Notes under the pieces: model-generated
Database searches by the model: none
The model's input: only the letters and a program-made list of their open reading frames with translations
Told to the model about the DNA's origin: nothing
Source: Sulfuricurvum sp.
GTDB taxonomy: Bacteria > Campylobacterota > Campylobacteria > Campylobacterales > Sulfurimonadaceae
Reading direction: 5' to 3'
Length of the DNA: 64,000 nt
Assembly: GCA_028710885.1 (NCBI GenBank)
Contig: JAQTTG010000002.1
Coordinates: forward strand, 62,001 to 126,000
Part shown: positions 1 through 64,000 of the stretch, one piece after another
Position numbering within the stretch: position 1 is the first letter of the stretch
How the letters are laid out: each line of letters opens with the position of its first letter
Translations under genes and position numbers: made by a program

Positions 1-669
1 GTCAATGCGTACCGTATTGCCGCCGATGACGATCAGATCACACCGATCACGCAAAGCGTGGACATGTTCACGAGAAGAGGCTGAGCTGATTGTTCCCTTA
101 TCGATTGTCCCGTCCAACCGCTGTGCCCATTTGAAAAACACAAAAGGGTCATTCTGCCACCGTACAAACGGTTCCAACAGTTTTTTCCCCTCCTCTTCCA
201 TCACACCAAACGTACATTTGATCCCCGCGTCTTCGAGGATTTTCCCGCCGTTTGCGGCGGTAGGATTTGGGTCATTACACGCAATAAAAAGTTCTTTGAG
301 TCCTAAATCACGGATGAGCAGAGCGCATGAGGGGGTTTTTCCACTGTGAGAGCACGGCTCCAGTGTTACCGCCATCAATACCGTGTGAAAAATGCCGTTA
401 TGATGTACTCTGAGGTAGTCGTGGATAGCATGTGCATCATCACACTCAGAGATACTCTCATCACCGCTGAGGAGGGTATAGGCATCACGCAAGGCGTACA
501 CCTCCGCATGAGGGCCACCCGCGATTTTATGCGTACCGTGCGCGAGGATTACACCATTTTCTAAGAGACAGACGGCACCGACAGCGGGATTGGGAAAAGT
601 GAGAAGTTGATACTCCCACGCAGAGGAGAGCGCAAGCGTCATAGCATGGGAGGATATTGAGGGTTTCAT
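1..669 (-). CDS. ribD: Riboflavin biosynthesis deaminase/reductase RibD, 3' end cut by window edge
   Basis: Bifunctional enzyme of riboflavin synthesis: an N-terminal zinc deaminase acts on the pyrimidine made by GTP cyclohydrolase II, and a C-terminal reductase follows. My reading of the minus strand from ATG at 669 gives 223 open codons to the window edge. The deaminase signature is visible: an HAE triad near residue 54 (GGPHAEVYA) and a later EPCSHSGKTPSC zinc-cysteine motif, then the start of the reductase domain (FVFFKWAQRLDG). The ATG shares one base with the rimP stop (TAATG), so the two are translationally coupled. About 100-140 C-terminal residues lie outside the window. Identity is strong from the motifs; the reductase half cannot be checked. 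Confidence 0.93.
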   Translation of the reverse strand, partial: MKPSISSHAMTLALSSAWEYQLLTFPNPAVGAVCLLENGVILAHGTHKIAGGPHAEVYALRDAYTLLSGDESISECDDAHAIHDYLRVHHNGIFHTVLMAVTLEPCSHSGKTPSCALLIRDLGLKELFIACNDPNPTAANGGKILEDAGIKCTFGVMEEEGKKLLEPFVRWQNDPFVFFKWAQRLDGTIDKGTISSASSREHVHALRDRCDLIVIGGNTVRID

Positions 670-1100
670 TACCACTCGAAGTAGGTTTTTGCCTTGCTAA
701 TAGAGCGGAAAGGGACTCTTTGCTCACCGTTTTCTTTGGTCATCACAATGATCTCGTCGTTTTCGACACCGATCAATTCTCCCTCGAATTTTTCTTTTCC
801 GATAGTACTCAAAGCAACTTTTTCACCGATCGATTGGATGAAATGCTCTAAGGTTTTAAGACGGCGCTCAATACCCGGGCTGCTTACTTCAAGACGGTAT
901 TCACCGCTCACCGGAGAGGTGACATCGAGCAAAGGATTGATCAGATGGGTTAGTTCTGCACATTGGTTGAGGGTTACTCCGCCCGGTGCGGTCACACTGA
1001 CACGGAAGATCGTGTTTTCATTTTCGTTTAGGACGGCTGTATCGTAGAGAGACAAGCCGATGGATTCAACCATTTTTTTGATGTCAGATTCAAGACTCAT
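669..1100 (-). CDS. rimP: Ribosome maturation factor RimP
   Basis: Small-subunit maturation factor of about 143 residues, the usual family length. It has the RimP core, with the LEVSSPGIER motif in the middle (known to be conserved in the family) and a C-terminal SH3-like part ending at YFEW. A longer reading frame extends 25 codons upstream, but the ATG at 1100 is preceded by a good AAGGAG site and begins MSLESDIKK, as expected, so I chose it. It overlaps the end of rbfA by 11 bases and is the third gene of an infB-rbfA-rimP translation unit. Cytoplasmic; needed for 30S assembly. Confidence 0.93.
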   Translation of the reverse strand: MSLESDIKKMVESIGLSLYDTAVLNENENTIFRVSVTAPGGVTLNQCAELTHLINPLLDVTSPVSGEYRLEVSSPGIERRLKTLEHFIQSIGEKVALSTIGKEKFEGELIGVENDEIIVMTKENGEQRVPFRSISKAKTYFEW

Positions 1101-1455
1101 CTTTTTTCTCCTTGGCGATTTGGGCGAACAACGCCTCAATGTTTTGACTTCGTTTGAGGGTATCATCAAACACAAACGTCATGCGCGGACTGCGAAACCA
1201 CCCCTGATCTTTCATACAATGTTCTTCGATGATAGGACGGGCTTTTTCAAGGAGTTTCAAAAATACTGCTTGCTCCTGTGCCGTGTAATCGTGCGGATCT
1301 AGATATATCTTTGCATCACTACGTCCGCGTGAGCAATGAACATCAATAACATCCACTTCACGCACACGAGCATCGGAGAGCTGGCTGATCGCTTCGGGAA
1401 CCAACTCTTTGAGAATTGACTCCGTTCGTTTGACTTTTATTTGTGCCGGAGTCAC
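1090..1455 (-). CDS. rbfA: Ribosome-binding factor A
   Basis: KH-like 30S assembly factor of 121 residues. The N-terminus ([13 protein letters not shown]) and the strand-rich centre with [14 protein letters not shown] match RbfA; a [10 protein letters not shown] segment near the C-terminus corresponds to the conserved (P)ELxFxxDxS region. The start is GTG at 1455, in a GTGA overlap with the infB stop, so translation is probably coupled. It then overlaps rimP. RbfA is known to act in late 16S processing and cold adaptation; no feature here departs from that. Confidence 0.92.
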
Positions 1456-3992
1456 AGGGATACTTTTTTCTCGATTTTAGTAAAGGTTTCGATAACATCG
1501 CCCACTTTGACATCGGTATAACCGTTAAGAACGACACCACAATCCATCCCTTTACCGACCTCTTTGACATCGTCTTTGAAACGTCTAAGAGAAGTAAGGT
1601 TACCTTCATGAATAACAACACCATCACGAATAACACGAACCATTCCGCCGCGTACGAGTTTACCGTCAACAACCACACATCCTGCAATCGTTCCGGCACC
1701 GCGTGGCATTGGGAACGTGTCACGAACTTCTGCTTGTCCAGTGTTTTCTTCACGGAACTGAGGAGCCATCATACCGCCGAGCAACAATTTAACATCATCG
1801 ATCAACTGATAAATAATGGAGTAGGTCTTGATCTCTACACCCATTTGTTTTGCCATCGCGTTGACATTACCGGTAGGACGAACGTTAAATCCGAGAAGGG
1901 CACAGTTTTCACTGTTGTTGACCAATGCGATATCATTCTCTGTAATACCACCGACGCCGCTGGAAATAACTTCGACTTTAACTTCTTCGTTACGCAATTC
2001 TGCGAGAGCCGATTTAATCGCTTCGAGAGAACCGTGAACGTCCGTTTTAAGAACCACTTTAAGCGCTTTGATACGACCCTCAGCAATCAACGAAGTCAAA
2101 TCATCAAACGATGCTTTTGTACTCAATGAGAGCTCACGGTGACGATCATATTCGGCACGTTTTTGAGCTACTTCACGTGCTTCACGATCGCTCTCCATAA
2201 CCATCATCACTTCACCTGATGGCGGTACGTCACTAAGACCGACAACAACAGCTGTTTGACTTGGTCCGATCTCTCTAAGCTGTGCTTTACGGTCACTAAT
2301 CAATGCACGGACACGTCCATAAGCACCACCGCACACGATGTTATCCCCAACATGAAGGGTTCCGTTTTGAACGATAACGGTAGCAACTGGTCCACGCCCT
2401 TTTTCGAGTGTCGATTCAACAACTACCGCTTTTGCCATAACATCCGGATTTGCTGTAAGCTCCATCACTTCCGATTGGAGCAAGATTGCTTCTAAAAGCT
2501 CATCGATACCGGTCATTGCTTTTGCCGATACACCGACAAACTCGACATCTCCGCCCCACTCTGTAGGGTTAAGCCCGAGTTCTGCCATTTGCGCTTTAAC
2601 CATATCCGGATTCGCACCTGGTTTGTCCATTTTATTAACCGCAACGATTACTGGAACTTTTGCATCCTGTGCATGTTTTACCGATTCGCGTGTTTGAGGT
2701 TTAACCCCATCATCCGCCGCAACAACAATAACGATGATGTCAGTGAGTTGTGCACCGCGTGAACGCATTGCACTAAACGCTTCATGTCCCGGAGTATCCA
2801 AGAAGGTAATCAATTTACCTTTTTGCTCTACCGAATAGGCACCGATGTGCTGAGTGATTCCCCCTGCTTCACCGTGTGCTACTTTGGCATTACGGATCGC
2901 ATCGAGGAGTGAGGTTTTACCATGGTCAACGTGACCCATGATCGTAATAACCGGAGGACGCTCAACCGCGCCTTCACTGTCTTCGTGCTCCTCATCGTAT
3001 GCAGCCTCAAGATTAAAGGCATCTTTTGGATCGATAGTTGTTACTTCAACACCAAACTCACTCGCCAAGATTTCAATCTCATCTTTTCCGAGGAAGTCAT
3101 TTTTAGTCACCATCATTCCGAGGTCAAAAAGGACTTTGATAACCGCAGAGATAGTTTGCCCTACTTTTTCGGCAAATTCATAAACACGAACATCTTCTGC
3201 AATTTCAACGTGAGTAATAACTTCATCATCTTTTGCATCACGCGTGTATTTTTTACGTGCTTCACGAGAAACCTGACGTGGTTTATTACGATTAGCCCCT
3301 TGTTTTTTACCAGAGTTACGACCGATCGGTTTTTTCTCTTTTGGTTTTTGTTCTTCTTCAGGCTCAATTTTTGTACCTAAGTCATTCAAATCCATCAAAA
3401 CAATTTGATTATCTTCATAGTCCATTGAGATATCAGAAATCCCACCACCGAAAATATCAAGACGGACACCTTGATCTTTTTTCTGTACAGGGGAATTATT
3501 GTTTTGAGATTTTTTTGCACGTTTAGCTTCCAACTCACGCTGTGCTTGTTCACTAAGTTTGCCATAATTAGAAACAGAAACAACACTCTCTTGACGAACT
3601 GGAGCAACGACCTCTTCTTCTACCGGACGTTTTTTCTTGACAATTTTCAATCCTGAGCGCTTTGGTACTTCTTCTTCTATCGGAGCCTCAACTACAGGCT
3701 CATCTTTAACTTCCACTGCTGGTATTGCGGGTTGAGCATTCTCAATATGAGGGGCTACGGCAACCGGAGTTTCTTCAACGGCTGTAGTAGTTTTAGGGGT
3801 AGATTTGGCAGCTGTATTTTCAGCAGATGCCCCGCTCATGATATAGTTCATGATTTGCTCAGCTTCTTCGATCGAAACCGAACTTGAGGCAGTTTTGACA
3901 TTGAGCCCCATTGCGGCTGCTTTGTCCACTACCTCTTTGGAATTGATACCAAGTTCCTTGGCAATTTCATGAACTCTGACTTTATCCATCAT
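1452..3992 (-). CDS. infB: Translation initiation factor IF-2
   Basis: GTPase that places initiator tRNA on the 30S subunit; 846 residues. Visible parts are an N-terminal IF2N helix domain (residues 1-50), a long low-complexity Glu/Pro/Lys linker (about 60-250), a second IF2N-like domain (about 260-320), and the G domain with G1 GHVDHGKTS near residue 353, G3 DTPGHEAF and G4 NKMDKPG, followed by the C-terminal beta-barrel domains. An AAGGAG site sits about 10 bases before the first of two adjacent ATGs, which I used. The start lies inside the end of ylxR (11-base overlap) and rbfA begins within its stop, so this is a tightly packed translation operon. Confidence 0.97.
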
Positions 3993-4236
3993 TAACGATG
4001 ATCTCCTTTAACCGATTCATTAGTATCACAGTTGCGCCGCTTTTGCATTGACGAGCCAGCTGGCCCGGAGTTTTTTTGTGCTCAATACACGAAGAACACA
4101 AATAAAAACTTCTCCCCTTACCATCGTAAGGTTCCAACAAACTTTCTCGACATTGAAGCCGTAAGAGTGTTGATTGCGCAAAACGTTCACGACATACCAC
4201 GCACATACGTATGGGCTGATGTAACTTTTGCGCCAT
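3982..4236 (-). CDS. ylxR: YlxR-family (DUF448) RNA-binding protein
   Basis: Small basic protein of about 84 residues, with the [10 protein letters not shown] motif at the N-terminus and a second CSSC pair near the middle, typical of YlxR/DUF448 proteins that lie just before infB in many bacteria. Members are reported to bind RNA, and in Bacillus one modulates RNase P. The frame opens upstream at a TTG (4245) only two bases from an AAGGAAG site, which is too close. The ATG at 4236 lies about 11 bases from it and is my choice, with some doubt. It overlaps infB and follows thrB by about 20 bases. Confidence 0.85.
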
Positions 4237-4256
4237 TATATCCAATACTTCCTTAG

Positions 4257-5138
4257 TTATCGTTCGACAACTAAACCGTCATTGTCAAAGCCCAAAATTT
4301 TTATCTCAAAATCATTAAATTCCGATCTAAATTTATCCGCTAACATTTGGGCATCTTGATCATAAACCATGTTAAAAAACGTGGATCCGCTACCTGATAA
4401 TGTAGACATTAAAGCTCCATTATCATATGCCATTTTTTGCACAGCAAAAAGTTCCGGTAACATTTTCATCCGAACTTTTTGATGAAAGCGATCTTGAGTA
4501 GCCAAACGGAGCATCTCCCAATCTTCATTAAAAAATGCTCCAACCGTCACCGCCGTATGAGAGAGGTTAAATACCGCATTTTCTTTACTGTATGATTTAG
4601 GGAGAGTCGTCCGTGATTTAGCCGTTGAGATCGGTTTATTCGGGATAACCACCACCGCTTTGAGGTAATCTGGGAGATGTTTTTGTTGCGAAAAAACTTT
4701 TTGTTTTTCCACCATAGCCGCATTAAATCCGCCCATAACTGCCGGAGTAATATTATCCGGGTGGGATTCATAAACAAGAGCATGATTCAAAATCCGACGC
4801 TTCGACACTTTTACACCTGCTGCTTCATGTGCACAGCTGATCGCACTAACAATCACAGCTGAAGAACTTCCCAAACCGCGTGACATAGGAATTTGATTGT
4901 AAAATGTAAATTTAAAATTTTGTCGTTTTTGTGTCAAACGCCGATAATGCTCGTTAAAAATACTAACAAAGAGGTTATTCCCTTTTAGTCTAGGGTTATT
5001 TTCCCCTTCTCCTTTAATTGAAACAGTAAAAAAACGCGACGGAACCAATTCGACTTGGTTACGCAAATCTACGGCAAGGCCTAATGAATCAAATCCGGGT
5101 CCTAAGTTGGCGCTGGTTGCAGGTACACTTACGAACAA
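4257..5138 (-). CDS. thrB: Homoserine kinase
   Basis: GHMP-family kinase that phosphorylates homoserine on the way to threonine; 293 residues. It shows the N-terminal [15 protein letters not shown] substrate motif, the ATP-binding [13 protein letters not shown] loop near residue 90, and a C-terminal LSGSGSTFF glycine motif. The best start is TTG at 5138, six bases from an AAGGA site; no ATG gives the conserved N-terminus. It follows tsaB by nine bases and precedes ylxR, the order also remembered for Campylobacter jejuni (lpxC, tsaB, thrB, ylxR, infB). Confidence 0.95.
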
Positions 5139-5147
5139 ACAATTTCC

Positions 5148-5600
5148 TTATCCTACAGCATCAATCCCATAATAAGGGAGATTATCCGTATCAAATTTTT
5201 TAATATCTATTCTTTCAGGGAGAGTAAATATCCCCGTACTTGGAGCATCTAACGGCTCCAAACAAATCGTATCGCTATTTTTAACGAAATAGAGCTTTCC
5301 AACTGCTTTGATGGGGCGATTTTCATTAAAAAAGAATGCATCACTTGCTAAAAGAGGAATTTTAAGGGTTATACTCAATGTTTTTAAAAAAAGATAAGTC
5401 ACTTTGATCCCCATGAAACTTCCAGGACCTTTTGCATAAATAAAATGTGAAAATACATATTTTTTGATAAGCTGCTCAAAAATAACAGCCAATACATCTG
5501 AACTCATTCCATCATCACGAATCTCTTCGATCAGTTCTCCATCTTTGTATATCCCAATCAATACGGGAGAAGCCAATGCGATAATAACCGCATCATGCAT
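5148..5600 (-). CDS. tsaB: Short TsaB-type tRNA threonylcarbamoyladenosine biosynthesis protein
   Basis: Partner of TsaD and TsaE in making t6A37 in ANN-decoding tRNAs. The protein is about 150 residues, well short of the ~220-230 of E. coli TsaB. It begins with an actin-like [17 protein letters not shown] strand pair and has the family's [11 protein letters not shown] motif near residue 72 (E. coli has GPGSFTGxR). The frame extends further upstream, but that part lies within lpxC. The ATG at 5600 gives the normal N-terminus and overlaps the lpxC stop by eight bases. Short TsaB forms seem usual in Campylobacterota, so I do not call this a truncation. Confidence 0.82.
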
Positions 5601-6477
5601 ATGCTTTTGCCAACTCTTTGGATTCTGCAGTAGCAAGCTCCACAATCTCATAATTTGCAGGATCTTTAAAAAGTTCCAATGTTAATTTGTGATTGAGATC
5701 ATGGCTTCCGGCAAATGCTTCATAATTACCAATAAAATTCATCCCGATCAAGCACATATCCCCAATCGCATCAAGAATTTTATGACGAACAAATTCATCA
5801 CCGAAACGAAGACCTTCGGGATTAAGGACTTTTTTATCGTCCAGAACGACCGCATTTTCCAAACTTCCGCCTAATGCGAGCCCTTTTGAACGAAGATACT
5901 GTACTTCATGGACAAATCCAAAGGTCCGTGCACGTGCTATCTCTTTTTTATAATTCTCTTTTGTAAATGCAAGAATATAGCTTTGTTTATCAATCACGGG
6001 ATGCTGAAATTTGATTGTAAAATCATAGTTCATATCATTAGAAGGGATAAGCTTGACATACTTGTCCCCCTCTTGAACCATAACCTCTTTTTTAATGCGC
6101 ATGATTTTTTTAGGAGTATCTTGATTGACAATCCCTGCTTCATCAAGAAGCATACAAAAACTCATAGAAGACCCATCCATCACGGGAATCTCATCCGCAT
6201 CCACAATAACGCGAAGGTTATCAATGCCATAAGCATAAATGGCAGAGAGCATATGCTCGATTGTCGAAATGGTAACCCCCTCTTTTCCGATAACGGTCGC
6301 CATTTTCGTATCGACAACGTTTCCTGGGATAAGGGGGATTGATACTCCGGCATCACTGCGATAAAACACGATACCGCTATTTACCCCTAAAGGCTCCAAC
6401 CGCAATTTTACAGGGGAACCTCGATGCAATCCGATCCCGACGAGTTCAACACTTTTTCCAATCGTTGTCTGCATCAT
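5593..6477 (-). CDS. lpxC: UDP-3-O-acyl-N-acetylglucosamine deacetylase LpxC
   Basis: Zinc deacetylase for the committed step of lipid A synthesis; 294 residues, the usual length. Metal-binding and catalytic motifs are visible: TIEHMLSA in the first domain, HKILDAIGD (His and Asp zinc ligands) and a GSHDLNHKL segment near the C-terminus. The frame reaches back to 6498, but AAAGGAG lies six bases before the ATG at 6477 ([10 protein letters not shown]), which fixes the start. It is downstream of an M23 peptidase gene and has its own candidate -10 box in the gap. Confidence 0.97.
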
Positions 6478-6508
6478 AGCTCTCTCCTTTCTACACAATC
6501 AATCTTAT

Positions 6509-6514
6509 ATTATA
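6509..6514 (-). promoter_or_regulatory. Candidate -10 box for lpxC
   Basis: TATAAT on the minus strand, 32 bases before the lpxC ATG. A similar box-to-start distance recurs before several other genes here. No convincing -35 is seen, which is common for Campylobacterota sigma-70 promoters. A short AACGT/ACGTT inverted repeat lies next to it, at the end of the M23 gene. Confidence 0.5.
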
Positions 6515-6520
6515 ACGTTT

Positions 6521-7891
6521 TTAACGTTGATTGATATATTCCTTGGCTGTTTGAATCACCGATGTAATATTGTCATGAATCCATTGTGTATCCATCCACT
6601 CTTCCGGTCGCACTTCTATGCCTTGTACCAAAATACCAAAATGGAGGTGATCACCCATCGCGTATCCGCTCAATCCAGTTTTTGCAATCTCTTGTCCTGC
6701 AATAACAGAATCACCCTCTTGAACATGCAATTCTGAACAATGCCCATAAAGGGTATACAACCCAAACCCGTGATCGATAATCGGCAGGTTTCCATAAATC
6801 CCATTAGGTTGTGCAAAAACGATTTTGCCTCCGTTAGAAGCTTTGATCGATCCCATGTGCACACTGGCCAAATCGAGTCCCATGTGATATGCACTAGAGA
6901 TATTTTCCTGACCTTTATAACTGTAAATTCGGTGATCTCCAAAATCTGCTACTTTTTGGCCATTCACCAAAGGATAAAATGGTTGTGGATTAAAATCGGA
7001 GACCATCGTATTTGATACTTTTGATGTTACATCATGAATAATTTTTTCGTTATCAGCACGTACCTTTTCGTTAATAATGCGAAATCTTTCCAAACGGTCA
7101 TCAACTCCGGCAGTCTGATCGTATTCATTTGCGAGTTCAGCGATTTTACCATCCAAAAATGCATCACTGAGCTCAATATTTGAGACACGGTAAACATGGT
7201 CTTTTAGACGTAACGGAACAGAACTTTTTACTTCGTTTCCAGCTTTGTCACGAGCTACAACAACAGCGCTAAAGTTGGTTTCCTGGACCGGCCATGCTAA
7301 GAGCGTAGCATAATATCCCTCTTTGTAAAAAGGTTGCGCAATAAAGGTTTTTCCAAAGTTTGTTTCAACTTTTACACTTTGCATATGAGGATCTTCCGCT
7401 TTAAAAATAACAATTGCCGAGCCCCCTTTTTGAATTTTATACGAGTTTGCTACAATAGATAAAACAGGCTGTCTTTGATCGATAACAAGGGTCATCTCCT
7501 CTTTTGCAGTATTGCCCATAAATAATCCCCACAAGCTGTTGTCGGTTGCTTCTATCGTAAGGGTCACAGAACCTGAATCAACACGATGAACTCCTTTTGG
7601 AGGGAGGACATCAAATACTTTTTTTGTTTCACTCGAAGGAGTTTTTTCATCAATTACAACCCATTCATCATGTGCAGTTGCTAGGGTGGCTTTAAACGAT
7701 TTCAATCCGCTAGCATCTTCTACACTAACATGAATAGGATCTTTGAAATTCCAATATCCATCTTGACTCAAGGTCAATTTCGGGTCTACTCGCTCAAATT
7801 TCGGTGAAAACACCACAAACCCAATCGCCCCTAAAACCAAAGCAATCAATATCCATCCAATAATTCCCGAACCATTTCGGCCTCTTCTCAC
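6521..7891 (-). CDS. Membrane-anchored M23 (LytM-type) metallopeptidase
   Basis: Likely peptidoglycan endopeptidase of 456 residues. One N-terminal membrane segment (GIIGWILIALVLGAIGFVVF, about residues 8-28) anchors a long periplasmic region; the C-terminal third carries the M23 zinc site, with HMGLDL (His/Asp ligands) and HLHFG (catalytic His pair), separated by a DHGFGLYTLYGH stretch. The metal ligands are intact, so it should be active rather than an EnvC-like activator. The start is GTG at 7891 inside the stop of the DHH gene (GTGA), after AAGGAG. The position before lpxC matches the M23 gene remembered before lpxC in Campylobacter jejuni. A cell-shape role is an inference. Confidence 0.88.
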   Translation of the reverse strand: MRRGRNGSGIIGWILIALVLGAIGFVVFSPKFERVDPKLTLSQDGYWNFKDPIHVSVEDASGLKSFKATLATAHDEWVVIDEKTPSSETKKVFDVLPPKGVHRVDSGSVTLTIEATDNSLWGLFMGNTAKEEMTLVIDQRQPVLSIVANSYKIQKGGSAIVIFKAEDPHMQSVKVETNFGKTFIAQPFYKEGYYATLLAWPVQETNFSAVVVARDKAGNEVKSSVPLRLKDHVYRVSNIELSDAFLDGKIAELANEYDQTAGVDDRLERFRIINEKVRADNEKIIHDVTSKVSNTMVSDFNPQPFYPLVNGQKVADFGDHRIYSYKGQENISSAYHMGLDLASVHMGSIKASNGGKIVFAQPNGIYGNLPIIDHGFGLYTLYGHCSELHVQEGDSVIAGQEIAKTGLSGYAMGDHLHFGILVQGIEVRPEEWMDTQWIHDNITSVIQTAKEYINQR

Positions 7892-8820
7892 ACGAACTCC
7901 TTTTTTATCATTAATATTATCTCATCGACAGCACTCTGTCTCTCATCGTTTTTTAACTGTGCACCAGCTCTATTTATATGTCCGCCACCATTAAACGGAG
8001 CCATAATTTTTGATGCGTCAATCGATCCATCTGTTCGCAAAGAGAGCTTTGCCCCACCATATGGGTGGTCAATTTTCATCAATCCAGCTTTTACTGTATA
8101 CATCCGTAAAGCTTCCTCTAAAATCAGTTTACACTCCGGAATCGTGGCACCTGAGTCTTCCAAATGAGAAAGCTGAACATCAAAAAATGCCAACTGACCA
8201 TCCAATAAAATCTTCATCTCCCTAAACAGTGTTCCGCGTAATCTCATCGAAGCCAAAGAACGTCGATTATAAAGCCACTCAACACACAACGCATGATCGG
8301 CTCCAAAACCCAATAATGCCTGCGCCGTTGCAAATGTTGTCACATCACATCTAAATGCGCTAAAACACTTTGAATCATCCAAAAGCCCAGCATAAAGAGA
8401 AAGCGCCATTTTACCATTGATTTTTATACTGTTGGCAACAAAAAAATCATATACAACTTGTGTTGTGCTAATCGCATTCACATCAACAATATTATAAAGT
8501 CCATACAAAACATTACTTTTATGGTGATCAAAATTGATCAGAGGCAATGATGACTCAATTCCAAAACGTTCGTTGCTTCCACAATCAAAACTAATCATAC
8601 AATCTCCCTCTTCAGGAAAACGGTTCGTAATTTTGTCAAACCATGGCAAAAAAGCAAGATCAGGATTAAGAGTCTCAGACGCACAAAAAAGAGTCAGTTT
8701 TTTTTGACTTCGCAATAAATAGGAATAAAATGCGCAAGCGGAACCCATGGAATCGGCATCAGGGTCTTTATGAATAATCAGAATAATGTGTCGGGCAGAA
8801 TCGATTAATGAAAGCGGCAT
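7888..8820 (-). CDS. DHH-DHHA1 family phosphoesterase (NrnA-like)
   Basis: Cytoplasmic manganese phosphoesterase of 310 residues. DHH motifs are in order: HKDPDADSMGS near the N-terminus, SFDCGSNERF, the signature NFDHHKSN, and GLLDDSKCF; the DHHA1 substrate domain ends with GGGHINRAGA. Family members cleave nanoRNAs, pAp or cyclic-dinucleotide products (pGpG, pApA). The frame extends six codons further, but GGGGAA precedes the ATG at 8820. The neighbouring diguanylate cyclases make a role in c-di-GMP breakdown tempting, but that is only context; NrnA-type RNA or pAp hydrolysis is equally likely. Confidence 0.88.
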   Translation of the reverse strand: MPLSLIDSARHIILIIHKDPDADSMGSACAFYSYLLRSQKKLTLFCASETLNPDLAFLPWFDKITNRFPEEGDCMISFDCGSNERFGIESSLPLINFDHHKSNVLYGLYNIVDVNAISTTQVVYDFFVANSIKINGKMALSLYAGLLDDSKCFSAFRCDVTTFATAQALLGFGADHALCVEWLYNRRSLASMRLRGTLFREMKILLDGQLAFFDVQLSHLEDSGATIPECKLILEEALRMYTVKAGLMKIDHPYGGAKLSLRTDGSIDASKIMAPFNGGGHINRAGAQLKNDERQSAVDEIILMIKKEFV

Positions 8821-8848
8821 AGTTCCCCGTTTAAACAATTAAGACGCG

Positions 8849-8854
8849 ATTATA
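8849..8854 (-). promoter_or_regulatory. Candidate -10 box for the DHH phosphoesterase gene
   Basis: TATAAT on the minus strand in the context GGTATAATCGCG, 29 bases before the ATG at 8820. No clear -35. It suggests the DHH-M23 run starts its own transcript rather than continuing from the GGDEF genes. Confidence 0.5.
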
Positions 8855-8869
8855 CCATGCATCAAGCTT

Positions 8870-10843
8870 CTATACCCCATGTAAAGTGTGGAAATAGGTA
8901 ATACGATTACGTCCATCCTCTTTTGAGCGATACATTGCAGCATCAGCATAACGGATAAGAATATCAATATCCGTACTGTCATCAGGATAGACAGTCGCAC
9001 CAATACTCGCACCGATTGAAATACTCAAACCTTCTACCGAAAATGATTCTGTTAACGATGCGAGTATTCGCTCTAACAACAGTGTTGCATCATCAATCGT
9101 GTTAACATCGGTCAATAATAAAACAAATTCATCACCACCAAGACGAGCAATAATATCACTTTGACGCATTTGACGTTCTAGTAAAGATGCCACTTTTTTC
9201 AAAACATAATCACCAATCGAATGTCCATAGTGATCATTAACCCCTTTAAATCCATCCAAATCTAAAAATCCAATAATCGCTTTAGACCCTTTACGTTTTG
9301 AAAGAGCAAGTATCTGTTCTGAGAGTGTCATATAAAGATGTCGATTAGGAAGATTTGTCAGTGGATCATAATTAGCCATATGATGCAGCTGTTCTTCTTG
9401 TTTTTTATGCTCGGTTATATCACTGAAAATGCCAATAAAATTTTCAATTTTACCTGATCCGTCACGGACAGAATCGATCCGTAAATATTCGGCAAACTCC
9501 TCTCCGTTTTTTTTACGATTCCAAATCTCCCCGCGCCACGATCCATGTCCTGCCAATGCCTGATTCATTTGGTCATAAAATTCCATTTCATGACGGTTTG
9601 AGCGCAATAATATCGGTGTACGTCCAATCACCTCTTCTTTTGTAAAACCAGATAATTCACAAAATGCTTCATTCACATCAATAATATTTTTTTTAGCATC
9701 TGTTATCACAATCCCTTCATGTGAATTATGAAATACGTTTGCCGCCCGTTTCAAATAGATTTCCGCCTCTTTGCGAACTGCTATCTGCTCTTCGAGTGCC
9801 GTTGAATTACATTTGAGTATCTTGGCCGTTTTACGCAAATACCACATCAATATAGAGAGAGTAACGATTACAAATCCTAAAAATCCTATCATCAGCATCG
9901 CGTATTTTTGAATAACATCTTTAACTGTAAATGAAGGAGTATTTTCAAAAGGTGGCGCGCGCAACTCTTCCATCAATATACGAATTCCCTCGTACGCCAA
10001 AGGGATACTCCAGCCGTAGTATCCGGCATTTTTAGCTATTTCAGAACCGTATGGAAGGTTTAACAATGCGACCGCAACATCATTGGCGAGGACTGGGTCA
10101 GTCTCCTTGAAAGCTGCAAAAGGCCACTCCGGATAAAGCAGTGTGGAGAGCGCCTGTGGAAAATTATCGATATGCATCGGATGAAGAATCTTAAAATCAC
10201 TCAGAGAAATTTTCCCCTCTTTTGCCATCTTTTCCAATACGCCGGTACGGATAAACCCTACATCCGCGAAACGATGTAAAACGGCATATACAACTTTATC
10301 ATGCGGCATATCTGTAAAAAAGAGCTTTGCATCATCTTTGACATTAAAATTACGGCTCAAGAGCATACTGCTTTGTGCCAAATACCCACCTAAAGAGAGT
10401 TTATCTACTGCAGCAATTTTTTTATTTTTTAAATCTCGTATTTGAGTGATATCATGTCGATCTGAACGGGCGATTACCACCCCTCCAAACTCTTTTAACG
10501 GTACACCTCCAACATTAGCACGAATCAATGTCGCAATGCGTGTAGCATGATACTTTACAGTAAAATAAACATAATGCTCAGGATTGGTAAATGCAAAATC
10601 AAGTTCATGGTGCTCGACTGCTTTGTTAAACTCTTTGTAGCTTAACGGTCGAATCGTAAAATCATGATCGGGGATTTGTTGATGAAGATATTGGGCAAGA
10701 GGTTCCCATTCACGGGCGGTATCGGCTTTGGAACGAAATGCTAAAACACCAATGACAACCGAATCATTATTAGCAAAAAGTACCTCAGCAAATCCAAAAA
10801 ATAGAATTACCATTAATATAAGATTACGCATAAGTTTATTCAT
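8870..10843 (-). CDS. Diguanylate cyclase with PhnD-like periplasmic binding domain, PAS and GGDEF
   Basis: Predicted membrane c-di-GMP synthase of about 657 residues. In order: a signal peptide or first membrane helix (about 1-25), a PhnD/SsuA-like type-2 periplasmic binding domain (about 30-290; begins VVIGVLAFRSKADTAREWEPLA), a membrane helix near residue 310, a PAS domain with HNSHEGIVITDA, and a C-terminal GGDEF domain with ARLGGDEF. An RQSD inhibitory site lies five residues before GGDEF, so product feedback is likely. The first ATG (10855) overlaps the GAGGT site, so I chose 10843. PhnD-type domains bind phosphonates or oxyanions in transporters; here the ligand is unknown. The PAS-GGDEF part closely resembles the upstream gene, suggesting duplication. 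Confidence 0.88.
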   Translation of the reverse strand: MNKLMRNLILMVILFFGFAEVLFANNDSVVIGVLAFRSKADTAREWEPLAQYLHQQIPDHDFTIRPLSYKEFNKAVEHHELDFAFTNPEHYVYFTVKYHATRIATLIRANVGGVPLKEFGGVVIARSDRHDITQIRDLKNKKIAAVDKLSLGGYLAQSSMLLSRNFNVKDDAKLFFTDMPHDKVVYAVLHRFADVGFIRTGVLEKMAKEGKISLSDFKILHPMHIDNFPQALSTLLYPEWPFAAFKETDPVLANDVAVALLNLPYGSEIAKNAGYYGWSIPLAYEGIRILMEELRAPPFENTPSFTVKDVIQKYAMLMIGFLGFVIVTLSILMWYLRKTAKILKCNSTALEEQIAVRKEAEIYLKRAANVFHNSHEGIVITDAKKNIIDVNEAFCELSGFTKEEVIGRTPILLRSNRHEMEFYDQMNQALAGHGSWRGEIWNRKKNGEEFAEYLRIDSVRDGSGKIENFIGIFSDITEHKKQEEQLHHMANYDPLTNLPNRHLYMTLSEQILALSKRKGSKAIIGFLDLDGFKGVNDHYGHSIGDYVLKKVASLLERQMRQSDIIARLGGDEFVLLLTDVNTIDDATLLLERILASLTESFSVEGLSISIGASIGATVYPDDSTDIDILIRYADAAMYRSKEDGRNRITYFHTLHGV

Positions 10844-10876
10844 AGAATACCTCATTGATCTTCAAGTATAACGTAA

Positions 10877-12007
10877 TTATGTTTTTATCCCGTCTTCTTT
10901 CATCTCCATCCACTGAAAATAGGTAATGCGGTTACGTCCTCTCTCTTTTGAGCGATACATTGCGATACCTGCTCGACGAATTAGGATATCGATATCATCT
11001 CCATCTTCAGGGAAAAAAGTAACCCCCATGCTCACACTCACGTTAAGTTCATGAGTTTTGTAAACAAAAGGTTCTCGCATCACACTCATAATACGATCCA
11101 ATGATGTATAAACACTGTGTGAACTTTGAATATCCGGCATCAAAATAAGAAATTCATCTCCTCCAATTCGTGCAATAACATCGCTCTCACGTAACTGTTT
11201 TTCCAATCTCTGTGCAATTTGTTTGAGGATATTATCTCCAGCACCCTGCCCATACATATCATTGATTTGTTTAAAATGGTCCACATCTAAAAAAGCTACT
11301 ACTGAACGACTCTCATTTCGCTTGGAAAGTGCTAATGTATGTTCTGCAATGATTCGAAATTGGTTACGGTTAGGGATATTAGTCAAAACATCGAAATTTG
11401 CCTGATGTTCAAGTCTCTCTTGCTCTTTTTTAATTTCCGTTACATCGCTGACAATGATAATATAACTTTCTACGCTTTTATCGCTATTTAAAATAGAGTC
11501 TATCCGTAAATATTTAATATATTCTTCGCCATTCTTTTTCTTGTCCCAAACTTCACCGCGCCATGTCCCTTTAGCTTCCAATGCGTGATTCATTTCAGCA
11601 TAAAAAACAAGATCATGGCGATTGGAGTACAAGACAACCGGCTTTTTGGACAACAACTCTGCATAAGAGTAGCCACTCATGGCTTGGTATGCTTCATTCG
11701 TATCCAAGATTTCCATTTGAGGGTTAGTAATAATCACCCCCTCTTGTGATGCGTGAAAGATACTGCCAACTCTTTGCAACTCTTTTTTCAAGCGATCATT
11801 TGCTTTAACTTGATCACGGACAATCTGAGATTCATCACTCAGTTTTTGTTCCAAATTTTTGATTTGAATTCGCATTCGGATCACTATAAAACCGATCAAT
11901 AAAAAAATACCAAGGAATCCAACAGAGACGTAAGAGAGAGAAGAAGCGTACGCATTAGAGGCAAAGATGAAAAAAACGTAAATCATGATGATAGAGATAT
12001 TTTTCAT
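10877..12007 (-). CDS. Membrane PAS-GGDEF diguanylate cyclase
   Basis: 376 residues: a signal-like helix at the N-terminus (about 1-21), a membrane helix (about 24-45), a coiled linker, a PAS domain (about 80-195, containing HASQEGVIITNP) and a GGDEF domain with ARIGGDEF. An RESD inhibitory site precedes the active site. It has almost no periplasmic part. PAS and GGDEF track the downstream PhnD-GGDEF protein nearly motif for motif (for example SNRHDLVFYAEMNHAL against SNRHEMEFYDQMNQAL), so the two are probably tandem duplicates. The gap to the downstream gene is about 33 bases, consistent with one transcript. Confidence 0.88.
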   Translation of the reverse strand: MKNISIIMIYVFFIFASNAYASSLSYVSVGFLGIFLLIGFIVIRMRIQIKNLEQKLSDESQIVRDQVKANDRLKKELQRVGSIFHASQEGVIITNPQMEILDTNEAYQAMSGYSYAELLSKKPVVLYSNRHDLVFYAEMNHALEAKGTWRGEVWDKKKNGEEYIKYLRIDSILNSDKSVESYIIIVSDVTEIKKEQERLEHQANFDVLTNIPNRNQFRIIAEHTLALSKRNESRSVVAFLDVDHFKQINDMYGQGAGDNILKQIAQRLEKQLRESDVIARIGGDEFLILMPDIQSSHSVYTSLDRIMSVMREPFVYKTHELNVSVSMGVTFFPEDGDDIDILIRRAGIAMYRSKERGRNRITYFQWMEMKEDGIKT

Positions 12008-12028
12008 CTTATACCTTTTTTTAGGGTG

Positions 12029-12034
12029 AGTATA
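12029..12034 (-). promoter_or_regulatory. Candidate -10 box for the two GGDEF genes
   Basis: TATACT on the minus strand, about 22 bases before the ATG at 12007, within a T-rich stretch. It is the only promoter-like sequence in the 75-base gap that separates the GGDEF pair from the sulfur-oxidation genes. Confidence 0.35.
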
Positions 12035-12082
12035 AGAAAAATAACATTAAGAGTCTCTTTTAACTCCTATATTTATGCTAAT

Positions 12083-12991
12083 TTATTCTATTGTACTTTG
12101 AAGTACTGCTTCAAAATCTTTTTGTGCCTGCAAAAGTACCTCTTTTGCTTCAGCATTGTCAACGCGAGCACTGCTCATCCAATTATAAACTCCCGGAAAA
12201 CCCATAACAATTTCTGCAGCATCTTTTTTCTTATATACCATCAAGGTACACGGTGCAAATGCGGCTGCTTCAGGATGTGTTTGAGCTACCGTATAGATCA
12301 CTTTTAGTTTACAGATGGAGTAAGTATCATAAAAGCTAAAAGGGCTCTCTTCACCGCTTTCAGTTAACATAAACTGATAATCGGTAAAGTTTGAGAGGAC
12401 AAATCCAGCGGGTTTAAGCCCCTCTTCGATCATCATTTCTGTATCATCTTTGTCGCTTTGCCAATTTTTAACATCAGTAGGTTTCACGAATCGACTGAGT
12501 AATTTTCCCTCTGAGGGTAAAGATTTTTCACTCAAGGTATGTTTTGCTTTAGGAATAACAGTTTTTAAAGTAGCAAATACCTCTTTTTCAATCAAAGCAA
12601 ATTCTGAAGCTTTGAACCCTGCAATTTTTTGCATCGCATCCGCAGTCAATACGGATACATGTAAATTACTATCCCCTTTACGCTGATAAATACCTACTCC
12701 CATAGGGACAAAGATACCGCCATCCGGATGGCTTTTAACAAGCATAGCCGCCTCTTTTTTAGGGATAACAGTCATGAGGTTGAACACCGAAAAATCACTT
12801 TTTCCAAATTGTTTGTTAAACGGACCCGTCATCTCTGAATCGGCTGCGATTGTAAAACCGTTTGCTTCAAATGCTTTTTCAATCATATTAGGCGTGATTT
12901 TGCCATCACTATTAGGGGTACTAAAAAGGTGTAAATCACCACCAAACAGGGAGACTAATCCCGCTAAAATAACCAACACTATTGCTTTCAT
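12083..12991 (-). CDS. Exported tandem DUF302-domain protein
   Basis: 302 residues with an N-terminal signal peptide (about 1-18). I see two DUF302-like halves. The first runs about residues 30-150 with SHPDGGIFVPMGVGIYQR; the second runs about 185-295 with THPEAAAFAPCTLMVYKK. Only the second keeps the PC pair. DUF302 has no firmly known reaction; members recur near sulfur and redox genes. This is the last gene of the sox-porin-metallohydrolase-DsrE series, ten bases after the DsrE-like gene, so it is probably made with the thiosulfate-oxidising proteins in the periplasm. No function is assigned. Confidence 0.78.
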   Translation of the reverse strand: MKAIVLVILAGLVSLFGGDLHLFSTPNSDGKITPNMIEKAFEANGFTIAADSEMTGPFNKQFGKSDFSVFNLMTVIPKKEAAMLVKSHPDGGIFVPMGVGIYQRKGDSNLHVSVLTADAMQKIAGFKASEFALIEKEVFATLKTVIPKAKHTLSEKSLPSEGKLLSRFVKPTDVKNWQSDKDDTEMMIEEGLKPAGFVLSNFTDYQFMLTESGEESPFSFYDTYSICKLKVIYTVAQTHPEAAAFAPCTLMVYKKKDAAEIVMGFPGVYNWMSSARVDNAEAKEVLLQAQKDFEAVLQSTIE

Positions 12992-13001
12992 GTAATACTC
13001 C

Positions 13002-13436
13002 TTATGGATGAATGTAAACAGCGCCCTCTGCAGAGCGCTCTATAATTTCTGCGATACCCGCACTCACTATTTCAACACCGTCAATCAGTTCTGAGGGTTG
13101 AATATTTTTAGTTCGCATGGTGTTTCCGCATGCAACGAATTCGACTCCGTACTGCTGCAATGCATCGACACGCGGAGCAAACTCTTTTTCACGTTTTAAG
13201 ACGGTACGGATACCATGATAGTATGCAACAATGCGCATATGAACCTTTTCAGGACCGTAAAATTTTAAAACGTTATTCGCCGTACTGAGGACATGCTGGA
13301 TGGTTTCATCATCACCCGAGCTCACCCCTAAAACCACTTCACGCGGTTTGTCTATCGACGGTAACGGTTCTGCCATTCGTACATCGGCAAATACTATAGC
13401 GTTCAAGAATAAAAATAGTATAAAGATTCGATTCAT
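13002..13436 (-). CDS. Exported DsrE/DsrF-like protein
   Basis: About 144 residues: a short signal peptide (about 1-17, ending FA-D) and a DsrE/F-like domain with VVLGVSSGDDETIQHVLSTA, then RIVAYYHGI and YGVEFVACGNTM. The Cys in ACGNTM is where DsrE-family proteins often carry the sulfur-relay cysteine. The ATG at 13436 follows GGGAG by five bases and overlaps the stop of the metallo-hydrolase gene (ATGA). The frame reaches 13448, but that lies inside the neighbour. Periplasmic DsrE-like proteins are common beside sox genes; sulfur binding here is an inference. Confidence 0.85.
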   Translation of the reverse strand: MNRIFILFLFLNAIVFADVRMAEPLPSIDKPREVVLGVSSGDDETIQHVLSTANNVLKFYGPEKVHMRIVAYYHGIRTVLKREKEFAPRVDALQQYGVEFVACGNTMRTKNIQPSELIDGVEIVSAGIAEIIERSAEGAVYIHP

Positions 13437-14341
13437 TTTTGCTCCCATTCCAAAGTTCGATACGCCGCTTCGACGTTACTTCTATGCATCGTATCATACA
13501 TCCGAAGCGATTTAAACTCACTCATTGTCACTTTGTTGATCGTCTCATCTATGCTGAGCCCCTCATCCAAAGCCTTGCGAATTTCACTGCGCATTTGTGT
13601 CAAATAAGCATAAAGCATGACCATCGCTTTTTTATCGGTTCGGTATCCGTGACCTCCGACAATCGTAGTTGCACCATAACTTTTTAGCTCATCCAACGCC
13701 CTGATCCATCCGTTTATATCGCCGGTAGCTAACGAAGGAACACGATCGTTAAAGACCAAATCACCAGCAAAAAGGGTTTTGGCTTTGGGAACGAAAACAA
13801 CCATATCTTTGGCACTGTGCGCTTTTTGCTTCATCATATGCAACTCGATCAATTGACTACCGACACTCAAATTTTCATCTGATGATATCATCTCACTCGG
13901 CAACGTGGGAACCGTCCCGGCATATGCCTCAGGGGAAATATGGGTTTGCATTCGTGTCGGAACATGCATATCTGCGTTATGTTCAAAATCATCTGAACCC
14001 AAAACCTTAACTCCCATTTGAGCAAAAAAACCATTTCCAAGCCAATGATCGTCATGCACATGCGTATTAATAACAAGAGTGACAGGGAGTGGTTTTATAG
14101 TCTGCATCGCTTTATAAGCGGACGCAGCATACGCATACGAAGAGCCGCTGTCAATGACAACATAGCTCTTCGCGGTATCAAGATAACAGGTATTAAGCAT
14201 ATTGCCATTATTAGTCGTATTCATTGCATTAGGTTCACCAAAAAAACAAACCACATTTGGGTTTAGACGTTTCGGTTTCAAATCAAACTCATACGCGCTC
14301 AAAGTTAAACTCAAAGCGAATAACGGCAATAGGTATCGCAT
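13433..14341 (-). CDS. Periplasmic metallo-beta-lactamase-fold hydrolase, SoxH-like
   Basis: 302 residues with a signal peptide (about 1-16) and an MBL-fold domain. The zinc motif HVHDDHWLG fits the family HxHxDH, and later metal-binding positions show as a KAHSAKDM segment, a FAGDLVFND Asp and a GGHGYRT His. SoxH and the related quinoprotein-relay hydrolases have this layout. It lies in the sox transcription unit between a porin and a DsrE-like protein. SoxH is not essential for thiosulfate oxidation in Paracoccus as I recall; thiol or persulfide hydrolysis is a reasonable guess and no more. Confidence 0.82.
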   Translation of the reverse strand: MRYLLPLFALSLTLSAYEFDLKPKRLNPNVVCFFGEPNAMNTTNNGNMLNTCYLDTAKSYVVIDSGSSYAYAASAYKAMQTIKPLPVTLVINTHVHDDHWLGNGFFAQMGVKVLGSDDFEHNADMHVPTRMQTHISPEAYAGTVPTLPSEMISSDENLSVGSQLIELHMMKQKAHSAKDMVVFVPKAKTLFAGDLVFNDRVPSLATGDINGWIRALDELKSYGATTIVGGHGYRTDKKAMVMLYAYLTQMRSEIRKALDEGLSIDETINKVTMSEFKSLRMYDTMHRSNVEAAYRTLEWEQK

Positions 14342-14351
14342 TGTTTAGCCT

Positions 14352-15836
14352 TTAGAAAAGGTAATTCATCTCAAAACGATATTCGTCATAAGAAGCATAA
14401 TCGGTTGTTACTGGAGCAGCAGTCGTAGTAACCGGATCAGCTTTTACTGTCGCAAAACGGAGTTTAAACTCAGCATTTGGAATTGCATTAAATGTTTGTA
14501 TAGCATCTACGTGAAAAATAGAACGATCTGAAAAAGCGCTGCTGCCAGCTAACATTTTTACTTCATCAAAATTCATTTTTGCATAATCAGCTGACACGAT
14601 TAATCCTGGAACAATGCCCGCTTTATTAAAATCATAATCTGCTTTAAGCATCCATGTATTTGTATTAGCAATCCAATCGACTTGTGCCATTGAACGGGTA
14701 TATCCACCCGTCGGGAATCCACGCCATGGAGCGATAATATCGGCGTTATCCGAAATTTTCGAGTATCCTGCCATCAACGATAATGGTCCATTTGCAAATA
14801 CCAAACGTGCAGCGATCAAACTACCATCAACACTCGTAGGATTGGAATAACCCTTTGCAGATGCAGCTGTTACATTTCCTTTTAACGCCGCACCGCCGAC
14901 AGCACCCGCACCATCATCCATTTGTTTTAGATAACGGATACCCGGTGTTATGGTCCAATCTTTGCCCACTTTGATTTGATAGTTTGCTTCTGCAATGACA
15001 GTTGAAAAATACCCATTGATTCCATAGTAATCACCTGTTAATTTCAATCCTGGAATTGATTTATTCTCAGCAGTGATCAAAATCATTTCTGGATTAACAT
15101 CTTTGCCTGCAGCATTTAATTTTGCTGTAGTCAGACCTTGGTGTGCACCTGAATCATCATTTTCATTAATTTTTTCATACGCAATGATACTGTGAAAATT
15201 TTGGTGATCACGAAGTTTTTGACTCATGATATAACCCAAACGAACTTTAGTATCCGGGATATCTTTATTTTCTACAACAGCGGCGGTAAAAGTGTTTGGA
15301 ATCATTTTAGTATCATTAGATGCCAAAAGAGTACTTTCGATTTTTTGACGACCGACGGTTATATCTGTTTTGCCATTTTTATACTCTCCATACGCTTCAG
15401 CTACGACACCCATATCGCCTTCTGAACCATCTGCACGTTGGTGATAGGTATCTTTACCCGATTTTCCAACATTTGTAGTCCCCAATGTACTAGCAGAAAC
15501 AGCCGGCATACTTCCATAGAATCCTGCAGTAGCACCAAATCCATGGAAAAAACCTGTTTTGTAAACCAAACTTCCGCCTAGACCCCATTGATTATTATCA
15601 GCAGTTTTAGTTGGCTGTTCATTATCCCAATCGTACCAAAAAGCATTTGAGCGCAAACGTCCATATACATCGCCTTTGGTGATCATTTCACCAATAGAAT
15701 TAACTTCACCCGGGACTTTCGTATATTCAACTACACCATTGGATTGTAATACACGATCTTCTGTTTTAAGTGCATGTGCTGACGTAGCCAACAAACAAGC
15801 AGCCGCAGCCGCAATACTAATTTTTACCATTTTCAT
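14352..15836 (-). CDS. Outer-membrane porin (OprD-like, Campylobacterota type)
   Basis: 494 residues: a clear signal peptide (MKMVKISIAAAAACLLATSAHA), then amphipathic beta-strands with alternating aromatic residues throughout, a Gly/Asn-rich loop composition and a C-terminal NYLF that ends in phenylalanine as outer-membrane barrels do. AAGGAG stands six bases before the ATG. It lies 30 bases after soxB and ten bases before the metallo-hydrolase, in the same direction, so it is probably the entry path for thiosulfate or another anion used by the Sox system. Substrate is not shown by sequence. Confidence 0.85.
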   Translation of the reverse strand: MKMVKISIAAAAACLLATSAHALKTEDRVLQSNGVVEYTKVPGEVNSIGEMITKGDVYGRLRSNAFWYDWDNEQPTKTADNNQWGLGGSLVYKTGFFHGFGATAGFYGSMPAVSASTLGTTNVGKSGKDTYHQRADGSEGDMGVVAEAYGEYKNGKTDITVGRQKIESTLLASNDTKMIPNTFTAAVVENKDIPDTKVRLGYIMSQKLRDHQNFHSIIAYEKINENDDSGAHQGLTTAKLNAAGKDVNPEMILITAENKSIPGLKLTGDYYGINGYFSTVIAEANYQIKVGKDWTITPGIRYLKQMDDGAGAVGGAALKGNVTAASAKGYSNPTSVDGSLIAARLVFANGPLSLMAGYSKISDNADIIAPWRGFPTGGYTRSMAQVDWIANTNTWMLKADYDFNKAGIVPGLIVSADYAKMNFDEVKMLAGSSAFSDRSIFHVDAIQTFNAIPNAEFKLRFATVKADPVTTTAAPVTTDYASYDEYRFEMNYLF

Positions 15837-15866
15837 TCTTCACTCCTTAATTGTAATGCATTGGAA

Positions 15867-17633
15867 TTAGAAACCCCGAGCACCCTTACGTGGACACCCG
15901 CAGTCATAATCCATAATACGGACATTGCTGTTACCGCTGATATTTACATTTTTTTGACGACGAATATAGGCCGATGTAACATCGTACACAGGGCGAGTCA
16001 ATGAATCTTTGAGATTCATACCAGCATTTTGCAAATTGCCGCCCCACGAAGATACTTTATACACTTTAGAATCACTGAGAGGTTTCCCCCCTACCATGAT
16101 ATTTGTAATCCGTTTACCAGAAGTTGCACCAACACGAATCTCATAGGTCACACCACCTAAACGACTCATATCTCCCCCTTGCTGATAGAGTGGATTTGCA
16201 TTAAATACATTATCCGCGATATCTTCGAGTAAACTGCGGATATGACTTCCCAACAATTCAAACGTATAGACGTTTGGATAAGTGATCGCGGTCATGTCAT
16301 ACACATGATCCATCGTGATTGCATCACCTTCTAGCACGGTGGTTCCCCAACGGTACCCCGGTGTGAAAGAGATATCCGAGTCCATCGCATCGATAATCGA
16401 ATCGTTGATCAACTGGTCGAACGTTGAATGGAACGTATCACGTTTGAACAACGTATTTTTCGTAATTCCCAACACTTCAGAAAGTTCTGAATCGTATGGA
16501 GAATAAAGCTCTTTCACCAATTTTTCACCCTCTGGATCAGCAGGAATTAAATTAGACGCCACTGGAATCAATTTATACTCATACCCTTTAACCTTATGGT
16601 TTTGGATATCGATATCCAAACGCCCAACATATTTACCATGACTACCGGCAATCACAATCACAGTATTGTTGATAACTGTCGGTTGCGGCGATGGATCATG
16701 CGTATGACCGCTGAGGATAAAGTCAATCCCTTTTACCTGACGAGCGACCTCTTGGTCAACGCTGAAACCGTCATGCGAGAGGACAACGACACAGTCCACT
16801 TTTTCTTCTTTACGAAGTTTATCTACATACGTTTGAAGCGTATCAAGACGCAATCCGAAGCTCCACCCTTGGGTAAACTCTTTCGGATTAGCTGTAGAAG
16901 TAAACGGAAAAGATTGACCGATGATTCCGATCTTAGCACCGCCACGCTCCATAATAGTATATGGTTCAAAAATCAGCTCTTCAAAATCATCGGCAAATGA
17001 ATCATCTCCGATAATATTTTGAGAGATAAATTTTGCATTGAGCATACTTATCAACTCTTTTACCCGTGTTTTACCATAAGTAAATTCCCAGTGTCCAACC
17101 ATCACATCTACACCAAGATAGTTTTGAGCTTTTACGATCGCTTCACCGGTTGTTTTAAGAGCAACACCCGTCCCTTGCCATGTATCACCTGAATCGAGAA
17201 GGAGAACATTATCTGCTCCACGCTCTTTTTTAATATGATTGATGAGGGTTTTCATGTGAGAAATCCCACCCATTTTTCCAAATTTATGCGCTAAAGCATC
17301 AAAGTTCATAAATGTATCAAAATAGGCATCCAACGTTTTACCGTGTAGCCCATAATGTTTCATAAATGACTCACCACATAAAAATCCCGGAGTACCGGTA
17401 AGATTCGGCGCTGAAATCAACGTCGAAGGCTCACGCCAATAAAGCGGTTTGATATGAGCGTGCATGTCACAAATGTGCAATAATGTCACGTTTCCGCGTG
17501 CATTAAAAGAGTAAATCTCTTTTAATCCCACTTCATCTACTCTCTTAGGCGTTGAAGCAGCTGAAGAGAGACTCGGTAAGCCGATCCCTAACGCAGCCGC
17601 AATGTGAAAAAAATCTCTTCGTGATAAATCCAT
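15867..17633 (-). CDS. soxB: Thiosulfohydrolase SoxB
   Basis: Dimanganese hydrolase that releases sulfate from the SoxY-bound sulfonate; 588 residues. A Tat signal is present (LSRRDFFHIAAALGIG). Metal-site motifs are visible in order: HICDMHAH, LLDSGDTWQGTG, the SoxB-specific GHWEFTYG, SHDG and SGHTHD with a following GSHGKYVGRLD; a 5'-nucleotidase-type C-terminal domain follows. GGGGGAGA precedes the ATG. It follows soxA by about ten bases and ends the core soxXYZAB order typical of Campylobacterota, where soxCD usually sit elsewhere. No soxCD is in this window. Confidence 0.97.
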   Translation of the reverse strand: MDLSRRDFFHIAAALGIGLPSLSSAASTPKRVDEVGLKEIYSFNARGNVTLLHICDMHAHIKPLYWREPSTLISAPNLTGTPGFLCGESFMKHYGLHGKTLDAYFDTFMNFDALAHKFGKMGGISHMKTLINHIKKERGADNVLLLDSGDTWQGTGVALKTTGEAIVKAQNYLGVDVMVGHWEFTYGKTRVKELISMLNAKFISQNIIGDDSFADDFEELIFEPYTIMERGGAKIGIIGQSFPFTSTANPKEFTQGWSFGLRLDTLQTYVDKLRKEEKVDCVVVLSHDGFSVDQEVARQVKGIDFILSGHTHDPSPQPTVINNTVIVIAGSHGKYVGRLDIDIQNHKVKGYEYKLIPVASNLIPADPEGEKLVKELYSPYDSELSEVLGITKNTLFKRDTFHSTFDQLINDSIIDAMDSDISFTPGYRWGTTVLEGDAITMDHVYDMTAITYPNVYTFELLGSHIRSLLEDIADNVFNANPLYQQGGDMSRLGGVTYEIRVGATSGKRITNIMVGGKPLSDSKVYKVSSWGGNLQNAGMNLKDSLTRPVYDVTSAYIRRQKNVNISGNSNVRIMDYDCGCPRKGARGF

Positions 17634-17643
17634 ACTCTCCCCC

Positions 17644-18411
17644 TTAGCGTTTCAAGCCCGGGATTTGAATCTCATTCCCTTTGGTTTTGTTTGTCACGTA
17701 CACTTCGAGAGCTACCATCTCACGTGACCCGAGTGGGATTTTTGCCAACAAAGCATTTTCCATACATTGTTGAAAACGTTTATCGAGAGTTACCATCTGA
17801 CTTTGTGTCATACGGTATGCCGGCCATGTACCCCCCGCTTTATTAACGCCCAAATCTGGAAGCGGCTGCATACGTAAACGCTGACCGATAACATCCGCAC
17901 TGTGACAACTGTTGCACGAAAGTCCGCGTCCACCTCGGCGTTGTTCAAACACCTCTTGACCCAACGTCATCATCTCTTTCATTTGAGCATTTGCTTTTAC
18001 ATCAATATTGGTTTTTTGTCCGTTCGCTAACGATTTGACATACGCCGACATTTTAATGATCTCGTTACTTTCAAGCTTAGGAACGGTTTGTGAACGATCC
18101 ATCATTGCCATTTGAAGCGTTTGGGCTATTGTTACTACTTTTCCTGCAGCTTTCACAACACGTGGAAATCCAGCGAGATATTTAGGAAGATCTTTCTCTT
18201 TAATCCCTAAGGTTTGCGCATATGCAGCATTGCCGATCAGACGGTTAAACATCTCTTCACCTTCGGCCACATCCATTGCCGCAGGATTGTTCTCTAACAT
18301 CTCAGCATACATCGCTTTGTCCGCTTCACTCATACTCATTTTTTCTTCAGCATTTGCATTGCTCAAAAGTGCCAGACACATCAATGCCGCACTTACAGAT
18401 AGATTACGCAT
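17644..18411 (-). CDS. soxA: SoxA c-type cytochrome subunit (single CxxCH)
   Basis: Catalytic subunit of the SoxAX complex, which joins thiosulfate to the SoxY carrier cysteine. 255 residues with a signal peptide (about 1-21). Only one heme motif is visible, CNSCH near residue 175, so this is the mono-heme type rather than the di-heme SoxA of Paracoccus. A conserved Cys in RFQQCMENAL fits the catalytic, persulfide-modified heme ligand. It starts four bases after soxZ, behind AAAGGA. The paired SoxX is at the other end of the same cluster. Confidence 0.95.
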   Translation of the reverse strand: MRNLSVSAALMCLALLSNANAEEKMSMSEADKAMYAEMLENNPAAMDVAEGEEMFNRLIGNAAYAQTLGIKEKDLPKYLAGFPRVVKAAGKVVTIAQTLQMAMMDRSQTVPKLESNEIIKMSAYVKSLANGQKTNIDVKANAQMKEMMTLGQEVFEQRRGGRGLSCNSCHSADVIGQRLRMQPLPDLGVNKAGGTWPAYRMTQSQMVTLDKRFQQCMENALLAKIPLGSREMVALEVYVTNKTKGNEIQIPGLKR

Positions 18412-18414
18412 GGT

Positions 18415-18750
18415 TTATCCTTTTGGAGTAATTTGTTCTGTACTCTCGACACTTTGCCCTTTGTTATCTTTGGCAATAATTTTAAGCATTCCTGCAGCAG
18501 GAACCTTGAAGCTGATAGAGAATAACGGGTTAACCGATAACGATTCCCAAATGACCATTTTGGTGATCACTTGATCATTGAACATAAATTTTACTTCATC
18601 GATATAATGCGCCGGAATCACTTCGCCGGTATCTTTGTTTTTACGCATACCTGTTTCCATCGGATGCATCGCCATAAAGTCAATTTTGACCACTTCGCCA
18701 ACCGCGTATGTCTTTGGTTTGATTTTAATCAGTGTTTTCATCTCTGCCAT
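18415..18750 (-). CDS. soxZ: Sulfur carrier subunit SoxZ
   Basis: 111-residue immunoglobulin-like partner of SoxY. It begins with KIKPKTYAVGEVVKIDFMAMHPMETG, as in known SoxZ proteins, and has no signal peptide; SoxZ is exported together with the Tat substrate SoxY. AAAGGA precedes the ATG. The gap upstream to soxY (144 bases) is unusually long for this cluster and holds inverted repeats, described separately. Confidence 0.95.
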   Translation of the reverse strand: MAEMKTLIKIKPKTYAVGEVVKIDFMAMHPMETGMRKNKDTGEVIPAHYIDEVKFMFNDQVITKMVIWESLSVNPLFSISFKVPAAGMLKIIAKDNKGQSVESTEQITPKG

Positions 18751-18855
18751 AATAAATCCTTTTTTTATCTATTTATTTGAGCGCTAAAGAAATAATATCC
18801 GAGGGGGCACCCCGAATTCATTTAGCTACGCTAGCCGCTAAGGCACTAAAACTTA

Positions 18856-18881
18856 CCTCTTCGAGGCAAAATTAATTTTGC
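18856..18881 (-). repeat. Inverted repeats in the soxY-soxZ gap
   Basis: Two adjacent elements lie a few bases after the soxY stop. One is a small CCTC-TTC-GAGG hairpin (18856-18866), nearly identical to one in the soxX-soxY gap. The other is a perfect 16-base palindrome at 18866-18881 (GCAAAATTAATTTTGC). In the soxY-to-soxZ direction the palindrome comes first. Either could stabilise the soxY message end or act as a partial terminator. Further into the gap, near 18820-18840, a weaker TTAGC/GCTAA repeat is present. The biological role is inferred. Confidence 0.5.
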
Positions 18882-18894
18882 GTTTTTACGATTA

Positions 18895-19368
18895 TCAACC
18901 ACATCCGCCGATAGTTACTTTTACGTTTTGTTTTGCGGTGAGGAATGTTCCATCACTCATCTCTGCAATCGCAACTACATCTTGCGTTCCGCCAAGTTTA
19001 ACGCGAGTACCAAAATAGGCTTCTCCGTTTGCTGGAGTCAAATAAACATTTGCGCATCGGACATTACCGTTTTTAGATGCCAAAATATGAATCGCTTTAA
19101 CAAAGTCTTTACTGCTCATTGGGCTCTCTACTGTTACTTTAACAGGGACAACCGCACCGTTTTCAGCAATCTCAGGAGCAGATATTGCTACTTTTGCAGA
19201 AGCTACCAATGGTTTTCCCCCCGTAATAGCCGCAACAGCGGTATCATAGTTCATCTCATTTGGACTAACAACTTTTTTTGCTTCATCCGCTGCACCTGCG
19301 ATTTGAGGGATTAAGGTAGTACATGCTGCTACCATTCCAAACCCTTTTAAAAATGATCTGCGTTCCAT
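18895..19368 (-). CDS. soxY: Sulfur carrier subunit SoxY
   Basis: 157-residue carrier on which thiosulfate sulfur is oxidised. A Tat signal is visible (ERRSFLKGFGMVAACT), and the protein ends VTIGGCG, the swinging arm with the single carrier Cys next to last. Paracoccus SoxY ends GGCGG, so this arm is one residue shorter. The frame extends to 19386, but AAGGAG lies five bases before the ATG at 19368, which gives the normal Tat N-terminus. Between soxX and soxZ in a one-direction cluster. Confidence 0.95.
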   Translation of the reverse strand: MERRSFLKGFGMVAACTTLIPQIAGAADEAKKVVSPNEMNYDTAVAAITGGKPLVASAKVAISAPEIAENGAVVPVKVTVESPMSSKDFVKAIHILASKNGNVRCANVYLTPANGEAYFGTRVKLGGTQDVVAIAEMSDGTFLTAKQNVKVTIGGCG

Positions 19369-19397
19369 AATTTCTCCTTGGTTCATTATTTCAAAAA

Positions 19398-19410
19398 GCC
19401 TCTTCGAGGC
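19398..19410 (-). repeat. GCCTC-TTC-GAGGC hairpin between soxX and soxY
   Basis: Perfect five-base inverted repeat with a three-base loop in the short soxX-soxY gap. It recurs with one mismatch at the base of the stem between soxY and soxZ, so soxY is bracketed by two copies. It is followed by A/T-rich sequence but no run of T on the transcript side, so it resembles an RNA-processing or stability element more than a full terminator. Confidence 0.45.
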
Positions 19411-19416
19411 ATAACT

Positions 19417-19938
19417 TTATTTTTTACTTGATACGATATATGAGGCCAAATCACATACTTCGCGCTCATTCATCAGACCATTTGTCATATTGATCGTCAT
19501 ATGTGTTACCGGATTGTCTACACGTGCATCCGCAATCTTTTGATATACAAACTCAGCTTTTCGAGCACCACTATCGATAAACACTTTTTTATAGTTGCTC
19601 AAATCCGGACCGATATTACCGTATCCTTTTGAACCTTCGATGTTATGACATGCGACACAGTTACCGAACTGTTTCTCTTTTCCATTAGGTAAAATTTTTA
19701 CCAAGCCTTCTGGTGCAGCCTCTTTTGCATCCTTACCGTTTAGGTTGTGGAAAAAATATTTTCCGCGTGCGATTGCAGCAGGGTCTTCAGTGATACACCC
19801 CTCAGGCATAACGTAACTTTTTGGTGCACCCAGCGCATCTTTTGCCAAAATGGCTGTCGCATCGGGGCTTTCAATAACTGATGAAAGATCCGCCGCTCCC
19901 AAGAGGGTGGCGATCCCAAGCATTATTGCTATTCGCAT
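19417..19938 (-). CDS. soxX: SoxX c-type cytochrome subunit
   Basis: 173-residue mono-heme partner of SoxA. It has a signal peptide (about 1-16), one heme motif CVACH near residue 96, and the SoxX-type GPDLSNYKK segment and a later MTNGLMNEREV that supplies the distal Met region. AAGGAG stands before the ATG at 19938. It is the first gene of the sox cluster, with a candidate -10 box 30 bases upstream. Confidence 0.95.
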   Translation of the reverse strand: MRIAIMLGIATLLGAADLSSVIESPDATAILAKDALGAPKSYVMPEGCITEDPAAIARGKYFFHNLNGKDAKEAAPEGLVKILPNGKEKQFGNCVACHNIEGSKGYGNIGPDLSNYKKVFIDSGARKAEFVYQKIADARVDNPVTHMTINMTNGLMNEREVCDLASYIVSSKK

Positions 19939-19968
19939 TGGTTCTCCTTGTTCTAATGTTCGTTTAGC

Positions 19969-20000
19969 ATTGTAAAGAAGGAATGTAAAATTAATGTAAA
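19969..20000 (-). promoter_or_regulatory. soxX promoter region with three TTTACA repeats
   Basis: A TACAAT box (19969-19974, minus strand) lies 30 bases before the soxX ATG. Three TTTACA copies on the minus strand (TGTAAA at 19971-19976, 19984-19989 and 19995-20000) overlap and precede it. The two upstream copies are 11 bases apart, about one helical turn, which suits the tandem binding of OmpR-type regulators. The adjacent upstream genes encode such a regulator and a kinase. Promoter call is moderate; operator call is inference. Confidence 0.45.
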
Positions 20001-20013
20001 AAGAGAGGAGAAA

Positions 20014-21177
20014 TTATTTTGCAGCTATCGGGGGATAAAATTTGTAACTAAATATACTCCCTTTTCCATAGAGAGAATTAATCTGTAACTCAATGCCAGC
20101 CTTGTCGATAATCGATTTAACAATGTTTAGACCGATACCAAATCCACCTTTGTCACGGTTTTCTCGATAATAGCGTTCGAAGATACGATTCACATCTTCA
20201 ATCCCGACCCCTTCATCACGAAAGCTCATCTCATAATATTCCTCAAAGCGTTTTAACACTACTTCAATTTTTCCCTCTTCGTGCGAATATTTGATGGCAT
20301 TGGAAAGATTGTTGTCGATAACCCGCTGTAATTGTGTCGGATTAAACATAATATAGACATCTTCTTCTATCTGAGATTCGATGATAATGTTTTTCAAGGC
20401 GGCTACTTCTGAAAAATAATCAATCCTCTCTTGCAAATAACGACTCAAATTAAGACGCTCATATTCAAAAGAGAGACGTTCATTCTTAATCAAATAATCC
20501 ATATCGTTATACAGTGTTGCGAGTGTTTTCGTAGCAGCTTTTATCCGCTGAAGATATTTATTAGTAGGGTTTGAACGATTATAGAGATCAATATTTACAT
20601 TGATAATAGAAAGCGGCGTATTGATTTCGTGCATAGAATCTTTGATAAATTGATCCAACCGTTTATTGATTCTTTGAAATGGGAGGGCAAAACGATCCAG
20701 AAAAAAGAGAGACAAGACAAAAATAAATGCCGCGATGGAGAGGAGAATCATAACAACATCTTGATAAATTCTGGCATACGACAAATTCCCTCCAACTACT
20801 AAATAAGTAGCATCAAAATAGCGATGTTCAGGCAACGCTACAATCAGATAGGCATATCCGTCTTGAACATAATATCCAGCTTTTTGTATCTTTAATTGTG
20901 TTTTTACCAAAGTAAAAATAGGTTTAAAATGTTCATCATACAACCCTGATTGAAAAGAGCGATACCTCGGATATTCAAACGCTTTTTCCTCTTTAGGATC
21001 AAATTCTTCCATCGCACGCAGCACCAAATGAGATTGATGTTTCAATGTGAACTCATACTGGATTTCATTCACATACTTCATATAGGTAACATATAGATAC
21101 GTGGGTATCAACATCAATACGGCAACAAGCATCGTATAGAGGAAAGCGTTTTTTAAAGCGTAGAGATTATCGTTCAA
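20014..21177 (-). CDS. Two-component sensor histidine kinase next to sox
   Basis: About 387 residues with two membrane helices (NAFLYTMLVAVLMLIPTYLY near the N-terminus and ILLSIAAFIFVLSLFF around residue 150) flanking a small periplasmic loop of roughly 100 residues. The H-box is MHEINTPLSI; the ATPase shows NNLSNAIKYS, RDEGVGI and GGFGIGLNIVKS. No HAMP is obvious. The frame opens at TTG 21216 inside the regulator gene; TTG at 21177 gives an 11-base overlap and a GGGA site about seven bases before, so I prefer it. Its three-gene context suggests it senses together with the Cache protein; soxX starts about 75 bases after its stop. Confidence 0.88.
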   Translation of the reverse strand: MNDNLYALKNAFLYTMLVAVLMLIPTYLYVTYMKYVNEIQYEFTLKHQSHLVLRAMEEFDPKEEKAFEYPRYRSFQSGLYDEHFKPIFTLVKTQLKIQKAGYYVQDGYAYLIVALPEHRYFDATYLVVGGNLSYARIYQDVVMILLSIAAFIFVLSLFFLDRFALPFQRINKRLDQFIKDSMHEINTPLSIINVNIDLYNRSNPTNKYLQRIKAATKTLATLYNDMDYLIKNERLSFEYERLNLSRYLQERIDYFSEVAALKNIIIESQIEEDVYIMFNPTQLQRVIDNNLSNAIKYSHEEGKIEVVLKRFEEYYEMSFRDEGVGIEDVNRIFERYYRENRDKGGFGIGLNIVKSIIDKAGIELQINSLYGKGSIFSYKFYPPIAAK

Positions 21178-21820
21178 TGATGTATCCCAACCCGCGACGA
21201 TTTTGAATAATATCAAGAGGAAGTTTTTTACGCAGATTATTTATCTGTACTCGGATATTTGCGGGATCAACATACTCACCCCAGATTTCATCCTGAAACA
21301 TCTCGACTGAGACCACTTGATTCGTATGTTTGAGCAACACGGAAAAAATCTCTTTTTCAGTCTTGCTCAAAGCGATACTTTGAGTATCATGGGTCAATGT
21401 AAAATTTTCGGTATCATAAATCAATCCTTCGCCAAAATCGATTTTGTTTTCTCCATCATGATAAAAACTTTTCAAGGCATGCATAATCCGTATTTGCAAT
21501 TCGGTCAAATCAAAAGGCTTGCGAATATAATCACAACATCCCGATTTATACCCCTCTTGCAAATCACTCACATTGACCATAGATGTTAGAAAAATAGCCG
21601 GCGTTTTATTCCCCTCTTTACGCAATGTCCGCAAAAGATCAAATCCACTCATACCAGGAACATTCACATCGAGAAGAAAAAGGTCAAAGTGGGTTTCATA
21701 AATAGCGTCAAACGCTTTCTCCCCATTTGAAAACCCCATCACTTCATAACCCATCTCTTCTAAAAACTCTGTAATACTGATCCGTAACATGTACTCATCT
21801 TCGAGCAATAATACCCTCAT
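21167..21820 (-). CDS. OmpR/PhoB-type response regulator next to sox
   Basis: 217 residues: a receiver domain with the acidic pair in LLLEDEYM, phospho-Asp in FLLDVNVPG, Thr in FLTSM and Lys in IRKPFD; and a winged-helix DNA-binding domain with SKTEKEIFSVLL and a C-terminal RRGLGYIIER. All phosphorylation residues are present. It overlaps the Cache sensor gene by four bases (ATGA) and the kinase by about eleven, so the three are translationally coupled. The likely target is the soxX promoter with its spaced repeats; that is inference from position. Confidence 0.92.
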   Translation of the reverse strand: MRVLLLEDEYMLRISITEFLEEMGYEVMGFSNGEKAFDAIYETHFDLFLLDVNVPGMSGFDLLRTLRKEGNKTPAIFLTSMVNVSDLQEGYKSGCCDYIRKPFDLTELQIRIMHALKSFYHDGENKIDFGEGLIYDTENFTLTHDTQSIALSKTEKEIFSVLLKHTNQVVSVEMFQDEIWGEYVDPANIRVQINNLRKKLPLDIIQNRRGLGYIIER

Positions 21821-22944
21821 CGGATCTCCCCTTTTATCTCTTTATTCACTTTGTAATTTAACAGTATTCCGATCAATTCTTCTTTGGAATAGGTGTTAAG
21901 CCGATCATGTGCTTCTTGTACAAACAACTCTCGATCTTCAGGAGCCACCGTATCTTTTAAATAAAGCAACTCTTTATCGTATGCACTTTGGAACAAACCA
22001 TCTTTGAGCGATTTTTTGAGCATGATATCATAGAGTTCATTGCGTGAAAGATGGATAAGAAAGGATATATCTTCTTCATCAGAATGGGCATAAGTCTCAA
22101 TTTGTTTGGGAGAAAGCGAAAAAACAAAAGCTCCGATTGTTTCCCCCTCGCCATTTTTCATCGGCTCGTAAAAGAGATACCTCCCTCCACTAAAAACCAC
22201 ACGACTTTGTTCAAGAACTTTGTAATTGACTCCACCTAAAAGATTTAAATCGCTTTGCGTATATTTAGTATTTGCTAAAATAAATTTTTTGCCGATTGAG
22301 GGATTTTCTTGCATAAAAACAGCCGTATCATAAAATCGGTCATCCATGAGAATGTATAAATCAATCCCCAAACGCTCAAAATACTCTTGTGTTGATTCAA
22401 AAAAAGAGACTACCTCAATAAAGCCTATCATTGAATTTTTATTGTAAACCGGCACCGTTGCTTTTACACCCAATTTCCGCCCTACTTCGATCGCCGAACG
22501 GGGATTTTTATGGGTTTGAAAGTAGAGTAAATCGGGACGCTGAAATTCTAAGGGCATTCCCGCGTAAGAATTATCCCAACTACGGGCAAAAATAATAAAA
22601 TCCGAAGTAATAATTTGTGCGCGTATCAAAGAATCGGTATGAACTTTGATCGATTCCATCCCCTCTGATAAAATTTTAAATCCCTTGTCTTCATCATCTT
22701 GTTCGAGGGCATCACTCAATGCAGTGTTCTGAGAGAGGATCAAAGCGTATCGCAAAGCAATAGAACGTTCTTTTTCGAGCTGGTTATTCAATCCCAATGA
22801 GAGTTGATCGCTCAGTCGTTCCAACGTCTGTGACGTAACCTTTTTTTCGAGTTGCCACAATACGATCCCCAATATCGCCATGATGACAAAAAATACAGCG
22901 GCAATCATTTTTTTATTGGCAAGCAGTTTGACCCAACGATCCAT
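21817..22944 (-). CDS. Lone double-Cache sensor protein with no output domain
   Basis: 375 residues. One N-terminal membrane helix (MIAAVFFVIMAILGIVLWQL, about 13-32) is followed only by an apparently periplasmic region. The first ~250 residues of that region fit a dCache_3-like double Cache domain: a long N-terminal helix, then RAQIITSDFIIFARSWD, AGMPLEFQRPDLLYF and VKATVPVYNKNSMIGFIEV. A helical tail of about 100 residues (ISFLIHLSRNELYDIM onward) has no methyl-accepting, GGDEF or kinase motif. It begins in the flhB stop (TAATG) and ends in the regulator start (ATGA). It may pass a signal to the adjacent kinase through the periplasm; ligand unknown. Confidence 0.75.
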   Translation of the reverse strand: MDRWVKLLANKKMIAAVFFVIMAILGIVLWQLEKKVTSQTLERLSDQLSLGLNNQLEKERSIALRYALILSQNTALSDALEQDDEDKGFKILSEGMESIKVHTDSLIRAQIITSDFIIFARSWDNSYAGMPLEFQRPDLLYFQTHKNPRSAIEVGRKLGVKATVPVYNKNSMIGFIEVVSFFESTQEYFERLGIDLYILMDDRFYDTAVFMQENPSIGKKFILANTKYTQSDLNLLGGVNYKVLEQSRVVFSGGRYLFYEPMKNGEGETIGAFVFSLSPKQIETYAHSDEEDISFLIHLSRNELYDIMLKKSLKDGLFQSAYDKELLYLKDTVAPEDRELFVQEAHDRLNTYSKEELIGILLNYKVNKEIKGEIR

Positions 22945-24011
22945 TATGATATCTCCTTCTGTTTTTTCCCCATCTTATAGACATACGCCAATACTTCAGC
23001 CACAGCAGCAAACATCATATCGGGAATTGCACGGTCTATCTCTACTTCTCGATAGAGACTTCGTGCCAAAGGTGGATTTTGAACAATATGTATACCATTC
23101 TCCCGTGCAATTTTTTTGATTTGTATAGCAATATTATCCACACCTTTGGCAATCACAACAGGGGCATGATGTTTGGTTTCATCATATTTGATCGCCACCG
23201 CATAATGGGTTGGATTAGTGATAATAACATCTGCATTTGGAACTGCTGACATCATCCTCTTTCGTGCAGCCTGCATTTGTATTTGACGAATTTTCGCCTT
23301 GATATGAGGATCCCCTTCCATATTTTTAAACTCATCTTTAATCTCCTGCTTGGACATTTTGAGTTTGTCAAAATATTGCTTTCGTGTCAGAAAAAGATCA
23401 ACCAAGGCATAAATGGTGATAATAATCAACATGACCGATGCGATGATAATGGCTTTATCACGAAGCCACCCCATCTGATCCGGAAGAGAAAATAGGGCTA
23501 CTGTAGGAAGTTCTTTAATGTAACTCCAAAAAAATATAAAACCTATCCCTAATGCTGTAAAAGATTTCAGGGTTATTTTGATGGATTCGAGTGCTTTTTG
23601 CAGAGTAAAAAGGTTCCCCAACCCTTTAATTGGATCAAGTTTTGAAAAATTCGGCATTAACGGTTTAGTTGTAAAATTAAATCCGATTTGAGCTACTGTC
23701 CCACCGACTCCGGCAATAGCAACCATAATACTAATCGGAAGTGCCATGATTAAAAACTCTTTAAACGTTACAAATGCTGTGCCAATCATTAAATCACGAG
23801 TCAAAGGCTGCCCCATGAGTGAAAAATAATATCGGGTAAGATTAATAACACGTTCAGCAATAAACATAAATAACATCAAAATACCTAATATTCCGACAAA
23901 TAAAATCACAACACCGACGATATCCTGACTTTTGGCAACATTCCCTTCTTCGCGGGCATCTTCAATCTTCTTGGAGGTGGGTTCCTCCGTTTTTTCCATA
24001 TCATCAGCCAC
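22944..24011 (-). CDS. flhB: Flagellar type III export protein FlhB
   Basis: Export-gate component of the flagellar secretion system, 355 residues. Begins EKTEEPTSKKIEDAREEGNV, has four membrane segments (about residues 30-205) and the self-cleaving NPTHYAVAIKY site near residue 265, followed by the typical C-terminal export-switch domain. The start is taken as GTG at 24011 (a later in-frame ATG at 23999 is possible; no strong ribosome site distinguishes them). It is downstream of nadC and immediately upstream of the Cache sensor gene. Its presence shows that the organism is or was motile. Confidence 0.95.
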   Translation of the reverse strand: MADDMEKTEEPTSKKIEDAREEGNVAKSQDIVGVVILFVGILGILMLFMFIAERVINLTRYYFSLMGQPLTRDLMIGTAFVTFKEFLIMALPISIMVAIAGVGGTVAQIGFNFTTKPLMPNFSKLDPIKGLGNLFTLQKALESIKITLKSFTALGIGFIFFWSYIKELPTVALFSLPDQMGWLRDKAIIIASVMLIIITIYALVDLFLTRKQYFDKLKMSKQEIKDEFKNMEGDPHIKAKIRQIQMQAARKRMMSAVPNADVIITNPTHYAVAIKYDETKHHAPVVIAKGVDNIAIQIKKIARENGIHIVQNPPLARSLYREVEIDRAIPDMMFAAVAEVLAYVYKMGKKQKEIS

Positions 24012-24014
24012 AGA

Positions 24015-24830
24015 TTAGTCCATTTTCATAGAAAGGTCAATCCAATTGGCTTGATGAATTAAAGAACCGGTACTGATTGCATCCACTCCCGTCTTAGCGT
24101 ATGATTCAATCGTTTCCAAAGTAATATTACCGCTTGCTTCGAGTAAAACCCCACTATGGTGTTCCCACTTGTATTCCACGACTTCACGCAACTGCTCAGG
24201 GGTCATATTGTCACACATTACGATATCGGCACCGCATCGCATCGCATGAGCCGCCATCTCAAAATCTTCCGCTTCGATCTCTACTTTCGAGGTAAAGGGG
24301 ATTTTTTTACGCGCTTCTTCCATGAATCTTTCGAGATTATCAATCGTTTTGAGATGAGTATCTTTAAGCATCAGCGCATCGTCCAACCCCATCCGATGGT
24401 TCGTCGCACCGCCGATGCGGGTGGCGTATTTCTCAAAATTGCGTAGTAGTGGACGGGTTTTTCGGGTATCGAGGAGTTTTGTCCCATAGGGTGCGATTAC
24501 ATCGACGTACTTTCGTGTCAATGTCGCAATAGAGCTGGCATGCAATAGCATATTGAGCAGTGTCCGCTCAATCCGTAACAGCGTGTGCGAATCACCGCTG
24601 AGTCCTAAAAGCACTTCCCCTTTTTCAAATCGTTCACCGTCACATTTATGCCAAAAAATCTCAAAATTTTCCATCTCAGCCAATACACGAAGATACGCTT
24701 CTCCCGCTAAAACGCCATCACTTTTGGCGATAATTTTCGCACTAGCAGGTACTGCATCGGAAACCCGTGCATACAAATCCCCACGCCCAACATCTTCAGC
24801 CAATACCTCACGGACAAATTGTTTGATCAT
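24015..24830 (-). CDS. nadC: Nicotinate-nucleotide pyrophosphorylase (quinolinate phosphoribosyltransferase)
   Basis: 271 residues. Uses quinolinate and PRPP to make nicotinate mononucleotide. Motifs visible: EDVGRGDLYAR at the N-terminus, LLDTRKTRPLLRNFEKYA, GGATNHRMGLDDALMLKDTH, and KVEIEAEDFE with a later LEASGNIT. The frame extends upstream to 24866, but the ATG at 24830 overlaps the nadA stop (ATGA) and gives the standard length. NadA and NadC are consecutive steps, so the pair forms a de novo NAD unit. Confidence 0.95.
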   Translation of the reverse strand: MIKQFVREVLAEDVGRGDLYARVSDAVPASAKIIAKSDGVLAGEAYLRVLAEMENFEIFWHKCDGERFEKGEVLLGLSGDSHTLLRIERTLLNMLLHASSIATLTRKYVDVIAPYGTKLLDTRKTRPLLRNFEKYATRIGGATNHRMGLDDALMLKDTHLKTIDNLERFMEEARKKIPFTSKVEIEAEDFEMAAHAMRCGADIVMCDNMTPEQLREVVEYKWEHHSGVLLEASGNITLETIESYAKTGVDAISTGSLIHQANWIDLSMKMD

Positions 24831-25819
24831 AGCGCCATCATCCTCTCTAATGCAATTTTCGCCCAATACGCCGTCTCAACATCGACTTCAATCTCGTTGA
24901 TCGGAGCGCCGTCTTCGATCGATTTGAGGACAGTGTACAAATCTTCCAATGTCGTCTCGTTCATCGTCGGACATTCGGGTTTGGTGGAGGAGAGGATATA
25001 GGTGTTGTTGGGGCGGAGACGGTTGACCATGTTAAACTCGGTTCCTACCGCCACTTTTTGATCCGCAGGCAGTTCCGTGATGTATTTGATGAGCTGTGAC
25101 GTTGAACCGACGAAATCGGCACGATCACAGATAGCTGGGTCACATTCAGGATGGACGGCGATCAAAATTCCGGGGTATTTATTACGGTAAAACTCGATGT
25201 CATCGACACTAAAGAGCTGATGAACGGAGCAAAACCCATCGTAGCAAATGATGTCCGCTTCTTTGGGATCACTGCCATCTCCGAGTACACACGATTTCAG
25301 CCCCATCATGTTGGCGATATTCTGCCCCAAACAACGATCAGGAACAAAGAGGATTTTTTTACCCTCGGCGAGGGCGTTAGTGATAATCGTTTTGGCATTG
25401 GAACTAGTGCAGACCATACCGCCCATTTTCCCCACACGCGCTTTTACGGCAGCATCGGAGTTGATATAGGTGATCGGCAAAATATCTTCCGCTTTGATAC
25501 CGGCATCTTCGAGTTTCTGGATCGATTGATCGTAATAGAGCCCGTCGATCATTTTTGCCATCGCACAACAAGCGACTTTCGGCATCACGACCCGCTTGTG
25601 CGGACTGAGAATTTTGACGCTTTGTCCCATAAAACCGACACCGCAAAACACGACAAACTCTTTATTATCCGCCATGGTACGTTTGGCGAGTTCGAGCGAA
25701 TCACCCGTAATATCTCCCATTTCAAACACTTCATCACGCTGATAAAAGTGTGCTACGACCGTAACACTGAGACGGCTTTTAAGATCAATAATTTTTTGTT
25801 TTAATTCTTCGGTATTCAA
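24827..25819 (-). CDS. nadA: Quinolinate synthase A
   Basis: 330 residues; an oxygen-sensitive [4Fe-4S] enzyme that condenses iminoaspartate with dihydroxyacetone phosphate. Candidate cluster and substrate cysteines: FCGVGFMGQS, MVCTSSNAKT and ECDPAICDR (motifs of the family). HFYQRDEVFEMGD near residue 25 is the conserved N-terminal signature. The start is TTG at 25819, about eight bases from AAGGA; no ATG is available in the right place. The gene is the first of nadA-nadC-flhB. Confidence 0.95.
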   Translation of the reverse strand: MNTEELKQKIIDLKSRLSVTVVAHFYQRDEVFEMGDITGDSLELAKRTMADNKEFVVFCGVGFMGQSVKILSPHKRVVMPKVACCAMAKMIDGLYYDQSIQKLEDAGIKAEDILPITYINSDAAVKARVGKMGGMVCTSSNAKTIITNALAEGKKILFVPDRCLGQNIANMMGLKSCVLGDGSDPKEADIICYDGFCSVHQLFSVDDIEFYRNKYPGILIAVHPECDPAICDRADFVGSTSQLIKYITELPADQKVAVGTEFNMVNRLRPNNTYILSSTKPECPTMNETTLEDLYTVLKSIEDGAPINEIEVDVETAYWAKIALERMMAL

Positions 25820-25852
25820 ACCTCTAATCCTTATAATGCTGATAAGAGGGTA

Positions 25853-25858
25853 ATTATA
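25853..25858 (-). promoter_or_regulatory. Candidate -10 box for nadA
   Basis: TATAAT on the minus strand, about 33 bases before the nadA start, in the context GGCTATAATTAC, which resembles the other promoters in the window. It lies in a 150-base divergent gap shared with plsY. Confidence 0.5.
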
Positions 25859-25935
25859 GCCAACTCACGGCATCGGCTTCTTAAAGCGTAAATTTCCTTC
25901 AGCATTTTTTTAGGCAGTTGTAACCATCTGTGATT

Positions 25936-25941
25936 TATAAT
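25936..25941 (+). promoter_or_regulatory. Candidate -10 box for plsY
   Basis: TATAAT on the plus strand 31 bases before the plsY ATG, preceded by a T-rich stretch (around 25905-25912) rather than a -35 hexamer, as is usual in Campylobacterota. Confidence 0.5.
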
Positions 25942-25971
25942 ACCATCTTGCTTATCCACAAAAGGAATTCA

Positions 25972-26586
25972 ATGGATTTTTTATTTAACCAAAACGTGCA
26001 ATTTTATCTGCTCGCTTATCTCCTCGGCGGTATACCGTTTGGACTTATCTTGGCAAAAGTATTTGCCGGAGTTAATATCAAAGAAGCCGGTTCTCAAAGC
26101 ATCGGTGCAACCAATGTTCTCCGTGTTGTCAAAGAGACAAATCCCTCTTTGGCTAAAAAACTCGGAGCCGCTACCCTCGCCCTCGATGCTATTAAAGGGA
26201 TTGCTGTTGTCCTCGCTGCTAAATACTACGGAATGGACGAAAGCGTTCAATGGATGGTTGCGGTACTTGCCGTCATCGGCCACTGCTTTAGCCCTTATCT
26301 GTGGTTTGAGGGGGGCAAAGGGGTAGCAACCGGAATGGGTGTCATGGCGGTTATGCTTCCGATTCCTACCGTCATTGCTTTGGTTGTATGGGGAATTGCC
26401 GCTAAAACGATCCGCATCTCATCACTCTCATCCATGCTCGGACTTGCAGCTCTCGTCGTGGCATCGTTTCTCCTTTATCCGGCAATGTTTCATGCTCCGG
26501 TACTCTTTATCGCATTTATTTTGTTTTACAAACATATCCCTAACTTTGTCCGCCTTGTAAAAGGGGAAGAGAAGCGAGTCGCATGA
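25972..26586 (+). CDS. plsY: Acyl-phosphate:glycerol-3-phosphate acyltransferase PlsY
   Basis: Membrane acyltransferase for the first acylation of glycerol phosphate; 204 residues with about five hydrophobic helices. PlsY active-site motifs are visible: GSQSIGATNVLR near residue 38, a KGGKG-like FEGGKGVATGMG and the C-terminal RLVKGEE. The ATG at 25972 follows AAAGGAA; the frame opens 14 codons earlier without support. The start of folB overlaps its stop. Confidence 0.95.
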   Translation: MDFLFNQNVQFYLLAYLLGGIPFGLILAKVFAGVNIKEAGSQSIGATNVLRVVKETNPSLAKKLGAATLALDAIKGIAVVLAAKYYGMDESVQWMVAVLAVIGHCFSPYLWFEGGKGVATGMGVMAVMLPIPTVIALVVWGIAAKTIRISSLSSMLGLAALVVASFLLYPAMFHAPVLFIAFILFYKHIPNFVRLVKGEEKRVA

Positions 26587-26909
26587 AAATTCTGATCGAG
26601 AATTTAGAGTTTGAAACCATACTCGGAATTCTCCCTCATGAGCGGATCAAGACCCAAAAAATACGAGTCAATTGTACGATTGAGTACCCTTATTCATCCA
26701 ATCACTTTATTAACTATGCCGATGTTGCCACTCACATCGAGACAAACATGCACGAAAAACAATTTGAACTTATCGAAGAAGCTATCGATTTTCTCTCTAC
26801 CTCTTTAAAAAGCGAATTTTCACTGATACAAACACTCACACTCTCCATTCGGAAACCGGATATTTTGCCCAATTGCACCGTCGGTGTCGAACAGCTCTAC
26901 CGATTTTAA
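26583..26909 (+). CDS. folB: Dihydroneopterin aldolase-like protein
   Basis: 108 residues; folate pathway enzyme that makes 6-hydroxymethyl-dihydropterin. FolB family features include the N-terminal LIENLEFETILGILPHER, YADVATHI in the middle and FELIEEAIDFL that carries the conserved Glu. It is shorter and more divergent than E. coli FolB, as is usual for this phylum. Overlaps plsY by four bases (ATGA). A folB-like gene next to the cosR/hsrA region is also remembered in Campylobacter jejuni. Confidence 0.82.
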   Translation: MKILIENLEFETILGILPHERIKTQKIRVNCTIEYPYSSNHFINYADVATHIETNMHEKQFELIEEAIDFLSTSLKSEFSLIQTLTLSIRKPDILPNCTVGVEQLYRF

Positions 26910-26943
26910 CCATCACTTTCACATTTACTTAACAATTCGCCGC

Positions 26944-26949
26944 TACAAT
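26944..26949 (+). promoter_or_regulatory. Candidate -10 box for the OmpA-like lipoprotein gene
   Basis: TACAAT in the context CGCTACAATTCCG, 35 bases before the ATG at 26984. The context matches the tRNA promoter at 43082 (CGCTATAATTCCC). Confidence 0.45.
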
Positions 26950-26983
26950 TCCGTCTCAAATATATCAAAAACAGGAAACTTAG

Positions 26984-27625
26984 ATGAAACACTCATTTCT
27001 ATCTTTATTAACAGCAAGCCTATTACTCGTAGGATGTGCCGGTACAGACACAGGTCTCTCTAAAACCCAAACAGGTGCGATTATTGGCGGTATTGCCGGT
27101 GCTGTTGCGGGTAAAGCAACGTCAAACCACAGCACCAAACGTACCCTTATCGGAGGAGCCATCGGTGCTCTCGCCGGTGCAGGTGTTGGTGCCTATATGG
27201 ACAAACAGCAAGCTGAACTCGATAAAGAACTAAAAGGGAGCGGCGTACAAGTACAACGTCAAGGCGACACCATTAATCTAAATATGCCTGGCGGCATTAC
27301 ATTTGATACCGGTAAAGCAAACATCAAACCAAATTTTAACCCGGTATTGAGTGATATTGCCAACGTAATGACTAAATATCCTGAAACAAGAATTGAAATT
27401 CAAGGACATACAGACAATGTGGGCAGCGATAGCGATAATCTCAGACTCTCTGAACTTCGCGCGCAAAGTGTTACTTCAGCACTTATTAATACTGGCGTAA
27501 CAAGTACACGACTAAGTCCGGTCGGATACGGTGAGAGCCAACCGATTGCTACAAATGACACTCCTGCCGGACGCGAAGCAAACCGCCGCGTTGAAATCAA
27601 AATTATCCCTAATCCTGCAAACTAA
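26984..27625 (+). CDS. OmpA-family lipoprotein with glycine-zipper segment
   Basis: 213 residues. A lipoprotein signal ends LLVGC with Cys at about 18. Two glycine-zipper stretches follow (GAIIGGIAGAVAG and GGAIGALAGAGVGA, about 32-70). The C-terminal OmpA-like peptidoglycan-binding domain (about 95-210) has TFDTGKANI, EIQGHTDNVG and NRRVEIKI. This layout resembles E. coli YiaD. The mature protein should anchor the outer membrane to peptidoglycan. A strong hairpin follows the stop, so the gene appears to be transcribed alone. Confidence 0.9.
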   Translation: MKHSFLSLLTASLLLVGCAGTDTGLSKTQTGAIIGGIAGAVAGKATSNHSTKRTLIGGAIGALAGAGVGAYMDKQQAELDKELKGSGVQVQRQGDTINLNMPGGITFDTGKANIKPNFNPVLSDIANVMTKYPETRIEIQGHTDNVGSDSDNLRLSELRAQSVTSALINTGVTSTRLSPVGYGESQPIATNDTPAGREANRRVEIKIIPNPAN

Positions 27626-27628
27626 TCC

Positions 27629-27660
27629 AATATTTCCCTTTTTGAAAGGGAAATATTTCT
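27629..27660 (+). terminator. Hairpin terminator after the OmpA-like lipoprotein gene
   Basis: Perfect 13-base inverted repeat (27629-27641 with 27645-27657), loop TTG, beginning a few bases after the stop and followed by TTCT. The stem is A/U-rich with a GGG/CCC core. The T-run is partly inside the stem, so it may terminate in both directions. Confidence 0.7.
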
Positions 27661-27778
27661 CCTAGTTACACCGTTACCGTTTAATACTATTCCATTTTTT
27701 AAAAAAAATTGAAAAAAAGTTTAAAATTTTCTAAAATTGTGGTATCATTTCCGGAAAATTTCGCACTGAGGAACGTGA

Positions 27779-28450
27779 ATGCGTATTCTGATCATTGAAG
27801 ATGAAGTAACCCTCAACAAAACTTTAGCCGAAGGGCTCAAAGAGTTCGGTTACCAAAGCGATGTCGTTGAGACCCTAAAAGACGGTGAGTATTACTTAGA
27901 TATTCGTAATTATGACCTAATCTTGATGGATTGGATGCTGCCTGATGGCAACAGCGTCGATATTATCCCTGACATTAAAACTAATACCCCTAAAACCGTC
28001 GTCGTCGTCCTTTCAGCTCGTGATGATAACGAAAGTGAAATCGAAGCGCTTCGCGCCGGTGCAGATGACTATATCCGTAAACCGTTTGACTTTGACGTTC
28101 TTGTTGCTCGTATTGAAGCTCGTCTACGTTTCGGTGGAAGTAATATCATCGAAATCGATGATTTGACGATCAATCCTGAAGAGGAAAAAATCATCTACAA
28201 AGAAAAAGAGATCGAACTTAAAGGGAAACCTTTCGAAGTATTGACTCACCTTGCACGTCATCGTGACCAAATTGTATCTAAAGAGCAATTGCTTGATGCT
28301 ATATGGGAAGAACCAGAATTGGTTACACCAAATGTTATCGAAGTTGCAATCAACCAAATCCGTCAAAAAATGGACAAACCTCTCGGGATCACTACAATCG
28401 AGACGGTTCGCCGTCGAGGATACCGCTTTTGTTTTCCAAAAGAAGTATAA
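27779..28450 (+). CDS. cosR: CosR/HsrA-type OmpR-family response regulator
   Basis: 223 residues. The DNA-binding half is extremely close to my memory of Helicobacter pylori HP1043 (HsrA) and Campylobacter CosR, including GKPFEVLTHLARHRDQIV, SKEQLLDAIWEEPE and the ending RRRGYRFCFPK. Unlike HP1043, which lacks the phospho-acceptor, this receiver has a full site: acidic pair Glu7/Asp8, Asp51 (LILMDWMLPDG), Ser79 and Lys101. It overlaps a histidine kinase gene. CosR/HsrA regulators are essential and control oxidative-stress and respiratory genes. Followed after the kinase by a ferredoxin and ppx, as in Campylobacter. Confidence 0.92.
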   Translation: MRILIIEDEVTLNKTLAEGLKEFGYQSDVVETLKDGEYYLDIRNYDLILMDWMLPDGNSVDIIPDIKTNTPKTVVVVLSARDDNESEIEALRAGADDYIRKPFDFDVLVARIEARLRFGGSNIIEIDDLTINPEEEKIIYKEKEIELKGKPFEVLTHLARHRDQIVSKEQLLDAIWEEPELVTPNVIEVAINQIRQKMDKPLGITTIETVRRRGYRFCFPKEV

Positions 28451-29727
28451 GACGACGATTTCTCTTTCAACTCATTGTCGCTTCGGCGGCATTGGTTATC
28501 CTCTTTTCCTCTTTTTTATACCTTTTTATTAAACAATCTATTTACGATGAAAAACAAGCTGAACTTATTACTTATGCTGAGAATATTTCTGCATATAAAT
28601 CCCTCCTTTCGCAACAAAACAATGCCGATGCATTAATGGGATTAAGCATCGAGCTTATCTCGCTCCCTTCAGCTGAAGAACATCTTGATTTTTATGAAAC
28701 ATACCACAAAGATAAAACAACCACACTTACTCTAATATATCCATTTGATTTTGAACACTCTTCCTACCTAAAACTTACGCGTGACATCACCCCTACCAAA
28801 CGATTATTACGAAAAATTCTAAACTCGATTTTTATTATCAATGCCGTTGGATTTGTCGTAATCATCCTCTACGCAATCGCCTTTTCAAAAATGCTAATTG
28901 CCCCCATCAGTGCTCTTACCCGTCGTTTAGCCAATATGAATGAACATTTGATCCGTCCGATAAAAGTTGAGCAGCTCCCTGATGAATTTGAGCCTCTAGG
29001 AGAAACACTTAATCGTCTTATGGGACGAATTCAGAATTTTGTTAAATACCAAAAAGAGCTCTTTATCGGTGCCGCCCATGAACTCAAAACTCCTCTTGCC
29101 GTTATCAAACTCAAAAATCAAGTAACACTCATTAAAAAACGCTCTAGCGAAGAGTATATCGAAGCAATCCGAATCACGAATCAAAGCGTCGACGAAATGA
29201 ATAAAATCGTTGCCGACATCCTCAATATCGGCCGTCAAGAGGGAGCTCAACTTGAAATTCCGGTTGAAGCCGACATCATTAAAATTTTAAAAAAGTGGGA
29301 AGGCGATTTTGCATTATTAGCTCACAGTGAGAACAAAAAATTAATCACAAAATTTGAGCCTGACTCCTTTATGGCTGCATTGCAAGTAACATTACTCAAT
29401 CAAATTCTCCAAAACTTCTTACAAAATGCTCTCAAATTTACACCTGAAGGTAAAACAATTTTCTTTCAAAGCTACCTCAATGAAATCGGTATTGTTATTG
29501 AAGTCATTGATGAGGGATGTGGAATTGATGACAGTGTCGACCTTTTTGCGCCATTTAAACGCCAAGGAAATAAATCGGGTGTCGGCTTAGGATTATTTTT
29601 AGCAAAAAGTGCTGCGGAAGCGATCGGTGCACAAATAACGCTAACCAATCGAGATGATGGCATTGATGGCACTTTAGCCCGTTTAGTTTTAGCATCTAAG
29701 CTATGTTGTATTCTCCCTCAGCGCTAA
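28429..29727 (+). CDS. Sensor histidine kinase paired with the CosR/HsrA-like regulator
   Basis: About 432 residues. Two membrane helices (LFQLIVASAALVILFSSFLY near residue 10, and IIFIINAVGFVVIILYAIAF-like around residue 140) flank a periplasmic domain of about 95 residues; a HAMP-like segment follows. The H-box is GAAHELKTPLAVIK and the ATPase shows NFLQNALKFT, DEGCGIDD and GVGLGLFLAK. The frame opens at 28303 inside the regulator gene; the TTG at 28429, nine bases from GAGG, gives a normal kinase N-terminus and a 22-base overlap. In Helicobacter and Campylobacter this regulator is an orphan, so the pair is notable. Confidence 0.88.
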   Translation: MFSKRSIRRRFLFQLIVASAALVILFSSFLYLFIKQSIYDEKQAELITYAENISAYKSLLSQQNNADALMGLSIELISLPSAEEHLDFYETYHKDKTTTLTLIYPFDFEHSSYLKLTRDITPTKRLLRKILNSIFIINAVGFVVIILYAIAFSKMLIAPISALTRRLANMNEHLIRPIKVEQLPDEFEPLGETLNRLMGRIQNFVKYQKELFIGAAHELKTPLAVIKLKNQVTLIKKRSSEEYIEAIRITNQSVDEMNKIVADILNIGRQEGAQLEIPVEADIIKILKKWEGDFALLAHSENKKLITKFEPDSFMAALQVTLLNQILQNFLQNALKFTPEGKTIFFQSYLNEIGIVIEVIDEGCGIDDSVDLFAPFKRQGNKSGVGLGLFLAKSAAEAIGAQITLTNRDDGIDGTLARLVLASKLCCILPQR

Positions 29728-29882
29728 AATACTTCTAAATTATTCAAAAAAAAATTATCTTTATTGCCGACGCTGACGTCACTCATCGGGGTTTTATTCC
29801 GATAACATATATAATAAATATAAATTAAGGTTCCTTTCGCTATAAATCGCGCATAAACGTAAACTAAATCGAGGGTTAACCT

Positions 29883-30137
29883 ATGCCATTACTAATAGTC
29901 GATGAATGTATTGCATGTGACGCATGCCGTGAAGAGTGCCCAATGGATGCTATTGATGAGGGCGATCCGATTTATATCATCGATCCTGACCGTTGTACAG
30001 AGTGTGTAGGAACTTATGATGAACCTGCTTGTATTGCCGTATGTCCGGTCGATTGTATTATCCCAGATAAAGACAATGTCGAAACAATGCAAGAGCTCCT
30101 TTACAAACATAATCAATTGATGGAGGAAGAGCAGTAA
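29883..30137 (+). CDS. fdxB: Two-[4Fe-4S] ferredoxin, FdxB/YfhL-type
   Basis: 84 residues with two cluster motifs: CIACDACREEC-P and CTEC followed by an eight-residue insertion and CIAVCP. The insertion in the second motif is typical of the YfhL/Alvin ferredoxin type, which has one low-potential cluster. Its stop is directly followed by the ppx/gppA ATG. The position after the CosR-like regulator recalls fdxB (Cj0354c) in Campylobacter. The redox partner is not known. Confidence 0.9.
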   Translation: MPLLIVDECIACDACREECPMDAIDEGDPIYIIDPDRCTECVGTYDEPACIAVCPVDCIIPDKDNVETMQELLYKHNQLMEEEQ

Positions 30138-31595
30138 ATGGCGCAATGTACCGCCGTTATCGACATTGGAAGCAATTCCATGCGAATGGCGGTATTTCAA
30201 AAAACCAGCCGTTTCGCTTTTCACATTGTCCATGAGGTAAAAAGTAGTGTTCGTTTAAGCGAACACGCTTATTTAAATAATGGGTATCTTCAAAATGAAG
30301 CAATGGATCGAACTTCTCTCGCTTTAGGAGAATTTCTATCAATTGCACACTCTTTTGGTGCTAGAAAAATACTATCTGTCGCTACCTCTGCACTTCGTGA
30401 TGCACCAAATGCTAATCTTTTTCTCTCTAGGATACGCAAAGAGTACAATCTCTCTATAAAAGTCATTGATGGGAATAAAGAAGCTTATTTAGGGGGAATG
30501 GCATGTGCCAATCTTCTCCCTTCTCTCGAAGCTATCAGCATAGATGTAGGGGGTGGATCCAGTGAATTTGCCACAATCAAAAATGGGAAAGTTGAACATC
30601 TTTTTTCTCTTAATCTCGGTACGGTTCGTATTAAAGAACTCTTTTTTGATCGGGATGATCTCGATGGAGCGATCCGGTATATAGATGAAGCACTGCAACA
30701 GCTACCTGCTTTTGATCATCATACCCTCATAGGGATTGGAGGGACCTATCGTGCACTTACTCGTGCGCTAATGAAAAAAGAGTCTTATCCACTTAAAAAA
30801 TTACACGGGTTCAGTACTATCCATACGCGATTTTTAGATTTTTGCGATCAGGTTCTGCAAGCAAGCCCAAAAAAATTAAAATCACTCTACATCAAACCAG
30901 ATCGCTTCGATACAATTAAACCCGGAACACTCATCCTCCAAAGGATAGTCAAGCACCTTGGTGTGACAACATGCATAAGCAGTGGTGTAGGAGTTCGAGA
31001 AGGGGTATTCTTAAGTGATTTGCTCCGCAATAGCTATGATCGCTTTCCAGCCAATTACAACCCATCTGTACGCTATCTATTGGATACCTATGCAATCCAT
31101 AGTAAACATGGAATAGAATGTGCCCATCTGGTGAAACGGTTATTTGAAATGCTTCATATTCCGTTAAGGGTTGATTCTTCCTATTTGGGTGACTTGGTAG
31201 TAGCCGCCAAACTGCTACCGATAGGGCTTGGGGTGCGCTATTATGCTTATCAACGCCACAGCTACTATTTAGCGATTAATGCACTTGATTATGGACTAAA
31301 TCACTCTCAAATTGCCTTGATATCACATTTACTTCTTTTCAAAAAAGGTCATAAAAGTTCTGAACTTCTTCCGAAAGAGGGATATGGAACTTTACTGCCA
31401 ATCAATGAAACACTCGACTCGCTTTATGCTATCTTATGGCTATCACACATACTTTTGGCTAGCCGGTGTTCAACCATGGAGATAAACTATGATAATGGTC
31501 TCTTAAATATCAAAGGAAACACTTTGTATTTGGCAAAAGAGCAATTAAAAAATCTTCCTCTTCCTAAAAATCTTACGGTTGTAATTTCGTTATAA
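30138..31595 (+). CDS. ppx: Ppx/GppA-family exopolyphosphatase/pppGpp hydrolase
   Basis: 485 residues. ASKHA phosphatase motifs visible: DIGSNSMRMAVF at the N-terminus (phosphate 1), SVATSALRDAPN, SIDVGGGSSEFA (phosphate 2) and LIGIGGTYRALT; a helical HD-like C-terminal region (about 310-480) follows. This covers either polyphosphate or pppGpp hydrolysis; the sequence alone does not decide. Starts in contact with the ferredoxin gene, so coupled. Gene order regulator-ferredoxin-phosphatase is conserved with Campylobacter as I recall, except for the added kinase. Confidence 0.9.
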   Translation: MAQCTAVIDIGSNSMRMAVFQKTSRFAFHIVHEVKSSVRLSEHAYLNNGYLQNEAMDRTSLALGEFLSIAHSFGARKILSVATSALRDAPNANLFLSRIRKEYNLSIKVIDGNKEAYLGGMACANLLPSLEAISIDVGGGSSEFATIKNGKVEHLFSLNLGTVRIKELFFDRDDLDGAIRYIDEALQQLPAFDHHTLIGIGGTYRALTRALMKKESYPLKKLHGFSTIHTRFLDFCDQVLQASPKKLKSLYIKPDRFDTIKPGTLILQRIVKHLGVTTCISSGVGVREGVFLSDLLRNSYDRFPANYNPSVRYLLDTYAIHSKHGIECAHLVKRLFEMLHIPLRVDSSYLGDLVVAAKLLPIGLGVRYYAYQRHSYYLAINALDYGLNHSQIALISHLLLFKKGHKSSELLPKEGYGTLLPINETLDSLYAILWLSHILLASRCSTMEINYDNGLLNIKGNTLYLAKEQLKNLPLPKNLTVVISL

Positions 31596-31612
31596 AAAAG
31601 TATTGAGAGAGG

Positions 31613-31631
31613 TCCCAAATTTTATTTGGGA
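31613..31631. terminator. Hairpin between convergent ppx and bamA
   Basis: Eight-base inverted repeat TCCCAAAT-TTT-ATTTGGGA between the ppx stop and the bamA stop. In the minus direction a T-run comes about 20 bases later (near 31593-31600). It probably serves both genes; strength is moderate. Confidence 0.5.
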
Positions 31632-31641
31632 GCCTGAAGTA

Positions 31642-33885
31642 TTAAAATCGTTGACCGATTGTAAATTCGAAGTGAGCGATATTATCACCGGTTTGTGCAC
31701 CGATAGGATTAGAAAATACTAACTGAAGCGGTCCTACAGGAGAGAACCATTCTAAGCCGAGACCATAACCTCCACGTCGGATTTCAGATAACGACTGATC
31801 TCCGATCATACCGTAGTCCACAAAAGCTGTTGCACGCATTTTTGCTTCGGGAACCAATGGAAAACTGAGTTCAAGGTTATTAGAAAACGTTTGCATCCCT
31901 CCGACTCTACGTGTTATGCCGTAGCTATCTACAACAGTTGGCGAAACAGAGTACGCACGATATCCACGAACTGAACCGATTCCCCCCATGTAAAAACGTT
32001 CCGCAATAGGGAGAAATCCTGAATCATGTGCATAATTATATCGGGCTTTATAACGTAATATCATATCAAAGTCAATCCATTTTTGAAGCCCCTGATAGAT
32101 TCCAAACGTAGAACGGCTTTTCCAAAAATCTGCTGTTCCTCCAAGCCCTGCTTGCTCAAAACTTTGACCAATTGTCATCCCCTCACGCGGGATATAATAA
32201 TCATCAGTATTATCAAAACTAGCAGAAACCGTTACAGAACTTTTTGAGTAATCCTGAAAATACAATGGATTGACCGCTGTATTATTTAAATCAGTAAGAT
32301 TAACATCACTATAGGCATTTTGTGAATAGCCATATCCCAAATATCCTGTAATAAACCGGCTAAAACGGTGTCCTGTCCCCAAACTCACCCCTGTCGATGC
32401 AACGGTGTAATCAGTATATTTAATAGCACTTTTAAAGACAGAAAAATTTCCGCTAAAGTCACTGTCATTTAAACGTGGATTTGAGATGTTAAATGAATAG
32501 TTTTGCGTACGAGCGGAACGTTCTAAATGGACTCCTACGTTAATTCCTGAACCGAAAATATCACGATCGCTTACCGCAACACTTAACAAAATACCGCCAA
32601 AGCTTCCGTATCCTCCACCAAGCTGAACATTACCTGTGGGTGCCTCTTTCGCTTGAACAATCAAATCCATCGTCTCATCATCAATACGCTTCTCTTCAAT
32701 CGTATTGCTCTCAAAATAACCGGTACGACCGATAGCATTACGAGAGTCCTTAAGATTCGTGGAACTGTACAAGTCACCTGGTGCTAAGAAAAGCTCGCGT
32801 CTGACTACACGATCGAGAGTACGGCTATTTCCTGAAATAATTACATTTCGAATGTGTACTTTTTTGCCCGGTATGACCCGATAAACAACATCAACACTTT
32901 TACCCTCTTTGTCTTTTTTAAGGTCGGGTTGAACCTGTACATATGCGTATCCCAAATCAGCAATTTTCGTTTTTATGCGATCGGAATCTTCGCGGAATGT
33001 TTTAATATTAAATGGTTTATTTTTCTCAAGTTTAATAATTTTTTGCAACTCTAGGTCATCAATTACAGAAGTATCTTGAAAAATCAAAATATCACTGACA
33101 CGATAAACATCCCCCTCAAATATTTTATAGTCCATTTTTGCGGTATAGCTGTCGAAATCAACTTGGACAAATGGTTCATCTACTTTTGCATCGAGAAAAC
33201 CGTTTTGCATGTAATAATCACGAATACGCAAAGGATCGTATTGAAGCTCTGCTAATTTCATTTTACCGTCATTACGTCCCCACATCCAACCCATAAATTG
33301 CTGTTCTTTGTTAGCGATCATACTGTCAAAACCATGAGAATCCAAAGCACTAACACCGGCATAACGTACTTTTTTAATAATAATTTGTTCGCCTTCATTG
33401 ACAATAAAGGTAACTGCCATACTGCCATTATCAAGTTTTTTTGTCTCAATTTCAACAACCGAATCAATCTTACCATCAGCACTTAATGCGTCAATAATAC
33501 GCTTTTTGGCACCTTCAAGCCGTTTTTCATCATATAAAGAACCTTTTTCAATCTGTAAAAGAGTCTTCTGTGCATCTTTATCGTTCTCTTTGTACCCTTT
33601 TAATTCAATCTTTGAAATGGAAGGTTTCTCTTTGAAGTGGAAAGTTACTTTTCCGTCATTCTCTTCTGCCCAAACGTCTTCAAAATACCCTTGTTCAAAG
33701 AAGTTTTTAATTGTCTTATCAACCGTAACCGTATCTAGCGGTTCGCCGATTTTAACTTCATTTAGCCGCTTAGCAACCGCTTCGGAAATATGGACCATGC
33801 CGTCATATTGAATTGACTGGACGTTTTGCGTTGAAGCATGCAACAGCATGCCTGTAATCAACAAAGGGAGGATAATTTTTTTCAA
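31642..33885 (-). CDS. bamA: Outer-membrane assembly protein BamA (Omp85)
   Basis: 747 residues: signal peptide (about 1-18), a periplasmic POTRA region (about 20-345), and a 16-strand beta-barrel ending in phenylalanine (HFEFTIGQRF). In the barrel, the VRGY motif (GIGSVRGYRAYS near residue 640) characteristic of Omp85 is clear. The start is TTG at 33885 because no ATG in that region gives the signal peptide. It is convergent with ppx. Inserts outer-membrane proteins, and would be needed for the sox porin in this window. Confidence 0.95.
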   Translation of the reverse strand: MKKIILPLLITGMLLHASTQNVQSIQYDGMVHISEAVAKRLNEVKIGEPLDTVTVDKTIKNFFEQGYFEDVWAEENDGKVTFHFKEKPSISKIELKGYKENDKDAQKTLLQIEKGSLYDEKRLEGAKKRIIDALSADGKIDSVVEIETKKLDNGSMAVTFIVNEGEQIIIKKVRYAGVSALDSHGFDSMIANKEQQFMGWMWGRNDGKMKLAELQYDPLRIRDYYMQNGFLDAKVDEPFVQVDFDSYTAKMDYKIFEGDVYRVSDILIFQDTSVIDDLELQKIIKLEKNKPFNIKTFREDSDRIKTKIADLGYAYVQVQPDLKKDKEGKSVDVVYRVIPGKKVHIRNVIISGNSRTLDRVVRRELFLAPGDLYSSTNLKDSRNAIGRTGYFESNTIEEKRIDDETMDLIVQAKEAPTGNVQLGGGYGSFGGILLSVAVSDRDIFGSGINVGVHLERSARTQNYSFNISNPRLNDSDFSGNFSVFKSAIKYTDYTVASTGVSLGTGHRFSRFITGYLGYGYSQNAYSDVNLTDLNNTAVNPLYFQDYSKSSVTVSASFDNTDDYYIPREGMTIGQSFEQAGLGGTADFWKSRSTFGIYQGLQKWIDFDMILRYKARYNYAHDSGFLPIAERFYMGGIGSVRGYRAYSVSPTVVDSYGITRRVGGMQTFSNNLELSFPLVPEAKMRATAFVDYGMIGDQSLSEIRRGGYGLGLEWFSPVGPLQLVFSNPIGAQTGDNIAHFEFTIGQRF

Positions 33886-33966
33886 ACCAAAATTCCGTTA
33901 CGTTAAAATAGTCTCCCATTCTATCACTTAGATGATTAATGTTCCGTAAATTAAACTTAAAGCGGC

Positions 33967-33972
33967 TAAAAT
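33967..33972 (+). promoter_or_regulatory. Candidate -10 box for tyrA
   Basis: TAAAAT in GGCTAAAATAGCGC, 28 bases before the tyrA ATG, in the 115-base divergent gap between bamA and tyrA. Confidence 0.4.
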
Positions 33973-34000
33973 AGCGCTATTAAGATCTAAAAGGAAATGG

Positions 34001-34837
34001 ATGCGTATCGGAATAGTCGGATTGGGATTGATGGGGGGATCGATGGCATTGGCCCTCAAACATCTCTCTTTTATCACCTCGATCGTCGGCAGCGATCATA
34101 ATAAAGAACATCAGCAAATCGCGCTTAGTCGTGGCTTAGTTCAAGCAATCGTCCCATTTTCCGAACTCAAACAAGCATGTGATGTTATCTTTCTGGCCGT
34201 TCCGGTAGATGGGGTTATTGCACTCTTAAATGAATGTACTGACTTGGCTGGAAGTGATACGACATTAATCGATTTGGGCAGTACAAAAGCGCTTATCGTC
34301 AATGCAGTTCCCCCCTCTATTCGTGCAAACTTTATCCCTGCACACCCGATGACAGGAACTGAACAATTTGGTCCAAATGCTGCCTTAGAAGGACTATATG
34401 CCGATAAAGTAGTGGTTTTATGCGACTTGGAGCACAGTGGTCCAACTCAACGTGATACAGCACTACGTATTTTCCGGTCCATTGGAATGCAAGTGCAAAC
34501 AATGGGTGCACATCAGCATGATCGCCATGCTGCCTTTATTAGTCATATGCCCCATATAATTTCCTATGCGTTAGCCAATACCGTTCTGGCTCAAGAAGAA
34601 AAAGAGAATATCCTTACTCTCGCGGCAGGCGGGTTTCGTTCCATGAGCCGACTGGCTAAAAGTTCTCCTGCAATGTGGGAAGATATTTTTCGCCAAAATC
34701 GTGAAAATGTCCTCGAAGCGGTAGAATTTTTCGAAACAGAGCTTCAAATACTAAAAGCAGCCCTCAAAGATGAAAATTACACCCAATTGCGCCGTGAAAT
34801 GAAAGGTGCAAATAAACTTTATGAGATTTTTTCTTAA
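34001..34837 (+). CDS. tyrA: Prephenate dehydrogenase
   Basis: 278 residues, NAD-dependent tyrosine-branch enzyme. Rossmann motif GIVGLGLMGGS at the N-terminus, then DLGSTKALI, FIPAHPMTGTEQFGP with the conserved His, and FISHMPHIISYALAN with the catalytic His region. AAGGAA precedes the ATG. Its stop overlaps by four bases the stop of the last Bat-locus gene from the other strand, so there is no room for a terminator. Confidence 0.94.
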   Translation: MRIGIVGLGLMGGSMALALKHLSFITSIVGSDHNKEHQQIALSRGLVQAIVPFSELKQACDVIFLAVPVDGVIALLNECTDLAGSDTTLIDLGSTKALIVNAVPPSIRANFIPAHPMTGTEQFGPNAALEGLYADKVVVLCDLEHSGPTQRDTALRIFRSIGMQVQTMGAHQHDRHAAFISHMPHIISYALANTVLAQEEKENILTLAAGGFRSMSRLAKSSPAMWEDIFRQNRENVLEAVEFFETELQILKAALKDENYTQLRREMKGANKLYEIFS

Positions 34838-35976
34838 AAAATACGATAAATACGTGTACTGATTCTTTCTTTTTTCATACTGCTAATACGACTGCTCTTT
34901 AACTTTTCCTCACCTATATTACCTGTTTGTTTCGGTTCTACTAATGCATACGAAGTTGCATTAGTATGTTGTTGCGCAAGAATAAGATTGTAAGCTGCAC
35001 TCTGAGCCAAACTCCGTTTAGTTGTATACACTCGCCCATACCAATACGAAGCTTTTTTATACTCTTTTGCTTTATACCAAGCATTACCCAAGTTATAGCG
35101 GATTTCTGCGGAATCATGATTTTTCTGATAATATTGAAAATGTTGAGCGCTTTGAATGAAATCACCTTTTTTATACGCTTCAAATCCGGCTCGCAGTTCC
35201 TGAAAATCTAATACACCTGCATGACTTGGAATACTATTTAGACTTAGGAACACTACTAAAAATGAAATTGGGACACTACGACGTTTACTCATAGAAGAAA
35301 GAGCTATCCAAATCAATAACATCGCAAGCCCAAGAGGATAATAAAAAAGCGGCACATGTGCGTATAAGCGCTGAGATTTTTTAAGTTTTTCCAGTTTTTC
35401 AATAACGTTAGAAAGCTGTGTATTTTTTTCTGGATTTGGATCACCTATAACGATTGTCATCCCCCTCGATTGTACTCTCTTGACCAAATGACTATTGCTG
35501 TGTGATGTTCGCATTATGTCAATGCTCAAGCCATCGACTAAACTGATTAACATATCCGTGTCTGTACTATAGGGTGCGACTCGATACACATGGGTGCCAT
35601 CGTAGCCTACCAAAGCGATATTCTCTCCCCTCAAACGATTGATCAGATCAATAACGGAAAGCTTTTCATTTTCAAATAATAATATTGGCTTTTTTGAAAA
35701 ATCCATTGCAACTAAAATCTCAACTTTATCTTCAACTTCAGCTTCATTTTCGAGTATTACCGGTTGTGCCATTGCACTTATCATTAGAATAGCTGCAATT
35801 AAAAATAATGTATTTCGTCCTCGTAGCCCCATAGTCACATCGGGTGCTCGTAATCGAGTTAATACAGATTCTGTAAACCATGGCAATGTCGATGATTTTT
35901 GAGTTTGCCAAAAATAAAATAGAACCGCTACAGGTACCAGCATCCAAAAAAAGAATTCAGGGTGTAAAAATATCAT
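34834..35976 (-). CDS. Degenerate BatB-like protein with VWA-like and TPR parts
   Basis: 380 residues, with two N-terminal membrane helices (about 8-25 and 55-75), a reduced VWA-like domain (about 85-190), a further pair of helices (about 225-270) and a C-terminal TPR part (YNLGNAWYKAKEYKKASYWYG). The layout copies the BatB gene at 39979-41502 but is 127 residues shorter. The metal-binding DxSxS is missing: VAMDFSKKP stands where BatB has AVDLSYS. It probably cannot bind ligand through a metal ion. Starts inside the previous gene's stop (ATGA). A structural paralogue is my interpretation. Confidence 0.72.
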   Translation of the reverse strand: MIFLHPEFFFWMLVPVAVLFYFWQTQKSSTLPWFTESVLTRLRAPDVTMGLRGRNTLFLIAAILMISAMAQPVILENEAEVEDKVEILVAMDFSKKPILLFENEKLSVIDLINRLRGENIALVGYDGTHVYRVAPYSTDTDMLISLVDGLSIDIMRTSHSNSHLVKRVQSRGMTIVIGDPNPEKNTQLSNVIEKLEKLKKSQRLYAHVPLFYYPLGLAMLLIWIALSSMSKRRSVPISFLVVFLSLNSIPSHAGVLDFQELRAGFEAYKKGDFIQSAQHFQYYQKNHDSAEIRYNLGNAWYKAKEYKKASYWYGRVYTTKRSLAQSAAYNLILAQQHTNATSYALVEPKQTGNIGEEKLKSSRISSMKKERISTRIYRIF

Positions 35977-36710
35977 TTTAACCCTTTTTGGTTCCGTCCA
36001 TACAGATACAGCAACATCGATACAAATCCAAAAAACAATGGATACACATAATAATATTCAAAATATCTATGTGTCTGATGTATAAGATAAGGGGGATAAT
36101 TTTTGTTTATCTCTTCTTTCCAAATAGATATATTGGATGCAAAAACAGAAACCTGTATCCCAATTGGCAACGTATGGATAAATGTTTCTGGATGATTAGA
36201 GAAGATAATACTCAAACCTCTCCCCTCTGGGGAAGTAGCAAAAAAACGACTTAAAGTGCGATCAACTTTCATGTGACTGATTGTTTTACGACTATGGGAA
36301 AGAATTGATTTCAATACTTCATGCTCATACGTCAAAGGGACTACCGTGTTATCAGGAATCCACAGCGCAATGCGTTCATTGGAACGCTGATCGATAAAGG
36401 AAGAGACTTCATTGAGTGTTTTAGTCTCAATCAATTCCGGATCAAGAACCAGAAGAATATCCCAACCATCCCCATAATGAACCATTTTATGATCACGGAC
36501 AGGAGACATCAATGCTACCAGCAAAAAAGTAATCATCCCCCATTTAGCAATCCAAAGCCACAATGGCGGTTTCACTCCAACTGTACCAAACATTGTAGTG
36601 CGGGGAAAGTAGAAGGCATTAGAGCGTAAAGGACACAAAGCCTCACATGCTAAAAAGAAAAAAAGTAAAAATCCCAGTTTTGGAAATTGTAAATACAGAC
36701 CATCAAACAT
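35973..36710 (-). CDS. Degenerate BatA-like membrane protein
   Basis: About 245 residues. An N-terminal hydrophobic helix (about 8-25), a second near residue 57, an about 120-residue periplasmic part that sits where BatA has its VWA domain, and a C-terminal helix (YYVYPLFFGFVSMLLYLYG). The MIDAS motif is absent: LVLDPELIE occupies the site where BatA has SIDGSGS. Its ATG at 36710 lies just past a GAGAT; a TTG one codon earlier is possible. Together with the next gene it mirrors the batA-batB pair upstream. I cannot assign a function beyond this similarity. Confidence 0.65.
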   Translation of the reverse strand: MFDGLYLQFPKLGFLLFFFLACEALCPLRSNAFYFPRTTMFGTVGVKPPLWLWIAKWGMITFLLVALMSPVRDHKMVHYGDGWDILLVLDPELIETKTLNEVSSFIDQRSNERIALWIPDNTVVPLTYEHEVLKSILSHSRKTISHMKVDRTLSRFFATSPEGRGLSIIFSNHPETFIHTLPIGIQVSVFASNISIWKEEINKNYPPYLIHQTHRYFEYYYVYPLFFGFVSMLLYLYGRNQKGLK

Positions 36711-37104
36711 CAATCATCTCAAGGTAAAGACGAAAATAGGCAATAGTCTCTGTATCTATCGGCTCAACGTTAAGCGCATATTTATAAGGTTTCAAGCGCT
36801 CAAAAAGATGATGATAGGCACTTTGTGTCCGTTCATTGTCGGCTGCAAATCGATATCCAATACGACTTATAGTGTAAGCTGCATGTTTCGGATTTGAAAA
36901 ATCAATCGTTTCAAGCAGTTTATAAGAAATGTGACGCTCACTGATATGACGATTTCGCCATTTTTTCAAAGCATAAAAAAGGATTCCAAAAATAATCGCC
37001 GCTGTAACAATAATCAATGCTACAAACAAATAAATAGAGTAGTCAGCTACTTCAACTAGCGGTGCAATATCATTGACTGGGATATCGGCCATAGTAGTAT
37101 TCAT
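36703..37104 (-). CDS. Small membrane protein of the MoxR-Bat locus (DUF4381-like)
   Basis: 133 residues with one central membrane helix (YLFVALIIVTAAIIFGILFYAL, about 25-46) and a helical C-terminal region ending ETIAYFRLYLEMIDV. Size, position between DUF58 and VWA genes, and the general pattern fit the DUF4381 proteins often found in such loci, but I saw no diagnostic motif, so the family name is tentative. Overlaps the DUF58 gene (ATGA) and the following gene. Confidence 0.68.
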   Translation of the reverse strand: MNTTMADIPVNDIAPLVEVADYSIYLFVALIIVTAAIIFGILFYALKKWRNRHISERHISYKLLETIDFSNPKHAAYTISRIGYRFAADNERTQSAYHHLFERLKPYKYALNVEPIDTETIAYFRLYLEMIDV

Positions 37105-37934
37105 ACTCTCCCCTCAAATAATCGGCGAAGTGCCACTGAAGCAGAATTATCGGTATAGAGTTTGGTCGCTCGAATACCGTCTTTACGAAATCGCTCAAAC
37201 AGTGCCGCATCATGTTCACGAACTCTCTCATAATATTTACGAACACTTTTTGCATTAAAATCTCCCTCTAAAAGAGTACCGCTTTCTGGGTCAATAAGTG
37301 CACTAAAGCCCAATGGAGAAGGTTTTTCTTCAAATCGATCGCGTACCACAATGGCAACAACTTCATGTTTTTTAGCCAAAAGACGCAAATCTGGAATCTC
37401 AAAAAAATCCCCTAGAACAACGATCAATGATCGACGTTTCAACCGTCGATAGAGGGTAGTCGCCATGCCATTATAATCAGCACGTCGATGAAGCAGCTCT
37501 GCATCCATAATGCCCTCAACACTTTGTGCTACGGCGAAGCGTTTTTTACTGCCTCTCACCTCATCACGCAACGTCTCTGAAAAATTAATATGTGTAAATA
37601 AATCACCATTAGCAAGAGCAGAATAACCAATCAATGCAACAGCTTCAGCAAGCACATCAATTTTAAATCTCTCTTGCCCAAAATGCAAACTTCCATTTAA
37701 CATTGCTACAGTTACAACACTCAACTCACGCTCTTCACGAAATACTTTTACAAACGGGCGTTGCATTTTTGCGGTGATATTCCAGTCAATATGTCGGGTA
37801 TCATCTCCACTAACATATTCACGCAATTCGATAAAATCATACCCTTCTCCCCGAAACATAGAGGGATTATTCCCAATCCGGTCACCAATAATCTGACGGC
37901 GTGCTTTGAGGAGAATATGTCGAGTGTTTTTCAT
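37101..37934 (-). CDS. DUF58 protein of the MoxR-Bat locus
   Basis: 277 residues. The DUF58 signature is present: RGEGYDFIELREYVSGDDTRHIDWNITAK, spread over residues about 30-60, followed by a VWA-like fold with VTVAMLNGSLHFG. The RxYxxGDxxRxIDW-type motif is the family hallmark. No signal peptide. It starts in the moxR stop (TAATG), which is the pairing known from many bacteria, where DUF58 and MoxR work together. Its exact role is unknown. Confidence 0.9.
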   Translation of the reverse strand: MKNTRHILLKARRQIIGDRIGNNPSMFRGEGYDFIELREYVSGDDTRHIDWNITAKMQRPFVKVFREERELSVVTVAMLNGSLHFGQERFKIDVLAEAVALIGYSALANGDLFTHINFSETLRDEVRGSKKRFAVAQSVEGIMDAELLHRRADYNGMATTLYRRLKRRSLIVVLGDFFEIPDLRLLAKKHEVVAIVVRDRFEEKPSPLGFSALIDPESGTLLEGDFNAKSVRKYYERVREHDAALFERFRKDGIRATKLYTDNSASVALRRLFEGRV

Positions 37935-38881
37935 TACGGTATCGGTACGGCTTTGATAATTTGCTCGATCAGATCGTCGATTTCAATCCCCTCTGCTTCG
38001 GCTTCGTAACTGAGAACAATCCGGTGGCGCATCAACTCTTTAATAATCGAAGCAATATCACTCGGAGTAACAAAATCTTTCCCTCGCAAAAATGCTACCG
38101 CACGCACCGCTTTAAACATATCAATACTTACGCGTGGACTGGCACCAAATTGGAGATACTGTTTGATCGATCCCAGTCCATACTGTTGAGGCTCACGCGT
38201 CGCGGTGACGAGATCAATCATATATCGTTCTACCTCTTCGTCGATGTGGATCGTTTTGACTTTCTCTTTGAGGGAATTGAGCATATCGACATTGATGACC
38301 GCATTGATTTCTTCCGAAGTCGATGAGGCGATACGTCGGGCAATAGAGAGTTCCTCTTCGGTTGTGTTATAACCAACGGTAATCTTGAGCATGAAACGAT
38401 CGAGTTGCGCTTCAGGGAGAGGATAGACCCCTTCATTTTCAATCGGATTTTGTGTCGCCATAACGAGAAACGGCGGTGAGAGTTTGAAACTCTCATCCCC
38501 AAGTGTCACCTGACGCTCCTGCATCACTTCCAGCAATGCCGATTGTACCTTTGCCGGAGCACGGTTGATCTCATCCGCAAGGAGTAGGTTTGTAAAAATA
38601 GGCCCTTTTTTAATTTTAAATGCATTATGTTGAGGGTCATACACTTCAGCCCCCAAAATATCACTCGGTAACAAATCGGGAGTAAACTGTACTCGCTTAA
38701 ACCCTAGTCCCAATGCTGCAGAGAGTGCTTTTACCGTTGTCGTTTTCGCCAATCCCGGAATCCCCTCGATGAGGATATGCCCCTCACATAACAACCCGAT
38801 CAACAGCCCATCGATCATTTTCTCTTGACCAACAACGACTTTGGCTACTTCAGAACGGATTTGATTAATTATTTTTATCAT
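37934..38881 (-). CDS. moxR: MoxR-type AAA+ ATPase
   Basis: 315 residues. Walker A GIPGLAKTTTVK, Walker B and MoxR motif LLADEINRAPAKVQSALLEVMQE, a sensor-1 region in VMATQNPIENEG, and sensor 2 near SPRVSID. MoxR ATPases act as chaperones for metal insertion or complex assembly of partner VWA proteins. It overlaps batD by 17 bases and is followed by DUF58. In most Bat operons MoxR comes first; here it lies after BatA, BatB and BatD. Confidence 0.95.
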   Translation of the reverse strand: MIKIINQIRSEVAKVVVGQEKMIDGLLIGLLCEGHILIEGIPGLAKTTTVKALSAALGLGFKRVQFTPDLLPSDILGAEVYDPQHNAFKIKKGPIFTNLLLADEINRAPAKVQSALLEVMQERQVTLGDESFKLSPPFLVMATQNPIENEGVYPLPEAQLDRFMLKITVGYNTTEEELSIARRIASSTSEEINAVINVDMLNSLKEKVKTIHIDEEVERYMIDLVTATREPQQYGLGSIKQYLQFGASPRVSIDMFKAVRAVAFLRGKDFVTPSDIASIIKELMRHRIVLSYEAEAEGIEIDDLIEQIIKAVPIP

Positions 38882-39998
38882 GATTTACCTCGTTTGCTAA
38901 TGTGAGTGTACTTAATTTCTTTTTGGCTTCGCTTAAACCGATTACACCGGTCTCCAGTTCTACAATAATTTTCTCAAACCGTTTTTCTCCTGAAAGCGCT
39001 AACAAGATAATCAATGATTTTGTATTTTTAGCTTCATCCCAAAACATTTTTGATTTGCGACGCATTCGGTGTTTCCACAACCACTGTAATCCTTCACCTA
39101 AAATCATCCCAAAAATAATCAAAGCAATGTATCTACCATATCGTTTCAGCGATGAATAATCACTCAGATTAGGGGTATCTAGTAAATCACCGACTGCATA
39201 CCCCTCCTCTATTTTTATAGGGGTCATCGTAGTTGTTAACGTCTTTATTTTCCCATCTTTCGTATCAAAAAGAGTTAACGTAAGAGGTGGAATGATGAAG
39301 TTTTTTTCCGCTACCAAAGCAAATTCTTGACGAATCTCCCCTCTAAACCCATCTTCTGCGGGAGTTAATGTTTTTTGGGGCTGTTCGGCAAAAATTTTTA
39401 CCCCAGTAATATTCAAATCAAAAGGAACAAACTTATCTAAACTCCCCGATCCTTTTATATAGATACTTAAATGAATCGGTTCATGCGCGCGAACACTCGT
39501 ATGATCTACATTTGCAGTGAAGGTTATTTTTCCGCTCAGGGATGCACTGTTTTCATCTGAATGAATAGTGATAAGGGGGAGATATTCACTCTTTTCGACA
39601 ATATCCCCTTTACTAACATTATCCCGTCCGTAATGAGCACTATATTCTACCAGACCGAGTCGGGTGTATTTCACTACTGCTTCTATCGGAACTTCAATCG
39701 TTCCAGAAACTTTCGGAGTTACCAATAACTCGATCGTATCAATCTGCTTTCCTTGCTTTAATTTACTGTTTTCTGAGAGGATAGAAGTGGTGTATTTTTC
39801 ATTATCGACAGTTTTAAGGGTACTCGTATACTCCATCGCATTTCCGTTATAAGCACACTCTACCCTTATCATTCCAGTCTGACCCATTTTGAGTGATTGA
39901 GGTATTTCGAGTATTTTCCACTGATACGAAATCATCCCCCATCCCAATGAATGCAGTGCAATAATGATTAAAATCACCCTACCAAGGCTTCGTCTCAT
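38865..39998 (-). CDS. batD: BatD-like protein
   Basis: About 377 residues. Signal peptide (about 1-24), a periplasmic beta-rich part with several Ig-like segments (VRVHEPI-type: SVRAHEPIHLSIYIKGSG), a membrane helix near residue 290 (YIALIIFGMILGEGLQWLW) and a cytoplasmic tail. The frame opens at 40004 with GTG, but AAAGGAG lies five bases before the ATG at 39998. It starts inside the end of the BatB gene. BatD-type proteins were linked to aerotolerance in Bacteroides; function otherwise unknown. Confidence 0.85.
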   Translation of the reverse strand: MRRSLGRVILIIIALHSLGWGMISYQWKILEIPQSLKMGQTGMIRVECAYNGNAMEYTSTLKTVDNEKYTTSILSENSKLKQGKQIDTIELLVTPKVSGTIEVPIEAVVKYTRLGLVEYSAHYGRDNVSKGDIVEKSEYLPLITIHSDENSASLSGKITFTANVDHTSVRAHEPIHLSIYIKGSGSLDKFVPFDLNITGVKIFAEQPQKTLTPAEDGFRGEIRQEFALVAEKNFIIPPLTLTLFDTKDGKIKTLTTTMTPIKIEEGYAVGDLLDTPNLSDYSSLKRYGRYIALIIFGMILGEGLQWLWKHRMRRKSKMFWDEAKNTKSLIILLALSGEKRFEKIIVELETGVIGLSEAKKKLSTLTLANEVNHDKNN

Positions 39999-41502
39999 GC
40001 ACACTCCTTTGATTAATCAACTCGTATTGACGAGAACTGAGTTTCGCTTTTCCCTGAGACATCGATATCCGAGGATCACTTTGAGCTTTTTTACCCTCAT
40101 CTCCTCCCCCGCCAGAAGCAACATCACTTTTCATGTTACTTCCACCCCCTTCTTTGGAAGCTTTTTTTTCTCCCGTAGGCTTGTTCTCATCTTGTGCCTG
40201 TGCATCTTTTTTCTCTTTTCGGACATTAAGCGTTTGCTGCTCACTGACCCCATCAATCGCTCTGAGATTCTGATCAGCCGCTCTCGTATAACGCAAAGTT
40301 AAAGATTTAATAAACGATTCACGTGCATTTGAAAATTCCTGCAAACGGATATAACAATTCCCCATATTATAAAAAATAGCGGCTTTAAATACCGGATCAT
40401 CCGATTGGATCATCCGGTATAACCCTAATGATTCTTGATATTTTCCCGCTTTATAAAAACATGCCGCACGATTGTACCGTGCATGTGAAGAGTCTATCCC
40501 TCGATAGAGCTGTTCGGCACGATCAAATTTCCCTTGGTCATAATTTTTTTTCGCAAAATACAAATCGATAAAATCGATTGTCCCCCCTTGTGCCGATAAT
40601 CCAATCAATGCGACGAGAGGGACTAGCCAACGTGATATTTTTCCCCCTAAAGAGGTAAATGCAGTGATAAATGCAAAAAGTGCCACAACAAGCGGTAGAT
40701 AAAAAAGCTCCTGATAATGCATCACCGTTGTACTGCCTGCAAAATCATCACGGCGTAAAGTATCAATCAACGAACGAATAGCACTGCTGTCTGGATTATT
40801 AAGGATCCGCCCATCATGGATAACCTCTTCTATCGCATCATTGCGTGCACTCACCACAATATGCCCCGCATCATCTTTGAGAGAAGTTCCATCAGCCATC
40901 GGCAATGTGCTCCCCTCACGTGAGGCAAGCATCACGACACTCACCGCCAAATTATTTTCCTGAACAAAGTCAGCCTCTTTTGTATATGACGCTTCATCTC
41001 CCCCATCTGTGAGTAAAATGAGAATTGGATGAGCCGCATGGGACATTTTACGTGCCAATTCCAATGCACCCATCATATCTGTCCCTTTGGTAATAATCTG
41101 TGATTCGTCCAATCCATTAAAGAGATGTTCAAGCAATTCTCTATCCTTTGTCAACGGAGAGAGGACAATAGCACTCGTAGTAAACCCGATCACACCAAAA
41201 CGCTCATTTCGATCATTATGAACAACTTCACGCAGCAATCTTTTTGCCACTTCCAATCGACTTGGCTTTACATCATTTCCCCGCATTGAATACGATAAAT
41301 CTACTGCAAATATAACATCCGATCCCGCTTCTTCAACACTTATAGGTTTTTGAGGAATTACCGGCCTAGCCAAAGAAAGAATTAAAAAAGCGATCGAAAT
41401 TAAAAGCCAACCTTGATTATTCCACTTTTTTTTCCGTGCTAACCAAAAATACAAAGGAAGGAGTATTAGGATAAACAGCCAAAACGGTGAGATAAAATTC
41501 AT
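39979..41502 (-). CDS. batB: BatB-type VWA protein fused to TPR repeats
   Basis: 507 residues. Two membrane helices at the N-terminus (about 5-20 and 33-48), a VWA domain (about 60-240) with an intact MIDAS site (FAVDLSYSMRG and later ITKGTDM and LLTDGGDE), a helix pair, and a TPR region (about 310-420, YNRAACFYKAGKYQESL and YNMGNCYIRLQEFSNAR) that looks like BatC fused to BatB. A Lys/Glu-rich tail with a Gly-rich spacer ends the protein. Starts in the batA stop (ATGA). Likely binds partner proteins at the inner membrane via the metal site. Confidence 0.9.
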   Translation of the reverse strand: MNFISPFWLFILILLPLYFWLARKKKWNNQGWLLISIAFLILSLARPVIPQKPISVEEAGSDVIFAVDLSYSMRGNDVKPSRLEVAKRLLREVVHNDRNERFGVIGFTTSAIVLSPLTKDRELLEHLFNGLDESQIITKGTDMMGALELARKMSHAAHPILILLTDGGDEASYTKEADFVQENNLAVSVVMLASREGSTLPMADGTSLKDDAGHIVVSARNDAIEEVIHDGRILNNPDSSAIRSLIDTLRRDDFAGSTTVMHYQELFYLPLVVALFAFITAFTSLGGKISRWLVPLVALIGLSAQGGTIDFIDLYFAKKNYDQGKFDRAEQLYRGIDSSHARYNRAACFYKAGKYQESLGLYRMIQSDDPVFKAAIFYNMGNCYIRLQEFSNARESFIKSLTLRYTRAADQNLRAIDGVSEQQTLNVRKEKKDAQAQDENKPTGEKKASKEGGGSNMKSDVASGGGGDEGKKAQSDPRISMSQGKAKLSSRQYELINQRSVHETKPW

Positions 41503-42410
41503 ACTCTCACTCTCCTACGCCACATCAAGATAAAAATTATCCCTAAAGCTGCCGCTAACAACCATTGATAGTAGTGTTTAAAAAATGTATGCTGTTCGCT
41601 TTTGATCGAAGTACGCTCTAACTTATCGATCTCGTTATAGACGGATTGGAGCTCTTTTTTATTAGTAGCCGCGTAAAACTTACCACCACCATCATGTGCG
41701 AGCTGTTCAAGCAAAGCATTGTCAAACTCACCCGGTTTGCCAATCCCAATCGTATAAAGTCTAATCCCTGAACGTTTCACCATTTCTACCGCTTCTTTTG
41801 GAGAGATTACACCGCTGTTGTTTTCCCCATCGGTGAGAAGTATAATAACTTTGGATCGTGCTTTGGAATCACGCAGAGCATGTACGCTCATCGCAATTCC
41901 TTCTCCTATGGCAGTATTTTCGCCCGCCATTCCATGAGAGAGATAGCCGATCATCTCCACAATAATCTCTTTTTCATACGTCACGGGAGAAGCAATAAAA
42001 GCAAAATCTCCAAACAGTACTACCCCGATATTATCTTCTAGGCGTTTCATCACAAAATCAGAAGCAATTTTTTGAACAATCTCAAATCGGCTCTCACGAG
42101 AGCCTTCCTCACCAAATCCAGATGCATTCATTGACCCGCTTCCATCTATGGAGAGAACCATATCGATACCATTGCGATTGCGCGGATCAGAATAATCAAC
42201 AACAACCGGTGTCGCAATTGCCCCAACCATCAGTGTCACTACCATTGCTTTTAGCAGCCATTCGAAATTTCGCCATTTTCCAACATGTCCAAAAAACTGC
42301 AAATGGGGGAAATATCGGGGCTCAAGAGTCATTTTGCATTTATAGAGACAATAGAGCAGTGGAGGAAGCAGTAAAAATGCCCACGGAAAATCAAATGACC
42401 AAATATTCAT
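41499..42410 (-). CDS. batA: BatA-type VWA membrane protein
   Basis: 303 residues, with two N-terminal helices (about 8-25 and 52-72), a VWA domain with intact MIDAS (MVLSIDGSGSMNASG, GENTAIGEGIAMSV and ILLTDGENNSG) and a C-terminal membrane helix (YYQWLLAAALGIIFILMW). It is the first gene of an eight-gene block that runs without gaps to 34834. It lies about 33 bases after a small cytochrome c gene that may share its transcript. Confidence 0.92.
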   Translation of the reverse strand: MNIWSFDFPWAFLLLPPLLYCLYKCKMTLEPRYFPHLQFFGHVGKWRNFEWLLKAMVVTLMVGAIATPVVVDYSDPRNRNGIDMVLSIDGSGSMNASGFGEEGSRESRFEIVQKIASDFVMKRLEDNIGVVLFGDFAFIASPVTYEKEIIVEMIGYLSHGMAGENTAIGEGIAMSVHALRDSKARSKVIILLTDGENNSGVISPKEAVEMVKRSGIRLYTIGIGKPGEFDNALLEQLAHDGGGKFYAATNKKELQSVYNEIDKLERTSIKSEQHTFFKHYYQWLLAAALGIIFILMWRRRVRV

Positions 42411-42443
42411 ACAATTATTATAGCTGTTTTACCGATTCGTTTC

Positions 42444-42881
42444 TTATTGTTTAAACGTACTGTGGCACATCACACAGCCGTTTAACACCTTTTCTAATGC
42501 CACCATCGATTTTGCATGATCTTTTGTTTTTAATGTTTGCGCTAAATTATCTCCGGCTTTATGAAAAGATACACCCACTTGCTCAAAAGATTGATTTTTA
42601 AAACTTCCGCACATCGAATTTTTCTCTAATGTTAAGCCTAGCTTTTCCGTTGCTATTTTAGATGCTTCATCATACTTATTGGTATTCATTAGACGGACAA
42701 TATCTGAAATAGCGGATAAATGTTCTCGCATATTACTGAGTTGATGTTCTCCTTGCATCGTCCCTTTTATCCCCAATGACGTTCTCTCATCGTCTTGCAT
42801 CATTGACATCTCCATACCCCATATTGATGGACTTAACACCAAACCCATAAAACATACGGAACTCAACAATTTTGCTCTCAT
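42444..42881 (-). CDS. Small cytochrome c, class II-like
   Basis: 145 residues. Signal peptide (about 1-22), a Met-rich early part (MEMSMMQDD), helices, and a single heme motif CVMCHSTF very near the C-terminus. A C-terminal CxxCH after a four-helix-type sequence is the pattern of cytochrome c' and related class II proteins, though the first half does not show enough to be sure. It lies between tRNA genes (other strand) and batA. It could carry electrons or bind NO; not shown. Confidence 0.75.
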   Translation of the reverse strand: MRAKLLSSVCFMGLVLSPSIWGMEMSMMQDDERTSLGIKGTMQGEHQLSNMREHLSAISDIVRLMNTNKYDEASKIATEKLGLTLEKNSMCGSFKNQSFEQVGVSFHKAGDNLAQTLKTKDHAKSMVALEKVLNGCVMCHSTFKQ

Positions 42882-43058
42882 TCACTCTCCTAATTTTTAT
42901 ACAAAGTCTATCACACCGAATTAAAGATCATTTTAATACTATTTTAACAATGTTAACAAAAATTCAAAGACACAAAGCAATAAAACAAAACAATGTCCAT
43001 ATTATTGCCGACTATCTTTTCAATTTTCATCGTTTAGCCCTTTTTTTCCCAATTCCTA

Positions 43059-43087
43059 TTGACATAAAAGCTCTTATCCGCTATAAT
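43059..43087 (+). promoter_or_regulatory. Sigma-70 promoter of the tRNA genes
   Basis: TTGACA (43059-43064) and TATAAT (43082-43087) with 17 bases between them, 42 bases before the first tRNA. This is the best-fitting promoter of the window, and a full -35 box is unusual in this phylum. Confidence 0.82.
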
Positions 43088-43129
43088 TCCCGTCCACAAA
43101 ACGTGCTGGAACGCTTTGTTGTTATTTAC

Positions 43130-43205
43130 GTCTCGTTAGCTCAGCCGGTAGAGCATCTCACTTTTAATGAGGGGGCCGATGGTTCGAATCCATCACGAGA
43201 CACCA
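43130..43205 (+). tRNA. tRNA-Lys (TTT anticodon)
   Basis: 76 bases including an encoded CCA. Acceptor GTCTCGT pairs with ACGAGAC, the anticodon loop is CTTTTAA on a TCTCA/TGAGG stem, giving anticodon TTT, and the T arm has GGTTCGAATCC. The D arm has AGCTCAGCCGGTAGAGC. Base pairing was checked by eye. Confidence 0.95.
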
Positions 43206-43226
43206 CTTTTTCAACCGCATTTATGT

Positions 43227-43301
43227 GGCCCCATCATCTAATGGTTAGGATTCCAGATTTTCATTCTGGCCATACGAGTTCGAATCTCGTTGGGGTCACC
43301 A
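43227..43301 (+). tRNA. tRNA-Glu (TTC anticodon)
   Basis: 75 bases including an encoded CCA. Acceptor GGCCCCA pairs with TGGGGTC (one G-T pair), the anticodon loop is TTTTCAT on a CCAGA/TCTGG stem, giving anticodon TTC, and the T arm has GAGTTCGAATCTC. It is 21 bases after tRNA-Lys and likely shares its promoter. The ~160 bases from here to the next gene hold no clear terminator. Confidence 0.95.
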
Positions 43302-43466
43302 CTTCAGCCTTTCTAAATCTACACTTTTTACAACACTCTAAGTTTAAAACCATTCTAAATAATGTATTAGTTTTTATAATTTCTTTCCCTTTTAGAAAAA
43401 AAATCTTAAACGTCATTAATATCTCATAATCTATCGTTACAATAATCTCCACTCAAGGAGATGCAT

Positions 43467-44342
43467 TTGCACAGTTATGCCGCACATATCGAAGAACTCA
43501 AATCGGAAATCTTAGATCGAAACTTGATCATGATAATGACCGATCCTGCCGGTATTATTACTGATGTCAGTAAAGGGTTCGAAATTCTCTCAGGATATGC
43601 CAAAGACGAACTCATCGGATTAACACACCGCATCTTTCACCACCCCGATACCCCAAAAGAGATATTCTCCCACTTATGGGAAACGATTACCCAAGGAGAA
43701 TCGTGGTGCGGAGAAATCAAAAATCGGAGCAAAAGCGGTCAAGGGTACTGGAGTAGAATCTGTGTCGAGCCGCTTCAAAAAGAGAATACTATACTCGGAT
43801 ACATAGGTATATATACAAACATTACAGAACACAAAGAACTCATCCGGCAGGCAGCTGTTGACCCCTTGACTGGGGTTTACAATCGTTTGCAGCTCAATCT
43901 TCTACTCACCCATAAAGTTGAACAAACCTATCGTGATCGTAATACTTTTTCCATTCTCTTTATCGATTTGGACCATTTTAAAACAATTAACGATCAGTTT
44001 GGGCATATGGAAGGAGATCGAGTTTTAATTGAATTTACTTCAGTGACTCGTGATACTCTTCGCAGCAGTGATCTTTTTTGCCGGTGGGGCGGAGAAGAGT
44101 TTATTGTTGTCCTCGACAAAGCTGATTCAACAAATGCATATACTATAGCCGAAAAACTGCGTCAGCGGATACGACATCATGATTTTGGTTTAAATACATC
44201 CATCACACTTAGCATTGGCATTTGTCAATATGATCCAAATTTCACAATCAGTGATACAATAAACGCGGCAGATACAGCAATGTATAAAGCTAAAAATCAA
44301 GGAAGAAATCAAACTGTTTTAGCTTACAACAATGGAAAATAA
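43467..44342 (+). CDS. Cytoplasmic PAS-GGDEF diguanylate cyclase
   Basis: About 291 residues without membrane helices. A PAS domain (about 15-125) with ITDVSKGFEILSGYAKDELIG and GYIGIYTNIT is followed by a GGDEF domain with RWGGEEF. An RSSD inhibitory site precedes the active site. An ATG at 43461 directly touches AAGGAG and leaves no spacing, whereas the in-frame TTG at 43467 is six bases away, so I chose TTG. The PAS resembles Aer-type redox or energy sensors, so FAD or heme might be bound; this is inferred. A response regulator gene follows two bases later. Confidence 0.85.
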   Translation: MHSYAAHIEELKSEILDRNLIMIMTDPAGIITDVSKGFEILSGYAKDELIGLTHRIFHHPDTPKEIFSHLWETITQGESWCGEIKNRSKSGQGYWSRICVEPLQKENTILGYIGIYTNITEHKELIRQAAVDPLTGVYNRLQLNLLLTHKVEQTYRDRNTFSILFIDLDHFKTINDQFGHMEGDRVLIEFTSVTRDTLRSSDLFCRWGGEEFIVVLDKADSTNAYTIAEKLRQRIRHHDFGLNTSITLSIGICQYDPNFTISDTINAADTAMYKAKNQGRNQTVLAYNNGK

Positions 44343-44344
44343 TA

Positions 44345-45025
44345 ATGTTTAAATCAAATAATTTTACCCTTCTTTACATCGAAAGCGATGTGGAAGTTCG
44401 AGAAAAAAATTCACATTTTATCCGTGACAATGGATTAAAAGTTTTAGAAACAGATAATTCCATAAAAGCATGCGAGTTATTTCGGACACAAAAAGTGGAT
44501 ATGATTTTGATTGATCTCCAACTCTCGAATGAAAATGGTTTGGATTTTGTCCGATGTCTTAGGCATAAAGATGTGCTCACTCCGGTCATTATCACAACAA
44601 ACTATACGAATGAAGAGATATTATTCGATGCTATCAATCTAAACACTACCCGCTATCTCCAAAAACCTCTTAAAAAAAATGATTTACTCAATGCCCTTCA
44701 CTTGGGAGTTAAAAAGATTCTCAATTGCCGATCTTCAGCCTATACAGTTTTAGAAAAAGGGTTCAGTTATGATCCCATTAATAAAACTATTACTAATTAT
44801 GTAGGAGCATCTGTTCAACTGTCAAAAAAAGAGTACCTTCTCCTCGAACTTCTTTTGAATAAACAACGTCTTATTGTCCCCTATAATGTTATAGAATCAA
44901 TGGTATGGCAAGACACTTTAATGAGCATGGATGCCCTACGTACTTTAGTTCGCGGTATTCGTAAAAAAACCTATCCAGACATTATTTCAAACGTCAACGG
45001 TATTGGTTATAAGATCGATCTGTAG
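44345..45025 (+). CDS. OmpR-type response regulator without a neighbouring kinase
   Basis: 226 residues. The receiver domain has LYIESDVEVRE (one acid is Ser-shifted), phospho-Asp in MILIDLQLSNENG, ITTNYT and LQKPLKK; a winged-helix domain follows with LSKKEYLLLELLLNKQ and a C-terminal VNGIGYKIDL. It starts two bases after a diguanylate cyclase gene, so the two likely share a transcript and perhaps a signal. No kinase gene is near. Targets are unknown. Confidence 0.85.
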   Translation: MFKSNNFTLLYIESDVEVREKNSHFIRDNGLKVLETDNSIKACELFRTQKVDMILIDLQLSNENGLDFVRCLRHKDVLTPVIITTNYTNEEILFDAINLNTTRYLQKPLKKNDLLNALHLGVKKILNCRSSAYTVLEKGFSYDPINKTITNYVGASVQLSKKEYLLLELLLNKQRLIVPYNVIESMVWQDTLMSMDALRTLVRGIRKKTYPDIISNVNGIGYKIDL

Positions 45026-45079
45026 CATGTTAACAATACTCTGTTAGAATTATTTTATTTAAAATTCAGAGGAACTCTC

Positions 45080-45235
45080 ATGAAATTTCTATTACCTATC
45101 ACCCTTCTTATCATAATGAATTCAGGTTGTGCTGCAACTTGGCATGGTGTTCAGCAAGATACGACCAATGCGGCTGAATGGTCAAAAGAAAAAGTACATC
45201 AAGGTGCAACGTATGTCAAAGAAAAAACAGAATAA
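45080..45235 (+). CDS. Small entericidin-like lipoprotein
   Basis: 51 residues, too short for routine gene lists. MKFLLPITLLIIMNSGC is a good lipoprotein signal with Cys at 17, then a short mature part rich in Ala, Trp, Lys and Glu. AGAGGAA lies seven bases before the ATG. Small lipoproteins with this shape are called entericidin EcnA/B-like; here that is a family resemblance only. It lies between an OmpR-type regulator and a polysaccharide deacetylase gene, both in the same direction, so it may be part of an envelope-stress transcript. Confidence 0.72.
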   Translation: MKFLLPITLLIIMNSGCAATWHGVQQDTTNAAEWSKEKVHQGATYVKEKTE

Positions 45236-45271
45236 ATACACGTACAATTTTTAATTTTATTAAGGTCACTC

Positions 45272-46015
45272 ATGATATTTAAACCATTTATGGTCATATT
45301 CTTATTCTCTCTTTTACTCAATGCCGATGAACCAAAACAATGGGGAGAAAATGTTACCGGCGTCGTTACAACATTTCACACAACAAAAAAAGAGATTGCA
45401 TTAACGTTTGATGCATGCGGTGGCAATGAACGAAGCTCCCAATATGATGCTGGGCTCATTGATTTTTTAATCCAAAACCATATTCCTGCCACATTATTTA
45501 TAAACTCTCGATGGATACAAAGCAATCCTGAAGTTTTCATCCGATTAGCATCCAATCCTCTTTTTGAAATTGCCAATCATGGAACAGCACATCATCCACT
45601 CTCTGTCAATGGAAAAAGCATCTACAATATTCCGGGTACAGCATCACCCGAAGATGTGGCAAAAGAGATCAATGGCAATGGCGATTTAATCGAAAAGCTT
45701 ACCGGTAAACGTCCTCGTTTTTTCCGATCAGGTACAGCATATTATGATGAACAAGCCGTTGAAATCGCGCATGAAAATGGAGTAGAAATTGCTGGTTTTA
45801 GTATTTTAGGCGATGCTGGGGCAACATTCAGTGCACCAAAAGTTGCTCAACAAATCGAGAATGCAAAAACTGGAGATATCATCATAGCCCATATGAACCA
45901 CCCTGAAAGCGGTACAAAAGAAGGGGTAATACAAGGAATTGAAAAACTTCGATCAGAAGGTTTTAGTTTCGTACGTCTAAGTGATATTAAAGATCATCTT
46001 AATCGCTTGCCTTAA
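45272..46015 (+). CDS. Exported polysaccharide deacetylase (NodB domain)
   Basis: 247 residues with a signal peptide (about 1-18). CE4 motifs: ALTFDACGG (metal Asp, the second Asp replaced by Ala/Cys context), HGTAHHP (two metal His), RSGTAYYD and IIAHMNHPE. The usual TFDDG motif is TFDACGG here, which is a known variant in a subfamily. AAGG precedes the ATG. It probably removes acetyl groups from a periplasmic polymer such as peptidoglycan or an exopolysaccharide; the substrate is not indicated. Confidence 0.85.
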   Translation: MIFKPFMVIFLFSLLLNADEPKQWGENVTGVVTTFHTTKKEIALTFDACGGNERSSQYDAGLIDFLIQNHIPATLFINSRWIQSNPEVFIRLASNPLFEIANHGTAHHPLSVNGKSIYNIPGTASPEDVAKEINGNGDLIEKLTGKRPRFFRSGTAYYDEQAVEIAHENGVEIAGFSILGDAGATFSAPKVAQQIENAKTGDIIIAHMNHPESGTKEGVIQGIEKLRSEGFSFVRLSDIKDHLNRLP

Positions 46016-46100
46016 CTTCATTTCAGGTTCATTTGCCTACTTCTAAGAAGCTACAATGTTCTATCTTTAAGGAATAAGTTCCTAACAAAAAGGAGTTAAC

Positions 46101-46298
46101 ATGTCATGCAATACTGGAAAAATTGATCGTATTCTAAGAGTTCTAGCAGGCATCGCCCTCATAGTATGGGCTATTATGAGTGGTAATATTATTGGATATA
46201 TTGGCGTGATTCTAATCGTCACTGCCGCAGTAGGTTTTTGTCCTCTTTATAAAGTTCTCGGTATCAATACAGGATGTGATGTTAAGCACAGCGAATAA
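46101..46298 (+). CDS. DUF2892 inner-membrane protein
   Basis: 65 residues with two membrane helices (ILRVLAGIALIVWAIMSG and IGYIGVILIVTAAVGFCPLY) preceded by a GKIDRILR start that matches DUF2892. A Cys near each end (CN at 3-4 and TGCD near 58) and FCPLYKVLGINTGC resemble the proteins often found with rhodaneses, such as YgaP. AAAGGAG precedes the ATG. A bulged TTAaGGAA...TTCCTAA repeat lies in the leader. A rhodanese gene is about 430 bases downstream on the same strand, but a minus-strand gene separates them. Confidence 0.82.
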   Translation: MSCNTGKIDRILRVLAGIALIVWAIMSGNIIGYIGVILIVTAAVGFCPLYKVLGINTGCDVKHSE

Positions 46299-46664
46299 TC
46301 AATCCCACCCGTCACGCGCATGGTTGTCATGTTTTGATTTTTTATAGTGACGGGCATTAACCCTCTTTTCCAGCTGGTTTTGGGCATAAAAGAGATCTTC
46401 TTTGATTGTTTCTATATCTTCATCACTTGAACGAAAATCTAATATTTTTTGCCCTAGCGCTTCAAGTTCAGTATATTCATCTTTATAAAGTTTCACCGCT
46501 TCATTTTTTTCCAAAAATCTAAAATTCATATCTACTTTTTGATCATACTGCTCTTTTGTAGGATTTTCACTCTTTGCCAGATAGGATAATATCCCACTGA
46601 TAAAGCGCCCAAGCAGACGAATATACCGTAGCCGTTTTGAATTTTCCGTTTTAGATGCGCCCAT
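46299..46664 (-). CDS. Hypothetical helical charged protein
   Basis: 121 residues, not recognised. Rich in Lys, Glu and Asp with probable coiled-coil or helical stretches (ELEALGQKILDFRSSDEDIE), no signal peptide or membrane helix, and a basic C-terminus. GAGG precedes the ATG at 46664. A TATAAT box on the minus strand at 46703-46708 may be its promoter. Its stop directly abuts the stop of the DUF2892 gene from the other strand. Confidence 0.62.
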   Translation of the reverse strand: MGASKTENSKRLRYIRLLGRFISGILSYLAKSENPTKEQYDQKVDMNFRFLEKNEAVKLYKDEYTELEALGQKILDFRSSDEDIETIKEDLFYAQNQLEKRVNARHYKKSKHDNHARDGWD

Positions 46665-46727
46665 ATAACCTCATGTTAGTTAATCATCGATACAATTACG
46701 CCATTATACCGATTCAAGGATTTGTTT

Positions 46728-47123
46728 ATGCGTTTAGCTTTGCTTTCATTATTACTTACGTTGACTACTTTAAGTGCTGATTATATTGCTCAGCCGATCG
46801 ATATGAAATTGGTTGACTCCAAAATCAAGATTATCGACATCCGTACACCGGGAGAATGGAAAACCACTGGACTCGTCAAAGGCTCCATTCCAATCATGTT
46901 TTTTGATGAACAAGGAAACTACAATATAGACAGTTTCTTGACTCAACTCAATAAAAAAGTCAAAAAAAATGAGCAGTTCGCCGTCATTTGTAACAGCGGT
47001 AATCGTAGTAAAGTATTAGGAACCTATCTTGGACAACAATTAGGATACCACGTTATTGATCTCTCAGGTGGGATACAATACGCTATCGCAAAAAAAATGC
47101 CCTTAGAGCCTTACAAACACTAG
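46728..47123 (+). CDS. Exported rhodanese-like sulfurtransferase
   Basis: 131 residues with a signal peptide (about 1-18) and one rhodanese domain: IIDIRTPGEW, MFFDEQGNYN and an active-site loop AVICNSGNRSK with the catalytic Cys. The frame reaches a TTG at 46722, but AAGGA lies seven bases before the ATG at 46728. Periplasmic single-domain rhodaneses are common in sulfur oxidisers and may handle persulfide; no direct link to the sox genes here. Confidence 0.85.
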   Translation: MRLALLSLLLTLTTLSADYIAQPIDMKLVDSKIKIIDIRTPGEWKTTGLVKGSIPIMFFDEQGNYNIDSFLTQLNKKVKKNEQFAVICNSGNRSKVLGTYLGQQLGYHVIDLSGGIQYAIAKKMPLEPYKH

Positions 47124-47130
47124 ATAGAAA

Positions 47131-47520
47131 TTATAAAGGGTATTGAAAAACCAATCCAACATATTTCCCTTGGGTGGTTGAGTTTTGTATGACAGGCGAT
47201 AATATATACCGATCTGTTATCCATGCACCCAATGCTGAACCGGCGATATGGGAAACAGCGTCTAGCATTTGTCCTTTCCCATCGCCATGTTGTAGATACT
47301 CTACACCCTGTTCTGCTGCTATGACCAAAGAACTAATTCCAAAGCCGATCATTCCACGATCTGCACGATACTCCGGATAATAATGATCACTTAGGGCACT
47401 TATCCCCCCAGCCATCACTGCCCCACCAACAAAATGACTCATTTCACTATTCAAACCATCATTTGCATTTAGAGTCGCACTAATGATCAAACTGCACAAA
47501 AAAAAAGTTCTAAATTTCAT
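47131..47520 (-). CDS. Exported small protein, YfiM-like pattern
   Basis: 129 residues with a signal peptide (about 1-18). A pattern of HFVGGAVMAGGISAL, AAEQGVEYL and DAVSHIAGSALGAW, with the His, Glu and Asp spaced between glycine-rich helices, recalls the DUF2279/YfiM proteins and VanZ-like membrane proteins. I cannot confirm that. The frame starts at 47628, but the ATG at 47520 follows AAGGG and gives the signal peptide. It is convergent with the rhodanese gene, seven bases apart. Confidence 0.62.
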   Translation of the reverse strand: MKFRTFFLCSLIISATLNANDGLNSEMSHFVGGAVMAGGISALSDHYYPEYRADRGMIGFGISSLVIAAEQGVEYLQHGDGKGQMLDAVSHIAGSALGAWITDRYILSPVIQNSTTQGKYVGLVFQYPL

Positions 47521-47545
47521 AATTAACCCTTTTTGATGTAATCGC

Positions 47546-47860
47546 TTAACGTAAAAACTCCAGTAAATCGATATACTCTTTTTCAATAATCCCGAGATTT
47601 TCCAACATCCGAATTTCATCCATTCCATGATTTTCGCTCAAAAATTCTCTTCGCCATTGAATATTATCCTGTAGCTCTGCCAGTCCCGTCGAGAGATACT
47701 CAATCATCGTCTCTATATCTGCTCCTCGAATTACCGCTTCAGTATCCGCTTTATAAAACAAAAGTGCATAATCCCCAGTTTCATGAGAAAAACGAAAATC
47801 CTCCGCAATGTTATGAATGATTGTTTTGATACGTTCATCTTTTATTATCCGTTTAGACAC
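47546..47860 (-). CDS. Hypothetical small cytoplasmic protein
   Basis: 104 residues, not recognised. Charged and probably all-helical (DIETMIEYLSTGLAELQDNIQWRREFLSENHG), no signal peptide or membrane helix, no metal motif. GTG start at 47860 behind AAGGAG by seven bases. A TACAAT box on the minus strand at 47888-47893 may be its promoter. The divergent gap to the next gene is 95 bases. Confidence 0.62.
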   Translation of the reverse strand: MSKRIIKDERIKTIIHNIAEDFRFSHETGDYALLFYKADTEAVIRGADIETMIEYLSTGLAELQDNIQWRREFLSENHGMDEIRMLENLGIIEKEYIDLLEFLR

Positions 47861-47955
47861 CGCTTTGCTCCTTCTTTAAATTATCAAATTGTAGTTGCTT
47901 TTGGTATAGGGTTTGCTTAGGTATTTAATCCAAACTGAAAAGATCAACACAAGTC

Positions 47956-49170
47956 GTGGAATCACTCAAACTTAAATCCAAACTGCTCTATTTACTGTTA
48001 ACGGTAGGGTTTAGTCTGCTGGCCGTAGGTCTGATCGGTTACTTCAATATTAGAGCAGTAAACAACCATATTGAAACTCTTTACAATGGATCATTATTAC
48101 CATTGAACGAGCTACATGCAATAGATGAAACCTATTATCATGAATTGAGTTTGACAGTATACCGATGGAATAACCACCTGATTGATGATGAGCAGGCAGC
48201 CCAAAATATTACACAAGGGTTAGATCATGTTGCTCAAATGTGGAAAAATTATATTGCGTATGAAAAGCGCTCAGATGAAATGGCTTACGTAAGCTACAGC
48301 GAGTCACAGATAAATGCAATGGAACGTTATTTTCTAAGTGTCAGAGATTTCATCCTCTCATCTGATCGTTCTCACCCTCTCTCACTTGAAACCTTATCTG
48401 AAAACATTGATGCAATCCATGATACCATCTATCGTCTCATTATTTATGAAAATGCATCTGCTGCTTATGAACACTCCATTGTAAAAACCCAATATAAAAA
48501 TACATTGATGCAGCTTTGCGTCTTGTTATTGGCTATTGTAATATTAGTGATGGGACTTGCATGGAAAATATTTATTCGTATCGAATGGCAGCAACGTCAG
48601 CTCTTGACATCAACAGAAACGCTTCAACATCTTAATCTCAAGCTTGAACAAGCCTCTTATACCGATTCATTAACCTCTATTTACAATCGCCGATATTTTA
48701 ATCTTCTTTATGATCGTGAATATAAACGATCGATTCGTTCAGGCCGAGCATTTGTATTTATGATGCTAGATATCGACTATTTCAAACAATACAATGATAC
48801 ATATGGACATATACAAGGCGATCAAGCACTCCAAGCTGTAGCAAAGGTTCTAAAGTCAACCCTACAACGTCCGGGAGATTGGGGATTTCGATTAGGTGGA
48901 GAGGAGTTTGGGATCATTTTAACAGATACCGAATGTGATAGTTCTCGTCAAATGGGGGAAAAAATACGTGCTGCAATCGAAGGATTGAAAATAGAACATA
49001 AAGGGAGTAAAGTAGCACCCATATTAACCGTATCAATCGGTGCAATTTGCATCATACCCTTACCAAACATGGGGGATGAAGCACTCATTCATGCAGCAGA
49101 TACGAACCTCTATGCGGCCAAAGAGAGAGGACGAAACCGAGTAGTATTTACAACTTCAATTAATGCTTAA
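47956..49170 (+). CDS. Membrane diguanylate cyclase with helical-bundle sensor
   Basis: 404 residues. Two membrane helices (LLYLLLTVGFSLLAVGLIGY about 10-30 and LCVLLLAIVILVMGLAWKIF about 195-215) bracket a helical periplasmic domain of about 160 residues, like the four-helix (4HB_MCP) sensor of chemoreceptors. The C-terminal GGDEF domain has RLGGEEF with an RPGD inhibitory site before it. The start is GTG at 47956 and has no strong ribosome site, so the exact N-terminus is uncertain. Its end overlaps the convergent SUI1 gene by eleven bases. Confidence 0.85.
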   Translation: MESLKLKSKLLYLLLTVGFSLLAVGLIGYFNIRAVNNHIETLYNGSLLPLNELHAIDETYYHELSLTVYRWNNHLIDDEQAAQNITQGLDHVAQMWKNYIAYEKRSDEMAYVSYSESQINAMERYFLSVRDFILSSDRSHPLSLETLSENIDAIHDTIYRLIIYENASAAYEHSIVKTQYKNTLMQLCVLLLAIVILVMGLAWKIFIRIEWQQRQLLTSTETLQHLNLKLEQASYTDSLTSIYNRRYFNLLYDREYKRSIRSGRAFVFMMLDIDYFKQYNDTYGHIQGDQALQAVAKVLKSTLQRPGDWGFRLGGEEFGIILTDTECDSSRQMGEKIRAAIEGLKIEHKGSKVAPILTVSIGAICIIPLPNMGDEALIHAADTNLYAAKERGRNRVVFTTSINA

Positions 49171-49492
49171 ATGTAAATCTAAGTTTTACCAGCTGCTCAC
49201 GTACTTTTGGAGCAATTTCACCCTGAAATTCCATCCATCCCTCTTTGTATGCACCGCCACAGGCCAGTGCTTTTTTCAGAATTGAAAGATTTTTTTGCGC
49301 ATCTTCGTCACTTAAGCTGAAAGGTCCCACAAGGGTAACGACTTTCCCTTTGCGTTTCTCTTTTTGAAAAACCAGTTTGTGCGCAGAAGGTTCTACTATA
49401 GCAATGGCTTTAGAAATTTTTTCCTCTTCCATACTCCACCCATCATTCCATGAGGTACCCAAATCGAGAGAGAGCTTGGTGCCGCGACTCAT
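49160..49492 (-). CDS. SUI1/YciH-family translation factor-like protein
   Basis: 110 residues. The C-terminal SUI1 domain is visible: KGKVVTLVGPF, LSILKKALACGGAYKEG and WMEFQGE. Bacterial YciH proteins are related to eIF1 and are thought to affect initiation fidelity or translation under stress. Overlaps the DUF1653 gene by four bases. Last gene of an ABC-F, DUF5718, DUF1653, SUI1 series, all tied to translation or of unknown role. Confidence 0.88.
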   Translation of the reverse strand: MSRGTKLSLDLGTSWNDGWSMEEEKISKAIAIVEPSAHKLVFQKEKRKGKVVTLVGPFSLSDEDAQKNLSILKKALACGGAYKEGWMEFQGEIAPKVREQLVKLRFTFKH

Positions 49493-49695
49493 TTAACCTC
49501 ACCACAATACGTAAAGCGTTTAGCACCATCAGGAAGTATTTCATCAAACATTTCAAACGGACGAACCCATAACCCCTGTTCACCGTATAGGGGACGATAG
49601 ACAACGAGAACTTCACCCGTTTCAGAATGTTTCGCAACTCCAATGACTTCGTAATATTTACCTTTATAATGGCGGTATAGCCCTTTTTCAAGCAC
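49489..49695 (-). CDS. DUF1653 protein
   Basis: 68 residues. Matches DUF1653 with GLYRHYKGKYYEVIGVAKHSETGE and a YRPLYGEQGLWVRP middle. Its function is unknown; the fold is probably a small beta barrel. Start is GTG at 49695, overlapping the DUF5718 stop by eight bases. Likely co-transcribed with both neighbours. Confidence 0.85.
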   Translation of the reverse strand: MLEKGLYRHYKGKYYEVIGVAKHSETGEVLVVYRPLYGEQGLWVRPFEMFDEILPDGAKRFTYCGEVK

Positions 49696-50521
49696 GTTGT
49701 ACCTTTTGAACCAATGCGCTTATCCCCTCAGAAGCAAAAACGTTTCGATTTGCCATGGAGAGAATCGGATTAGTACAGTATTTAGTGTTATCATACACTA
49801 CAACGACCACTTCATCTCCATCTTTTAGAAAATTTGTCTCGCCAAAATGGGTATAACGGGTGGCACCGATACTAATAATTGCTTTTTTTGGATTATTTGC
49901 TTCGCCAAGATATCTCAAAACTGGTTCCAATGGGCCAAAATCAGCTTGCGTATTGATTTGATTTTTCATCCAATCGAGTAGTTTGCCGTAAAAATAGCTA
50001 TAACCAAGCAGTTCAACATCTTCACCATAGCGCATTAACATCCCATCACGACGTAAAAACGAGGCAATGCGATAGCTATCCATTACCCCGTCTTTATCAA
50101 AATGGTCAATCGGAATTAACGTTGAAGAGAGTCCTTTGGAAGAAGCTCCCCAGTTTTTTTTGTGGCTGATTTTCGCTGCACCTTCTTTACGTAAAGAGCA
50201 ATCATTATAAGCACCAAAGAACTTCGGAAGAATATTGATTATCTTTCCGTCATTATTGTATTCAAGATCGCAGATGAGCGCCACTTCGGGTTCCGGCTGA
50301 ACATTGCACACTTCATTCGGGAGAATAATCGTCTCAGAGCTGATCGGATAAACACCGAGTTGATCGTCACGGTTCGGAATGTAAAAGGGAAACATCCCTT
50401 TGGGACCGTTCGGATCTTCTGTGAGAATATCTTTAAAATCTGCACTTTCACCCGCTTGTTCGAGGTGGAGTGCAAAGTTTCCGGCGACACCGAATCCGAC
50501 GTAATTTTTATAAGTTTCCAC
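49688..50521 (-). CDS. DUF5718 family protein
   Basis: About 277 residues. Begins METYKNYVGFGVAGNFALHLEQAGE and has a beta-rich core with PEPEVALICDL and a fumarylacetoacetase-like GASSKG motif, so a FAH-type fold is possible; I cite DUF5718 from memory. The frame extends to 50632 inside the ABC-F gene. GTG at 50521 overlaps that gene by 14 bases and has GAGG nine bases before it, so I chose it. No reaction is known. Confidence 0.78.
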   Translation of the reverse strand: METYKNYVGFGVAGNFALHLEQAGESADFKDILTEDPNGPKGMFPFYIPNRDDQLGVYPISSETIILPNEVCNVQPEPEVALICDLEYNNDGKIINILPKFFGAYNDCSLRKEGAAKISHKKNWGASSKGLSSTLIPIDHFDKDGVMDSYRIASFLRRDGMLMRYGEDVELLGYSYFYGKLLDWMKNQINTQADFGPLEPVLRYLGEANNPKKAIISIGATRYTHFGETNFLKDGDEVVVVVYDNTKYCTNPILSMANRNVFASEGISALVQKVQRA

Positions 50522-52112
50522 TTGCTTTTGCCTCGGCAAACTCTTCGTACGAACCTTTGAAATCGGTATAGGTTCCATCGAGGTGCAACTCGATAACACG
50601 ATCCGCAAATGCATCAAGCAACTCACGGTCATGGCTCACACAGATAACATTTCCTTCAAAATCGAGCAATGCTTCACCGAGTGCGATAATCGCTTCGAGG
50701 TCTAGGTGGTTGGTCGGTTCATCCAGGACGAGGAAGTTTCCCCCCTCCAACATCATTTTAGAGAGCATCATACGATGTTTTTCTCCCCCTGAAATTTTCT
50801 CAACACTTTTCTCTTGCTGTTCGCCGTTGAACAACATACGCCCTAAACAGTTACGGATTTCGGAAATTTCACGTTTCGGATCAAACCCGCGAAGCCAGTC
50901 GTACAGCGTGCCGTCCCCTTTGATTTTATCGGTCGTATCTTGTGGGAAATAACTATATTCTATCGTCGCTCCCCAGGTAACACTTCCGCTTGTCGGCTTA
51001 ATCTCTTCCATAAGAATTTTACACAGAGTTGATTTACCGGCACCATTGGGACCGATAATGGCGATCTTTTCACCCGGAGCAACCAAAATATCAAAATCAC
51101 GCAAGACATTCAAATCGCCATAACTGTGAGAAACATTTGCCACGCGCAACGCTTCATCCCCCATTTGACGTTTTGCTTTGAAAACGATGCTTGGGTCACG
51201 ACGGCTTGATGGCTTAATGTCTTCGATAGTCAATTTATCGAGTTGTTTTTGACGAGAAGTTGCTTGTTTTGCTTTTGACGCATTCGCCGAAAAGCGACGA
51301 ACAAACGCTTCGAGTTGCTCTTTCTCTTTTACTTTTTTATCACGATCTAACTGTGCTTGATTTGCCATAACGGTCGAAGCGAGATACCAGTCATCATACG
51401 TTCCAGTAAATTCACGGATTTTTTGAAAATCAACATCGAGGATGTTGGTAACAACCGCGTTAATGAAGTGACGGTCATGCGAGATGATAACCAATGTCCC
51501 CTCATGGCGTTGAAGCTCCCGTTCCAACCAGCCGATAGTATCGATATCGAGGTTATTCGTCGGCTCATCGAGGAACAAAACGTCCGGTTTCGGATAAAGG
51601 ACCTGCGCGAGGAGAACTTTAAATTTTTCCGATGATGGGAGGCTTGACATCAAATTTTGATGATTTTCTGCAGCGATCCCAACATTTTCAAGAATTTTTG
51701 CGATTTGGACATCGTATTCGTAGGTCGGGTCCTCTTCGCAGCAGATCATTTCCAACTCTGCAAGACGATCATTGACTTTGTCGTCTTCAAAATCTCCATT
51801 AGCGTACAAATGCTCTTTCTCTTTGATCGCATCAAAAAGACGTTTGTTGCCCCACAATACCGCATCGGCTATGGTGAAATCTTCGAACGCAAACTGATTT
51901 TGTCCCAAAATACCTACTTTGAGACCCGGTTCAATGGAGATATCCCCCTCGTACTCTTTGATCTCACCGCTGAGAATTTTCAAAAACGTTGTTTTTCCCG
52001 CACCATTCGCACCGATAAGGCCGTAACGTTTGTTACGGTCAAGTTTGAGGTTGATCCCCTCAAATAATATCCGGCTGCCAAAGCGCATTGTTAATTTTGT
52101 GACTTGTACCAT
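50508..52112 (-). CDS. ybiT: ABC-F ATPase, YbiT type
   Basis: 534 residues with two ABC domains and no membrane part. First domain: Walker A GANGAGKTT, SSLPSSEKFKVLLAQ where a signature LSGGQ would be (the degenerate form known in YbiT), Walker B LFLDEPTN. Linker has RFSANASKAKQATSR. Second: GPNGAGKSTL, ISGGEKHRMML and LVLDEPTN. Overall it follows the E. coli YbiT sequence from memory. ABC-F proteins act at the ribosomal E site to rescue or regulate translation. It heads the minus-strand series downstream. Confidence 0.93.
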   Translation of the reverse strand: MVQVTKLTMRFGSRILFEGINLKLDRNKRYGLIGANGAGKTTFLKILSGEIKEYEGDISIEPGLKVGILGQNQFAFEDFTIADAVLWGNKRLFDAIKEKEHLYANGDFEDDKVNDRLAELEMICCEEDPTYEYDVQIAKILENVGIAAENHQNLMSSLPSSEKFKVLLAQVLYPKPDVLFLDEPTNNLDIDTIGWLERELQRHEGTLVIISHDRHFINAVVTNILDVDFQKIREFTGTYDDWYLASTVMANQAQLDRDKKVKEKEQLEAFVRRFSANASKAKQATSRQKQLDKLTIEDIKPSSRRDPSIVFKAKRQMGDEALRVANVSHSYGDLNVLRDFDILVAPGEKIAIIGPNGAGKSTLCKILMEEIKPTSGSVTWGATIEYSYFPQDTTDKIKGDGTLYDWLRGFDPKREISEIRNCLGRMLFNGEQQEKSVEKISGGEKHRMMLSKMMLEGGNFLVLDEPTNHLDLEAIIALGEALLDFEGNVICVSHDRELLDAFADRVIELHLDGTYTDFKGSYEEFAEAKASGNL

Positions 52113-52141
52113 TGCAAAACTCTTTACATAAAAATTACGCG

Positions 52142-52147
52142 ATTATA
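52142..52147 (-). promoter_or_regulatory. Candidate -10 box for the ABC-F gene
   Basis: TATAAT on the minus strand in the context CGATATAATCGCG, 30 bases before the ATG at 52112. A short T/A-rich stretch precedes it. Sits in the 145-base divergent gap with the GGDEF-EAL gene, which otherwise holds nothing obvious. Confidence 0.5.
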
Positions 52148-52257
52148 TCGAAAGGTGGTTTAGTTTTAGATAACACTGTTTTAGTTAGACGAAAAAAGAA
52201 AATATTAATTCACCAGATGCTAATATATCACAAAACAATCACTTGCTTTAGGTATTT

Positions 52258-54372
52258 ATGCAAATCGAAACTGCCCCTTATGATATTTTAAACTATCTCC
52301 CTGAGGGAATCCTCATGGTTGATGAGCGAGGGGTCATCCTCTTCGCCAATGAAGCTTTTTCCGAAATGGTCGGATATGAAAACTCCATTCTTTTAGGACT
52401 CAATATACTCAGCCTTTTGGCAGATATTGACGTATTTGCTGAATGCATAGCAAAAGTGATGGCAGAAGGGAAATCACTTGATGCCAATACCGATTTTCTT
52501 CATCGTGACGGAACTATAATCAAGGGAATAAAAAGCGTCCGTATGATTCAAAACAACGATCAAATTCGCTTTTTTGTCAATGTACGCAATCTCTCCGAAA
52601 TCAACCGTCTAAATAAAGAATTACGTGATTCTAAAGAGCTTATTGAATACCAAGCCAATGAACTTTCTGCCTTGCTCAGTTCTAAAAACAATGAGCTTGA
52701 AGAGATTCTTGGCAGTATTGATGAAGTGATCTGGTATATTGATAACAAAACCCTTTCTCTTCAATATGTTAATAATGCCGTAGAAGAAATTTTTGGATTT
52801 ACCCAAGAAAAATTTCTAACCGATAAATCACTTTGGCAAGAACAAATTCATCCGGATGATCGATCATTAGTCAAAATGTTTTTTGAAACGCTTATAGCCG
52901 GACAATCTCATGAGATTCGGTTTCGTATCATCCGCCACGACGGTGAAATACGATGGCTCAATAGCCGCATTCATCACCATCCTACGCTACACCTTTTTAT
53001 TGGTATTACCACTGATGTTACCTCTACAAAAAGTCAAAGCGATGAAATCGCATTTTTAGCCTATCACGATCCGCTCACACAACTCCCGAATCGGGCCAAA
53101 TTAAAACTCCAACTCGAAAATTATTTTGAATACTCTGCTTCATCCAAATTTACTCTTCTCTTATTGGATTTGGATAATTTCAAGAATATTAATGACACAA
53201 TGGGGCATGAAACAGGAGATAAAATCCTAATTGAAGTGAGTCGACGTATCGTCGAAACAGCAGGAAAAAACAACTTTTGTGCCCGTTTCGGAGGGGATGA
53301 ATTTGTTGTATTGTTGCACGATACGGATATTGAAAGCGTAGATCTTTTTGCAAATGAACTCATTCAAATTTTCAAAACTTCTTTAACAATCAATGAAATT
53401 GATTTTTTTCTCTCTACCTCAATCGGAATTGTCTTCTATCCGCAAGATGCTTCTAACAGTGAAGATTTAATAAAACATGCAGATACGGCTATGTATGAGG
53501 CAAAAAAGAAAGGGAAAAATCAATTTATTCACTATCATACCTCCATGCAGCATGCTATCCATAATTTTTTACATATCGAAGCTTTAGTACGAGACGGTCT
53601 AAGTCAAAATCTATTTGAACTCTATTTTCAACCTTTAATAGAGGGAAAAACTCTTCTTTTAGAAGGATACGAAGCCCTTCTTCGGCTCCCTCATCCGAAA
53701 GAAGGATTCATTCCTCCTGACATCATTATTTCGGTTGCCGAGACCAACAGCGATATCTTACTAATCGGTAAAGAGGTATTAAAACAAGCATGTGATTTTA
53801 TTATAACATTGCGTGAGCTTCGTCAAGAACCATTTTTTGTAGCTATTAATGTCTCTGCAAAACAGCTCCATCAAGAGCATTTTGCCAGAGATATCCTCCA
53901 CTATTTAAATGAACGATCAATTCCTACATCATTTTTAAAAGTTGAACTCACCGAAAGTGCCGTCATGGAAAATATTGACATTGCTTCTATTCAATTGACA
54001 CAACTCAAAGAGGGGGGAGTCCGAATTGCATTGGATGATTTTGGAACCGGATACTCTTCATTCGCTTATTTAGCCCAGCTCCCTATCAATACCCTAAAAA
54101 TTGATAAATCCTTTATTCTTCCCCTATTTGAAGGGAATTCAAATCGCCACATCGTAAAAGCAATTTCGAATCTTGCACACGTATTAGGGATGAGTGTCAC
54201 AGCAGAAGGTGTAGAAGAGAAAGAACATTTTGATTTTCTAATAGAAAATCAGGTCGATACCTTGCAAGGATACTATCTCTGCCATCCACTCCCTAAAACA
54301 GAAATACTCAAAAAATTTAAAAATAGTGCCCCTTACTTTACACCCGTTCCATCGTTAGGCTATACTATCTGA
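52258..54372 (+). CDS. PAS-PAS-GGDEF-EAL c-di-GMP protein
   Basis: 704 residues without membrane helices. Two PAS domains (about 10-115 and 150-265), a GGDEF domain (about 280-435) with ARFGGDEF, no RxxD inhibitory site, and an EAL domain (about 450-690) with YEALLR, ELTESAV, LDDFGTGYSS, KIDKSF and TAEGVEE. All EAL catalytic groups are present, so it could make or break c-di-GMP. PAS domains presumably sense a cytosolic signal. Its stop is 25 bases before the next gene. Confidence 0.92.
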   Translation: MQIETAPYDILNYLPEGILMVDERGVILFANEAFSEMVGYENSILLGLNILSLLADIDVFAECIAKVMAEGKSLDANTDFLHRDGTIIKGIKSVRMIQNNDQIRFFVNVRNLSEINRLNKELRDSKELIEYQANELSALLSSKNNELEEILGSIDEVIWYIDNKTLSLQYVNNAVEEIFGFTQEKFLTDKSLWQEQIHPDDRSLVKMFFETLIAGQSHEIRFRIIRHDGEIRWLNSRIHHHPTLHLFIGITTDVTSTKSQSDEIAFLAYHDPLTQLPNRAKLKLQLENYFEYSASSKFTLLLLDLDNFKNINDTMGHETGDKILIEVSRRIVETAGKNNFCARFGGDEFVVLLHDTDIESVDLFANELIQIFKTSLTINEIDFFLSTSIGIVFYPQDASNSEDLIKHADTAMYEAKKKGKNQFIHYHTSMQHAIHNFLHIEALVRDGLSQNLFELYFQPLIEGKTLLLEGYEALLRLPHPKEGFIPPDIIISVAETNSDILLIGKEVLKQACDFIITLRELRQEPFFVAINVSAKQLHQEHFARDILHYLNERSIPTSFLKVELTESAVMENIDIASIQLTQLKEGGVRIALDDFGTGYSSFAYLAQLPINTLKIDKSFILPLFEGNSNRHIVKAISNLAHVLGMSVTAEGVEEKEHFDFLIENQVDTLQGYYLCHPLPKTEILKKFKNSAPYFTPVPSLGYTI

Positions 54373-54396
54373 AAATTTGATAAAAAAGGAGTTGTC

Positions 54397-56322
54397 ATGC
54401 TCGAATCAGAGCTTATGCACCTTCTTTCATCGGCAGGATTTCAAACTCCTCGTTTTAAACATATTGCCCTTGAATCTCCCATTGAAATTGATTTTTACCC
54501 CATAGCACTAAAAATTGAATCATCCAAAATTATTCATAAAAGTGATGTCGGAGGAGTCGAAATATCTCTTGCTGATACCTCCCAGGCTGAAGCAGCGCGT
54601 CAACAAATTCTAAACCATATTGCCAAACATAACATTATGCTAGATTCTCAAGACGGCTTTATAGCAACCGCAATGATTCAGGGTGAAGAGTTATTTGCCG
54701 GAGTGGTAAACGATCCTATTTTCGGACAAATCATCCTCTTCGGCAAAGGGGGCGTTTTACTGGAACTTTATCGCGATGTCTGCTACATCGATATCCATGC
54801 AGATGAAGCGGAAATTCTCCGAGCACTCCGCACTACCAAAATCAGTAAGCTCTTTGAGGGGTTTCGAGGCACTACGCCGATGATGGGAGAGATCGTTGAA
54901 TTTATCAAAAACCTCCAAAACTTTATCAAAACCAATCCGACAATTCGCGAATGCGATCTCAACCCGGTCATTTTTAATGCTAAAGGGTTGCATGTCGTTG
55001 ACGCACGGATCGACTATCATGCGAATACTCAAAATCCCGCATCTACCGTGCGTATCCGACCCAACTTTTTCGAGAACCGAAACGTAGCCGTTATAGGTGC
55101 GTCCAATGATCCCAATAAAGTAGGCTATGCTATCGCTCATAATGCCCTCAGCTTTAGCGGCAAACTTTATTTGGTCAATTCCAAGGGGGGAACTTTTGAA
55201 GGACACCGTCTCTACTGCTCGCTGGACGAGATTGAGGATACCATTGATACCGCCGTTATCACTATCCCCTCATCGCATGTCATTGAGACAATAGAGACAT
55301 TGATCCCTAAGGGAGCAAAAAATATTATTATCGTCTCGGCAGGCTTTAAAGAGGTCGGAGATACCCGAAGCGAAGAGCGATTAAGCGAGTTGGCACGGCA
55401 ACACAATCTCAACATCATCGGCCCCAATTGTCTGGGGTACTACGAATCGACCCGAAGTCTCAACCTCACTTTCGGCTCGTCCTCTATCAAAAAAGGTTCT
55501 CTCGCTCTCATCGCCCAGTCAGGTGCTGTCCTCTCCTCGCTCATGGATAAAGCGACCCAAGAGGGGATCGGATTTTCCCATATCCTCTCTGCGGGAAATA
55601 TGGCAGATATGGGCTTTGCCGACATTATCACCATGCTCACGGATGATCCCGAGTGTGAAGCGGTCTCACTTTATGCCGAGGGGATACAGGAGGGAAAAGC
55701 GTTTTTGGAAGCGCTGCGCCGCTGCACAAAACCGATTCGTGTCTATAAAGCGGGAAAATCACCTCAAGCGCGAAAAGCGGCCTTTTCCCATACGGGAAAT
55801 CTCAGTGGGGACTATCCGATGTTTCGGGGACTATTGGAAAGTGTCGGGGTAAAAATGGTCGATTCCATTGAAGCGCTTCTCTACGCCCAAAATTTTGAAA
55901 ATATTGCCGTTATCACCAATGCCGGCGGACCCGGAACTATTATCACCGATGTCATCATCGAACGAGGATCGAAACTCTATACCCTTAGCGACAGTGATCT
56001 TCAAGCTCTTGATGCCATTTTGCCCTCGAACTGGTCGCGCAACAATCCGATCGATATTATCGGAGATGCACGAAGTGAGCGTTTTGAAGCGGCTCTGCGT
56101 TGTGTAGATCAAATCGACGATGTCGATTTGATCTATCTTCTTATCACCCCTCAAATGATGACCGATACGCTAAACATTGTTCAACTCTTGGATCAGCCAT
56201 GGAACAAACCGGTTTTCCCTATCCTTTTAGGAGGAGCGATGATGAGTGAAGCCCTGCTTTTTTTACGGAAACATTCAAAGCCCTGCTTTACGACATTACA
56301 CGAGGCGGGAGCGTTTTTGTAA
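54397..56322 (+). CDS. ADP-forming acyl-CoA synthetase, ATP-grasp domain first
   Basis: 641 residues that join acid, CoA and ATP to acyl-CoA, ADP and phosphate, or the reverse. N-terminal ATP-grasp domain (about 1-215) with KIIHKSDVGGV and GEELFAGVVNDPIFG; then a CoA-binding domain with VAVIGASNDPNKVGYAI (about 230-350), a ligase domain with phospho-His in AFSHTGNLSGD (about 465) and a last domain. This beta-alpha order differs from the archaeal ADP-forming enzymes but is known in bacteria. AAGGAG precedes the ATG. Whether it acts on acetate or another acid, or is protein-modifying as in Pat-type acetyltransferases (no GNAT domain here), is not decided. Confidence 0.85.
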   Translation: MLESELMHLLSSAGFQTPRFKHIALESPIEIDFYPIALKIESSKIIHKSDVGGVEISLADTSQAEAARQQILNHIAKHNIMLDSQDGFIATAMIQGEELFAGVVNDPIFGQIILFGKGGVLLELYRDVCYIDIHADEAEILRALRTTKISKLFEGFRGTTPMMGEIVEFIKNLQNFIKTNPTIRECDLNPVIFNAKGLHVVDARIDYHANTQNPASTVRIRPNFFENRNVAVIGASNDPNKVGYAIAHNALSFSGKLYLVNSKGGTFEGHRLYCSLDEIEDTIDTAVITIPSSHVIETIETLIPKGAKNIIIVSAGFKEVGDTRSEERLSELARQHNLNIIGPNCLGYYESTRSLNLTFGSSSIKKGSLALIAQSGAVLSSLMDKATQEGIGFSHILSAGNMADMGFADIITMLTDDPECEAVSLYAEGIQEGKAFLEALRRCTKPIRVYKAGKSPQARKAAFSHTGNLSGDYPMFRGLLESVGVKMVDSIEALLYAQNFENIAVITNAGGPGTIITDVIIERGSKLYTLSDSDLQALDAILPSNWSRNNPIDIIGDARSERFEAALRCVDQIDDVDLIYLLITPQMMTDTLNIVQLLDQPWNKPVFPILLGGAMMSEALLFLRKHSKPCFTTLHEAGAFL

Positions 56323-56449
56323 AAGAGAATCACTACAAACAGACTAATCTAAATAATACAATTTTTTTTAACATTCCCATAAGATTCTAATGGTTAAAAT
56401 ATGTCAAGGATTATGCTGGTTATAGTTCGATTTTTTCACGGAGCACAAT

Positions 56450-56722
56450 GTGACACAAATTTATGTCGGGAATATTCCCTACGGCAAAGACGAAAATGAT
56501 CTTAAAGACCTTTTCGGACAATACGGTGAAGTTAGTTCAGTTAAATTCGTAAATGATAAAGAAACAGGCCGTTTCCGCGGTTTTGGTTTCGTTGAAATGG
56601 CGAACCAAGACGAAGCTAACAAAGCGATTACAGCCCTCGAAGGTAATGATTTCGGCGGACGTACACTTCGTGTAAACGAAGCTCGTCCTCGTGCACCACG
56701 CCCTCCACGCGATCGCTGGTAA
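56450..56722 (+). CDS. RRM RNA-binding protein
   Basis: 90 residues, one RNA-recognition domain: IYVGNIPYG (RNP2), RGFGFVEMA (RNP1) and an Arg/Pro-rich C-terminus (RPRAPRPPRDRW). Such small RRM proteins are common in Campylobacterota and cyanobacteria. GTG at 56450 lies six bases after GGAG, so the start is clear. A hairpin terminator follows. It may bind mRNA in the cold or under stress; not known. Confidence 0.92.
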   Translation: MTQIYVGNIPYGKDENDLKDLFGQYGEVSSVKFVNDKETGRFRGFGFVEMANQDEANKAITALEGNDFGGRTLRVNEARPRAPRPPRDRW

Positions 56723-56732
56723 TCACTACTCT

Positions 56733-56756
56733 ATGAAAGCCCTTTAGGGTTTTCAT
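56733..56756 (+). terminator. Hairpin after the RRM gene
   Basis: Ten-base stem with one G-T pair: ATGAAAGCCC-TTTA-GGGTTTTCAT, eleven bases after the stop. The T-rich stretch after it is not immediate, so this is a moderate terminator. Confidence 0.55.
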
Positions 56757-56816
56757 ACTGCTACTTCTATTTATCTTTCTCCTTTTTCAAAAATTTTTTC
56801 TATAAAGACTAACTCC

Positions 56817-57020
56817 ATGACATACACACTAACTGAGCCTTTTATCGAACTTCATAAGTTAATCAAGCTATTAGACCTTGTCGACACAGGGGGACAAGCC
56901 AAAATGTTAATTGAAAACGCTCAAGTTTTACGGAACAATGAAATTGAAACCCGAAAACGGGCAAAAATAACCAAAGGTGAAAAAATCACTATCGGTGATG
57001 TCATTATCGAAGTAATATAA
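56817..57020 (+). CDS. S4-domain RNA-binding protein (YbcJ/YaaA-like)
   Basis: 67 residues. The S4-like pattern FIELHKLIKLLDLVDTGGQAK, followed by RKRAKITKGEKI, matches YbcJ-type minimal S4 proteins (EFIxLxxLLK... SGGxAK...). AAAGAC lies near the start without a strong ribosome site. A RRM protein gene precedes it; a promoter for ctpA begins in its 3' flank. Likely binds structured RNA. Confidence 0.88.
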   Translation: MTYTLTEPFIELHKLIKLLDLVDTGGQAKMLIENAQVLRNNEIETRKRAKITKGEKITIGDVIIEVI

Positions 57021-57024
57021 TCCA

Positions 57025-57053
57025 TTGTTTATTAATAGACTTTTGACTATAAT
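57025..57053 (+). promoter_or_regulatory. Candidate promoter of the ctpA-pur genes
   Basis: TTGTTT (57025-57030) and TATAAT (57048-57053) with 17 bases between them, 33 bases before the ctpA ATG, directly after the S4 gene. Good -10, fair -35. Confidence 0.6.
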
Positions 57054-57086
57054 CACGTATTAAAAAAAGCTTGGAAAATTATAGAT

Positions 57087-58409
57087 ATGAAAAATATTAA
57101 AATGATGGTTGTCGGCTTCGCCAGTGCCGTTGCCGTAACTGTCGCTCTTTCCACTACGCTCTTCGCAAAGAATGATGCGCCTACCCTCAGCGAGCCAACT
57201 GTTGAAGCGTCTCGTCTACAATCATTAGCAAAATTCACCAAAGTTCTTGGCATTGTTGAGCAATACAATGTAGATGGTCTTACAATTGACCAACTTATCG
57301 ACAAAGCCCTTCAGGGTCTATTGTCAAATCTTGATGCCCACTCTACTTATCTCGATAAAAAAAGTTATGACAGCCTTAAAACTCAAACAGATGGAGAATT
57401 TGGCGGACTAGGTATCACTGTCGGCATGCGCGATAATGCCTTGACCGTTATAGCTCCTATTGAAGGAACTCCGGCAGATAAAGCTGGCATTAAAGCGGGT
57501 GATATCATCCTCAAAGTTAACGATAAATCTACCCTTAGCATGACAATCGATGACGCAGTAGCCTTAATGCGCGGCACCCCTAAAACACCTATTGATCTAA
57601 CCATCGTACGAAAAGGGGAAGCTGAGCCCCTTAAATTTCACATCATTCGCGATATCATCACAGTAGAATCAGTATATACACGCAAAATTGATGGAAATAT
57701 TCTCTATATAAGAGTTACTAGTTTTGATAAAAAAGTTGCTGCTGATGTTAAAACTGCTATCAAGAAAAATGGTGCTAATAGCAAAGGGATCATTTTAGAT
57801 CTTCGCAATAATCCAGGTGGCTTATTGGATCAAGCAGTTGAGTTAGTAGACTTATTTGTGAATGAAGGGGTAATCGTCTCCCAAAAAGGACGTAACAAGG
57901 CTGATGACGTCTCTTACAGTGCCACTAAAAGTGCCACGATTACTGATTTACCACTTGTCGTCCTCGTCAATGAGGGGAGTGCCAGCGCTTCTGAAATTGT
58001 AAGCGGTGCATTACAAGATCTCAAACGCGGAGTCGTCGTCGGAGAAAAAACTTTCGGAAAAGGAAGTGTACAGGTGGTTATGCCAATCACTGAAACCGAA
58101 GCAATTAAACTAACCATTGCCCGATACTATTTACCAAGTGGCCGAACCATTCAAGCAGTAGGAGTTATTCCTGATATTGTGGTAGCTTCTGGTGAAGTTA
58201 AAAACCACGAAAAACAGTTCAATATTAAAGAAGCCGATCTCAAAAAACATTTAGAATCTGAACTCGAAAAAAGTGATGGAATGATTGACGTTACAGAAGT
58301 CAATGCCAGCAATAAAACCATTATAACCTCTGAACAGATGGATAAAGATATTCAACTCAAAGAGGGTGTCGATATTATCAAAGCTCTAATTATAGTCAAA
58401 GGAAAATAA
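57087..58409 (+). CDS. ctpA: Carboxy-terminal processing protease CtpA (S41)
   Basis: 440 residues. Signal peptide or membrane anchor (about 1-27), a PDZ domain (about 95-185) with [11 protein letters not shown] and [12 protein letters not shown], and an S41 peptidase domain with the catalytic Ser in [15 protein letters not shown] and Lys in [12 protein letters not shown]. Periplasmic; trims C-termini of substrates such as penicillin-binding or lipoprotein factors. Followed two bases later by purC, a gene order that I also recall from Campylobacter. Confidence 0.95.
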
Positions 58410-58411
58410 CC

Positions 58412-59122
58412 ATGGAAAAACGCGATCTAATCTATGAAGGAAAGGCTAAACGCCTCTTTAGTACAGATGATCCCAACTTAGTCATTGCAGAATTCAAAGA
58501 TGACCTAACGGCGTTTAACGGAGCTAAAAAAGATAGCGAAGCAGGCAAAGGTGCATTAAACAACCGTATCTCTACCGAATTGTTCAAAATGTTAGCAAAT
58601 CGTGGCGTAGAATCACACTTTGTAGAGATGCTGGATGATACCAATATGCTCTGTAAAAAAGTAGATATCATCCTCATCGAAGTTATTGTCCGAAATATTG
58701 CAACAGGAAGTCTTAGTAAAAATCTCGGCATCGCCGATGGTACAGTTCTCCCATTTACCTTGGTTGAATTTGACTATAAAAATGATGCTCTCGGCGATCC
58801 AAAGCTTAACGATCAACATTGTTTAATCCTTGAGCTTGTTAAAAATGAAGCTGAACTCGATCAACTCCGCGCTATGGCACGGGAAGTCAATAATATTCTT
58901 CGCCCTTATTTTGCAGAAAAAGGGCTAAATCTCATTGATTTCAAACTTGAGTTTGGTCGTGATGAAAATGGAAAAATAATTCTTGCCGATGAAATCAGTC
59001 CTGACAACTGCCGTTTTTGGGATTTAGAGACCGGTGAAAAAATGGATAAAGACCGTTTTCGTCAAGGTTTAGGTGGACTTAAAGTTGCCTACGAAGAAGT
59101 TCTTAACCGAATACTCGGTTAA
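58412..59122 (+). CDS. purC: SAICAR synthetase
   Basis: 236 residues. Joins aspartate to CAIR in purine synthesis. Motifs: [31 protein letters not shown] and [23 protein letters not shown] precedes the ATG. Forms a set with purS and purQ just downstream. Confidence 0.96.
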
Positions 59123-59138
59123 TAAGTAAGGAATAAGC

Positions 59139-59381
59139 ATGAAAGCAATTGTTAACGTATTTTTAAAAAATGGTGTTCTTGATTCTCAAGGTAAAGCTGT
59201 ATTGCATGCCCTTAGCAGCCACGGTTTTGAAAGTGTCAAAGATGTCCGCGTCGGAAAACAAATCATTATTGAATTGAGCGAAACTGATGAGAATGTTGCC
59301 AAAGAAAAAGTAGCTCATATGTGTGAAGAGCTTTTGGCAAATACCGTTATTGAAGATTATGAGATCGAGATTCAAGCATGA
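59139..59381 (+). CDS. purS: FGAM synthase subunit PurS
   Basis: 80 residues. Small structural subunit that bridges PurL and PurQ: KNGVLDSQGKAVLHALSSHGF with the PurS hallmark and a final EDYEIEI. TAAGGA precedes the ATG. Overlaps purQ by four bases (ATGA). Confidence 0.95.
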   Translation: MKAIVNVFLKNGVLDSQGKAVLHALSSHGFESVKDVRVGKQIIIELSETDENVAKEKVAHMCEELLANTVIEDYEIEIQA

Positions 59382-60064
59382 AAGCAAACGTCAAAGTAGG
59401 TATTGTCCAATTTCCCGGTACCAACTGTGAATATGATACACAGCATGCATTTGCCGCATTAGGATGTGAAACTCAAATTCTTTGGCACAAAGAAGACCAA
59501 ATCTCTACAGATACTAATTTAGTGGTTGTAGCCGGTGGATTTAGTTATGGTGATTATTTACGCAGTGGTGCTATTGCTAAAATGTCCCCAATTATGAAGG
59601 CTCTTAAAACGTACGCTAATAATGGCGGAAAAGTTTTAGGAATTTGTAATGGCTTTCAAGTACTGACAGAAACAGGTCTCCTCCCAGGTGCACTTAAACG
59701 AAATGAAGGGCTTCATTTTATCTCTCGTCACCATAACTTAAAAGTAATAAGTAACAATAATAGCTTTTTACAACATTGTAATGTAGCACAAGTACTCAAT
59801 ATTCCTATTGCACACCATGATGGTAATTTTTACATTGACCCAGATGGCCTAAAAGAGTTATATGCCAACGATCAAGTATTACTCAAATATACTGATTCTG
59901 AAGGCAATATTGACAATCCTAACGGTTCAATCGACAGTATTGCCGGTATTTGTAATAAAGAAAAAAATGTTTTTGGCTTAATGCCGCATCCTGAACGTGC
60001 AATGGAATCACTATTGGGCTCTGATGATGGCCGTCGTATGCTTGAGGGCTTTTTAAACGCTTGA
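59378..60064 (+). CDS. purQ: FGAM synthase glutaminase subunit PurQ
   Basis: 228 residues. Class I glutamine amidotransferase that supplies ammonia to PurL. Nucleophile Cys in [11 protein letters not shown], His and Glu of the triad in [10 protein letters not shown], and an N-terminal VQFPGTNCE. The purL gene is not in the window. Its stop overlaps the TTG start of the next gene. Confidence 0.96.
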
Positions 60065-61218
60065 AAACACTAATCTTTTTTTTCCTTATCCTTACTACTG
60101 TACTTTTTGCCGAACCTTCCGTTCTTACCGAAGCACCTCAAGAGAGCAGCTCTTCTGCTAATGATTCTGCTCCGGCAAATAATGAACAACCTGCTTCTGA
60201 TATCAATAATCTCTTTTCAGGAGTCAATAATTCTCTAACGATGCAATATTCAAAAGTCCCGGATAGAGCTTACATTGGAGAGATTGTTGCCCTTAGCGTT
60301 AAGTTAACACCCATAGATGTCGCTTCAGGCAATATTGAATACAGCTTTGCGAATGATGTAGGTATACGCGTTTTTAGTGACACCCCTCACCGTAGTGTCA
60401 AAGAAGATGGTGTTTATGACACTTTTTATTTTTTAGTACAATCTTCATCCGTTCGTCTTCCTGATATAACAGCTACCGTTACCTCCAGCGGAGCTACTTC
60501 TCAAACCTTGACAGGGAGTTCGTTTAGTGCTTCACCCCTCAGTCCACCATCAACGTATGCCAATATTTTAGCAGATAAATTTGAAATAATTAACTATAAA
60601 ACAACCCCTTACAATAATGAGAGCAATATCGTCATTTTTACCGTAAAAGCATCACGATGTAATATTAGTGATTTTTCTCTTCCAAATGCAATCAAGCAAG
60701 GTTTTGAATCAAAACTTCCGAATGTCAACGAATCACAAATGACTTATTATGTAGTCATTCCCGATAGTGAGCAAACACTTAATTTTGCTTATTTTAATCT
60801 CCAAAAACAACGCTATGAATCACTTGTTATCCCTATTGTAGTCGATGACGATACTGTCTCAACACAAAGTGATTTATCTCCAACTGACGATCGCCATACT
60901 GGATTAAAAATTGGTGCTTCTCTCTTTTTGGTAGCTGTATTAGCTATGTTGTTTTATTGGAGACGCCAAAAATGGTTTCTTTATCTATCTATATTACCAA
61001 TGTTTTATATTGTATATTCCCTTCTTCCAAATGGAAACATCTGTGTTAAAAAAGATGCACCAATTTATTTGTTACCGATTAATCATGGCACTGTTTTTGA
61101 AACAACCACGCAAGAAGAACATTTAGAAGCAGAAAAAGAAGTGGGTGATTTTACAAAAGTTCACCTAAGCAATGGTAAAGTTGGATGGGTTAATAAGCAT
61201 GATATTTGCACGAATTAA
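60061..61218 (+). CDS. Exported BatD-like Ig-domain protein with C-terminal SH3-type domain
   Basis: 385 residues. Signal peptide (about 1-17), a Ser/Asn/Pro-rich spacer, a beta-rich region with Ig-like features (about 60-275; [16 protein letters not shown] resembles BatD domains), two membrane helices (about 285-325, [35 protein letters not shown]), and an SH3b-like end ([16 protein letters not shown]). TTG start at 60061 inside the purQ stop. It overlaps plsC by 20 bases. A homologue of Cj0515-type proteins by gene order; function unknown. Position in a purine-lipid block looks conserved rather than functionally related. Confidence 0.72.
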
Positions 61219-61894
61219 ATGGCTTTATGCCGTCCTAGTCATCTTCACTGGGATGACGCTGATGATCGTGACTTTTTATCTCCTCCCGAAGCCATATGCC
61301 GTTAAATTTTCGGCATGGTTTATCCGTATTCTTGTTGGTGTCCCTGTCCGTATTAAAGGGGTTCAAGATCCTGAAGCCCAAATGTTTCTAATCAATCACC
61401 AAAGTGATATTGATATTGGAATTATGGAAACAATTACCACTAAAGATCTTGCATGGGTTGCTAAGAAAGAGTTGTTCAAAATACCTTTTTTCAGTCTAGT
61501 ACTCAGACTTCCTAATGATATCGCGCTTGAACGTGAAAGTAAAACAGCATTGGTAAAACTGATCAGAGATTGTAAAGATCGAATCGATCAAGAACGTGTC
61601 ATAACCATTTTTCCAGAAGGTACCCGCACCGAAACTGGAAAAATGAAGCCATTTAAAGCGGGAGCGAAAATGGTTGCCGACAAATATGCACTCAAAGTAC
61701 AACCTGTCGTTCTTATCGCTACTGCATGGCACTTCAGCAACAAAATGCGTCATTTTCGTTCCGGTACAATAACCGCAATTTACCTCGAATCCTTCATTGC
61801 GGATAAAAGCAATCCGGAGTGGTTAAATGAAATACACACCCATATGCAAAAGGTTTATGATGATGAGCTGGCAAACCATCCTCGCTATCGGTAG
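61199..61894 (+). CDS. plsC: 1-acyl-glycerol-3-phosphate acyltransferase PlsC
   Basis: 231 residues. Motifs: NHQSDIDIG (catalytic His and Asp, as in NHxxxxD), a FPEGTRTETG glycerol-phosphate motif, and VVLIATAW. N-terminal membrane helix (WLYAVLVIFTGMTLMIVTFYLL). The start is ATG at 61199; a longer frame starts nine codons earlier inside the previous gene. Second acylation of glycerol phosphate, after PlsY, also in this window. Overlaps crcB. Confidence 0.94.
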   Translation: MIFARIKWLYAVLVIFTGMTLMIVTFYLLPKPYAVKFSAWFIRILVGVPVRIKGVQDPEAQMFLINHQSDIDIGIMETITTKDLAWVAKKELFKIPFFSLVLRLPNDIALERESKTALVKLIRDCKDRIDQERVITIFPEGTRTETGKMKPFKAGAKMVADKYALKVQPVVLIATAWHFSNKMRHFRSGTITAIYLESFIADKSNPEWLNEIHTHMQKVYDDELANHPRYR

Positions 61895-62249
61895 CGGCGG
61901 TTTTTTAGGGGCAGTTACACGCGCTTATCTAAACGGTCTAATTAATCATCAGCTCCCGCATACCCTACCATTTGGAACTCTCGGTGTTAATCTCCTCGGC
62001 AGTTTCATCATCGGAATGCTTTTTGCCTATTTCAACTATACTACTCTTTTTAGTATTCATGCCAAATCATTCCTAACGACGGGATTTTTAGGGGGTCTCA
62101 CTACTTACTCTACTTTTGCAATGGAGACAGTCTTTTTACTAAGTGGGGGAAATATTATTATGGCTGCAGCCAACATGGCCCTTAATCTATTCGGGACTAT
62201 CCTTATGGCAGGGATTGGATATTTTTCGTTTCGACATTTTTTAGGGTAA
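61860..62249 (+). CDS. crcB: Fluoride channel CrcB/Fluc
   Basis: 129 residues with four membrane helices. Fluc motifs: GGFLGAVTRAYLNG near the N-terminus and FLGGLTTYSTFAMET (the conserved GGxTTFSTF) near residue 75. Dual-topology dimer that exports fluoride. Three ATGs are adjacent; I chose 61860, six bases after AAAGG. It overlaps plsC by 35 bases and the convergent ABC ATPase gene by 47. No fluoride riboswitch was recognised before it. Confidence 0.92.
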   Translation: MMSWQTILAIGSGGFLGAVTRAYLNGLINHQLPHTLPFGTLGVNLLGSFIIGMLFAYFNYTTLFSIHAKSFLTTGFLGGLTTYSTFAMETVFLLSGGNIIMAAANMALNLFGTILMAGIGYFSFRHFLG

Positions 62250-62808
62250 TAATCTCATCGGCACACCAGCGTGCCAGATCACCGTCATGCGTGATAAGTA
62301 ATACCCCCATTCCCTCAATATTTTTCACAATCAGTGTCATAATATCAAGCTGATTGAGATTATCGAGCGCAGAGGTCGGCTCATCCAAAAGGAGCAGTTT
62401 CGGCTTCATGAGCAAAGCACGTAAAATAGAGCAGCGTTGCAGCTGCCCTCCGGAGAGTTTATGAGGCAGTGCATCGAGATGCGTCTCTTCGAGTCCCATC
62501 TGCTCCAAAAGAGATTCATGCCCCTGCATCGATGTCACTTCTGCTATCTGCTCACGCACGGTATAAGTTGGATGAAACGAGCTGTAAGGGTCTTGGAATA
62601 CTTGTGAGAGTGATAATGATCGGATTGTCCCTTTTGATGGTTTACGGTGCCCTAAAATGAGCTCAAAGAGGGTCGATTTCCCCACACCGCTGGGACCAAC
62701 AATTGCTTTGATCTCCCCTCTTTTCAGTGACAATGAAAAAGAATCGAACAATACTATATCTTTTGTGTATCCAAAAGATATATTTTCAATATCTAAAACA
62801 ACGCTCAA
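62203..62808 (-). CDS. ABC transporter ATP-binding protein, peptide/nickel-like
   Basis: 201 residues, one ABC domain: Walker A GPSGVGKST, Q-loop VFQDPYSSFHP, signature LSGGQLQR, Walker B LLLLDEPTSALD and LITHD. The Q-loop DPYSSFHP type is typical for OppF/NikE-like subunits. It is shorter than usual for these (about 250-330), lacking the C-terminal extension. No permease gene is in view on this side; the start is TTG at 62808, overlapping the proA stop. The frame ends inside crcB. Confidence 0.8.
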   Translation of the reverse strand: MSVVLDIENISFGYTKDIVLFDSFSLSLKRGEIKAIVGPSGVGKSTLFELILGHRKPSKGTIRSLSLSQVFQDPYSSFHPTYTVREQIAEVTSMQGHESLLEQMGLEETHLDALPHKLSGGQLQRCSILRALLMKPKLLLLDEPTSALDNLNQLDIMTLIVKNIEGMGVLLITHDGDLARWCADEIITLKNVETKNIQSLP

Positions 62809-64000
62809 CGAATCTGACCTTTTCCGTACACTTTGTATTTATAGGTCGTTAATCCCTCAACACCCATCGGCCCGCGAGCGTGCAGTTTGTTGGTACTGAT
62901 CCCCACTTCAGCACCGAATCCGAATTCCCCGCCGTCGGTAAAGCGAGTCGATGCATTGACATATACCGCCGCCGCATCGATCGATTCCATAAATCGTTCC
63001 GCCGTGGTAATATTTTCAGTAATAATCGATTCGGAGTGCCCCGAACCATATCGGACGATATGACTGATCGCTCCGTCTACTCCGTCGACCACACGAATAT
63101 TAAGAATGTTCGCTAAATACTCGGTATCAAAATCTTCCTCGCTCGCTTCAGAGACTTCGATGATTTCACGGGTTAATATACACCCTTTTAACTGCGTGTG
63201 TTCTTTATCAAATATCTCTTTAAAGATCGGTAGCACATCCGATGCGATACTCTCATCGACCAACAACGTCTCAATGGAGTTGCACGCTGAGGGGCGTTGT
63301 ACTTTTGCATTGACCGCTATTTTGAGAGCATCTTCAATTTTGGCATCTTTATCGATGTACAAATGGCACTGCCCTTTATCATGTTTTACAACAGGGACAC
63401 TGGAGTTTTGACTCACAAAACGGATCAATGCCTCTCCACCGCGCGGAACGATCAAATCGACGTATTTATCCATCTTGATAAGTTTAGCCACCCCCTCACG
63501 TGAAGAATCAGGGAGCAGTGCAATCAGCTCTCTTGGGAGGTCATTACCAATCAATACTTGTTGCAAAACGTCGGCAATGATTTTATTGGACGCTTCCGCC
63601 TCTTTTCCCCCTTTGAGAACACACCCGTTAGAGCTTTTAAAACAAAGAGCCGCCGTATCCGAGGTAACATTCGGACGCGATTCGTAGATGATCCCGATCA
63701 TTCCGATCGGAATAGACACTTTCTCGATTTTGAGTCCTGATTCGGTGACCCATCCCTCAATCACTTTGCCGATAGGATCTTTAAGCGCGGCGATCTCTTC
63801 AATCGCCACTGCCATTGCATTAATCCGTTTCTCATCGAGCATCAAGCGGTCTTTGAGAGAAGAGGAGAGATCCTCTTCATCCGCTTTTTTCATATCGATT
63901 GCATTGGCCTCGATGATGTTCATCGTATTGGCACGAAGAGCTTCCGCCATTTCCCGCAATATTCGGTTACGTTCACTTCCGCTTAGTGTCGCTAATACAC
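62805..64000 (-). CDS. proA: Glutamate-5-semialdehyde dehydrogenase ProA, 5' end cut by window edge
   Basis: About 398 codons are in view from the edge (full ProA is about 415). Second step of proline synthesis, reducing glutamyl phosphate. Motifs: PIGMIGIIYESRPNV, NGCVLKGGKEA, the catalytic Cys in PSACNSIETLL, and DGGEFGFGAEVGIS. A start at 63959 (TTG) is only apparent: the frame stays open to the window edge with a ProA-like LATLSGSERNRIL before it, so the true start lies beyond base 64000. Confidence 0.95.
   Translation of the reverse strand, partial: VLATLSGSERNRILREMAEALRANTMNIIEANAIDMKKADEEDLSSSLKDRLMLDEKRINAMAVAIEEIAALKDPIGKVIEGWVTESGLKIEKVSIPIGMIGIIYESRPNVTSDTAALCFKSSNGCVLKGGKEAEASNKIIADVLQQVLIGNDLPRELIALLPDSSREGVAKLIKMDKYVDLIVPRGGEALIRFVSQNSSVPVVKHDKGQCHLYIDKDAKIEDALKIAVNAKVQRPSACNSIETLLVDESIASDVLPIFKEIFDKEHTQLKGCILTREIIEVSEASEEDFDTEYLANILNIRVVDGVDGAISHIVRYGSGHSESIITENITTAERFMESIDAAAVYVNASTRFTDGGEFGFGAEVGISTNKLHARGPMGVEGLTTYKYKVYGKGQIR

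Follow-up and report, generated by a model that had tools for sequence, protein, structure and literature searches.

A free-standing dCache protein, an OmpR-type regulator and a histidine kinase upstream of soxXYZAB: a candidate three-component system for sox control in Campylobacterota

Thiosulfate oxidation is driven by Sox in Campylobacterota that abound at vents, at redoxclines and in sulfidic waters. How the free-living members regulate their metabolism was described as little known in a review of 2019 (PMC6682613). In the window, i.e. the whole stretch of 64,000 nucleotides of Sulfuricurvum DNA that was analysed here, the minus strand carries flhB, followed by a Cache gene, a regulator gene and a kinase gene (the trio), and then soxXYZAB. 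This order raises the question whether the trio is one unit that controls sox, and what a separate Cache protein could contribute beside a kinase. The following features were assigned:

21817..22944, minus strand: free-standing dCache_3 sensor protein, 375 aa (PF14827 at 6e-12, AlphaFold2, Foldseek, alignments)
21167..21820, minus strand: OmpR/PhoB-type response regulator, 217 aa (PF00072 at 1.4e-25, PF00486 at 8.5e-14)
20014..21177, minus strand: membrane histidine kinase, 387 aa, TTG start (HisKA and HATPase_c, alignments, structure model)
21824..21829, minus strand: Shine-Dalgarno-like GGGGAG region for the regulator gene, within the last Cache codons (...GEIR; from sequence)
19984..20000, minus strand: predicted operator, direct repeat TTTACA-ttaat-TTTACA with 11-bp period (retained at soxX in genomes with an unlinked trio)
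19969..19974, minus strand: TACAAT, predicted to be the -10 element for soxX, 9 bp past the second repeat, no -35 partner
19417..19938, minus strand: soxX, at the head of the operon predicted as target (TIGR04485)
15867..19386, minus strand: soxY, soxZ, soxA and soxB (TIGR04488, TIGR04490, TIGR04484 and TIGR04486, respectively)

Coordinates, gene order and overlaps agreed with a preliminary description of the sequence, which had reported three coupled genes ahead of soxX: a TAATG junction at 22944 joins the flhB stop to the Cache gene start, ATGA (21820–21817) is common to the Cache stop and the regulator start (4-nt overlap), and the regulator gene, ending at 21167, overlaps the kinase gene by 11 nt up to TTG 21177. 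This TTG is most likely the kinase start, since orthologues have an ATG start at the same position; the next in-frame start upstream is TTG 21216. The gap between kinase gene and soxX measures 75 nt.

The Cache protein is laid out as an N-terminal membrane anchor (residues ~12–34), a periplasmic double Cache domain (42–278) and a helical tail (~285–375). Residues 42–278 matched PF14827 (dCache_3) with 6e-12 and 46.1 bits (cut-off 25.7), covering positions 2–234 of the 239-position profile, and the domain profile search returned no output domain, neither kinase nor methyl-accepting, in the 375 residues. AlphaFold2, run with 64 orthologues, gave a dCache fold with a core pLDDT mostly about 90, in which two PAS-like modules are carried by a long N-terminal helix; matches of this model in the PDB (Foldseek) were the sensor domains of DctB, vpHK1S-Z8 and Tlp3. 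The earlier picture of a one-helix protein made of a periplasmic Cache sensor and a helical tail, lacking an output domain, was thereby borne out. Conservation within the protein was highest in the distal module (0.69), and it is in this module that the ligands of other dCache domains bind. Pocket residues R121, W123 and R136 were invariant; as the R-x-W...R residues also occur in a dCache_3 GGDEF protein, they were rejected as a sulfur signature, and the ligand therefore cannot be read from the sequence. In the survey from which dCache_3 was defined, its members were mostly fused to an output domain, i.e. kinases, chemoreceptors and GGDEF proteins (PMC4822843, table 1); such fusion is the usual state of dCache_3 and no requirement of the domain family.

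The helical tail was as well conserved as the sensor modules (mean identity 0.61 for residues 323–365), had low model confidence (pLDDT about 41–69) and gave no significant match in Pfam. If the anchor is the sole membrane helix, the tail lies on the periplasmic side, and it may be a docking element. It is missing from two types of paralogous trio (Tsd and Phs types, see below) and is therefore not essential to the trio architecture. The C-terminal GEIR was set aside as a conserved protein motif, because its codons hold the Shine-Dalgarno sequence of the next gene; part of the C-terminal conservation may thus be translational and not at protein level.

In the regulator, Response_reg and Trans_reg_C domains were identified, with the recognition helix NIRVQINNLRKKL, which is closely similar among sox-type orthologues. 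The kinase contains HisKA, with the invariant His183, and HATPase_c as well as two membrane helices. Receiver and Trans_reg_C regulator next to a HisKA/HATPase kinase is the OmpR-type two-component layout, for which phosphotransfer is predicted. Between the membrane helices of the kinase, the structure model placed a long helix followed by five strands (76–131), a predicted domain of ~100 residues that is conserved and has invariant residues. The preliminary description had left the kinase with only a small periplasmic loop; the region is indeed small, but it is predicted as a five-stranded domain, and the kinase is therefore not sensorless. PDB searches on the fold of this domain returned matches that were taken up by the catalytic core. 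A PhnD-like sensor domain was not found in the kinase, where only HisKA and HATPase families were detected, with ~110 residues between the membrane helices.

The distribution of the trio was determined by tblastn in the fetched relatives together with a Cache-profile scan of all GTDB genomes, and named loci were counted. Trio and sox stood within about 3 kb of each other in 56 named loci (53 within 200 nt, 3 further out), and the same order beside soxXYZAB was present in five genera, Sulfuricurvum, Sulfurimonas, Sulfurovum, Nitratiruptor and Hydrogenimonas; a search for the arrangement in other genomes, as suggested earlier, thus found it conserved. Most other trio loci were interrupted by contig ends. 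Exceptions despite sufficient room were L126 (trio apart from sox) and L136 (regulator and kinase deleted), to which the DsrE-type paralogues L161 and L164 and the broken-frame loci L111 and L156 are added. Of 74 loci in which it could be measured, 73 had the 4-nt Cache/regulator overlap; between regulator and kinase, an overlap of 11 nt was commonest (41 loci, by automatic start calls). Within the family of the window, trio and soxB were present together or absent together, apart from G026, G033 and G054, whose contigs appear fragmentary. Next to the closest kinase homologues (E < 1e-140), a Cache gene adjoined in all genomes but G080, in which Cache gene, regulator-kinase pair and soxX lie on three contigs and for which 8% contamination was noted. 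A separate extracytoplasmic protein is thus conserved alongside kinase and regulator. Cache distances tracked those of regulator and kinase beyond the effect of sox (partial r 0.67–0.83), which supports evolution of the three proteins as a unit but no interface between them; the mirror-tree comparison was set aside as proof of contact, as it yields unit-like evolution only. Distances of the Cache tail were closer to those of the cytoplasmic part of the kinase than to those of its periplasmic part.

Since adjacent genes may be neighbours without regulating each other, a DNA site and the genomes in which trio and soxX are separated are informative. The gap between kinase gene and soxX contains TTTACATTAATTTTACATTCCTTCTTTACAAT (window 20000–19969, minus strand). 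Of 74 distinct regions upstream of soxX, 57 contained an exact TTTACA-N5-TTTACA, compared with 0.015 expected from shuffling, and in 55 of these 57 a TAnnnT box followed at 9 bp from the repeat; across 65 sites, nearly all repeat positions carried 1.6–2 bits. Whole genomes held one to four copies of the exact repeat, and soxX was among the few zero-mismatch matches of the extended pattern. In PhoB/OmpR-type activated promoters, 11-bp direct repeats at a fixed distance from the -10 element replace the -35 element. A sigma-70 scan of the soxX promoter region gave no -35/-10 pair, as is expected for activator-dependent promoters of this type. The predicted operator before soxX is a new element described here. 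For soxCD as a possible target, the soxC profile gave only sub-cut-off relatives in the window's own genome, the loci retrieved around these showed no exact repeat, and this candidate was dropped.

Where the trio was unlinked or displaced, the site stayed directly upstream of soxX, at zero mismatches in G101 (locus L126), G080 and G045 and at one mismatch in G082. In G101, which has the trio on another contig than soxX, the genome held two zero-mismatch matches; in G080, one zero-mismatch match was found among 19 at ≤1 mismatch; in G045, the site at soxX was the single match at ≤1 mismatch; and in G082, it was one of two one-mismatch matches. In all four, soxX therefore still had a site that no other in the genome surpassed in match to the pattern. 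No exact site was found near sox in eight sox-bearing genomes without the trio. From its presence at soxX with a linked or displaced trio and its absence without one, it can be concluded that the operator goes with the trio rather than with sox itself. At L136 (Sulfurimonas SI060_bin9 MAG, 8013–9691), codon 20 of the regulator is joined to the soxX start, with the Cache gene kept and the kinase, the rest of the regulator and the operator lost together; this is either a natural deletion or an assembly artefact. On these comparative grounds, regulation of soxXYZAB by the trio is well supported, and support extends to the earlier proposal of one functional unit linked to sox and to sulfur compounds.

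We consider it probable that the locus encodes a three-component system: a dCache subunit apart from the kinase would inform it, and the regulator would activate soxXYZAB via the TTTACA repeat. The membrane-anchored dCache protein would be the receptor for a ligand in the periplasm; thiosulfate or a close relative such as tetrathionate or polysulfide is the most likely one. Its state would be passed on within the periplasm by contact with the kinase, probably via the anchor helix, the conserved tail and the small periplasmic domain of the kinase, which would then phosphorylate the OmpR-type regulator. We infer that it is this regulator of the trio itself which, once phosphorylated, would bind the TTTACA direct repeat of 11-bp period ahead of soxX, where it would substitute for the missing -35 element and thus activate, not repress, sox. 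In Sulfurovum indicum, transcripts of soxABXY1Z1 were higher on thiosulfate and those of soxCDY2Z2 on elemental sulfur (PMC10045233); the pattern of the former cluster, which bears the trio in other Sulfurovum genomes, fits a thiosulfate-responsive regulator. Against this reading stand the low model confidence of the Cache tail and its closer match in distances to the cytoplasmic part of the kinase, the absence of the tail from Tsd and Phs types, the pocket residues shared with a GGDEF protein, the periplasmic domain by which the kinase might sense unaided, and the Sulfurimonas MAG that has kept only the Cache gene of the trio (L136).

Paralogous trios, each a free-standing dCache_3 gene with a regulator and a kinase related to those of the sox trio, were found beside several other genes. 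Tsd-type trios adjoin TsdA-like dihaem cytochromes (L035, L036, L038, L157), Phs-type trios PhsA-type thiosulfate reductase operons (L037, L040; PhsA NF012032, 1143 bits), DsrE-type trios a porin-DsrE pair (L031, L033, L164) and cytochrome-type trios multihaem cytochromes (L039, L064). The Cache gene may be first, last or convergent, yet the three genes remain next to one another. Repeats with an 11-bp period and a comparable distance to the -10 element were found before the target genes of the DsrE, Phs, Tsd and cytochrome types, often of other sequence (e.g. TTTTCAT-N4-TTTTCAT), and the regulator recognition helices differ among the trio types; the Tsd and Phs repeats are suggestive only, because examples are few and AT-rich. 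By gene content, what the trio neighbours have in common is a link to thiosulfate, tetrathionate, polysulfide or sulfane sulfur. A Campylobacterota class of three-component sensors with a separate dCache receptor can tentatively be proposed, with slightly less than even confidence; it would have diversified by duplication to the sulfur-redox pathways sox, TsdA, PhsA and DsrE, each with its own direct-repeat operator, the sox member sensing thiosulfate via the separate subunit. Three loci of unusual structure were recorded. Two full trios adjoin each other in a Sulfurovum (L157:1739–9751), one of Tsd type, with a porin and a TsdA-like cytochrome, and one of sox type; at L038:6045–8139, the Tsd-type kinase gene is broken by a transposase-like insertion; and at L110:2968–5365, two consecutive stand-alone Cache genes, one Phs-like and one sox-like, stand upstream of the regulator.

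Several other explanations were weighed. The best conserved module of the Cache protein (0.69) is the distal one, which holds the ligand site elsewhere in dCache, and its gene accompanies nearly every kinase of the clade despite altered order and, once, lost linkage; both observations argue against ordinary two-component control, in which sensing would fall to the periplasmic domain of the kinase and the Cache protein would only modulate, as an inhibitor, anchor or stabiliser. As the kinase does have a conserved predicted domain of ~100 residues with invariant residues, and auxiliary kinase-acting proteins that have no demonstrated small ligand exist, e.g. QseG (PMC12691602), we regard this explanation as fairly unlikely and not as negligible. 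The trio might also respond to a non-sulfur cue (redox state, nitrate, an organic acid), with sox as part of a respiratory switch, for which the pocket motif as a general dCache_3 feature and the L039 and L064 trios beside multihaem cytochromes of no known substrate can be cited; given that paralogous trios adjoin enzymes as unrelated as Sox, TsdA-like cytochromes, PhsA and DsrE, and that soxABXYZ is thiosulfate-responsive in one relative (PMC10045233), this is judged unlikely.

Binding of the TTTACA repeat by an OmpR-type regulator other than that of the trio would be compatible with the several such regulators per genome and with the repeats of a candidate small-RNA gene (see below), which are intact in the trio-less genome G014 and degenerate in the trio-bearing G002 and G012. 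The site at soxX, however, tracks the presence of the trio, and variant trios are paired with variant repeats in the same layout, which makes a foreign regulator quite improbable. Hardly credible is a chance neighbourhood, in which the trio would belong to an flhB operon and its position before sox would result from operon drift: the TAATG junction with flhB is found in the window and the genus, but the link between flhB and the trio is essentially genus-only, flhB is mostly absent outside the genus while the trio-sox link persists, and the operator remains at soxX after the trio has moved off. For the same limited linkage, flhB was rejected as a part of the system. A three-component system acting on soxXYZAB thus remains the preferred reading.

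Separate extracytoplasmic proteins that act together with a kinase and a regulator, often with adjacent target genes, are likewise present in TorT-TorS-TorR, LuxP-LuxQ, HbpS-SenS-SenR and GltB-GtrS-GltR. TorT, LuxP and GltB are periplasmic binding proteins, whereas the separate protein described here is a membrane-anchored dCache protein that lacks the periplasmic-binding-protein fold (AlphaFold2, Foldseek) and for which kinase binding is proposed. The two-component system ThsS-ThsR of Shewanella halifaxensis (PMC5408782) also controls an operon for a thiosulfate enzyme and likely shares the ligand class, but ThsS has a fused PhnD-like domain and serves thiosulfate reduction, in contrast to a separate dCache_3 candidate sensor and a predicted target in thiosulfate oxidation. 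RsrS-RsrR of Acidithiobacillus caldus (PMC5093147) controls thiosulfate/tetrathionate oxidation genes in another phylum and for another pathway (S4 intermediate). In QseE-QseG-QseF (PMC12691602), the genes for kinase and regulator are again accompanied by one for an accessory envelope protein. This protein, QseG, is a lipoprotein of the outer membrane and not a Cache protein; its C-terminal domain mediates the activation of QseE. PhoB/OmpR-type promoters have the same 11-bp repeats in place of the -35 element, the repeat here being TTTACA, with predicted binding. In the open-licence literature, neither papers on two-component regulation of sox in Campylobacterota nor a separate dCache receptor with dedicated kinase and regulator across sulfur-redox loci were found. 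For sox, trio and operator provide a defined regulator, a defined DNA site and a class of ligands open to testing; a receptor apart from the kinase would allow ligand binding and signal transfer to be studied separately, and the trio could provide new parts for thiosulfate/tetrathionate biosensors.

Further repeat-like sites were noted elsewhere. A conserved non-coding element divergent to dgt (contig C17:120559–120834 of G000, the genome of the window, equal to L222:6560–6835; L223–L252) was present in 24 of 41 genomes of the genus, a count that includes the sox site itself among its weak matches. It comprises a promoter with a TTTACA/TTAACA-type repeat, then UUCGAUUCUCCUUCG, which is anti-Shine-Dalgarno-like, and then a hairpin; no Rfam match was obtained in four loci. 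The element may encode a small RNA, possibly controlled by a different OmpR-type regulator, and membership of its operator-like site in the sox regulon was found unsupported, as the site does not track the trio. On the plus strand of the window (26918–26949), a repeat of 11-bp period but variant sequence, TTCACA-N5-TTAACA, precedes an OmpA-family gene (26984), with TACAAT following after 9 bp; it looks like the site of a paralogous OmpR-type regulator. Exact TTTACA repeats were also located upstream of an operon for a periplasmic DsrE-like protein and a rhodanese in other Sulfuricurvum (L176, G016 C2:54321; L170, G029 C2:398927), and these operons are possible further members of the regulon.
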